Assembly (NCBI RefSeq): GCF_018598585.1
Contig: NZ_JAHESD010000059.1
Location: 1 to 35,233 of the forward strand
Reading direction: 5' to 3'
Length of the DNA stretch: 35,233 nt
Origin: Chryseosolibacter indicum
Lineage (GTDB): Bacteria; Bacteroidota; Bacteroidia; Cytophagales; Cyclobacteriaceae
Below are positions 1 to 35,233 of this stretch, one piece after another; the stretch's first letter is position 1; each line of letters begins with the position of its first letter. A model generated the notes under the pieces. The model was not told the origin of the DNA and ran no database searches. It saw only the letters and a list, made by a program, of their open reading frames with translations. A program made the position numbers and the translations under genes.

Positions 1-528
1 AAAAGCAAGAACGAACCGACTCAAGCTTTCCTGGGACTTAACGAAAGCAATACTCATGATCAAGGCAATACCATTCAGGCTGTTGTTTCGCATCTGCAGA
101 CGTTACAAACTGGCGCAACTGTCAAGATCAAGATACTTGATGATGTATATCTAAATGGAAAATTAATTGAGGCAGGCGATTTTGTATTCGGTGAGTGTGA
201 CTTGCAAAATGATCGGCTGCATATCAAGGTGAATTCAATCCTTGTCAAGAATTCCATTTTCACCGTAAGCTTGACAGCATTTGATCTTGATGGTCAAGAA
301 GGAATTTACATTCCTGGTAGCATTGCCAACGATGCGAGTAAACAGGCTACCGCTAACGCAATGCAGGACTTACAACTATTGTCTGCCGATCCCTCTATAG
401 GTGCGCAAGCAGCTTCCGCTGGAATCCAAACTGCAAAAACTCTGATCGGGAAGAGGACAAGAACAGTAAAAGTTCAGGTTGAGTCCGGCTACAAACTGTT
501 TCTAAAAGACAAAAATTCCAAAGATTAA
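1..528 (+). CDS. traM: Conjugative transposon protein TraM, 3' part
   Basis: The reading frame is open from the first base, so the gene starts before the window; 175 residues are visible. TraM is part of the Bacteroidetes conjugation machine, an inner-membrane/periplasmic VirB10-like component of the type IV secretion channel. The visible part is the conserved C-terminal beta-rich region, with a segment about a tunable pore-like fold (KILDDVYLNGKLIEAGDFVF), then FDLDGQEGIYIPGS, which is typical of TraM C-terminal domains. It ends 12 bp before traN in the same direction, the usual tra order. Identity rests on family resemblance plus the adjacent traN. Confidence 0.85.
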   Translation, partial: KSKNEPTQAFLGLNESNTHDQGNTIQAVVSHLQTLQTGATVKIKILDDVYLNGKLIEAGDFVFGECDLQNDRLHIKVNSILVKNSIFTVSLTAFDLDGQEGIYIPGSIANDASKQATANAMQDLQLLSADPSIGAQAASAGIQTAKTLIGKRTRTVKVQVESGYKLFLKDKNSKD

Positions 529-540
529 AATCAAACGAAC

Positions 541-1365
541 ATGAAATCATTTAAGAATATTACCGGGCTCGCCATTGCCATTGCACTGGCCCCGTTTTCC
601 ATGAGCGCTCAAAATGTATATGTCAATCAACTTGAAATCACGGAAAATAAAACAACGAGCATTCTTTTCCCGCACCCAATTGAGGCAATTGACCTTGGGA
701 GTCCTAACGTTCTGGCTCAAAGAGTACCCGGCACCGAAAACGTGCTGCAAATCAAAGCCGACACGTCAGCATTTGACGAGACTAATATAACCGTGATCAC
801 AAGCGGGGGTTCGCTCCATCAGTTCAATGTCAGGTACGAACCATATCCGGCAACGTGCTACTTTATCATTAACAAGTCTGGTGTTTTGGAGACCGTTCAG
901 TCCGTGATTTTCAATGAAACAAATCCAGTATCTGTTTTCGAGAGGGCATACAAGGCTATTCGGCCACAAAATGGAAAAGTGTCGAAAGAAAAGGTAGGAA
1001 AAGTGAAAGCGGTTCTGCAGGGCATTTATGTAAAAGACAATAATCTGTTTTTTAGCGTATCGGTTCAAAACAATTCAAACATAGCCTACGACATCGAGTC
1101 GGTGGCATTCGTGGTGAAAGATCGAAAGCAAGCCAAAAGAACCGCTGTTCAGGAAAACGTAATTGTTCCTATCCACGCAAGTTCCGCTCCTAAAACAATT
1201 CGCGGAGAGAGTTCAATCCATGTCATCTATACGTTAGAGAAATTCACCCTCCCCACGACCAAGCAACTTCAGATAGTGTTGACTGAAAGGAATGGCGGAA
1301 GGCATATTACGCTCAAGGTGGATAGCAGTGATATCAACAATTCACAGTCAGTGAATATTAAATAA
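541..1365 (+). CDS. traN: Conjugative transposon protein TraN (DUF4138)
   Basis: A 274-residue secreted protein. The N-terminus (MKSFKNITGLAIAIALAPFS, then MSAQ) is a signal peptide with cleavage likely near residue 23. The mature part follows the TraN/DUF4138 pattern: an early TTSILFPHPIEAIDLGS segment, a central Y-x-P-x-P region, then a beta-rich C-terminal half. TraN is thought to act as a periplasmic/outer-membrane VirB9-like component of the mating channel. The gene follows traM by 12 bp and is presumably cotranscribed. In the classic CTnDOT order traO, traP and traQ would follow; here a different ICE gene comes next. Confidence 0.88.
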   Translation: MKSFKNITGLAIAIALAPFSMSAQNVYVNQLEITENKTTSILFPHPIEAIDLGSPNVLAQRVPGTENVLQIKADTSAFDETNITVITSGGSLHQFNVRYEPYPATCYFIINKSGVLETVQSVIFNETNPVSVFERAYKAIRPQNGKVSKEKVGKVKAVLQGIYVKDNNLFFSVSVQNNSNIAYDIESVAFVVKDRKQAKRTAVQENVIVPIHASSAPKTIRGESSIHVIYTLEKFTLPTTKQLQIVLTERNGGRHITLKVDSSDINNSQSVNIK

Positions 1366-1390
1366 TGTTCAACTATAAAAGCATTAAATC

Positions 1391-2221
1391 ATGAATCAAA
1401 AAAATCTTGATTACTTGAAAGAGGGGTTGAAGTACCTCGGATTCGGAGAGGGGCTTTACGATAAGCTCACCGAAAACATCAAACAACAAAAAGATCATTT
1501 TCAGTTGAAGACCGTAAATGAGTACGGCCCTCACAAAGTAAACTATTCACTGGATTTCAAAAAGGGTGATCAGAGTGACATGTATTTCTTCAATAAATAC
1601 ACTGCGTCATTCAAGGCTAGCGAAACCAGCGAAGAAAAAATACAGGCATTCTACCCGAAAAAAAATACAGGCGTAACTGCTAAGGAGGCGTATAATCTTT
1701 TGAACGGTCGCGCAGTGAACAAAGACCTGACGAATCAGGAAGGCCAACCTTACAATGCCTGGCTACAGCTGGATTGGTCGCAAAAGGACGATCACGGAAA
1801 TCACAAATTCAAAATGATTCATCAGGCTTATGGCTATGATCTTACAAAGGAATTGGAGAAACACCCAATTAAAGAACTCAGCGACCCTGTGACAAAGGAA
1901 AGGCTAATGCAATCACTCGAGCGCGGCAATCTTCATCAGGTTACTTTTAAAAAAGGCGATCGAGAAGATAAAATGTTCATCGAAGCAAATCCACAATTCA
2001 AGACCTTAAATGTGTATGATGACAAGCTCAAGAAGGTCTTCATTGAAGTAAGTAACAAGCATCATGCGCCTGATAACGATCCGATGCAAAAGCATTCTGA
2101 GCAACAAAAGGAAAGAGAGGCCCCTCTAAAAAAGCAGGACATAAAAAAGGAAACAGGGCATGAGCCTGATGATGATTCGCCTAAGAAGGGAAAGAGGAGT
2201 AAGATAAAAATTGGAGGCTGA
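1391..2221 (+). CDS. Conserved ICE protein of unknown function
   Basis: A 276-residue cytoplasmic-looking protein with no signal peptide. I recognise its pattern (start NLDYLKEGLKYLGFGEGL, then DMYFFNKYTASF, GVTAKEAYNLLNGRAV, MFIEANPQFKTLNVYD) from proteins widely carried by Bacteroidetes conjugative elements, often annotated only as hypothetical or DUF3945-related. The last 60 residues are a very charged Lys/Glu/Asp-rich tail ending in a basic patch, suggesting nucleic acid contact, but this is inference. It lies 25 bp after traN on the same strand and ends just before a strong terminator, so it is probably the last gene of the tra transcript. Confidence 0.7.
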   Translation: MNQKNLDYLKEGLKYLGFGEGLYDKLTENIKQQKDHFQLKTVNEYGPHKVNYSLDFKKGDQSDMYFFNKYTASFKASETSEEKIQAFYPKKNTGVTAKEAYNLLNGRAVNKDLTNQEGQPYNAWLQLDWSQKDDHGNHKFKMIHQAYGYDLTKELEKHPIKELSDPVTKERLMQSLERGNLHQVTFKKGDREDKMFIEANPQFKTLNVYDDKLKKVFIEVSNKHHAPDNDPMQKHSEQQKEREAPLKKQDIKKETGHEPDDDSPKKGKRSKIKIGG

Positions 2222-2229
2222 CAACTAGG

Positions 2230-2261
2230 AAACCTGGGCATAATTCCCGGGTTTCTTTTTT
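2230..2261 (+). terminator. Rho-independent terminator of the tra operon
   Basis: A 9-bp stem, AAACCTGGG (2230-2238) with CCCGGGTTT (2246-2254) containing one G-U pair, encloses a 7-base loop and is followed by C then six T residues. It starts 8 bases after the stop of the upstream ICE gene, so it closes the traM-traN transcript. Confidence 0.85.
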
Positions 2262-2290
2262 ATCTTTAGATTGTAAATCATAACATACCG

Positions 2291-2623
2291 ATGGATTCTA
2301 AAGACAAAGAAATTGCTGAAGCGCTTCAAAAATTGGTTTCTACGTTCGTAAAAAAGGAATTTGATCGAAGGGATCAGCAAGAAAAAGAAGAAATAATTGG
2401 TAGTGATGCCTATCTCCGACTTGTTGGTTCGGTCAGGGAATACCTGAATAACGGTGGAGAAAAGACCAATATACCTTCGGAGGGGCCTGCCTTTGAGTAC
2501 ATGCAAAATTCAATCGTAAAGGGAATTAAAAGGGGCTGGTGGAAGGATCATCCTGATTGGATAATTGAGAGAGCGAAAATTGGAACCATAATTAGGAACG
2601 GCGGAAAGTTTTTACCGAACTAG
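2291..2623 (+). CDS. Small hypothetical protein
   Basis: A 110-residue protein that I do not recognise. The first 45 residues are strongly charged and probably alpha-helical (EALQKLVSTFVKKEFDRRDQ); the C-terminal part has aromatic residues (GWWKDHPDW) and is predicted soluble. It begins 30 bp after the tra terminator and ends 11 bp before the convergent acetyltransferase gene. A TATCTTTA element at 2261-2268 resembles a Bacteroidetes -7 box but overlaps the terminator tail and lacks a good -33 box. The ORF has sensible composition throughout, so it is probably real. Confidence 0.6.
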   Translation: MDSKDKEIAEALQKLVSTFVKKEFDRRDQQEKEEIIGSDAYLRLVGSVREYLNNGGEKTNIPSEGPAFEYMQNSIVKGIKRGWWKDHPDWIIERAKIGTIIRNGGKFLPN

Positions 2624-2634
2624 GTATAGTTTGT

Positions 2635-3384
2635 CTACCTGCTAGGTAATGATCGTATAACAATGAAACGCCCAAAGTCGATTTCCTTCTCAAAATATTT
2701 GATCTTGTCATCCTTGATCACTTCGTTATTTCTGATCCACTTGATGCGCCAATCGCGACTTGCTGGATAGATGATTGGCTTTACTAGTTCCCTTGTGTTT
2801 TTCTTGAATTTCAAACTCCACGCGATATCCGGACTAGATCCAATAGTATGATGTGGTTCATTATGCCAAAGCTGAACGACTTCCCCATTATCGGGAAATC
2901 TAGGCTTTAGGTAGGGGACGAGAATTTTATACATCCATTTGTTCGAGCCCGCCTCACCATCACCTCCAAGTGGAAAGTCTATAAATCGAAATTTGCGCCA
3001 AATGCGCTCTGATGAGGGTGGAGAACATTGTAGATCAACAGCCAGAATATCTTTTGCAGCGAGCAAGTTTAAAAGCGAAGTGATAAGTACGCGACCTGCC
3101 CCTTTCTTTCGATACTTACGGTCAATCTCGACAATGTCAATCGTTGCGCTGAATTGCCGCACGGACCAGATAACAAATCCAATCGCTTTCCTCTCAATGG
3201 AAATCGTCGCGATCTTTTTTTCTTTAAAGGCTTCATCAATAATATTCCAATTACAAAAGAAGCCCTCTCCGGTTTCTTCGCGTTCCTGCTTTAGCCAACG
3301 CTCAACTTCGTTCTTCTGATTTTCAGTAGGTACGAAAGACACTTTCCAATCTTCCGATTTTGTTTTTGCTAGCTGTTTCTCCAT
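2635..3384 (-). CDS. GNAT-family N-acetyltransferase
   Basis: A 249-residue protein whose residues about 20-150 form a GNAT fold. Motif A is visible as the EIDRKYRKKGAGR segment (RKKGAGR at residues 92-98), which binds the acetyl-CoA pyrophosphate, preceded by the typical beta-4 strand. The remaining 100 residues (about 150-249) have no assignable domain and end in a beta-rich stretch. The substrate cannot be inferred. The gene faces the 110-residue ORF tail to tail and reads away from the ArdC gene, so it forms its own unit of cargo in the ICE. Confidence 0.75.
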   Translation of the reverse strand: MEKQLAKTKSEDWKVSFVPTENQKNEVERWLKQEREETGEGFFCNWNIIDEAFKEKKIATISIERKAIGFVIWSVRQFSATIDIVEIDRKYRKKGAGRVLITSLLNLLAAKDILAVDLQCSPPSSERIWRKFRFIDFPLGGDGEAGSNKWMYKILVPYLKPRFPDNGEVVQLWHNEPHHTIGSSPDIAWSLKFKKNTRELVKPIIYPASRDWRIKWIRNNEVIKDDKIKYFEKEIDFGRFIVIRSLPSR

Positions 3385-3430
3385 AGACTTTTGTAATGAG
3401 GTGTAATGCCGTAGTGGGAAACCTCGATTT

Positions 3431-3641
3431 ATATGCCCAAAGTTCGGGCTTTTTCCCGACTTGATGCCAAAAGACTACCGCATTTGAACGGCTTTCTCCC
3501 TTCCATTCCTGTCGTCATTGCAGGCCCTCCATTAAAATTCAGTTTCCTTTTGGCGCAAGCTTGTGTCCGCGGAGTTTCTTTTGTTTTCCGGCAAAAGCCC
3601 GGAGACATGGCCATCTAAAATCAAAGTTTCACTTAAACAAT
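3431..3641. promoter_or_regulatory. Long, structured leader upstream of the ArdC-like gene
   Basis: About 210 bases without a convincing gene. It has richer GC and C/T-rich stretches than its neighbours and holds a hairpin (TCGGG at about 3443-3447 with CCCGA, loop CTTTTT, extended by AAG/CTT around a bulge) and a CCGG-caaaagc-CCGG hairpin near 3591-3605. Open frames on both strands look like non-coding artefacts. A comparable leader stands before the RadC gene at 11148-11356. A role in expression is inference. Confidence 0.3.
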
Positions 3642-4520
3642 ATGGTTATGAACACGACATCGGAGAAGAAAGAAATGTATGCGATCATCAACAACATGAT
3701 CATGGACAAACTCCAAAGAGGTAAAGCACCTTGGAGACAGACCTGGAATGATTTCGGTCCTGCTAGAAATTATGTTAACAAGAAAACATACAGAGGCATC
3801 AACGCACTCCTCTTGAACAACCTGGATTTTGAATACCCTTTGTATCTAACTTTCCTTCAAGCAAAAGAACTTGGTGGACACATCAAAAAAGGATCTAAGA
3901 GCATTGAGGTGATTTATTGGAAGACGCTCGAATTTGAAGACGAGAACAAGATCAAGAAGATACCATTCCTGAGATATTACAATGTCTTCAACATAGAATG
4001 CGTGGAAGGTGTTAATATCAAGTTGCCAACGAAGTATGTCAACGACCCAATCGAACAAGCTGAAATGATCATTAGCGATATGCCATCAAAGCCGATCATC
4101 GAGCACGGTGGAGATCAACCTTACTATAACTGGAAGGAAGACAAAGTGAGAGTTCCTCATCGTGACAACTTCATTCTCTCAGATGAATACTACGCTACTC
4201 TGTTTCATGAGCTTGCTCACAGCACCGGTCATGACCGCAGGCTAAACCGTGAGACGTGCATGAAGCCGGCTGTCTATGGATCTCGTGATTACTGCAAAGA
4301 AGAATTGGTTGCTGAGATTGCTACATGCTTTCTATGTGGCGAAGCTGGAATTGCAAACTCCACCATAGACAACAGTTCAGCTTACATCCGGTTTTGGGTT
4401 GAAAGGCTTACTCACATTCTTAAAGAAGATAACAAAGCGTTTGTAAGAGCATCAGCACTTGCACAAAAGGCAGCCGACTTCATACGTAATAGCATAGAAG
4501 AACCTGCTCGTCAAGACTGA
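3642..4520 (+). CDS. ArdC-like antirestriction protein (ssDNA-binding plus zincin domain)
   Basis: A 292-residue protein with the ArdC layout. Residues about 8-125 are the N-terminal ssDNA-binding domain (APWRQTW, NKKTYRGINALLL, KKGSKSIEVIYWK). Residues about 150-290 are a zincin-like metallopeptidase with HELAH at 189-193 and a following KEELVAEIATCFL helix that supplies the third zinc ligand. ArdC-type proteins protect incoming single-stranded plasmid or ICE DNA from host restriction. I chose the ATG at 3642 because the conserved domain begins right after it; an in-frame extension to 3561 would run through the leader. A strong terminator follows. Confidence 0.85.
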   Translation: MVMNTTSEKKEMYAIINNMIMDKLQRGKAPWRQTWNDFGPARNYVNKKTYRGINALLLNNLDFEYPLYLTFLQAKELGGHIKKGSKSIEVIYWKTLEFEDENKIKKIPFLRYYNVFNIECVEGVNIKLPTKYVNDPIEQAEMIISDMPSKPIIEHGGDQPYYNWKEDKVRVPHRDNFILSDEYYATLFHELAHSTGHDRRLNRETCMKPAVYGSRDYCKEELVAEIATCFLCGEAGIANSTIDNSSAYIRFWVERLTHILKEDNKAFVRASALAQKAADFIRNSIEEPARQD

Positions 4521-4534
4521 TATATGCTGCTTCG

Positions 4535-4566
4535 GCTAAAGGGTAGCAAGGCCCTTTAGCTTCTTT
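4535..4566 (+). terminator. Terminator after the ArdC-like gene
   Basis: A perfect 9-bp stem, GCTAAAGGG (4535-4543) and CCCTTTAGC (4552-4560), with an 8-base loop, followed by TTCTTT. It lies 15 bases after the stop codon. The next 150 bases (to 4719) hold no gene that I can support. Confidence 0.8.
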
Positions 4567-4719
4567 ATGTGGGAGTTGAATCAGAAGCCGGTTTTCCAAC
4601 GAACCAGGGGAAGGCGTTGCTATTGTTCGATCAGAACACTGATGACGTTATTTGCCATCGATACCTGGGCGCGGACCTTCACCCTGCGGTTAGGAAGTCG
4701 AAAATACAACCACATCACA

Positions 4720-7467
4720 TTATTCAAGAAGTCTCTTGAAAAAGTAATCCTGAAGATGCTTATCGCTATTCGCTTTTAGGTATGACAAAACCTTATTCCT
4801 AATAATCGGATATTTTTTAATCTGTGCGATATAGTGAGTAGTGTCGTATTCAGTTATCCATTTCGCGTCAAACTTAGAATAGTCAAAATTTTCCATGTCG
4901 AGGAGCCAGTCATAATATGGATCGATACCCTTGAAATCCTGGAATTCTGATGATGAGGTGTCTCGCCCGAACTTAAACGACAGATTAATAAGCGCGCCTA
5001 TCTGCGGGAACCGTTTGTTCTTGTTGCCCATAAGCGAATTCCATGAAAACTGATTTTCTTTTAACTTAGAGGTGGTCAGAAATATTGTAAACTGTTCCTC
5101 GTCGAAAGGAACAATTTCAAGTATGGTCGCCAAATAGTAAAGTTCACCATTGAATTTTTGTTTAAGTTGAGTTGATATTATGTCCTTAATTCGGTTTTGG
5201 GCAGCGGGAACAGAGACCCCAAAAAGGTAAACAAGCGAAACGCAACTTTTGTCACCCCTATTTTCTTTCGAAGAATCCAATAATCGGATAAGCTCTTTGA
5301 CCTCTACGTCAGAAAGCAGGATCTTGGAGACCCCGAGCTGGCTTGTAAGTGTTTCGATGAAAGAATTTCCGTACAAGTCAAATCTCTCGCAAGCAAGACG
5401 TAGGAACTCTTTAGTTCTATCGGTGTCTAATTTCGTTCCGCCTCTAGCTATGAAGTATTGCACATATTTTAGCGTATGTGCGATGTCAATAACTTCAGTC
5501 GAAAGAAATTGATATAATGATGTGTAAATACTTTGTAAAGATTTTGATTCAAGTTTTAGCATTCCCGCCAATGCCATCAGCGTTCCAAACATCTTATTGC
5601 AGCGCTGCCTGAAGTAAAGGTTGGTTTGATAGTCCAGCTCCTCTCGAACTAGTGGAAGCTCATTGATGAAATTTTGAAAGAGGTTCATAAAAGAGTAAGC
5701 GCTGTCAGGCTCTTGCTTATACTCCAACTCTTTCAACTCGTAACGCTTAAAATGTTTAATAATAAAATCAGGCTCCCCATAGTGAATAAAATGGGTTAAC
5801 AGATTCTCGCTAAACGATTCGAGCCGACTATTCTGATTTAAAGAAATGGCATGAGAGGCAAAGGTTCCTTCAACAACCTTTTCGAAGAGGTGGCTAAAGT
5901 CGGAGAACCCTTCGAACGCAATATAATTTTCCGAGAAAGTTGATTGTATCTGATCGAATTCAGAGAGTAACTCCCACACGTAATTGTTCGAAGCGGACCC
6001 ACCCCGCAATTGGCTATAATAGTGTTCTCGTATCTTTGTTAACAGTGAACTAATTTTTGTGTTGGCGTCCGAAAAGAGCCTGTCTGAGGCAAGGTTATCG
6101 AGAAATTCGTGATTCGCTAAATTTGGATATAGCCTGGCAATTTCGCCTAGATCAATGGTGCGCAATTCGTCGGCTTGCTCTTTGAGCTTGGAGTCTCCCC
6201 ATGCGAAGTGGGATAGCGAAATGCCCAACTTCGTTAAATTGTATTTTGAAATAAAATACCACTCAAGTTGCCTGCTTTCCGCGGTAAGTACGGCGCACTG
6301 CTCGACAATTCGGGCTGCTGTGGTGAAGTGACCGTACTTATAGTGTACATAGGCTTGCTTCAGCTTCTCCGTAATTTCTGTCTGTTCGATTTGAGCAGCT
6401 TTCAAGCTTTGTGCAAACATGAGCCTTTTGAATAAGCATTTGCTGCAATAGCAAATTTCCTCATTATCGGCGGAAGGGACTTCAACGTATGTACGCCGAT
6501 CATCTTCAACGTAGAGAATTCCGATACGACGAAAATGGCGGGAAATATTTACAAGCTTTTTTTCAATGTCTGCTATGTCTTTGAGTTCTTCAGGGATATT
6601 ATGAAGTTTGTTGCCATCGAACCGAATTTTCTCAAATAGTGATACCAAGCTTTTATTGCCAGGTTTAAGCACGAACCCTTGAAAGTGAGAAGCTGTTGCA
6701 CCGTCATTAACTTCTATAGGATAGTAGTGGATAAAAAAATCAACCGGAACAAAGTTCAGTTCTTTAAAGCGAAAATTTACGTAAGCATTCAACTGATCTA
6801 CGAAAGCCGTTTGCTTATCAATCATCAAGCCATTCAGTGGCCGCTGTCCCTTATAATAATGAGCTGACTTACTTTTATAACGATTGACCAAGTATTCTTT
6901 GGAAGCCTTAATATCATCGAGGAATAATTCAAAATTTTGTTCGTGCGGAAGTCCATCTTTTAGAATATGTTTCGCGGGATCGAAGTAAAGTTGTATGGAG
7001 TCTGTTTTTCGGGCCTTGTTTGCAATGTCATTTTTTATTCTTTTCAGTTCTTGGATATATCGTTCCGCATGAAGCTGAACTGGAAGCCAAAAAATTGTTT
7101 TGGTCGTTAAATCGCACAGCGTGATCACAATAGGCTGGTCCACCGATAAGCAGAAATACTCGATGTGATTGACGCCATCGAGCTGAAACGAAATCAACCC
7201 TCTGTTAACCCCTTGTTTAAGAACGGTGACACACTCGTCAGTTCCTTTATTCTGAAGATAGAATGTACCATAGGTCTTGACCTCGGCGTCCTTCACGCGA
7301 TTAAGTATTTCGAACGTGAAGTCAATCCCAATTTCAGTCTTTCTCTGGTTCGGCAAAACCCACAAACCTGCCCTTTGAGCTAGATGCTCAATTGTCCCCT
7401 CGAGTAATCGGTTCGCATCGCGTTCAATTTCATCGGTCGTTCTTTTTATCGCCATTGAGGTATCCAT
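4720..7467 (-). CDS. DUF4365-domain protein with long helical C-terminal region; candidate defence nuclease
   Basis: A 915-residue protein. Residues about 10-140 match the DUF4365 pattern, a PD-(D/E)xK-type restriction nuclease-like fold: an N-terminal helix, TEIGIDFTFEI with Asp49, a beta strand ending in Gln72-Asn-Lys74 (the QxK form of the catalytic ExK motif), and an FWLPVQ strand near 126-131. A CYCSKC cluster at 339-344 could bind zinc. Residues 355 to 915 look all-helical with TPR-like spacing, a likely sensor or protein-interaction region. DUF4365 proteins recur in defence islands. The gene sits in ICE cargo behind three small ORFs on the same strand. Activity and target are not known; the defence role is inferred. 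Confidence 0.7.
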   Translation of the reverse strand: MDTSMAIKRTTDEIERDANRLLEGTIEHLAQRAGLWVLPNQRKTEIGIDFTFEILNRVKDAEVKTYGTFYLQNKGTDECVTVLKQGVNRGLISFQLDGVNHIEYFCLSVDQPIVITLCDLTTKTIFWLPVQLHAERYIQELKRIKNDIANKARKTDSIQLYFDPAKHILKDGLPHEQNFELFLDDIKASKEYLVNRYKSKSAHYYKGQRPLNGLMIDKQTAFVDQLNAYVNFRFKELNFVPVDFFIHYYPIEVNDGATASHFQGFVLKPGNKSLVSLFEKIRFDGNKLHNIPEELKDIADIEKKLVNISRHFRRIGILYVEDDRRTYVEVPSADNEEICYCSKCLFKRLMFAQSLKAAQIEQTEITEKLKQAYVHYKYGHFTTAARIVEQCAVLTAESRQLEWYFISKYNLTKLGISLSHFAWGDSKLKEQADELRTIDLGEIARLYPNLANHEFLDNLASDRLFSDANTKISSLLTKIREHYYSQLRGGSASNNYVWELLSEFDQIQSTFSENYIAFEGFSDFSHLFEKVVEGTFASHAISLNQNSRLESFSENLLTHFIHYGEPDFIIKHFKRYELKELEYKQEPDSAYSFMNLFQNFINELPLVREELDYQTNLYFRQRCNKMFGTLMALAGMLKLESKSLQSIYTSLYQFLSTEVIDIAHTLKYVQYFIARGGTKLDTDRTKEFLRLACERFDLYGNSFIETLTSQLGVSKILLSDVEVKELIRLLDSSKENRGDKSCVSLVYLFGVSVPAAQNRIKDIISTQLKQKFNGELYYLATILEIVPFDEEQFTIFLTTSKLKENQFSWNSLMGNKNKRFPQIGALINLSFKFGRDTSSSEFQDFKGIDPYYDWLLDMENFDYSKFDAKWITEYDTTHYIAQIKKYPIIRNKVLSYLKANSDKHLQDYFFKRLLE

Positions 7468-7473
7468 GAGTCA

Positions 7474-7593
7474 CTAGTAAATGGTTTCTCTTAATTCTTG
7501 TATGTAGTCTACCAGTTTGATGTTGAAATACGGGAAGTAGCCCTTTTGAAAAAGAAAAAGCGGATTTCCTTCCGTCCGAAGTAGTCTCCGCAT
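7474..7593 (-). CDS. Small ORF immediately upstream of the DUF4365 gene, possibly a remnant
   Basis: A 39-codon ORF with an ATG preceded by GAGGA seven bases upstream, ending 6 bases before the DUF4365 start codon. The peptide reads MRRLLRTEGNPLFLFQKGYF and continues to ...VDYIQELRETIY, with composition like a folded protein. The frame stays open and protein-like for about 20 more codons upstream (to about 7653), with a GTG start option. It is in the same frame as the 92-residue ORF, separated from it by TGA and TAA stops. It could be a true small gene translationally coupled to the nuclease, or the tail of a decayed gene. I do not recognise it. Confidence 0.4.
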   Translation of the reverse strand: MRRLLRTEGNPLFLFQKGYFPYFNIKLVDYIQELRETIY

Positions 7594-7677
7594 TGATTCC
7601 TCAGTATCCACCGATCCTGTGTTATAGAAACACGGATGGGCTAAATAAAGAGATTACTAAGATACGAAATTCATCAC

Positions 7678-7956
7678 TCATCTAAAGCGTCTTCGCGTTC
7701 GCCCTTTTCCTGGTGGTTTGTTCCATTCCCTTCTCCAAGCCTCCGTGTCTGCTTTGGCTAGTGGCCGACAAAGTTCAATGTATTGATTGTAGTCAACCGC
7801 TTTTTCGCAACACTCCCAAATGTGCTGCTCTGTTATGTGCATGTCTTCTTTTAACACAGTCCTTGTATGGTACGAAACGGTAAAATCATCACCGTAGTGA
7901 TAGGGTACCTTGCCGAAGTGTTTTACGATATGGTCTGCCAAATCCTTGATCGTCAT
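7678..7956 (-). CDS. Small hypothetical protein with basic tail
   Basis: A 92-residue protein that I do not recognise. It is soluble, rich in His, Trp and Cys (HIWECCEKAVDYNQY, a Trp pair near residues 74-78) and ends in a very basic tail (GKGRTRRRFR), compatible with nucleic acid binding. Its ATG lies 3 bases after the stop of the 122-residue gene, so the two are almost certainly cotranscribed and probably translationally coupled. It belongs to the minus-strand set that ends in the DUF4365 gene. Confidence 0.6.
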   Translation of the reverse strand: MTIKDLADHIVKHFGKVPYHYGDDFTVSYHTRTVLKEDMHITEQHIWECCEKAVDYNQYIELCRPLAKADTEAWRREWNKPPGKGRTRRRFR

Positions 7957-7959
7957 GCA

Positions 7960-8328
7960 TCACCTCACCAGCTTTAGTTGTGTAGGATTGAGAACCGAGT
8001 CAAGAAGCAAGTCGATTTCTTTGAAAAACTCTTGCGAAGGAACGCGGTAGTTAATATTCTTTTCAATCTCGTGGACGATTTCCAAATACCGGTCGAGGTT
8101 GACTTTTGAATTTGATAGGTCCATTAACTTGTCGCGCAAAAGGTCCTGCATCGCTTTGTCAACCTTCGTATAAAACTTAAATTGGAGGTAAGTTGGCAGA
8201 TCTGTTAATATGCCGGTGATCAACATAGTCCGGTGCTCAGACAAGATTTCCTGAATCCTGAAAAGGGTAACACGCTCATCACCCTCTTCAATATGCTTTA
8301 CGGTGCTTGCTATTCTGACTGACTTCAT
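7960..8328 (-). CDS. Small hypothetical protein, first gene of the DUF4365 set
   Basis: A 122-residue, largely helical protein that I do not recognise. No clear helix-turn-helix can be read, though the segment about residues 20-60 is helical and basic-acidic mixed. It is the first gene after a promoter flanked by two identical palindromes, the position often held by an autorepressor, so a regulator role is possible but unproven. Downstream, the 92-residue gene follows after 3 bases. The start is the ATG at 8326-8328, two bases from the nearer palindrome. Confidence 0.6.
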   Translation of the reverse strand: MKSVRIASTVKHIEEGDERVTLFRIQEILSEHRTMLITGILTDLPTYLQFKFYTKVDKAMQDLLRDKLMDLSNSKVNLDRYLEIVHEIEKNINYRVPSQEFFKEIDLLLDSVLNPTQLKLVR

Positions 8329-8330
8329 AA

Positions 8331-8343
8331 CTAATATTATTAG
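8331..8343. promoter_or_regulatory. Operator-like palindrome, copy 1
   Basis: CTAATATTATTAG is a perfect 13-bp palindrome around a central T (half-site CTAATA). It lies between the inferred transcription start and the ATG of the 122-residue gene. An identical copy stands 34 bp away at 8365-8377. Two exact copies around one promoter suggest a repressor binding pair. Confidence 0.6.
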
Positions 8344-8351
8344 GTGTTGAA

Positions 8352-8384
8352 CAAAGGTAATAATCTAATATTATTAGTATTAAA
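8352..8384 (-). promoter_or_regulatory. Bacteroidetes-type promoter for the 122-aa/92-aa/DUF4365 set
   Basis: Reading the minus strand, TTTA (8384-8381), a 21-base spacer and TACCTTTG (8359-8352) match the Bacteroidetes consensus TTTG-N19-21-TAnnTTTG, with one mismatch in the -33 box and a perfect -7 box. Transcription would start near 8345 and run into the ATG at 8328. The spacer contains palindrome copy 2; copy 1 covers the start region. Confidence 0.6.
8365..8377. promoter_or_regulatory. Operator-like palindrome, copy 2
   Basis: A second exact CTAATATTATTAG, lying in the spacer between the -33 and -7 boxes of the minus-strand promoter, where a bound protein would block the polymerase. A weak plus-strand promoter (TTG at 8347, 19 bases, TATTATTA at 8369) overlaps it too, so the same sites might also control the divergent ligase operon. 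Confidence 0.6.
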
Positions 8385-8427
8385 GGATTGCTTTAAATGA
8401 GCGGTAAATCACTGTTTTTCAGCGAAA

Positions 8428-9351
8428 ATGAAATTTGTCAAAATAGAGGGTGGAGTAAAACTGTCGCAGTGTATCGCGCCAATGAGCGCAACGTTAAGCG
8501 ATGAACCGGCATTCGATGATCCTAAATGGCTCTTCGAAATCAAGTGGGATGGATACCGGGCGGTTGCTGAATTGAACGGAAAAGACACGCGGCTTTATTC
8601 ACGCAATGGACTTTCTTACAACAAAGCCTATCCGAAAATTTACAATGAACTCGTTAAGATGAAAGTTGATGCTGTCTTGGATGGTGAGGTTGTAGTTTTT
8701 CGGGATGGCATGCCATCGTTCCAGGCAATTCAAAACTATAAGAGCACGCAAAACCTGCCTATTCAATTTATTGTATTCGATTGCCTTCAACACAATGGCA
8801 AGGACTTGACTAAGTTCAAACTGATAGAGCGAAAGGAGATTCTGAAATCTATTCTTCAGCAAAGCGATGTCATTAAATACTGCGACCATGTCGAAGAAGA
8901 TGGAGTAGCACTGTTTGAACAAGCTACCAAGATGAACCTCGAAGGCATCATTGCCAAAAGAATGGATAGCAAGTACTATCCCGACAAGCGATCAAAAGAA
9001 TGGTTAAAAATCAAGAACGTCAAGGTTGATGATTTCAAAATAATTGGCTGGACAGATTCAAAAGCAAGTCGTCAATATTTTGGTGCGTTACTCCTTGCGC
9101 GTGAAGTTGATGGTCAGCTCGTTTATTCAGGTGAAGTTGGAACAGGGTTCACGAATGATTTATTGAAGAGTTTGTACGCAAAGATTCAACCGCTTGAAGT
9201 GAATGAATGTCCATTGGATACTCCGGTGAAAAAGGAGAAGGGATTTCATTGGGCAAAGCCGAAGTATTCATGCCAGGTGCAGTATGTTGAGATGACGGAT
9301 GACGGGCATGTGCGGCATCCTGCGTTTTTGGGATTGAGAAAGGACAAATAG
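8428..9351 (+). CDS. ATP-dependent DNA ligase (LigD-type ligase domain, stand-alone)
   Basis: A 307-residue ligase that seals nicks through an enzyme-AMP intermediate. Motif I is EIKWDGYR with nucleophile Lys39; also present are LYSRNG (about 56-61), LDGEVVV (Glu87), EGIIAKR (172-178) and WLKIKN (192-197), followed by the OB-fold with the RHPAFLGLR ending typical of LigD ligase domains. It lacks the polymerase and phosphoesterase domains of full LigD, and no Ku gene is in the window. It leads a plus-strand operon with the M41-like peptidase 18 bp on and the HNH gene after that. The ligase call is secure; a role in defence or in ICE DNA repair is inference. Confidence 0.9.
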   Translation: MKFVKIEGGVKLSQCIAPMSATLSDEPAFDDPKWLFEIKWDGYRAVAELNGKDTRLYSRNGLSYNKAYPKIYNELVKMKVDAVLDGEVVVFRDGMPSFQAIQNYKSTQNLPIQFIVFDCLQHNGKDLTKFKLIERKEILKSILQQSDVIKYCDHVEEDGVALFEQATKMNLEGIIAKRMDSKYYPDKRSKEWLKIKNVKVDDFKIIGWTDSKASRQYFGALLLAREVDGQLVYSGEVGTGFTNDLLKSLYAKIQPLEVNECPLDTPVKKEKGFHWAKPKYSCQVQYVEMTDDGHVRHPAFLGLRKDK

Positions 9352-9369
9352 GGATTTTTAACGAACGTC

Positions 9370-9972
9370 ATGGACATGATAAAGATGTTTGACCAACAAA
9401 GGATTAAAAGTGTCTGCAAGCATGAGGCTGGACATTATCTAGTTGCAAAACTGCTAGGCTTTAAAACACACGGTATTTCGATTAAAGTCCATTTTCCGAT
9501 TGGACACGAAGGTGGTTCAACCATTGAGCCGAGTCTCCCCGGGATTACTAATATCGACTTGTTGAAAAGTCATTTAAGAAAGCGCATCCAGATATTGTAT
9601 GCCGGAGTTATTTCAGAGGCCTTTCACAACGAAAATACTTACGATTCCGATTATGCCTTAAAAGAATGGCGAACTGGCGGAGGTCGAGATGACTACTCGA
9701 AGATTAGAGAATTGACCCATATATTACGGAACATCTCGTTTCCATCTTCGAGCAACACTGACGAAATGCAAAGCCAGCTTACCAAAATAGATGATGAACT
9801 TATAAACCTCACTGGAGAAACAGTTTCAACAAACCTGCGTCTCATTTCATCGATTTGTGATTTATTGCTGAAAAAAGTGGCCCACTATGATGAGCACTTT
9901 GAGTTAAGTGAGGGTGAAATTTTGGAATTGCCGTCCATGCGTAATCTATTTCCAAAAGAAACAACATCGTAG
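9370..9972 (+). CDS. Stand-alone M41 (FtsH)-like zinc metallopeptidase
   Basis: A 200-residue soluble protein. HEAGH at residues 18-22 gives the zinc-binding helix, YAGVISEAF at about 77-85 matches the FtsH LAGRxAEE helix, and GGGRDDYSKI at 103-112 matches the FtsH segment that supplies the third ligand Asp. FtsH's membrane and AAA+ domains are absent, so this is only the peptidase module. It is followed after 2 bases by the HNH nuclease gene and preceded 18 bases earlier by the ligase, pointing to a joint function. A processing role on a partner protein is a reasonable guess; the target is unknown. Confidence 0.75.
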   Translation: MDMIKMFDQQRIKSVCKHEAGHYLVAKLLGFKTHGISIKVHFPIGHEGGSTIEPSLPGITNIDLLKSHLRKRIQILYAGVISEAFHNENTYDSDYALKEWRTGGGRDDYSKIRELTHILRNISFPSSSNTDEMQSQLTKIDDELINLTGETVSTNLRLISSICDLLLKKVAHYDEHFELSEGEILELPSMRNLFPKETTS

Positions 9973-9974
9973 TA

Positions 9975-11147
9975 ATGAATCCTGAAAGCTCCTGTGTTTA
10001 TTGTAAAACAAATTCACCTAACCGATCCGAACACGTCTTCCCCTTTGGGTTAGGAGGGGAAAATATATTTCTTGATTGTGTTTGCGCAGATTGCAATAAC
10101 AAATTCTCAAGATTGGAAATGGAGCTGATCCAAAAATCAATTATAGGCTTAATGCGATCCGAAGTCGGCATCGAGGGCTATTCAAAAAACAAAAACCATC
10201 CATCACCTTTTAAAAAGTCCACCATTCTTTTTCATGATGAGAGTAGTAATATTGTTTATGAAGTCGGCCAAAGCAAAGGCTTCGAGGTATATCTAAGGCC
10301 GCAGATCGTATATTTCAACGGGGATTTTTTCATAGAAGGAGCAAGTGACAACGACCTTGTATTGCTCAGTAAGGTTTTTATCAAATGGATACGAACTAGC
10401 TTGCTAGTTGTAGAGCTCCCTTCTGTCAACTCGCCAGGTACCAGTGTCCAATTTCAGAAGATCGGAGCTGAATATTCATGGGAAAGTTATACTGGTCCAA
10501 GAAAACGCAATAAGATTATTTTCAAGAGGATGAATAAAGACGACAAGTTTTACAAGCTGTTAACGACTCGACTGTTTCTTGATGACGAGGATAATCTTTA
10601 TATCCGTGCGAAATCAATTGAAGATGTAACTGCTTTCATACCCGAACTATTAAAGATAGTAGATATTAAAAAGCCTCTTAACAGCTTTTCAAAAAACTTC
10701 TCTTCATCACCAGTCATTAACGTTGCATTTGATTTTGATCCACTAATGTGCGAAAGAGCGATTGTTAAAATTGGGCTGAATGCATTCTTTCATTGTTATC
10801 CAAGAGAACGATATAATTTATTTTTGAAGCCAGCGATTGAGTTTGTTTTAGAGGGGAAAAGTCATTTCAATAGATTTTTTGATAGAGGAATGAAGCGTAT
10901 TGACGGGATTGAGGATGCTCATTCAATCTCCTTTTTTCAACATGACGACAATCTTCTTCTGAGGGTCAATCTTTTCAGTGGTCAGTTCATTTTAGCCTTT
11001 TGGTTAAATGGAATTTCTGTTATGCAACCATCTGAGCACTCTGCGGTTGACATCAATTATCGGAAACGTCACCTTCGCTTTTTAACTATGAATGACCTTT
11101 TGTATGATCGGGCGCAACGGGAAATCAAAAGAAATCCTAATGCTTAG
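9975..11147 (+). CDS. HNH endonuclease (HNH_5-like) with long C-terminal domain
   Basis: A 390-residue protein. Residues 7-45 form an HNH/treble-clef unit: Cys7-x2-Cys10, then SEHVFPFGLGG with His20, Asn30, and Cys37-x2-Cys40 followed by Asn41 (CADCNNKF). This fits HNH_5-type nucleases. Residues about 60-390 have no assignable domain; they are mixed alpha/beta and could be target recognition or regulation. The ATG lies 2 bases after the peptidase stop, so translation is likely coupled. Nuclease, peptidase and ligase in one operon form an unusual set for ICE cargo. A homing-type role is less likely because the operon sits among intact ICE genes. Confidence 0.75.
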   Translation: MNPESSCVYCKTNSPNRSEHVFPFGLGGENIFLDCVCADCNNKFSRLEMELIQKSIIGLMRSEVGIEGYSKNKNHPSPFKKSTILFHDESSNIVYEVGQSKGFEVYLRPQIVYFNGDFFIEGASDNDLVLLSKVFIKWIRTSLLVVELPSVNSPGTSVQFQKIGAEYSWESYTGPRKRNKIIFKRMNKDDKFYKLLTTRLFLDDEDNLYIRAKSIEDVTAFIPELLKIVDIKKPLNSFSKNFSSSPVINVAFDFDPLMCERAIVKIGLNAFFHCYPRERYNLFLKPAIEFVLEGKSHFNRFFDRGMKRIDGIEDAHSISFFQHDDNLLLRVNLFSGQFILAFWLNGISVMQPSEHSAVDINYRKRHLRFLTMNDLLYDRAQREIKRNPNA

Positions 11148-11356
11148 CTGTTCTCAATTACTTCGCTCTTCATTCATTTGCTTTCCAATATCAGATTTAG
11201 ATTCTGGCGCTAACCTACTTCCGGGTGGCAACAGCCTAGCTTGTCAAGAGAAATCCGGCATAAACGGCTCCTGCCTACGGCCTGCCTTCCAATTATTCCG
11301 TTTTCATCTTGACAATCCGCCACCCTCCATTTGAGGCGCACCATAATTTAAATCTT
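11148..11356. promoter_or_regulatory. Long leader upstream of the RadC-like gene
   Basis: About 210 bases without a convincing gene between the HNH stop and the RadC ATG. It is more GC- and C/T-rich than nearby coding DNA and shares short words with the leader before the ArdC gene (ACGGCT, CTTCCA, CCCTCCATT, GGCGC in the same order). Small frames across it look spurious. A shared leader element for the antirestriction genes is a weak inference. Confidence 0.3.
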
Positions 11357-11830
11357 ATGATTATGGAAAGCACAAATGAAAAAACACTGTTCGAAGTTGC
11401 AGAGATTCAGCTCACCTACAAGTCAAAAGTAAGTCCTTCACTACGTCCAAAGATCACCTCATCAAGAGACGCTTATCAAGTTCTCAACAAATATTGGGAT
11501 GAAGGTAAAATGGATTTCGTTGAACAGTTCAAAGTTCTCCTTCTTAATAGAGCCAACAAAGTTATCGGCATCTATGAAGTGTCATCAGGCACAACGGTTA
11601 ACACTGTAGCTGACCCTAAGTCAGTGTTTGTTGCAGCGCTTAAGGCTAATGCTTGTGGAGTTATCATAGCTCACAATCATCCATCTGGCAACCTTACAGC
11701 AAGTCAGGCAGATATTAAGCTGACAAAGGACTTGAAAGATGCTGGTAAGTTCCTTCACATTCCAGTTCTTGACCACATCATCATAACCAGCGAATCATAC
11801 TATTCATTCGCTGACGAAGGGCTCTTGTAG
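11357..11830 (+). CDS. RadC-family JAB/MPN domain protein of the ICE
   Basis: A 157-residue protein made of one JAB/MPN (JAMM) domain. The metal site is visible as Glu56 (FVEQFKVLLLN), His106-Asn-His108-Pro-Ser110 (AHNHPSGN) and Asp119. The N-terminal HhH part of chromosomal RadC is missing, as is usual for mobile-element RadC proteins, often placed beside antirestriction genes. The biochemical role of RadC is unsettled. I chose the ATG at 11357 because the in-frame extension upstream lies in the leader. The gene stands between the two cargo blocks and is followed by a short hairpin. Confidence 0.8.
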   Translation: MIMESTNEKTLFEVAEIQLTYKSKVSPSLRPKITSSRDAYQVLNKYWDEGKMDFVEQFKVLLLNRANKVIGIYEVSSGTTVNTVADPKSVFVAALKANACGVIIAHNHPSGNLTASQADIKLTKDLKDAGKFLHIPVLDHIIITSESYYSFADEGLL

Positions 11831-11835
11831 CCCTT
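11817..11835 (+). terminator. Hairpin at the end of the RadC-like gene
   Basis: AAGGGCT (11817-11823) pairs with AGCCCTT (11829-11835) around a 5-base loop that contains part of the stop codon; TTTTG follows. The stem is short and the T tract weak, so termination may be partial. The 230 bases after it to 12070 contain no gene, only the promoter listed next. Confidence 0.45.
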
Positions 11836-12002
11836 TTGATCAATCAAAAAAACTACCCTTTTTGGGCGTATTTGTCGTATGTAAAGAGCAGGTTGTCGAT
11901 TACCCCTGAGACAAAAAATAACTAAAAAATGGCCATGTGAGCGCTCAAAAAAAAGTGCAACAATCAGAATATCAATAGTTTGAAATCCGGAATTAAAAAA
12001 AT

Positions 12003-12036
12003 TTTGACTGTCCCTAGAATAAATACAGTATATTTG
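12003..12036 (+). promoter_or_regulatory. Promoter of the 553-residue nuclease-like gene
   Basis: TTTG (12003-12006), a 22-base spacer and TATATTTG (12029-12036) match the Bacteroidetes -33/-7 consensus TTTG and TAnnTTTG; the spacer is slightly long. The predicted start near 12043 gives a 5' leader of about 28 bases to the ATG at 12071. Confidence 0.6.
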
Positions 12037-12070
12037 ATAAGGGCAGTGTGACAACAACCCCCTCATACAA

Positions 12071-13732
12071 ATGAACCGACACGAAGAGTTTATTGAAAAG
12101 CTGTTGTTCAGCAACAGTTATATGCTGGCGCAAGATCTCAATGTTGCGCTGCAAACAGAATTTGGCGTAAGTGGTCCTTATGGGCGTAAGATCATCGAAA
12201 GAGCTGTTGAAGCCTATGTAATTGTGCCAAGCGCGATTCGCTTTGGCAAAAACCAGTTTGCGTACGTGCATCCAAAGAAACAGTTGACTAAAGACTTGGT
12301 ACTTCAGATCGCTGCTAAACACAGACCGTCACTATTTCGATTGATTGTTGGAATGGATATTAATAATGGAATTATTTCATATTACGAGGCGATGAAGATC
12401 GCGGGCTGTCCCGTTGAAGAAGGCAAAACTAAAAACGATTCTGTCGATAAACTCTTTCTTGAAGTGGAATTGCTGGGCTATGCGTCTCAGTTCGCTAATA
12501 AGGACGGTGTGCGATTCCTAGTTTCTTCTCGTGATGCGAAACATGCTGATTATTTAATGGCCAAAGCATTTAAACAAATGTCAATAGACGCGATGTTTGT
12601 TCCAGATATTCTTCGGGCACTCCAAAGGTTTAATATAATTAGCAACGATCGAGTGCTTTATAGAAATAAAACTGAGCCACAGCTTGGCGTGAACCATAAC
12701 AACTTTAAGTGGGACGCTATCGCTTATACAAGGACCACTGGAATCAATGAAGCGAGAAGTTCGGAGTCAAATACCTACGATAAACAGACGCTTGTTGTTT
12801 TAGATGTGATTGTTAGCCGAAAATATACTGATCACGACTTGCAGGGTTTTCTTTCCCGCATCCAAGGGACGATTAGTTCTGTAAAAACAGGGAAAAGAAA
12901 AGTGCTCCCCATCGTAATATATTCAGGGATTGAGTCGAGAATTCTTATCAACCGAATTAAGAAACTGGGCTTTCTGTCCTTTGACCTTGGAACAATCTAT
13001 GGTTCTAAAATCTATAGGATAATCGAGTGTATTCAGTCAGTAAAGAATACAGATGATTTCACAGAAGGAACCATTGATGACAGGATTGAGGAAGCGTTGG
13101 AAACGATCGAGAACACTGGGCAAGCTGATAATCTCTCTAATATAAAGGGGGACTTGTTTGAATCATTGATGTTTCCTGTGCTCAACACTATTTTTTCCGG
13201 CTCTGACATTGAGACAAGCAAAGAACTAAAAAATAGAAACGAAGGCAAAACCGAAAAATATGAATACGACTATATTATACGAAACTCACGGCTAAGAGAA
13301 ATTACAATTATTGAACTTAAGGGCTTTGCAAGTTCCAGATACATAGATCTTGGTGACATTGACCGAAACAATACTTTAACTTGGTTCTTCGGCAGGACGT
13401 TACCATTTGCAAAAAAAATGTTGCAAAATGACGGTCTAAAAATCACTGCGAGCTACATAACAACAGCTAATTTCACTAGCGAGGGTATCGAATTCCTAGA
13501 AGGTTTACAAAACGGTGCGTTGAAACCAAATGTGTTGGACGTATGGTATGACGGTACTAAGCTATTAAATCTGTTGAAGGAGCACGGTTTTCAAAAACCA
13601 CTCGAACTCGTTCAGAAATATTACATCAAGGCAGAGCCATCGAAGGTTAAAGTTCCGTTCGGTGCTGAGGACATGCCTTATGAAATCGAAACCGCGCTAC
13701 AAACTGACCTTCCAGATCTAGGTGATTTTTGA
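12071..13732 (+). CDS. PD-(D/E)xK nuclease-like protein, candidate defence gene
   Basis: A 553-residue soluble protein that I do not recognise as a named family. Residues about 1-150 look like winged-helix DNA-binding units (MNRHEEFIEKLLFSNSYMLA, GVSGPYGRKIIERAV). Residues about 355-470 carry a restriction-enzyme-like core: Glu364 in GDLFESLMF, Asp400 in YEYDYII, and Glu415-Leu-Lys417 in IIELKG. An earlier segment (WDAIAYT with Asp215, then LVVLDVIV with Asp245) resembles a second, degenerate core lacking the Lys. It has its own promoter and lies in the radC-integrase cargo slot. Defence or inter-element competition is inferred from domain type and site. Confidence 0.65.
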   Translation: MNRHEEFIEKLLFSNSYMLAQDLNVALQTEFGVSGPYGRKIIERAVEAYVIVPSAIRFGKNQFAYVHPKKQLTKDLVLQIAAKHRPSLFRLIVGMDINNGIISYYEAMKIAGCPVEEGKTKNDSVDKLFLEVELLGYASQFANKDGVRFLVSSRDAKHADYLMAKAFKQMSIDAMFVPDILRALQRFNIISNDRVLYRNKTEPQLGVNHNNFKWDAIAYTRTTGINEARSSESNTYDKQTLVVLDVIVSRKYTDHDLQGFLSRIQGTISSVKTGKRKVLPIVIYSGIESRILINRIKKLGFLSFDLGTIYGSKIYRIIECIQSVKNTDDFTEGTIDDRIEEALETIENTGQADNLSNIKGDLFESLMFPVLNTIFSGSDIETSKELKNRNEGKTEKYEYDYIIRNSRLREITIIELKGFASSRYIDLGDIDRNNTLTWFFGRTLPFAKKMLQNDGLKITASYITTANFTSEGIEFLEGLQNGALKPNVLDVWYDGTKLLNLLKEHGFQKPLELVQKYYIKAEPSKVKVPFGAEDMPYEIETALQTDLPDLGDF

Positions 13733-13761
13733 GTGAGACCGTTCACATTAATAAAGGCCTG

Positions 13762-14382
13762 TTAACCAAGTTTCCTGTGCGAAACCTTCATTTGGGCGTT
13801 TTGAAAATAGCTATCGGATTTTTTCGGTGTCAACCTATCGAAGGTGCCAGCTTTCTTTCTCACAGACAAAAAACCTAATCTATAGCTCCAAAAAACCGAA
13901 CGTGGTGCCACGTTAGAAAGAAATTGATAATGCGAATAAATCAGAATAAGAGTTGCACTTCCACCAATCCAACTCCATACATCATAATTGGCAATGTTTC
14001 TCTCTCTAAAAAAAGTTTCTAACAAGTTTTGACCTATGATTGCTTGTATTCCGCAAGCGGAAATAACGCAGATTGCCCAGACTAATATCCAGGGGCGTTG
14101 TCCGTTAGTTCGCAAGCCGATTAAAACTCCTTTTAGCAAATAGACAAACGAAAATAAAAAATAAGCAACGATGACAGTCAGGCCGACCTTTATGTAAACA
14201 TCATTGCTATAAAGGGCAGACATTTTGTTTACCAAAAAATAGCTGAATATCAGTAGCGGTGCATACACAAATGCGCTGTAAAGAATAGAGATGATCGTTC
14301 GAATGACAAACCCAAGGAGGCCCGCGCTATGACTTACTCTCGCTTGTCTCATCGCATCTTCATAGCCTTGGTAGTAGTCCAT
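13762..14382 (-). CDS. Multi-pass membrane protein of unknown function
   Basis: A 206-residue protein with about four or five membrane segments: roughly 20-50 (one or two helices), 62-88, 98-117 and 135-155. The N-terminal 18 residues (MDYYQGYEDAMRQARVSH) and the C-terminal 45 residues are hydrophilic, the latter basic and probably cytoplasmic. No family is recognised. It converges with the 553-residue nuclease-like gene, 29 bp apart, and lies upstream of nothing on its own strand but the integrase, which is 114 bp behind it. It may be independent cargo or a membrane effector. Confidence 0.6.
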   Translation of the reverse strand: MDYYQGYEDAMRQARVSHSAGLLGFVIRTIISILYSAFVYAPLLIFSYFLVNKMSALYSNDVYIKVGLTVIVAYFLFSFVYLLKGVLIGLRTNGQRPWILVWAICVISACGIQAIIGQNLLETFFRERNIANYDVWSWIGGSATLILIYSHYQFLSNVAPRSVFWSYRLGFLSVRKKAGTFDRLTPKKSDSYFQNAQMKVSHRKLG

Positions 14383-14486
14383 ACGTTAGTATTTTTACTT
14401 TGAATTTACGTCTTACACATTTAAGTTGTTTCTCCATCTATCTAAGCAAATACAAAGCCATCGATTGTAGCGGCCAAAGCGGGCAT

Positions 14487-14511
14487 AAGACAGGGATCAA
14501 GTCCCTGTCTT
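14487..14511. terminator. Hairpin around the integrase stop codon
   Basis: AAGACAGGGA (14487-14496) and TCCCTGTCTT (14502-14511) form a perfect 10-bp stem with a 5-base loop holding the integrase stop codon. The T-rich tail (TCTTCTTTTG) is on the plus strand; on the minus strand the tail is poor. It could end integrase transcription or protect against read-through either way. Confidence 0.5.
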
Positions 14512-15753
14512 CTTTTGTTGCTTGCTCTTCGTTACTTTCATCGTCAACTTTTTCTTCAACGCCTTCATATCATCACTCACTTTTCGATCAATGATTTTGG
14601 CATAATGTTGAGTCGTCTTTAAATTTTTGTGACCCAGCATTTTTGAGACGCTTTCAATAGGGACGCCATTGGTCAGCGTGACCGTCGTGGCAAATGTATG
14701 ACGCGCACAGTGAAACGTGAATTTCTTTTCAATGCCTACTATAGCAGCGATCTCTTTCAGATACCCATTCATGTTTTGATTGCTGAAGATAGGAAGCAAC
14801 AAATCTTCATTGACACACTTCGGATGATTCTTGTATTTTTCAAGTATTTGCAACGCGATAGGTAGCAATGGAATTCGAGAGGCCGAATCTGTTTTTTGGC
14901 GAGTGGTGGAAATCCACTTATCACCATCGATGCCTATGATGATCTCTGAACGTTTTAGTTTTTCAATATCCGCATAAGCAAGGCCAGTGTAACAACTGAA
15001 AATGAAAATGTCTCGGACAATGTTGAGTCTTTCAGCAGGAAAATTTTTCGCAAGGACAGCGGAAATTTCTTCTTCCGACAAATACTCGCGGATCACTTCC
15101 TTTTTACACATCTTGTAGCCGAAAAATGGATCACGGTCAAGCCATCCGTTTTTTACGCAGATGTTCACGATCTTTTTGACATTCGAAATGTATTTGATTG
15201 AAGTATTGTGGCAGCACTTGCGAACAGTTTTAAAATAGAATTCCATATCAGCGACAAACTCATAGTTGAGTTTATTCACATCGATATCCTCATATCCGAA
15301 CTTCCACTTGATAAAATCTTTGGTGTGTGATCGAGCGGTTTCGTACCGCTCCATTGTCCCTGGCGCAAAGTCAATGTTGACCAGCTCACGCATCTGCTTG
15401 TTGTGATAATCAAACACCTCGAGTAGCTTTTTGGAATTTCGATTTTTTCCGGTGACAATTTCACGAATTGTATCAGTTGAGATCACTTCACCATCATCCA
15501 AAATTTGACGCTGAGCTTCATAAACTTTTGTCTTAAGTGTGTCAAGATATGCGTTGAGTTCTCTGGCTGCTTCTTTTGTCCCACTTGCTCTGCCTGCATC
15601 AGCATTCCACTTTGTTGGCTCCCACTCTCGCTGGGTTGAGAACTCAGTCCTTTTCCCAGCAACACTAACGCGCATGTACACGTCCATCAAACCACCTTCT
15701 TCGTACTTCTTCGGCTTCTTCAGATAGAAGAGCAAATTGAATCTTCGGCTCAT
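14497..15753 (-). CDS. int: Tyrosine recombinase/integrase of the ICE
   Basis: A 418-residue Bacteroidetes-type integrase that joins and excises the element. Residues about 1-100 are the arm-binding region, about 105-205 the SAM-like core-binding domain and about 215-395 the catalytic domain. Visible catalytic residues are Lys287, His348-x2-Arg351, His375 and nucleophile Tyr384. The first Arg is missing: the TGLR position reads TGLA with Ala259. CTnDOT IntDOT also lacks this Arg, so the enzyme can still be active; Arg247 is nearby. The gene ends the element, 253 bp from the tRNA-Ser 3' end, which is the classic arrangement of an ICE at its attachment site. Confidence 0.92.
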   Translation of the reverse strand: MSRRFNLLFYLKKPKKYEEGGLMDVYMRVSVAGKRTEFSTQREWEPTKWNADAGRASGTKEAARELNAYLDTLKTKVYEAQRQILDDGEVISTDTIREIVTGKNRNSKKLLEVFDYHNKQMRELVNIDFAPGTMERYETARSHTKDFIKWKFGYEDIDVNKLNYEFVADMEFYFKTVRKCCHNTSIKYISNVKKIVNICVKNGWLDRDPFFGYKMCKKEVIREYLSEEEISAVLAKNFPAERLNIVRDIFIFSCYTGLAYADIEKLKRSEIIIGIDGDKWISTTRQKTDSASRIPLLPIALQILEKYKNHPKCVNEDLLLPIFSNQNMNGYLKEIAAIVGIEKKFTFHCARHTFATTVTLTNGVPIESVSKMLGHKNLKTTQHYAKIIDRKVSDDMKALKKKLTMKVTKSKQQKKTGT

Positions 15754-15853
15754 AACACTCTTTGTTTTGGTTGATAATTAAAACTAGAAGTGCAGCCATC
15801 GAAGATCAAGATGTCCATCATTTGGACAGGTTGATCTTCAGTTAGTTATAGCA

Positions 15854-15902
15854 AAACTGGTGAGTAAATTTTTCGGTTTTTTTGACTCACCAGTTTACTC
15901 AC
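15854..15902. repeat. Inverted repeat near the att end
   Basis: AAACTGGTGAGT (15854-15865) is matched exactly by ACTCACCAGTTT (15885-15896), a 12-bp inverted repeat with a 19-base spacer. The word GTGAGTAAA at 15860-15868 recurs inverted at 15894-15902. Such repeats beside an integrase gene are typical of arm-type binding sites, but this is inference. Confidence 0.65.
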
Positions 15903-15946
15903 TGCTTTTTTGAGAATCGGTGAATAATTTGATGTTGTCACTAAAC

Positions 15947-15982
15947 GAAAAAAGCCTGCAATCTTATGATTTGCAGGCTTTT
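15947..15982 (-). terminator. Terminator downstream of tRNA-Ser
   Basis: AAAAGCCTGCAA (15950-15961) and TTGCAGGCTTTT (15971-15982) form a perfect 12-bp stem with a 9-base loop; on the minus strand a T run follows. It stands about 25 bases past the tRNA 3' end and would end the tRNA transcript. It can also work on the plus strand. Confidence 0.75.
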
Positions 15983-16006
15983 AACTTGTTTTGATACTGT
16001 TATCAG

Positions 16007-16091
16007 CAGAGGAGGAGGGATTCGAACCCCCGGATCCTTGCGGATCTCCGGTTTTCAAGACCGGTGCAATAAACCGCTCTACCACTCCTCT
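16007..16091 (-). tRNA. tRNA-Ser(TGA), probable ICE insertion target
   Basis: Reading the minus strand, the acceptor AGAGGAG pairs with CTCCTCT followed by discriminator G. The anticodon arm is CCGGT-CTTGAAA-ACCGG, giving anticodon TGA. The long variable arm GATCC-gcaa-GGATC marks a class II tRNA, and the T arm is GGGGG-TTCGAAT-CCCTC with one wobble pair. CCA is not encoded. The 3' end faces the integrase, as in tRNA-borne attachment sites. A consensus promoter lies upstream. Confidence 0.95.
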
Positions 16092-16121
16092 GTATTTCGG
16101 CTTAATTCACAAATTAGGCTG

Positions 16122-16152
16122 CAAAACTATTAATTTCTCGCGTTCCTCCAAA
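16122..16152 (-). promoter_or_regulatory. Consensus promoter of tRNA-Ser
   Basis: On the minus strand TTTG (16152-16149), a 19-base spacer and TAGTTTTG (16129-16122) match the Bacteroidetes sigma-A consensus in every fixed position. Transcription would start about 25 bases before the mature tRNA 5' end. Confidence 0.8.
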
Positions 16153-16170
16153 CAAACACATTAAACTTTC

Positions 16171-17715
16171 TTAACGTGTGTCTTCACCATAATCTACAAA
16201 GTGCCTTTTTATCTCTTTATCATCTATTTTGCTTGGGTTTCTCGCAAAGCTGTCTAATTCCAGCAATACAATGCGCTGGTCGTTTAAAACAGCTCTTAGT
16301 TTTTCAATGTCTTTATCGAACTCGGCATTACGGCGGGCTGACTTCAATACATATTTTCTTGCAAACTCATCTCCGGATGCCTGTACTCTATTTCGTATTT
16401 CTATGCCATTCTTTATACGTTCCATAATGCTTTCTTTCGAGCGGCCTATCACTTCAGTTGCTTCCAATGTACCAAGCGTTAAAACTGTTGTTCCACCAAC
16501 ACCTGATACAATTTTAGACTGATCAGGAGTTTCAATAACTACAGGAGATAAACCTGTTACAGCACCCAGTGATGCATTAAGAATAGAGCGGTGCTTTTTG
16601 CCTTTTCTTGCTTTTTTATATTCCTGATTAAGCTTCTTCTGGTTGGCATCTAGCTGTTGTATCAACATAGCAGCATCGACAAGGTTGCTTCTGTACTTTT
16701 GAAAAAGATGCGCATCCTTTTTAAGCATGTTTTCCGCATCGTTTACTCTAACCTTAATTTTCTTTTGCGACCTGTTGTTTGACTTATCAACGGCATAGAA
16801 CGTAAGGTTTACATCAACTACCTTTTTTATATCGTCAGCAAACTCATAACCAGGCAGCCAGATAAACTCGTATTGGAGTTGTGTGTTTTCTTTTAAAGCT
16901 CCTGACGGTATACGAGTATCTGAACCAATAAAGCCAGCACTGCGTATATTATCGTCTCCGTTTGGGTCCGAAATATATAGTTTTAGGTTTAGTGGCTCAT
17001 CTTCTTTTATACTAAACAAGGAATCGGCGGGTAAGATGAGAATTTCGGGGGGCAAATCTAACTGCGTTGGTGCAACTCTGATTCTGCCTTTTGTCTCAGC
17101 CTTGTCAGGCTGATCCTGAACAATAAAATCAATGTAAATGGCGTCTTTCTTTAAAGAAGAAAACTGGCTTCTTGAAGGAGACCACGTTAATAAGCCCTGT
17201 GAATTCAAATTAGCACCTTCGGGTAATTGAGATTGAACCGATTTAATAATGATAGGATCTCCGTCTGGGTCAAAAACGAAATCACCAGGAATTTGATAGC
17301 TATTTAAGCTCGATTGCTTAACATAGAATGCAGGGATTTCTTCTACCACCGGAGGTCGGTTTACGTGGTTAACTGTAAATGTAACGGTTTTACTGGCCCG
17401 TTTCCCATTGCGCCAGGTAGCCCTGAAAACAAAACTAAAATCTTTTGATCTTTGTACACGGTCTACAAGATCGTAAGATGGCTTCCAGGAAAAGTTGCCA
17501 AGCGAATCAAAATGAATATTAAGGTTTTCGATCCCTTCAATAGAAAAAACAGGGATTCTATCTTCTGTCGTCTTTACCCAGAATGAAATGTTCTGATTTT
17601 CATTCAACACGTTCCACCCGATCGAATCAGGGAAAATTAATTGAGGTTCCGACTGACTAAATGACTTACTCCAGATTATGCAAACTACTACAACTGAACA
17701 GAAAAAGTATCTCAC
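16171..17715 (-). CDS. Secreted Ig/cadherin-like repeat protein
   Basis: A 514-residue exported protein with a GTG start (17713-17715). Residues 1-21 are a signal peptide ending in SFSQS. Residues about 22-325 contain three beta-sandwich units of the cadherin/Ig-like kind: NRPPVVEEIPAF with DPDGDPI, then PPEILILP with DPNGDDN, typical linker and calcium-loop words. Residues about 335-380 and 425-514 look like coiled-coil or helical stretches, with a Gly-rich, weakly hydrophobic segment at about 380-420. It probably acts at the cell surface or in the periplasm; the ligand is unknown. It is the first chromosomal gene after tRNA-Ser and diverges from the alkyltransferase-like gene. Confidence 0.7.
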   Translation of the reverse strand: MRYFFCSVVVVCIIWSKSFSQSEPQLIFPDSIGWNVLNENQNISFWVKTTEDRIPVFSIEGIENLNIHFDSLGNFSWKPSYDLVDRVQRSKDFSFVFRATWRNGKRASKTVTFTVNHVNRPPVVEEIPAFYVKQSSLNSYQIPGDFVFDPDGDPIIIKSVQSQLPEGANLNSQGLLTWSPSRSQFSSLKKDAIYIDFIVQDQPDKAETKGRIRVAPTQLDLPPEILILPADSLFSIKEDEPLNLKLYISDPNGDDNIRSAGFIGSDTRIPSGALKENTQLQYEFIWLPGYEFADDIKKVVDVNLTFYAVDKSNNRSQKKIKVRVNDAENMLKKDAHLFQKYRSNLVDAAMLIQQLDANQKKLNQEYKKARKGKKHRSILNASLGAVTGLSPVVIETPDQSKIVSGVGGTTVLTLGTLEATEVIGRSKESIMERIKNGIEIRNRVQASGDEFARKYVLKSARRNAEFDKDIEKLRAVLNDQRIVLLELDSFARNPSKIDDKEIKRHFVDYGEDTR

Positions 17716-17765
17716 GTTTCTTTAGGTAAATGGCTGTAAATTTAACAACAACGAACGAACTGAAA

Positions 17766-18110
17766 ATGTCCATGTATAAAAAGAGCAGTAATAGACAAAA
17801 TTTCTTTCTTGATGTATATGAGGTGGTTAGGTTGATACCAAAAGGAAAAGTGACGAGCTACGGCGCAATAGCTCATTACCTGGGAGTAAAATCGGGAGCA
17901 CGTATGGTTGGATGGGCAATGCATGGTTGCCCTAAAGGGGTTCCTGCACATCGCGTTGTAAACCATGCTGGGCTGCTCACCGGTAAACGCCATTTCAAAA
18001 GTCCGCAAACGATGGAGAATCGCTTGAGACGCGAAGGAGTTAAAGTAATAAAAGATAAAGTTGTGGATTTTAAAACATTATTTTGGGATCCTTCAACCGA
18101 ATTGGCTTAA
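17766..18110 (+). CDS. Alkyltransferase-like protein (ATL), MGMT family
   Basis: A protein of about 114 residues with the DNA-binding fold of O6-alkylguanine-DNA alkyltransferase: IPKGKVTSYGAIAHYLG (helix-turn-helix start), SGARMVGWAMHGCP with the Arg finger, and PAHRVVN. The catalytic Cys of MGMT (PCHR) is Ala here, so it cannot accept alkyl groups. ATL proteins bind O6-alkylguanine and hand the lesion to nucleotide excision repair. The start is uncertain: ATGs at 17766 and 17772 both give normal ATL length, and a start at 17730 adds 12 residues but leaves only 14 bases to the divergent gene. Confidence 0.85.
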   Translation: MSMYKKSSNRQNFFLDVYEVVRLIPKGKVTSYGAIAHYLGVKSGARMVGWAMHGCPKGVPAHRVVNHAGLLTGKRHFKSPQTMENRLRREGVKVIKDKVVDFKTLFWDPSTELA

Positions 18111-18248
18111 AACGAAGCGGCAAATTGAGAAAATAAATTCCCATACGGAGACAAATAAAGTTAAAAGGCCGCTTTTATGATTCTGAAGCAGCTTGAATTT
18201 TTCGGCACATGTTTGGCATATAGGATTTACGAAAGGAGATGTGAAGGA

Positions 18249-18557
18249 ATGAAAACATTGCTAAAAATTGTGGTTCTGTGTGTGCTTACCGTTTTGCTAA
18301 CGCTTGCAGCAAAGGCAAAAGGTAAAGATCCGGAATCAGGGGACAAAAGTAAGAATAGCCTTTATGTGCTGAAAACAGATAAAAGATTTATTGGTGCCCA
18401 GGTAGAGATTATTCAGCCAAATGGTGATGTTATTTCAAAACAGATTTTGCAGAAAAGAAAAATGATCATCGCTTTTGATGAAGCAAGATTAGGAGCTTAT
18501 ATAATTCGTGTTTCTAAGGACGGGAAAACCCGTGAATATAAATACGAAAAAAAATAA
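18249..18557 (+). CDS. Small secreted hypothetical protein
   Basis: A 102-residue protein. Residues 1-23 (MKTLLKIVVLCVLTVLLTLA, then AKA) form a clear signal peptide with an AKA cleavage site. The mature part is a short beta-rich domain (LYVLKTDKRFIGAQVEIIQP ... GAYIIRVSKDGKTREYKYEKK) that resembles the C-terminal sorting or T9SS-like beta modules only loosely. I chose the ATG at 18249 because it has GGAG/AAGGA words upstream and starts the signal peptide; the frame is open back to 18177. It stands alone and ends before a terminator. Confidence 0.65.
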   Translation: MKTLLKIVVLCVLTVLLTLAAKAKGKDPESGDKSKNSLYVLKTDKRFIGAQVEIIQPNGDVISKQILQKRKMIIAFDEARLGAYIIRVSKDGKTREYKYEKK

Positions 18558-18582
18558 TTGAGGGGTTGGTTTTAATCTGACT

Positions 18583-18617
18583 AAGGTCGTCTTCTCCAGG
18601 GACGACCTTTTTCTTTT
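18583..18617 (+). terminator. Terminator after the small secreted protein
   Basis: AAGGTCGTC (18583-18591) and GACGACCTT (18601-18609) form a perfect 9-bp stem with a 9-base loop, followed by TTTCTTTT. It separates the plus-strand gene from the convergent symporter gene. Confidence 0.85.
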
Positions 18618-18619
18618 AA

Positions 18620-20080
18620 CTATACTGTTACCCGCTCTGCCGAATGTTTGGAAATCAGTAATAGTCCCATAAATGTGATAATTCCATTCACAAGTAATAC
18701 TTCCAATCCAAATTTGTAGCCGCCAAGAAGTGCCTCTGAGTTCATGCTAATCATGTAGGTTAATACAGGAGAGATTACACACACCAATGGAACGAATTTA
18801 TCTTTTACCTGAAGTTTAGTAAAAACGCCAAAGGAGAAAAGACCAAGCAATGGCCCATAGGTGTATCCTGCAACAGTAAGTACCGCATCAATTACTGAAC
18901 GCTCGTTAATTTCTCTGAAGATGACAATAATAACGAGGAATAGCAGTGAGAAACCAAGGTGAACAATGAACTTTTGTTTCTTTTTTACAGGCTCCGGTTT
19001 GTCTTTAAAATTTAAAAAGTCGATACAAAAAGAAGTAGTTAAGCCAGCCAGTGCTGAGTCGGCGCTTGCATAAGAAGACGCCGTAATACCCAGCAGAAAG
19101 AAGACGCCCAAAAGAAGACTAAACTTAGTTAAAGCAAGACGAGGGAATAATTCATCAGATGCTGCAGGTAGCGTAAGATTGTTTGCTTCTGTATAAAAAT
19201 ATAGCAGTGCGCCGAGGGTTAGGAAAAGCAGGTTTACAATAACAAGAGTAATACTGAACCAGAACATGTTCTTCTGCGCCTCACCCAGTGATTTACAAGT
19301 CAAGTTTTTCTGCATGATCTCCTGGTCAAGGCCGGTCATGGCGATAGTGATAAACATGCCACCAAGAAATTGTTTCCAGAAGAATTGAGTAGAGTTAACA
19401 TCATCGAAATAGAACATTTTGGAATACTTACTTGATTCTATCGCTGAAACCATCTCTGAGAAGGACCATCCCAGGTCATCAGATATTTGCCATACCGCAA
19501 TACATACCGCTGAAACCAGGAATAGCGTTTGAAATGCATCGGTATACACTATCGTTTTTACGCCACCACGGAAGGTGTACACCCAAATAAGAATAAGCGT
19601 GGTTGCAACGGTAACAAAGAATGGAACACCCCATGCGTCAAATAGAAATAGTTGAAGTACAGTGGCTGCCAGATAAAGTCTTAATGCAGAACCCAGTGTT
19701 CGTGATATCAGAAAGAAAAATGCACCTGTTTTGTAAGACCAAAAACTAAACCGTTGCTCTAGATACGTGTAAATTGAGACAAGGTTAAGACGATAGTATA
19801 ACGGCATCAGTATGCCAATAATTACCCAATAACCTACTAGGTAGCCAAGCACTACCTGGAAGTATCCAAATCCTATTTTACCAACGTTTCCTGGAACGGA
19901 AATAAAAGTAACTCCCGAAAGAGATGATCCGATCATGCCAAATGCAACTAGGTACCACGGTGACTGACGGTTGGCGGTAAAGAAAGTATTTGTGTCGGCT
20001 CCTTTAGAAGTTATAATTGAAATGAAGATAAGTACGGCAAAATAGATTACAATAATCGTAAGAACGAGTACAGGCGTCAT
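18620..20080 (-). CDS. Sodium:solute symporter (SSS family)
   Basis: A 486-residue inner-membrane transporter with about 13 membrane helices across its length. The family signature is visible in GADTNTFFTANRQSPWYLVA and GMIGSSLSGVTFISVPG near the N-terminus, TFRGGVKTIVYTDAFQ at about 170-185 and the ASSYASADSALAGLTTSF segment at about 345, the last containing Na+-site Ser/Ala residues. It couples sodium entry to uptake of an organic solute; the substrate (sugar, amino acid, sialic acid or similar) cannot be read from the sequence. It is transcribed alone, divergent from clpS. Confidence 0.88.
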   Translation of the reverse strand: MTPVLVLTIIVIYFAVLIFISIITSKGADTNTFFTANRQSPWYLVAFGMIGSSLSGVTFISVPGNVGKIGFGYFQVVLGYLVGYWVIIGILMPLYYRLNLVSIYTYLEQRFSFWSYKTGAFFFLISRTLGSALRLYLAATVLQLFLFDAWGVPFFVTVATTLILIWVYTFRGGVKTIVYTDAFQTLFLVSAVCIAVWQISDDLGWSFSEMVSAIESSKYSKMFYFDDVNSTQFFWKQFLGGMFITIAMTGLDQEIMQKNLTCKSLGEAQKNMFWFSITLVIVNLLFLTLGALLYFYTEANNLTLPAASDELFPRLALTKFSLLLGVFFLLGITASSYASADSALAGLTTSFCIDFLNFKDKPEPVKKKQKFIVHLGFSLLFLVIIVIFREINERSVIDAVLTVAGYTYGPLLGLFSFGVFTKLQVKDKFVPLVCVISPVLTYMISMNSEALLGGYKFGLEVLLVNGIITFMGLLLISKHSAERVTV

Positions 20081-20192
20081 TGGAAAAAATTAAATAGCAA
20101 ACAATAGATTTAGCAATTGAAAAACAAAAATGAAGCAACAGTTGGTCTAATATAGCCACGTAAGGTTAATAAATCATTTACAGAATTCGAAC

Positions 20193-20220
20193 TTTATAAA
20201 GATCAAAATGATTACCTTTG
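20193..20220 (+). promoter_or_regulatory. Promoter upstream of clpS
   Basis: TACCTTTG at 20213-20220 is a perfect Bacteroidetes -7 box, 18 bases before the clpS ATG. The -33 box is poor (TTTA at 20193, spacer 16). The transcription start would fall a few bases before the ATG, giving a very short leader. Confidence 0.5.
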
Positions 20221-20238
20221 TGAATAGTCAAATTTTTT

Positions 20239-20520
20239 ATGAAAGCCGCTTATCAGGAAGAAGAATTAGTTGATGTTCTCGAGGCAGTCGAGACCACCGA
20301 TGTTATGGATCTGGTGGTTTTCAATGACGATTTCAATACGTTTGATCATGTTATTAATACATTGATTCGTGTTTGCAAACACACACCAGAACAGGCAGAA
20401 CAATGTACCATGCTTATTCATTACAAAGGGAAGTGTACGGTAAAAACCGGTACTTTTGACTTCCTTCGTCCGCTTCGGGAAGCTATTTGTGAGGCCGGGA
20501 TAGACGCAAGAATTCTTTAA
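20239..20520 (+). CDS. clpS: ATP-dependent Clp protease adaptor ClpS
   Basis: A 93-residue adaptor that binds N-degron substrates and delivers them to ClpAP. The ClpS core is clear: LVVFNDDFNTFDHVINTLIR (the NDD binding-site word), then AEQCTMLIHYKGKCTVKTG with the conserved H and K, and a C-terminal FLRPLREAICEAGIDARI. Substrate-pocket residues Asn-Asp-Asp and His are present. It is 21 bp upstream of recR and probably cotranscribed with it. Confidence 0.95.
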   Translation: MKAAYQEEELVDVLEAVETTDVMDLVVFNDDFNTFDHVINTLIRVCKHTPEQAEQCTMLIHYKGKCTVKTGTFDFLRPLREAICEAGIDARIL

Positions 20521-20541
20521 TTTTTACTTGATTGACTTGAG

Positions 20542-21147
20542 GTGGAGTATCCTTCAAAACTAATTGAAGAGGCAGTAAATCAGGTTTCCAAGCTACCCGG
20601 TATTGGAAAAAAGACCGCTTTGCGTTTGGTTCTCCATCTCATCAAGCAAAACGAGCAAACCACCTTTGCGCTTACAGAAGCACTCAATAACCTTCGTTCC
20701 AAAATCAGATTTTGTACACATTGTCACAACATATCCGATACAGAAGTCTGTAGCATCTGCAATAGTCATAAGCGTGATAAAAATATTATCTGTGTGGTTG
20801 AAGATACAAAAGATGTAATGGCTATTGAGAACACAGCGCAATACACAGGCTTATACCACGTGCTCGGCGGAGTTATCTCTCCCATGAATGGCGTCGGCCC
20901 GGCAGATCTTAAGATCGAGGCCCTTGTTAAACGTTTAGATAACCGTGCGGAGGTCAAGGAAGTGATCCTCGCTTTAAGTCCTACGATGGAAGGGGATACT
21001 ACAGCTTTTTATATCAATAAAAGAATAAAAGATCTTTCTGTAAAAGTTAGCGTTATCGCCAGAGGAGTTCCTGTAGGCGGAGATCTGGAATACGCTGATG
21101 AGATTACGTTAGGACGTAGTATTCTTAGCAGAACGCTTTTTAATTAA
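20542..21147 (+). CDS. recR: Recombination protein RecR
   Basis: A 201-residue protein acting with RecO (and RecF) to load RecA on gapped DNA. In order: a helix-hairpin-helix (KLPGIGKKTALRL, residues 17-29), a Cys4 zinc finger (Cys58, Cys61, Cys70, Cys73), a TOPRIM domain from about residue 81 (ICVVEDTKDVMAIE) and the C-terminal GGDLEYADEITLGRS motif. The start is GTG at 20542, because an in-frame TGA at 20533 excludes any earlier start and the protein then begins in the usual place (MEYPSKLIEEAV). It follows clpS by 21 bp. Confidence 0.95.
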   Translation: MEYPSKLIEEAVNQVSKLPGIGKKTALRLVLHLIKQNEQTTFALTEALNNLRSKIRFCTHCHNISDTEVCSICNSHKRDKNIICVVEDTKDVMAIENTAQYTGLYHVLGGVISPMNGVGPADLKIEALVKRLDNRAEVKEVILALSPTMEGDTTAFYINKRIKDLSVKVSVIARGVPVGGDLEYADEITLGRSILSRTLFN

Positions 21148-21548
21148 TGACTTCGCGTTAAAAGTCATCTATCCTTCAGTTATAAACCTCTTTTCCTTGT
21201 CGTTTTCGTGCTTTCTGTCTTGCATACGCAGCTAAAGGGCTTCCAAGAGATTAAAATGGATAAGTTAATCTGCTGTAATTGGCTGTTACCCGCTACTTAT
21301 AGCAGAATATAGTGGACACTAGACTAGCTGCAGACCTATGCGGGACATAGACGGAGGAAGCAGAAGGAAACGGGAGGAAGGGGTGCTAAACTATTAGGCT
21401 TACTAACTCAATTCTGCGAAAACCATCAATAAACATTCGTTAATTTTATCTTGTAGGTTAAAGATTTTATAAAGTAAGATGCCGTCATCTTCCAGTTTCA
21501 GCTGTAAATTCTTTTCTTTGTCACCGTTCAAAAAAGTCACATAAAGTT
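21148..21548. other. Intergenic stretch with no recognised feature
   Basis: 400 bases between recR and the aminotransferase without a supported gene. It holds short hairpins (TAGTG-ga-CACTA near 21311; CTATG-cggga-CATAG at 21336-21350) and a purine-rich run near 21351-21385. I see no T-tract terminator and no strong promoter. A small RNA is possible, but nothing here demonstrates one. Confidence 0.3.
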
Positions 21549-22742
21549 ATGAGTAAACTTTCTAACCGCATCGAAGCAATTGAAGAATCGGCAACGCTGG
21601 CCATGGCCGCAAAAGCCCGGGAGTTTAAAACCAAGGGCATTGACGTAATAAGCCTAAGCCTTGGTGAGCCTGATTTTAAAACACCACAACACATTTGCGA
21701 TGCAGCAAAGAAAGCGATCGACGACGGAAAGTATTTTGCATACCCTCCGGTAGCAGGGTATCAGGACTTGCGTGAAGCACTGGCTGCTAAGTATCAAAAA
21801 GAAAATAAAGTGCCTTATAAGGCAGAAAATATAGTAGTATCAAATGGAGCAAAGCAATCTATTGCCAATGCCATGATTGCTTTGATTAATCCTGGTGATG
21901 AGGTAATTGTTTTCTCTCCCTATTGGGTGAGTTACGATGCACTGGTACGTCTTGCAGAAGGAACACCAGTGATGATAAAAGGTGGTATTGAAAATGATTT
22001 TAAAGTTACAGCAGAACAATTGGAGGCTGCCATTACACCAAAAACAAAGGCAGTGATATTTTCTTCACCATGTAACCCGACTGGCTCTGTATTTTCAAGC
22101 AAAGAACTGGAAGCAATCGCAAAAGTCATAGTAAAGCATAACCTTATTGCGATGGCTGATGAGATTTATGAGCATATTAACTATACAGGCGAACAAACCA
22201 GCATTGCCTCTTTCCCTGGCATGTTAGAGCGTACCATTACCATCAACGGTTTTGCTAAGGGCTTTGCGATGACAGGCTGGCGAGTAGGATACATTGCAGC
22301 ACCCAAATGGATTGCTGATGGTTGTAACAAAGTTCAGGGACAGGTAACTTCTGCAAACTGCTCTATTGCCCAGCGTGCAGCACTAGCAGCCATAACCGGA
22401 GATATTACACCAACCAACAAGATGGTTGATGAATATAAGAAGCGCAGAGAAATCGTTTACAACCTGCTTAAAGAAATACCAGGAATTAAAACGAATTTAC
22501 CCCAAGGTGCTTTCTATTTCTTCCCGGATGTAAGTACATATTTTGGTAAGTCTAACGGTACTGCTACCGTAAAGAATGCGGATGATTTCTGTCTGTTTAT
22601 GCTTGAGAATGCGCACGTATCCATGGTTCCAGGAGGTGCTTTTGGAGATGAAAATTGTGTAAGACTTTCCTATGCTGCTTCTGAAAAGGATCTTCGTGAG
22701 GCTATGAAGCGCATCAAAGAAACATTGGCTACATTAAAGTAA
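21549..22742 (+). CDS. Class I aminotransferase (aspartate aminotransferase type)
   Basis: A 397-residue cytoplasmic PLP enzyme of aspartate aminotransferase subgroup Ib. Features are the SLGEPDFKTP substrate region near residues 37-46, SNGAKQSI (PLP phosphate loop), FSSPCNPTGS, MADEIYEHI with the PLP-ring Asp, and NGFAKGFAMTGWRVGY with the Schiff-base Lys237 followed by the conserved Arg. The likely reaction is aspartate plus 2-oxoglutarate to oxaloacetate plus glutamate, though some Ib enzymes also take prephenate. It stands alone between a 400-base gap and a terminator-like hairpin. Confidence 0.9.
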   Translation: MSKLSNRIEAIEESATLAMAAKAREFKTKGIDVISLSLGEPDFKTPQHICDAAKKAIDDGKYFAYPPVAGYQDLREALAAKYQKENKVPYKAENIVVSNGAKQSIANAMIALINPGDEVIVFSPYWVSYDALVRLAEGTPVMIKGGIENDFKVTAEQLEAAITPKTKAVIFSSPCNPTGSVFSSKELEAIAKVIVKHNLIAMADEIYEHINYTGEQTSIASFPGMLERTITINGFAKGFAMTGWRVGYIAAPKWIADGCNKVQGQVTSANCSIAQRAALAAITGDITPTNKMVDEYKKRREIVYNLLKEIPGIKTNLPQGAFYFFPDVSTYFGKSNGTATVKNADDFCLFMLENAHVSMVPGGAFGDENCVRLSYAASEKDLREAMKRIKETLATLK

Positions 22743-22763
22743 AGTAATCAGCATCTTAATAGT

Positions 22764-22805
22764 CAGCCACAATTGAAGTTCATTCAGTCATGGCTGGCTT
22801 TTTTA
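22764..22805 (+). terminator. Terminator after the aminotransferase
   Basis: CAGCCA (22764-22769) pairs with TGGCTG (22791-22796) across a 21-base loop that can fold further; GC and a TTTTTT run follow. The stem is short but the T tract is good. Confidence 0.55.
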
Positions 22806-22827
22806 TTGTATTAGTATCAATCTTGGA

Positions 22828-24066
22828 TTAATATTCGGCAAACTGCTTTTCGAGAGGCCCTGCTTTTTCTAGGTCTGAAAGCACCTTTTTTTCCAACGGA
22901 CTTTCCTTAATTACATTGTAATTATCCCAGAACGCTTTATTGTATGGCTGATCTTGGTATTGAAGTCCATAGTTTCGCATCTTTTCGGTAGAGCGAATTC
23001 TTTCGGTTGGATTATCATGGACTTTATTGACAAGGAGTTGTTGAAAAAGTTCAGTCTCAAATTTTAGCTGGTCAGTATTGACATCGTACCAGTTTACCTT
23101 CGTGGTCATGGTCAGAAAACTGGGGTACATTTTGCCTTTATATCTTCTGAAATCAAGTGTTTTATTTAGTGAGATAAACTTGCTGATCATGTTTTTCTTT
23201 TTTGTTAAAAGATCCTTGTCAGCTTTTCTTTCCCATTCAAAGTGTGTTATTGCAAAGTTCTCTTTATCGATGTAGAATTTTACGCGGTCACTATAAGTTT
23301 TGTTATCAATTGTGTAATCTTCAACCTGCGAAATAACATAGATTTCATGTCCATCATAATAAGAGTTCTTGTCGCGGTTCATGTTTTGGTAGAAGCTATC
23401 ATTTTCAGGAATGAGCCGATAACGGATATTATTATTGAGCAGAAGGTCTTCTAAAAGGTTGTCCTGGTTAAAATACGTGGTGAACTTGCTTTCATAACCA
23501 TAGCTTTTTCGCACTTCCATCAATCGGACCCGTTCCCTCAATTTGAACTGATTCCTAGGTTCTTCATAATTCTCGTCAAAGATCTTAACTGCCGCTTCAA
23601 GCAAAGAGATATACGTTCCTCCTACCTTTTTTACATCGCGATAAAAAGCTTCCAGCAGAAAGGGTTGCATAGGATAATTGTCTTCTATTTTAGCCATCGC
23701 TATTCTTAGAATATCTCCTCCCGTAAGGGTATCTGCAACAACAATTTCCTGGAGTATAATTTCTGATTTCTCCAGCAGGATAACATGTTTTTGTTTGTCT
23801 AAAAGCGTCGAAACAGGGGCTTCAAAGTTTTTATACCCTAACATGCTAATGACTAGTGTGTCATTCCGCAAATCTAGTGGAAAGTGAAAATCAAATTCAC
23901 CCTGATCATTAGATATAGTGCCTATGGGTTGACCTTTTATTCCAACCGAAGCAAAAGCCAAAGGCGCGTTGCTTTCGCTATCTTGTACCTTAGCAGAAAG
24001 CGTAATACTTTGGCTCCATACAGAGAAAGGGAGCAATAAGAAGAGTAAATAGAATAGTTTTTTCAC
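22828..24066 (-). CDS. CarboxypepD_reg-like secreted protein
   Basis: A 412-residue exported protein. From the GTG at 24064-24066 it starts VKKLFYLLFLLLPFSVWSQ, a complete signal peptide; the frame can be extended to a TTG at 24114, but that adds a basic pre-region and no ATG exists. Residues about 20-105 are a carboxypeptidase-regulatory-like beta sandwich (AKVQDSESNAPLAFASVGIK ... GEFDFHF ... LVISMLGYKNFEAPV). The remaining 300 residues resemble the lipoprotein-like part of DUF5686-type proteins, with repeated Tyr/Asn-rich beta strands, but no porin-like end. It probably sits at the outer membrane. TACATTTT just upstream of 24115 on this strand could be its -7 box. Confidence 0.65.
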   Translation of the reverse strand: MKKLFYLLFLLLPFSVWSQSITLSAKVQDSESNAPLAFASVGIKGQPIGTISNDQGEFDFHFPLDLRNDTLVISMLGYKNFEAPVSTLLDKQKHVILLEKSEIILQEIVVADTLTGGDILRIAMAKIEDNYPMQPFLLEAFYRDVKKVGGTYISLLEAAVKIFDENYEEPRNQFKLRERVRLMEVRKSYGYESKFTTYFNQDNLLEDLLLNNNIRYRLIPENDSFYQNMNRDKNSYYDGHEIYVISQVEDYTIDNKTYSDRVKFYIDKENFAITHFEWERKADKDLLTKKKNMISKFISLNKTLDFRRYKGKMYPSFLTMTTKVNWYDVNTDQLKFETELFQQLLVNKVHDNPTERIRSTEKMRNYGLQYQDQPYNKAFWDNYNVIKESPLEKKVLSDLEKAGPLEKQFAEY

Positions 24067-24173
24067 CTGAAAAAGAAGTCGAAATATCTTTAATAAACGA
24101 CGGTTGTCAAACAAAATGTAGGATAATGTCTTAAATTGAATATTTATCCTTTATTAACTTGCGTTAATCGGTT

Positions 24174-25343
24174 TTGCTTTCTAATCTGTGTCCAAATAAC
24201 GACTTTTGCACCTTGAAATTTTTAGACGATATACCGAACGTATGGAAGCGGGCATACATTCTACTCTGTTTGTGGTATGCCATTAATTACGCTGTAGGAA
24301 CAATTCTTGAGTGGCAGCTCGAGAATCCTAACACTTACATCTTCACAAATGCCTTCTATTTGTTTGAGGCACTCTGCTTGCTCATTATTGCTATATTTTT
24401 CTATTGTAATCTGCTCTTCAAATATAGCATATACATTCAGGTAATAGGTCATGCTTTTGGGGTTACTGTGTATTTCCTCATCATGGGTACGCTTTCTTAT
24501 TATCTCGAAGATTATGTTGAAGGCTTTATTTATTTTGAAAACTGGAAGGACCATCTGATTCATCTGCTAAAGTGGGAGGGTCTCCATTTTCATGATCAGT
24601 ATATCATTACGGTAGGTGTTTATTATGTGATCCGTTACTTCCAGGGGTTGCAAAAAGAAGAGCAGGAAAAAAGTGAGCTTAACATTAAAAACAGGGAGAT
24701 GCAGATTTCTCTTCTTAAGTCCCAGATAAACCCACACTTCCTGTTTAATACGCTAAATTCTATTAATACCCTTATCGGGTCAAGCAAAGAACAGGCACGC
24801 AGGGTAATTACGCAGCTTTCTGATATCTTTCGCTATGCCCTGGATTCACATGGAGATAACATGGTAAGACTTATCCAAGAATTAGATTTTATAGATAATT
24901 ATATACGGATTCAACAGGTGAGATTTGGTGATAGGCTAAAGTTTGTAAAACAGGTCGATTTCTCATGTCTTTCCGTGCAGATTCCACCCATGATCCTTCA
25001 GCCATTGGTTGAAAATTCTGTGAAGTATGGCATAGCTCCAAAAGACGACGGTGGTACAATTGTTTTAACAGTAAAACGTTTTAACAACATGATTTTTTTT
25101 GAGGTAAAGGATGACGGACTTGGATCCAATGCCAAAAAAGTGATGGACGGAAGCTCAAGTGGTGTTGGGTTAAAAAATACAGATCAGCGATTAAAAAGTA
25201 TTTTTGGACCAGGGTCAGGGTTGCGTATCCGGTCTAATGAATGGGGTTATTCCGTAAGTTTCTTTATTCCTTATGCAGAACCTGGAGCAGAGGCTAATGC
25301 TGTAGAAACTGTTCAAGAAGAATTAAAAAGTAAAGCGGTATAA
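24174..25343 (+). CDS. LytS/YehU-type membrane sensor histidine kinase
   Basis: A protein of about 389 residues with a TTG start (24174; another TTG at 24213 is possible). Residues about 25-150 hold four membrane helices. A coiled linker follows, then the His_kinase phosphoacceptor box LKSQINPHFLFNTLNS with His188, and a HATPase_c domain with the N box QPLVENSVKYGI, the G1 box DDGLG and the G2 box GVGLKNTDQRL. The kinase would phosphorylate the LytTR regulator encoded 48 bp downstream. The input signal is unknown because the membrane part shows no named sensor domain. Confidence 0.88.
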   Translation: MLSNLCPNNDFCTLKFLDDIPNVWKRAYILLCLWYAINYAVGTILEWQLENPNTYIFTNAFYLFEALCLLIIAIFFYCNLLFKYSIYIQVIGHAFGVTVYFLIMGTLSYYLEDYVEGFIYFENWKDHLIHLLKWEGLHFHDQYIITVGVYYVIRYFQGLQKEEQEKSELNIKNREMQISLLKSQINPHFLFNTLNSINTLIGSSKEQARRVITQLSDIFRYALDSHGDNMVRLIQELDFIDNYIRIQQVRFGDRLKFVKQVDFSCLSVQIPPMILQPLVENSVKYGIAPKDDGGTIVLTVKRFNNMIFFEVKDDGLGSNAKKVMDGSSSGVGLKNTDQRLKSIFGPGSGLRIRSNEWGYSVSFFIPYAEPGAEANAVETVQEELKSKAV

Positions 25344-25391
25344 AGAATTTCCCGATTAACTTAGCACCAACTATTAAACCAACAATATACA

Positions 25392-26135
25392 ATGAACATA
25401 ACCTGCGTTATTGTAGACGATGAAAAACTCGCCCGTGATCTTCTGACTGAGTACCTTCAGCAGATGCCTAACATCCAGATCGCAGGCGAAGCCTCTAAAG
25501 GAAAAGAAGCTGTTGAAGTTATTGATAAAATTAAGCCTGATTTAGTGTTTCTGGATGTTCAAATGCCTGGCATGACTGGCTTCGATGTGCTGGACGAAAT
25601 AAATCATGATCCTTTTGTGATCTTTTGTACGGCCTATGATCAATATGCTATTAAGGCATTTGAAAAAAATGCGGTGGACTACCTGTTGAAGCCTCTTGAC
25701 CAGGAGCGTTTTAAACTTGCAGTAGAACGTGCCATTAGCAGAATGAAGCTTGAACAAAATAACGTAGGTGAATTGCTGAGAAGCATTAAAACCGAAAATA
25801 AGAGCTCTTACGATTCTCATATTTTTGTTCAGAAGTCAGAAAAGCTTTTAAATCTCCCCGTTGATGAAATTGTATATCTTGAGGCTTCCGGTGATTATAC
25901 TATTCTCACTACCAAAAACGATCAGTTTGTCAGCTCTTCGGGTATTGGTAAGCTAGAAGAAATATTAAATCCGGAAATGTTTATACGCGTACATCGCAGT
26001 ACAATCATAAACATTAATAGCTTGAAAGAAATTGAGAAGCACTTCAATGGAGGTATGGTAGTAAAAATGCAGAACGGAAAGAGCTTCCCTGTAAGCCGAA
26101 CCTATGCCAAACTAATCAGAAGAAAAGTAGTATAA
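25392..26135 (+). CDS. LytTR-family response regulator
   Basis: A 247-residue two-component regulator. The receiver domain covers residues about 4-120, with acidic pocket Asp9-Asp10, phospho-acceptor Asp55 in LVFLDVQMPG, Thr80 and Lys100 (YLLKPLD). The LytTR DNA-binding domain covers about 140-247 (FVQKSEKLLNLPVDEIVYLE ... FIRVHRSTIININSLKEI ... FPVSRTYAKLIRRK). It is the partner of the upstream LytS-type kinase. A bidirectional terminator follows. Targets cannot be deduced from the window. Confidence 0.93.
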   Translation: MNITCVIVDDEKLARDLLTEYLQQMPNIQIAGEASKGKEAVEVIDKIKPDLVFLDVQMPGMTGFDVLDEINHDPFVIFCTAYDQYAIKAFEKNAVDYLLKPLDQERFKLAVERAISRMKLEQNNVGELLRSIKTENKSSYDSHIFVQKSEKLLNLPVDEIVYLEASGDYTILTTKNDQFVSSSGIGKLEEILNPEMFIRVHRSTIININSLKEIEKHFNGGMVVKMQNGKSFPVSRTYAKLIRRKVV

Positions 26136-26156
26136 ATTCCGATAGCATGATTTTAA

Positions 26157-26189
26157 AAAATCCCATGTGCTAGTAGTATATGGGATTTT
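26157..26189. terminator. Bidirectional terminator
   Basis: AAAATCCCAT (26157-26166) and ATGGGATTTT (26180-26189) form a perfect 10-bp stem with A tracts before and T tracts after, so it can stop transcription from both the LytTR gene and the convergent DUF4230 gene. Confidence 0.8.
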
Positions 26190-26193
26190 ATAT

Positions 26194-26841
26194 TTAATAG
26201 CTCTTATCCAGTTCTTCCGTGTATCTGAATTCAACTTCTTTAGCATGAGCTTTCAGAATATCACGAAGTTGATCTTCCATCTTTACCTTCGCATCTGAGA
26301 CGAACGTTGCCTGCTCTGCGTATCGCCTTGCATCAGTATAAAAGGCAGAGACTGCTTTAGAGCGATCATCCTGGTTTACCCAGTTCCAAACGCCATTCTC
26401 GTCTCTGAAGATAACATTTCCTGTTGACTCTACTGACAAGATTTTCGGTTGAGGAAGGGTAATGATGGCACGGTCTTCATCAATGTCAATAGAAAACTTT
26501 TGTTGTAAGTTGAAGCCAGCTTTTGCAATAAAATTTCCCGTAATGGTTATCTTTTTGGTGCTTCTCATCCATTGGTTCACCCACTCATATTTATGATTAT
26601 AAGTCTGTGAAACCGTAGCAAGTTCTAAGATTGGTGTTTGCTGATGCAGAACAACAGTGTTGTTAACAGTTATTTGTGGCGTGAATTGAAAAGCGTTTTT
26701 AATGTCATTCCCTATCTGTTTGGCTCCGTCATAGCTTCTTTTGGCCAAAGTAGCAGGTATGTAAATGATAAGTACGTAGGCAGCAATACAAATTGCTGAA
26801 AGGAAGATGACAAATGCTAACGCCTTTCTATTGCTAAACAT
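26194..26841 (-). CDS. DUF4230 membrane-anchored protein
   Basis: A 215-residue protein with a single N-terminal membrane helix (residues about 9-30) and a long extracytoplasmic domain fitting DUF4230: ILELATVSQTYNHKYEW, KKITITGNFIAKAGFNLQ, IDEDRAIITLPQPKILSVE. Its function is not known; DUF4230 proteins are anchored at the inner membrane in many bacteria. It follows the anti-sigma/TonB gene by 6 bp on the same strand and is probably the third gene of the ECF sigma operon. Confidence 0.8.
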   Translation of the reverse strand: MFSNRKALAFVIFLSAICIAAYVLIIYIPATLAKRSYDGAKQIGNDIKNAFQFTPQITVNNTVVLHQQTPILELATVSQTYNHKYEWVNQWMRSTKKITITGNFIAKAGFNLQQKFSIDIDEDRAIITLPQPKILSVESTGNVIFRDENGVWNWVNQDDRSKAVSAFYTDARRYAEQATFVSDAKVKMEDQLRDILKAHAKEVEFRYTEELDKSY

Positions 26842-26847
26842 ACTTTC

Positions 26848-28158
26848 TTAATCCGGTAATTTAAAGCGTAGACGAACTTTAACCTTTTCTGTTACCCTCT
26901 CGTTGTTTCTCTTTGAAGGATTCCAAGCCGGGCCTTGTTGTATGAGACGGATCAACTCCTCGTCACAACCATAACCAATGCCTTTTATCACTTTAAAATC
27001 GCTTAGGGTACCATCTTGTTTTACTGTGAACTGTACCGTTACACGACCTTCTATTTTATTTTGTTTAGCAACTTCAGGGTACTGAAGGTTCGTTTCTAAA
27101 TATTTATTGAACGCTCTTCTTCCTCCTTCAGGAAAGGCCATTTCGTAAACTTCACGCTCTGCCTCCCCGGTGCTGTTTGTGGCATAGCCTGTGACAACCA
27201 CTTCACTTAGTGCCGTAATATCATCTTTCATAACAACATTTAAGGAAGTATTATTTTCAATATTTATCTCTTGCGTGGTAAGGCCTATGAAATTAAAGAC
27301 AAGTGTTTTCTCTGTATCTGATACTGGTATTTGGAAATCTCCATTTACATCTGACACCGCACCTTTTGTTGTTCCTTTTACAATAACATTTACCCCTGGC
27401 AAAAACTGCCCATCTCCCTCATGGATTACTTTTCCATGCACAATGCGTTCGTTGCCTGGTGGTAATGTAGTTGCAGGAGAAGATTTTTTAGAAAATGCTA
27501 AGGCTTTCTTCTTTGTATTTTTATCTCCTTCATCGGCACGCGCTCTTTCATCTACAATAATAGGAGGTTCCTGTAATTCTGCCTCTACTTCTATTTCCAG
27601 TTCACGATCTTGTGCGTATTCTTCATTTATAACCGGTAGGGTGGGAGAAGCATTTGTATTTGATGATTTTTCTTTTGGAGGGGCTTGCTGTATCCTGCTA
27701 CTTTTCGGTATTTCTATTCCAAGGGTTTTAGAAGCAGAAGGTTTATTTTGTGCTATTAAGGAATCAGATCGAAGGCCTTTTTTAGCTTCAGTGTTTTCAG
27801 TAAGGCCAGGGGTTTTGTTTGGCGTTGCTATTCCTCTTCCCTCGTTTTGTTGTTTGATCATGATGAGGATTGCAAAAGAAGAGGCCACGAGCAGAAGCAG
27901 TCCTGCAGCCACCCCGGTATAAAGGCTCCAACCTGTTAGTGATATAATTCTTAACCCTTTCTTCTTTGTTTTTTCATGAACGCTTTTCTGAATCAGCTCT
28001 AAATCCAAAGAGAAGTTTTCATGGCCCACATGCTGAGCACCTTCAAGGGCTTCCGCTAGAAACGGATCTTGTAATGCCTTCTTTTCAAGGGCATGCATTT
28101 CAGCTGGCGACAATTCACCCCTAAGATATTTTTCGATATCGTTATTCTGATTTGCCAT
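26848..28158 (-). CDS. Anti-sigma-like/CarboxypepD_reg/TonB C-terminal hybrid
   Basis: A 436-residue inner-membrane protein. Residues 1-65 resemble the cytoplasmic part of an anti-sigma factor (EKYLRGELSPAEMHALEKKA), one membrane helix lies at about 77-100, a low-complexity Pro/Lys/Glu linker fills 105-235, a CarboxypepD_reg-like sandwich covers about 239-325 (GKVIHEGDGQFLPGVNVIVK) and a TonB C-terminal domain covers about 345-436 (YPEVAKQNKIEGRVTVQFTV). It would hold the co-encoded ECF sigma and sense something in the periplasm. The start codon lies inside the sigma gene (17-bp overlap), a sign of translational coupling. Confidence 0.8.
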   Translation of the reverse strand: MANQNNDIEKYLRGELSPAEMHALEKKALQDPFLAEALEGAQHVGHENFSLDLELIQKSVHEKTKKKGLRIISLTGWSLYTGVAAGLLLLVASSFAILIMIKQQNEGRGIATPNKTPGLTENTEAKKGLRSDSLIAQNKPSASKTLGIEIPKSSRIQQAPPKEKSSNTNASPTLPVINEEYAQDRELEIEVEAELQEPPIIVDERARADEGDKNTKKKALAFSKKSSPATTLPPGNERIVHGKVIHEGDGQFLPGVNVIVKGTTKGAVSDVNGDFQIPVSDTEKTLVFNFIGLTTQEINIENNTSLNVVMKDDITALSEVVVTGYATNSTGEAEREVYEMAFPEGGRRAFNKYLETNLQYPEVAKQNKIEGRVTVQFTVKQDGTLSDFKVIKGIGYGCDEELIRLIQQGPAWNPSKRNNERVTEKVKVRLRFKLPD

Positions 28159-28714
28159 TGCGTTCCATGCAGATCTTTAAGTTCCTTTTGCCGTTCTGAA
28201 TATAACTCTTCACTTTATTTAAGTCATAGCCGGTATCTTCTGTTATTTCTTTATAACATTTCTGTTCCATGTAAAATAACTTAACACATTGTTTTTGCTC
28301 GTGGGAGAGTTCCTGGATGCACTTCTCCAATTTTCCAATATTGCCTTCAACCTCCGGACCTTGTTCCTGATGCCCGTTACCACCAAATTCCATAAGAAAA
28401 GGTGATAATTCTTCAAAAGTTTTTCCTTTCATTGCCCGGAGCTGCATCAGGCAATGATTTCGGGCAGTTACATACAGCCACGGTTTAAAAACGTTAATGT
28501 CATGCTCTTTTAAACTAATGATCAACTTCTCGAATATGTGCATGACAGCGTCTTTGCTTTCTTCACGATTTTTCAAATATTTTAAGCAAACACCATAAAC
28601 AAGGGCAGTATATCTGCTGTATAACTCGCCTACAATAGTCAACTCCTCAGACTTTTTATACAGTCCGATCAATGCTTCATCAGTCAGGTTTTTGTAGTTG
28701 TCTTTCGAGGACAT
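28142..28714 (-). CDS. ECF-family RNA polymerase sigma factor
   Basis: A 190-residue sigma-70 family protein. Sigma region 2 spans about residues 22-90 (LYSRYTALVYGVCLKYLKN, FEKLIISLKEHDINVFKPWL). Sigma region 4 spans about 128-182 (LSHEQKQCVKLFYMEQKCYK, NKVKSYIQNGKRNLK), with the usual helix-turn-helix. It directs polymerase to a small regulon; the likely negative regulator is the overlapping downstream gene. The operon diverges from the von Willebrand factor A gene, which may belong to the regulon. Confidence 0.9.
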   Translation of the reverse strand: MSSKDNYKNLTDEALIGLYKKSEELTIVGELYSRYTALVYGVCLKYLKNREESKDAVMHIFEKLIISLKEHDINVFKPWLYVTARNHCLMQLRAMKGKTFEELSPFLMEFGGNGHQEQGPEVEGNIGKLEKCIQELSHEQKQCVKLFYMEQKCYKEITEDTGYDLNKVKSYIQNGKRNLKICMERNGKSE

Positions 28715-28797
28715 TAATCCAAAGTAAATAAAATGTCTGATTTGTTTATGGAATCACCCGACGTATTGCATCACAAGTGTAATAAAAGTTTAAAGCT

Positions 28798-30657
28798 ATG
28801 AAAAAAATATCAGCAGCTCTGCTTATTCTGTTTGCCCTCGTTGCGTTTAATCCTATTTCTCAACGGACAATTACAGGTACAGTAACTTCAGCAAGCGATG
28901 GGTCTCCAATTCCAGGTGTTTCTGTGATATTGAAGGGAACAAAGCTTAGTACATCAACCGATCAAAATGGGAAGTATACATTGGGTATTTCATCTAAAGG
29001 TGGCGTACTGGTGTTTTCGTTTATTGGATATAAAACAGTAGAAGTACCTATTGGCGATCATTTGATAATGGATGTAAAACTTGAAGACGATGTAACAGAG
29101 TTACAGGAAACAATTGTAACTGGCTACAGCCAAAAGCGAAATGTTAAAACCAGAGCAGAGAAAAGCATAGCGAAAGACTACCTTAAAAGTGAGGTAGCTG
29201 AAGCGGAATATTTATACGCACCACAAATTCACCAACCCAATACAGAGGAATATGCTACCATTAGTGAAAACGGTTTTCATGATGTAAGGAAAGACCCGCT
29301 TTCTACCTTTTCAATAGATGTTGACAAAGCTTCCTATAGCAATGTGAGAAGGTTTCTAAATTACGGCCAACGCCCTCCTGTTGATGCCGTAAGAATTGAA
29401 GAATTGGTTAACTACTTTTCTTATGATTATAAGCAACCAGTTGATGAACATCCCTTTGCTATACATACCGAAGTTTCTGAAGCCCCATGGAATAAAAAGC
29501 ATAAGTTGATCCATATAGGCATTCAGGGAAGGGAAATACCTACAGATGATCTTCCTCCATCTAACCTGGTATTTCTTATTGATGTTTCAGGTTCTATGGA
29601 TGAGCCGGAAAAACTTCCGCTTGTAAAACAATCTTTTAAAATGTTAGTTGATAAGCTCCGCCCGCAGGATCACGTAGCAATTGTAGTTTATGCAGGTGCT
29701 GCAGGTAAAGTTTTAGAGCCAACGCCAGGCAACGAAAAGAAGAAGATTATAAGTGCTCTTGATCAGTTACAGGCAGGGGGATCTACGGCAGGCGGCGAAG
29801 GGCTTCGGCTTGCTTACGAACTTGCACAGCAGAATTACAGAGAAAAGGGAAACAACCGGGTGATAATTGCAACAGATGGTGACTTTAACGTAGGCGAATC
29901 GAGCAATGAGGAAATGGAAAAACTGATTACGGAAAAAAGAAAGGATGGGATTTTTCTGACTGTTCTGGGTTATGGCATGGGTAACTACAAGGATTCGAAA
30001 ATGGAAATTCTTGCCGATAAGGGTAACGGAAACTATGCCTACATTGATAACATCTCAGAAGCAAGAAAAACGCTGGTTCACGAATTTGGAGGAACACTCT
30101 TTACTATCGCCAAAGACGTTAAGCTTCAACTTGAATTTAATCCCTCCAAAGTAAAGGCGTACCGATTGATTGGTTATGAAAACCGTCTGTTAAAGAATGA
30201 AGATTTTAATAATGATAAAAAGGACGCCGGAGAATTAGGATCAGGCCATACCGTTACAGCTTTGTATGAAGTAATTCCATCAGGCGTTAAAAGTGAATTT
30301 TTTGATGTTGATGATTTAAAATATCAGAATAACAACACCGAAGCAATAAGAACATACACCAACGAGCTGTTTACTATTAAATTCCGGTATAAAAAGTCAG
30401 ATAAGGAAGTCAGTCGTTTAATTACCCATTCTTTAGTTGATAATCAAACACCTCTCTTCCAAACATCTGATAATTTTCGATGGGCTGCATCTGTTGCTGC
30501 ATTTGCGATGCTGTTACGCGAATCGGCCTACGTAAATAACTTTTCGTTTGATGAAGTAACGGCATTAGCACAAGGTGCCAAAGGCAAAGATGAAGAGGGA
30601 TACAGAGCAGAATTTATTAACTTAACAAAATCATTGGGCCTCATCTCCAAAAGATAA
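28798..30657 (+). CDS. Von Willebrand factor A protein with CarboxypepD_reg domain (YfbK-like)
   Basis: A 619-residue exported protein. Residues 1-20 are a signal peptide. Residues about 22-105 are a CarboxypepD_reg-like sandwich (ITGTVTSASDGSPIPGVSVI). Residues about 140-235 match the vWA N-terminal region of YfbK-type proteins (DVRKDPLSTFSIDVDKASYS). The vWA domain is at about 253-430, with MIDAS motif DVSGSM from residue 262 and the later Thr and Asp (IIATDGDFN). Residues about 435-619 match the DUF3520-type C-terminal region. It probably binds a surface or periplasmic partner through Mg2+. The head of the gene faces the ECF sigma operon. Confidence 0.85.
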   Translation: MKKISAALLILFALVAFNPISQRTITGTVTSASDGSPIPGVSVILKGTKLSTSTDQNGKYTLGISSKGGVLVFSFIGYKTVEVPIGDHLIMDVKLEDDVTELQETIVTGYSQKRNVKTRAEKSIAKDYLKSEVAEAEYLYAPQIHQPNTEEYATISENGFHDVRKDPLSTFSIDVDKASYSNVRRFLNYGQRPPVDAVRIEELVNYFSYDYKQPVDEHPFAIHTEVSEAPWNKKHKLIHIGIQGREIPTDDLPPSNLVFLIDVSGSMDEPEKLPLVKQSFKMLVDKLRPQDHVAIVVYAGAAGKVLEPTPGNEKKKIISALDQLQAGGSTAGGEGLRLAYELAQQNYREKGNNRVIIATDGDFNVGESSNEEMEKLITEKRKDGIFLTVLGYGMGNYKDSKMEILADKGNGNYAYIDNISEARKTLVHEFGGTLFTIAKDVKLQLEFNPSKVKAYRLIGYENRLLKNEDFNNDKKDAGELGSGHTVTALYEVIPSGVKSEFFDVDDLKYQNNNTEAIRTYTNELFTIKFRYKKSDKEVSRLITHSLVDNQTPLFQTSDNFRWAASVAAFAMLLRESAYVNNFSFDEVTALAQGAKGKDEEGYRAEFINLTKSLGLISKR

Positions 30658-30682
30658 AGATTTACACCCTCTCTACAACTTG

Positions 30683-30718
30683 GATGCTGCCGGTGTAGGC
30701 TGGCGGCATACATCTTTT
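30683..30718 (+). terminator. Probable terminator after the vWA gene
   Basis: GATGCTGCCG (30683-30692) pairs imperfectly with CGGCATACATC (30704-30714): five base pairs at the core and four at the base around a small internal loop, followed by TTTTGG. It lies 25 bases past the stop codon. Confidence 0.5.
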
Positions 30719-30825
30719 GGCTACCGGCTTTGTCGTGTAAATCGTATTACTACTTAATTTTACTATAAATTCAATTTAGACTTTAGCTGATAACAAGTGG
30801 TAATCACACCAAATGTTTAAGTCTC

Positions 30826-30856
30826 TTTACTCAAAAAGCAGTTAATGGTATGTTTT
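30826..30856 (+). promoter_or_regulatory. Promoter of the second ECF sigma gene
   Basis: TTTA (30826-30829), a 19-base spacer and TATGTTTT (30849-30856) match the Bacteroidetes consensus with one mismatch per box. A 10-bp palindrome, TACGTACGTA, follows at 30884-30893 in the leader and might be an operator. The rest of the 289-base gap (30658-30946) shows nothing else. Confidence 0.45.
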
Positions 30857-30946
30857 TTTCAGTTTAAACAAGGGAGGTGTCGATACGTACGTAATTATTG
30901 AACCGGCATTTACTTCGTTTAATATTTTATTTTATTTTTACAGCTT

Positions 30947-31531
30947 ATGGAAGAGGTCATTCGTCAGCAATACTCTGAACAGGAGAAGCAAAATATTTTC
31001 AACCAGGAGTTCATGCCACACATAAACTCAATGTACAACTTTGCTTATCGATTAACCCTGGATGCAGACGATGCAAAAGACTTGCTTCAGGATACATATT
31101 TAAAAGCATACCGGTTTATTGATTCATTCCAGCAAGGAACTAATGCAAAAGCCTGGCTGTTCAGAATTTTGAAGAACAGCTTCATAAATGATTACCGGAA
31201 GCGTAGCAAAGAACCTTCCAAGGTAGATTATCAGGAAGTAGAAACTTTTTATAACTCTGAAGATGTTGACAGGCAAATCACTCCTGATTTGCGTGTAGAG
31301 GCTCTTCAGGACATGATCGGGGATGAGATATCAAATGCTCTCAACTCACTGGATGTAGATTTCAGAACTGTAATAATATTGTGTGATTTAGAAGGATTTA
31401 AGTACGAAGAGATGGCCAAAATATTAGATATTCCAATAGGTACAGTTAGAAGCCGTCTGCATCGTGCTCGTAATCTTTTAAAAGAAAAACTAAGCGAATA
31501 CGCTAAAAGCATGGGTTATAAAACTACTTAA
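30947..31531 (+). CDS. ECF-family RNA polymerase sigma factor (RpoE/SigR type)
   Basis: A 194-residue ECF sigma. Region 2 is clear at about 18-85 (HINSMYNFAYRLTLDADDAK, then DLLQDTYLKAYRFIDSFQ and NAKAWLFRILKNSFINDYRK). Region 4 is at about 130-182 (ALNSLDVDFRTVIILCDLEG, KYEEMAKILDIPIGTVRSRL). This form, with a zinc-finger anti-sigma gene 4 bp downstream, resembles the SigR/SigE-type thiol or envelope stress systems. gmk and nadD follow in the same direction, so housekeeping genes may be read partly from its promoter. Confidence 0.92.
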   Translation: MEEVIRQQYSEQEKQNIFNQEFMPHINSMYNFAYRLTLDADDAKDLLQDTYLKAYRFIDSFQQGTNAKAWLFRILKNSFINDYRKRSKEPSKVDYQEVETFYNSEDVDRQITPDLRVEALQDMIGDEISNALNSLDVDFRTVIILCDLEGFKYEEMAKILDIPIGTVRSRLHRARNLLKEKLSEYAKSMGYKTT

Positions 31532-31535
31532 AGAT

Positions 31536-31811
31536 ATGAGCAACGTCCCTGACCAGAAACGAATGAAGCAAGATTGCGAGAATAAACGAGAGTGCTTAGA
31601 GATTCTCCAGTTAATCTTAGATGGAGAAGCAAGTACAGAGCAAAAAAATCATTTTTTGAAAGAACATCTTGAAGAGTGCATGCCTTGCTATAAGAACTAT
31701 CATCTCGAGGTAGCTATACGCGAATTACTAAAAACAAAATGTACCAACCACGCTCCACAAGATCTGGTGGACGACATCCGTAAAAAAATTATTCAAAATT
31801 TGGCTCGCTAA
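31536..31811 (+). CDS. Zinc-finger anti-sigma factor (ZAS type)
   Basis: A 91-residue cytoplasmic protein with the zinc-binding anti-sigma motif His44-x3-Cys48-x2-Cys51 (KEHLEECMPCYK), and Cys20 in a helix before it (REC). No membrane helix is present, so it is a soluble ZAS protein such as RsrA, which releases its sigma upon thiol oxidation; redox sensing here is inference from the motif. It lies 4 bp after the sigma gene and 3 bp before gmk. Confidence 0.85.
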   Translation: MSNVPDQKRMKQDCENKRECLEILQLILDGEASTEQKNHFLKEHLEECMPCYKNYHLEVAIRELLKTKCTNHAPQDLVDDIRKKIIQNLAR

Positions 31812-31814
31812 AGA

Positions 31815-32384
31815 ATGGCTGGAAAAGCAATTATTTTTTCAGCTCCGTCAGGTTCTGGGAAGACTACTATTGTTAAACATCTCCTTAAAAATAATTCAGA
31901 CTTAGGTTTTTCAATTTCTGCCTCAACACGCGATAAACGCGGCAGAACTGAACAGCACGGCAAAGACTATTATTTCCTTACACCGCTTGAATTCAAAAAG
32001 AAAATAGAGAACGATGAGTTCGTTGAATGGGAAGAGGTGTATGAAGGAAACTACTATGGAACACTTAAATCGGAGATTGACCGTATTTGGAATGAGGGTA
32101 AAAATGTGATCTTTGATGTTGATGTTAAAGGTGGTTTAAATCTTAAAAAATATTTTGAAGATAAAGCCCTTGCTATTTTTGTTAAAGTACCTTCAATGGA
32201 GATTTTGAAAGAGCGCCTACATGACAGAGGCACAGAAACATCCGAAAGCCTCTCACGAAGAATCTTCAAAGCTGAATTTGAAATGAGCTTTCAGGATAAA
32301 TTCGATAGGGTTCTCATTAATGAAAACCTGGAGAAGTCATTGAAGGAAGCGCAACAACTTTACGATCACTTTAAGGTGGCGTAG
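31815..32384 (+). CDS. gmk: Guanylate kinase
   Basis: A 189-residue enzyme making GDP from GMP with ATP. The P-loop is [10 protein letters not shown] (residues 9-18). The GMP-binding region shows [18 protein letters not shown] (about 36-53) and [16 protein letters not shown] (about 74-89), and [12 protein letters not shown] (about 97-108) carries the Walker B-like strand. Length is normal for the family. It begins 3 bp after the anti-sigma gene and so is in an operon with the stress sigma pair. nadD follows after 127 bases. Confidence 0.95.
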
Positions 32385-32425
32385 CCCTGGCTTACAATTT
32401 CTTAACCTTACAATTCCTTAAGATT

Positions 32426-32484
32426 AGGCTAACTTATTAATTTCAATGTACCTTTAAGGTATAGTGAGATTACTATGTTAGCCT
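32426..32484 (+). promoter_or_regulatory. Foldable leader between gmk and nadD
   Basis: AGGCTAAC (32426-32433) and GTTAGCCT (32477-32484) form an exact 8-bp outer stem enclosing two small hairpins, TACC-tttaa-GGTA (32449-32461) and TAGT-gagatt-ACTA (32462-32475). TACCTTTA also resembles a -7 box, so the stretch may simply be the nadD promoter. A structured leader is possible but weakly supported. Confidence 0.3.
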
Positions 32485-32511
32485 TTGTCTTATAGTCTTC
32501 ACAAACATCTT

Positions 32512-33087
32512 ATGAAAGTTGGTCTTTTCTTTGGTTCCTTTAATCCCATCCATATTGGTCATCTTATTATTGCTAATATTATGGCAGAGACTACCGATTT
32601 AAGTAAAGTATGGTTTGTTGTTTCTCCCCAAAATCCTTTTAAGCCAGCCAAAGGCTTGCTGCATGAGTTCGATCGGTTTGATATGGTAAGGGCAGCAGTT
32701 TACGATAACTATAAAATAGAAGTGTCGGACATTGAATTTCAATTGCCTAAGCCCAGTTACACCATTCATACCCTCGTGCATCTAAAAGAAAGACATCCCG
32801 ATAAGGAATTTAAGGTTATCATGGGGGAGGATAACCTCGCTAACTTCTCTAAATGGAAAAACAGTGAAATAATCCTTCAGGACTATGGCTTGTATGTTTA
32901 TCCGCGACCTCACGTGCAACCTTCTGATCTTAAAACGCATCCTAATGTTAAAATGGTGGCCGCACCTATGCTTGATATATCTGCTACATTTATAAGAAAC
33001 TGTATCAGGAACAAACAATCCATACGTTATCTTGTACCTGATGCAGTAGAAAACATCATCAGAACCAAAGGCTTTTATCTTCACTAA
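32512..33087 (+). CDS. nadD: Nicotinate-nucleotide adenylyltransferase
   Basis: A 191-residue enzyme joining nicotinate mononucleotide and ATP to deamido-NAD in NAD synthesis. GSFNPIHIGH at residues 8-17 holds the T/HxGH nucleotide site, VSPQNPFK is the substrate loop, and DISATFIRNCI near residue 156 is the C-terminal nucleotidyl-transfer motif. I use the ATG at 32512 because the canonical fold starts at MKVGLFFGSF; the frame is open nine codons further to a TTG. It is followed after 13 bases by a DUF5686-family gene. Confidence 0.95.
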   Translation: MKVGLFFGSFNPIHIGHLIIANIMAETTDLSKVWFVVSPQNPFKPAKGLLHEFDRFDMVRAAVYDNYKIEVSDIEFQLPKPSYTIHTLVHLKERHPDKEFKVIMGEDNLANFSKWKNSEIILQDYGLYVYPRPHVQPSDLKTHPNVKMVAAPMLDISATFIRNCIRNKQSIRYLVPDAVENIIRTKGFYLH

Positions 33088-33100
33088 AACATCTACTTCC

Positions 33101-35233
33101 TTGAAGACGCTCTTACAGAAGTTATTGCTTTGTTTTATTCTTCTCTTCTCGTTCCTTACGCATTATGCACAGCAAACCGGTGTAAAAGGCACCATCCGTG
33201 CTGAAGATAATAGCCCGCTTTCATTTGCAACAATTTATGTAAAGCAATTGGAAACTGGAACAACAGCTAATGTAGACGGCTACTACGAAATTCATCTTAA
33301 GCCGGGGCGATATGAAATGGTTTTTCAGCACCTGGGAAGACATTCTTTAGTTAGGGTTATAGATGTAACCAATGGCCTTGAGCAACTTGATATTACCCTT
33401 CAGCCTGAAGATATCATGCTTAAGGAAGTTACAGTAGGTGGCGAAGATGAGGATCCTGCATACACAGTTATGCGAAAGGCTATTGCCAAAGCTAATTACC
33501 ACAGAAATGTAGTAGATCAATATACCGCTAAAGTATATATTAAGGGGTCTGCAAAACTTAAAGATTATCCGTGGTTGGCTAAAAAAGCTTTAGAGAAAGA
33601 TGGCGTGGAAAAGGGCAGGGTATACCTCTCTGAATCTTTAAGTGAAATAAAATTCACACGACCCAATAAGTTTGAGCAAAAGGTTATATCGGTAAGAAGC
33701 GATCGAAAAGAAAATGCATCGCCCGGCTCTTATATTTTCGGAAGTTTTTACGAGCCTGAAATTGCTGGTACCGTTACACCGCTATCTCCTAAAGCTTTCT
33801 CCTATTACAAGTTTGAATACCTTGGTACTTTTAAAGACCGCGAATTTGAAGTAAGTAGAATCAAAGTAATACCGCGCTCAAAAGGTGAGGATGTTATAGA
33901 TGGTACCATTAATATCGTAGAAGATACCTGGAGTATTCACAGCCTCGATGTTCACACTGTAAAACTGGGTATCGATTTTCAGATGAAAGTTACTTTTGCC
34001 CCTATTGAAAACAAAGTATGGTTGCCTGTTTCACATCAATTTAAGGTCGACGACAAAGTTTTTGGGTTTGAATTTGAAGCACACTATCTTTCTTCTGTAA
34101 GCGATTATAAGATTAAGATCAATCCTGATATTTACGTCGAAAAAATGGAAGTGGTTGATGAGAAAAAGGAAAAGGAACTTGCAAAAGAGATAGAGAAAAA
34201 ACAAGCGTCAATCAAAAAGAATAAGAAGAAAGACGAAGCAAAAAGATTGCAGGAGAGAATAGCAGCGGGAGAAGAAATTACAAGGAAAGAATTAAAAACG
34301 ATTATTAAAGAGTATGAGAAGGAAGATAGAAAAAAACAGGATGAACCCGATGTGATTTCTGATTTTACTTTTAAAGACGATAGCGTGTCCTACAAAATGG
34401 ATTCTGCCTTCTGGGATTCCATCAGGCCAATACCTTTAACAAAAGAAGAAGTAAAAGGTTATGAGAAAGCAGATAGTGTTTCTGCTATTGAGCGTGCAAA
34501 GGTAGAAGGAGATACAACCAGAGAATCTAAGCATAAAGGGTTTCAACCTTGGGATATACTAATTGGCGATACTTATAAAGTATCCAACCATTCTAACTTC
34601 AGAATATATACGCCTATGGGTGGATTTAATACCATAGAAGGTTGGAACATTATTTACAAAATAGCTTATGGCACCGTTCTTCAGGATACGAACAGGACAC
34701 GTCTTAAAGTAATGCCTGTTTTTCGGTATGCTTTCGCAAGAGAAAAACTGAGTGGCTATCTCAACTTAATGGCAAGCAATAAAAAGTACAGATTGGATAT
34801 TGATGGAGGTAGATATATTCAACAATTTAATCCGGATAATCCCATACTTCCTATCGTTAATACTTTTACTACGCTGCTCTTGGAAAAGAACCTGATGAAA
34901 ATCTATGAACATGATTTTCTCAGTGCTAAGTTTAAACGTATTGTTTCAGATAAATTAACAATTAATACTTCGTGGGTTTGGAGTGAAAGAAGTCAGCTCG
35001 AAAATAACTCGCGTTATAAACTTGTAAATCGTGACAAGATAGAAGACTATACACCCAATAAGCCGCTAAATATTCAACTGGAAGATACAGCTTTTCCAAC
35101 ACATCAGGCATTCTTGGGAAGCATAGGGTTTTCTGCAAGACCGTGGTTGAAATACAGAAGTTATAACGGAAGTAAATATGCTATTGGCGGATCGTCTCCA
35201 ACAATCTCATTCAGGTATACCAAAGGCTGTAAC
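33101..35233 (+). CDS. DUF5686/CarboxypepD_reg outer-membrane protein, 5' part
   Basis: An open frame of 711 codons continuing past the window end. The start is probably TTG at 33101, giving signal peptide MKTLLQKLLLCFILLFSFLT followed by HYAQ. Residues about 26-110 are a CarboxypepD_reg-like sandwich (VKGTIRAEDNSPLSFATIYV). A DUF5686-type region follows (AYTVMRKAIAKANYHRN, EDTWSIHSLDVHTVKLG). Residues about 345-425 are a Lys/Glu-rich charged stretch, and the last 200 residues look like the start of an outer-membrane beta barrel. Such proteins sit in the outer membrane; their function is not established. Confidence 0.8.
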   Translation, partial: MKTLLQKLLLCFILLFSFLTHYAQQTGVKGTIRAEDNSPLSFATIYVKQLETGTTANVDGYYEIHLKPGRYEMVFQHLGRHSLVRVIDVTNGLEQLDITLQPEDIMLKEVTVGGEDEDPAYTVMRKAIAKANYHRNVVDQYTAKVYIKGSAKLKDYPWLAKKALEKDGVEKGRVYLSESLSEIKFTRPNKFEQKVISVRSDRKENASPGSYIFGSFYEPEIAGTVTPLSPKAFSYYKFEYLGTFKDREFEVSRIKVIPRSKGEDVIDGTINIVEDTWSIHSLDVHTVKLGIDFQMKVTFAPIENKVWLPVSHQFKVDDKVFGFEFEAHYLSSVSDYKIKINPDIYVEKMEVVDEKKEKELAKEIEKKQASIKKNKKKDEAKRLQERIAAGEEITRKELKTIIKEYEKEDRKKQDEPDVISDFTFKDDSVSYKMDSAFWDSIRPIPLTKEEVKGYEKADSVSAIERAKVEGDTTRESKHKGFQPWDILIGDTYKVSNHSNFRIYTPMGGFNTIEGWNIIYKIAYGTVLQDTNRTRLKVMPVFRYAFAREKLSGYLNLMASNKKYRLDIDGGRYIQQFNPDNPILPIVNTFTTLLLEKNLMKIYEHDFLSAKFKRIVSDKLTINTSWVWSERSQLENNSRYKLVNRDKIEDYTPNKPLNIQLEDTAFPTHQAFLGSIGFSARPWLKYRSYNGSKYAIGGSSPTISFRYTKGCN

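Follow-up and report, generated by a model that had tools for sequence, protein, structure and literature searches.

A stand-alone M41-like peptidase gene and an HNH nuclease gene of Chryseosolibacter indicum form, as sequence comparison shows, a two-gene cargo cassette occupying an exchangeable slot in a conjugative element, between a backbone DNA ligase gene and a conserved hairpin ahead of radC. The stretch of DNA analysed, hereafter the window, comprises the 35,233 nt of contig NZ_JAHESD010000059.1 (assembly GCF_018598585.1). The ligase, the peptidase, and the HNH protein are encoded in one direction on the + strand, with 18 bases between the ligase and peptidase genes and 2 bases between the peptidase and HNH genes. 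The first-pass annotation had read this arrangement as a three-gene system carried as ICE cargo. Its coordinates, strand, and gaps, as well as the motifs it named (Lys39 in EIKWDGYR, HEAGH, and GGGRDDY), were all confirmed by the sequence. The placement as ICE cargo is supported by conjugation genes and an integrase nearby, and the domain assignments by Pfam, NCBIfam, and a fold match. The features of the region are given below; L052 and L053 (both in a same-genus genome, G672) and L093 (in a same-family genome, G783) are related elements.

7678-8328, - strand: two small backbone genes (92 and 122 aa) that diverge from the ligase gene and are found beside it in L052, L053, and L093 (protein identity 48-96%).
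8428-9351, + strand: LigD-type ATP-dependent DNA ligase consisting of the ligase domain alone, backbone; protein identity 84-90% in L052, L053, and L093, with the slot next each time.
9352-11168, + strand: exchangeable cargo slot, from the ligase to the radC hairpin.
9370-9972, + strand: stand-alone M41-like zinc peptidase, 200 aa.
9975-11147, + strand: HNH_5 endonuclease with a long C-terminal region, 390 aa.
11231-11326, + strand: conserved hairpin that precedes radC and bounds the slot region on the right, recognized by conservation in the related elements, covariation, and folding.
11309-11830, + strand: RadC-like JAB-domain gene (PF04002), backbone; protein identity 68-94% in the three related elements.

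The conjugation genes of the window point to an element of the Bacteroidota type. At the left end of the window, Pfam models identified TraM and a DUF4138 gene, the latter presumably TraN-type, and ArdC is also encoded left of the ligase. After the RadC-like gene, to the right of the ligase-HNH run, come two genes without matches (553 and 206 aa) and then a gene for a tyrosine integrase (14497-15753). Beyond these lie a tRNA-Ser gene (16006-16091, ARAGORN) and housekeeping-type genes such as RecR. The tRNA-Ser gene was considered as an attachment site and rejected because the assembly contains its 20-base end a single time, so that no duplicated end was found. A 915-aa gene at 4720-7467 matches DUF4365 at its N-terminus and nothing in PADLOC, and it lies in a region not shared with the three related elements.

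The ligase is of the LigD type. It matched PF01068 and PF04679 above the Pfam cut-offs and TIGR02779 of NCBIfam with 292 bits versus a cut-off of 228, and it carries the lysine motif KWDGYR (Lys39). The ligase domain makes up the whole window protein, which scores over the curated cut-off, but unlike LigD it has no polymerase or nuclease domain and is carried as element backbone. A search of three genomes of the genus and a DNA search of 245 genomes of the family, 15 of which gave any match, found the ligase at full length and at least 70% identity in four places other than the window; G672 has two of them, and G783 and G891 have one each. The 19.9-kb stretches around these four places were compared with the window. 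The order of small divergent genes, ligase, slot, hairpin, and radC is common to the window, L052, L053, and L093. The fifth close ligase (L094, in G891) has no other window gene in its stretch. Next to it come a helix-turn-helix gene and a gene whose 1346-aa product shows a weak match of the STAND type. Relatives of TraM and DUF4138 are present in L053 and L093 and were not found in the stretches covering L052 (L052 and L090), and the window integrase was found in none of the compared related-element stretches. It is because of this patchiness and the absence of the integrase that L052, L053, and L093 are termed related elements.

All three related elements retain the ligase, the pair of small genes upstream of it, and radC, while the genes next to the ligase differ and once lie on the opposite strand. 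The earlier claim that the ligase is part of the system does not hold up against this comparison. Since the ligase stays while the next genes change, it is part of the backbone shared by a family of conjugative elements of the Bacteroidota type and not a member of a trio.

DNA similarity to the related elements ends at window position 9350, in the ligase stop codon. It returns at 11169, 11180, or 11181, which is 22-34 bases 3' of the HNH gene. The intervening slot measures 1.8 kb in both the window and L053, 1.7 kb in L052, and 1.2 kb in L093, and its contents differ in all four elements: the peptidase and the HNH protein; a 307-aa unknown protein together with a DUF5677 protein; a DUF4209 protein; and a 356-aa protein without a Pfam or PADLOC match. 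The DUF4209 protein, encoded on the opposite strand in L053 (10877-12616), matches the phage-defence candidate PDC-S39 of PADLOC (E=3.6e-18); the slot contents of the other two related elements matched no PADLOC model. Furthermore, L052 encodes a class II Argonaute (15722-18022; PADLOC pAgo_II, E=2e-251) 2.5 kb after radC; cargo of the defence type is therefore present in this region of the element. We treat the peptidase and HNH genes as one cargo cassette because the gap between them is tight and they were replaced as a single block.

Defence hot spots in mobile elements are described for P2/P4 (PMC9122126). They share with the slot its fixed flanks and an exchangeable content that is partly defence-type, but the slot belongs to another element family, is known from four occupants only, and has a putative defence function. 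Two side observations concern genes near radC: a CoiA-like nuclease gene adjoins the class II Argonaute gene (L052 14004-15560), and an intact-looking APH(6)-type kinase gene (PF04655) directly follows radC in L053 (13358-14257).

The hairpin upstream of radC is kept in all four elements, and a relative of it occurs upstream of ardC in the window and in two of the related elements. Beside the radC-side hairpin of the window, the sequences are:

Window 3439-3576: ardC-side hairpin.
L052 12657-12753, L053 12733-12827, and L093 7977-8079: radC-side hairpins.
L052 2797-2938 and L053 6866-6983: ardC-side hairpins.

In an alignment of these seven sequences, every cell of the basal helix is paired, and 3 of the 8 pairs changed on both sides. 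The covariation score was reached by none of 500 shuffles and the number of pairs changed on both sides by 25 of 500, while the number of pair types was under that of every shuffle; the structure behind these values was drawn from folds of the same seven sequences that were used for covariation. Folded as single-stranded DNA, the hairpin gave z=-3.4 for the - strand and z=-2.6 for the + strand. A model of the hairpin run on 16 stretches found only these elements at E<=1e-3, and three of the ten rows up to E=1 were the reverse strand of the same places. In its own genome the model found two places, both in the window, and a comparison with Rfam gave no match at gathering scores. The F plasmid has single-strand promoters called Frpo (PMC9849209), which the hairpin recalls in its position ahead of anti-restriction-type genes. 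One possibility, based on this analogy, is that the hairpin acts as a single-strand promoter or another leading-region signal. The ardC relative of L052 (3005-3883) is seemingly interrupted by an in-frame stop, with two frames in register against one window gene.

The match of the peptidase to the M41 model of Pfam (E=2.4e-4, 21.5 bits) is under the gathering score of 29.9. An AlphaFold model based on 15 sequences (the window protein and 14 viral relatives) reached a mean pLDDT of 83.6 and a pTM of 0.84. When this model was searched with Foldseek, its best solved matches were FtsH-type protease domains, and ranks 1-27 of the 50 matches shown were FtsH-type proteases or FtsHi; among the matches listed, 6 had E<=0.001, the best being 1.8e-4, with TM of about 0.5-0.6. 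The predicted fold is that of the FtsH protease domain (M41). H18, E19, H22, and D108 are invariant in alignments of 4, 15, and 11 sequences, and the plasmid copies vary at the third and fourth letters of HEAGH. We take D108 to be, by analogy, the position of FtsH's third zinc ligand. The window peptidase thus shares with FtsH the model fold, HExxH, and a conserved downstream Asp. It differs from FtsH in that its 200 aa gave no Pfam match to an AAA+ ATPase module or a membrane anchor, so that it does not qualify as a whole FtsH enzyme, and in that it is a small mobile-element gene product whose M41 score lies below the cut-off.

Relatives of the peptidase are scarce among cellular genomes. Within 291 genomes of the order and 395 of the phylum, it was found only in the window's own genome. 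A peptidase profile matched 3 of 267 genomes, and the two beside its own were marginal (E=4.6e-4 and 9.5e-4), one of them being a 162-aa HEAGH protein (L129). Of 72,556 plasmid records, 3 carried relatives, as did 23 viral contigs; the 50,697 phage records had none. At the viral loci whose neighbours were listed, the peptidase gene mostly stands alone among structural or tail-type genes, as judged by eye from size and sequence.

The HNH protein matched HNH_5 (PF14279) with 28.8 bits, just above the cut-off of 27.5, and PHROG 35254 matches its residues 6-106. In an alignment of six rows, from which three of the eight relatives (L008, L009, and L010) were left out, the motif C7, C10, E19-H20, C37, and C40 is invariant in 6/6 rows, and an Asn follows the last Cys in 5/6. 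By its score and its zinc and HNH residues, the protein is an HNH_5 endonuclease. It shares the CxxC...EH...CxxC motif with HNH_5 endonucleases and PHROG 35254 but differs in its long C-terminal region, into which a single one of the relatives found aligns far. This relative, an HNH-methyltransferase fusion on a Methylocystis plasmid, aligns to residues 7-278 with 25.9% identity. The seven further relatives, found in 6 of the other 394 genomes of the phylum and once in genome contigs, match around the HNH motif. The first-pass annotation had assigned the C-terminal region to no known family. This stands insofar as no Pfam model covers the region, but the alignment of the Methylocystis protein qualifies it. 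Solved-structure matches to the region (E 0.13-0.43) were weak and taken as chance, and a single-sequence structure model of the protein had a pLDDT of 34.4. At the Methylocystis locus (L013 5974-11937), the fusion gene has as neighbours an annotated SIR2 gene and genes for a calcineurin-type phosphoesterase and for an SbcC-like ATPase that partially matches defence ATPases. It is possible that this is a defence locus.

Do the peptidase and HNH genes occur together elsewhere? The pair was sought in viral contigs, plasmid records, phage records, genome contigs, and genomes of the order and phylum. An HNH protein of the window type was encoded near none of the peptidase relatives at 26 phage and plasmid loci (19 distinct sequences; up to 8 kb per side, shorter at contig ends). 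Likewise, none of eight HNH loci had a peptidase or ligase gene nearby (two stretches reach just 1.7 and 3 kb on one side). The first-pass annotation had named rare adjacency elsewhere as a finding that would refute its own proposal, and this is what the limited search found. Elsewhere, each protein appears to work without the other. Two of the 26 loci (L119 and L120, with the same peptidase sequence) have an HNH gene about 0.6 kb away, which was not counted because it is phage-type and has no HNH_5 profile match. A HEAAH motif in a 390-aa frame at an HNH locus (L126) had no peptidase profile match and was regarded as chance. At one of the 26 loci, a viral contig (L014/L100), a gene for a LigD-type ligase domain lies about 1.1 kb away from that of the peptidase:

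L014 1-663 and 1754-2392, opposite strands: M41-like peptidase and LigD-type ligase domain gene.

The earlier statement that no known system contains the trio is borne out by PADLOC-DB 2.0.0, in which the three proteins matched no family at E up to 1. Among the titles and abstracts listed, the literature yielded no peptidase-HNH system or stand-alone M41 phage gene, which is not proof of absence; passages of PMC8541194 and PMC7159879 contain nothing on either.

The original proposal of a three-gene system, with the nuclease as effector, the protease as activator, and the ligase repairing self-damage, has in its favour the common direction of the genes and the 18-base gap between ligase and peptidase, to which the single viral ligase neighbour at L014/L100 may be added. 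However, the ligase is kept without the other two genes in three related elements, with other genes next to it and once in opposite orientation, and at L094 it precedes the helix-turn-helix gene and the gene with the weak STAND-type match. The three-gene system is largely refuted by a ligase that stays while its neighbours change, and we consider it very improbable; the ligase as a self-repair partner is disfavoured. A narrower version involves two genes only: on infection, the peptidase would cleave the C-terminal region of the HNH protein or an inhibitor, releasing or removing the nuclease. This agrees with the adjacency and 2-base gap, with active sites that both look intact in sequence, and with the joint presence of the two proteins in one slot, but the complete lack of pairing at the 26 and 8 loci makes it unlikely. 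Its most specific form, in which the stand-alone FtsH-type domain would hold or release the HNH effector by cutting its C-terminal sensor during phage infection, in a cassette of a conjugative-element defence slot, is quite doubtful. A more serious rival, because each gene is found without the other elsewhere, is that a solitary mobile-element peptidase and a solitary HNH nuclease share the slot as independent orphan cargo with no joint function. GC3 values of 0.41 for the peptidase, 0.37 for the HNH gene, and 0.46 for the ligase fit this view, in a weak comparison as other window genes span 0.32-0.54. The tight spacing, the same direction, and the one uninterrupted replaced block speak against it, and independent orphans are a tentative possibility that deserves to be kept in mind.

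The explanation judged best joins a backbone ligase to a two-gene cargo cassette in an exchangeable slot, with the cassette providing accessory immunity against other mobile DNA; this joint reading has, in our estimation, an even chance of being right. Accessory immunity with an HNH effector was judged most likely because the slot has a defence-candidate occupant and L052 carries a class II Argonaute. Further points in its favour are the different slot contents in 4/4 elements, DUF5677 in another occupant, the conserved metal-ligand and HNH residues, the Methylocystis relative beside SbcC-like ATPase and SIR2 genes, and the 2-base gap. However, neither the peptidase and HNH protein nor two of the three other occupants matched PADLOC, the pair recurs nowhere searched, and most phage peptidase relatives stand alone in structural-gene regions, unlike the pattern of defence islands. 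Slot exchange by itself is compatible with any cargo. On balance, an accessory-immunity role of the cassette is plausible. The HNH protein would be the effector, cutting incoming or replicating DNA, and its long C-terminal region could serve for sensing or for recognition of the target. The peptidase is an FtsH-type domain that lacks an ATPase and a membrane anchor, and its substrate would be a protein that is folded or has been unfolded beforehand; this may be the HNH protein or a protein of the phage or host. The ligase would take no part.

Gene spacing alone, here in the form of an apparent three-gene operon, can mislead where backbone and cargo abut. The real unit is the exchangeable slot between the backbone ligase and radC, and defence genes that have escaped recognition in this element family may be sought there. 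Should the cassette prove active, bacterial immunity would gain an FtsH-type protease domain that stands alone as one of its components.
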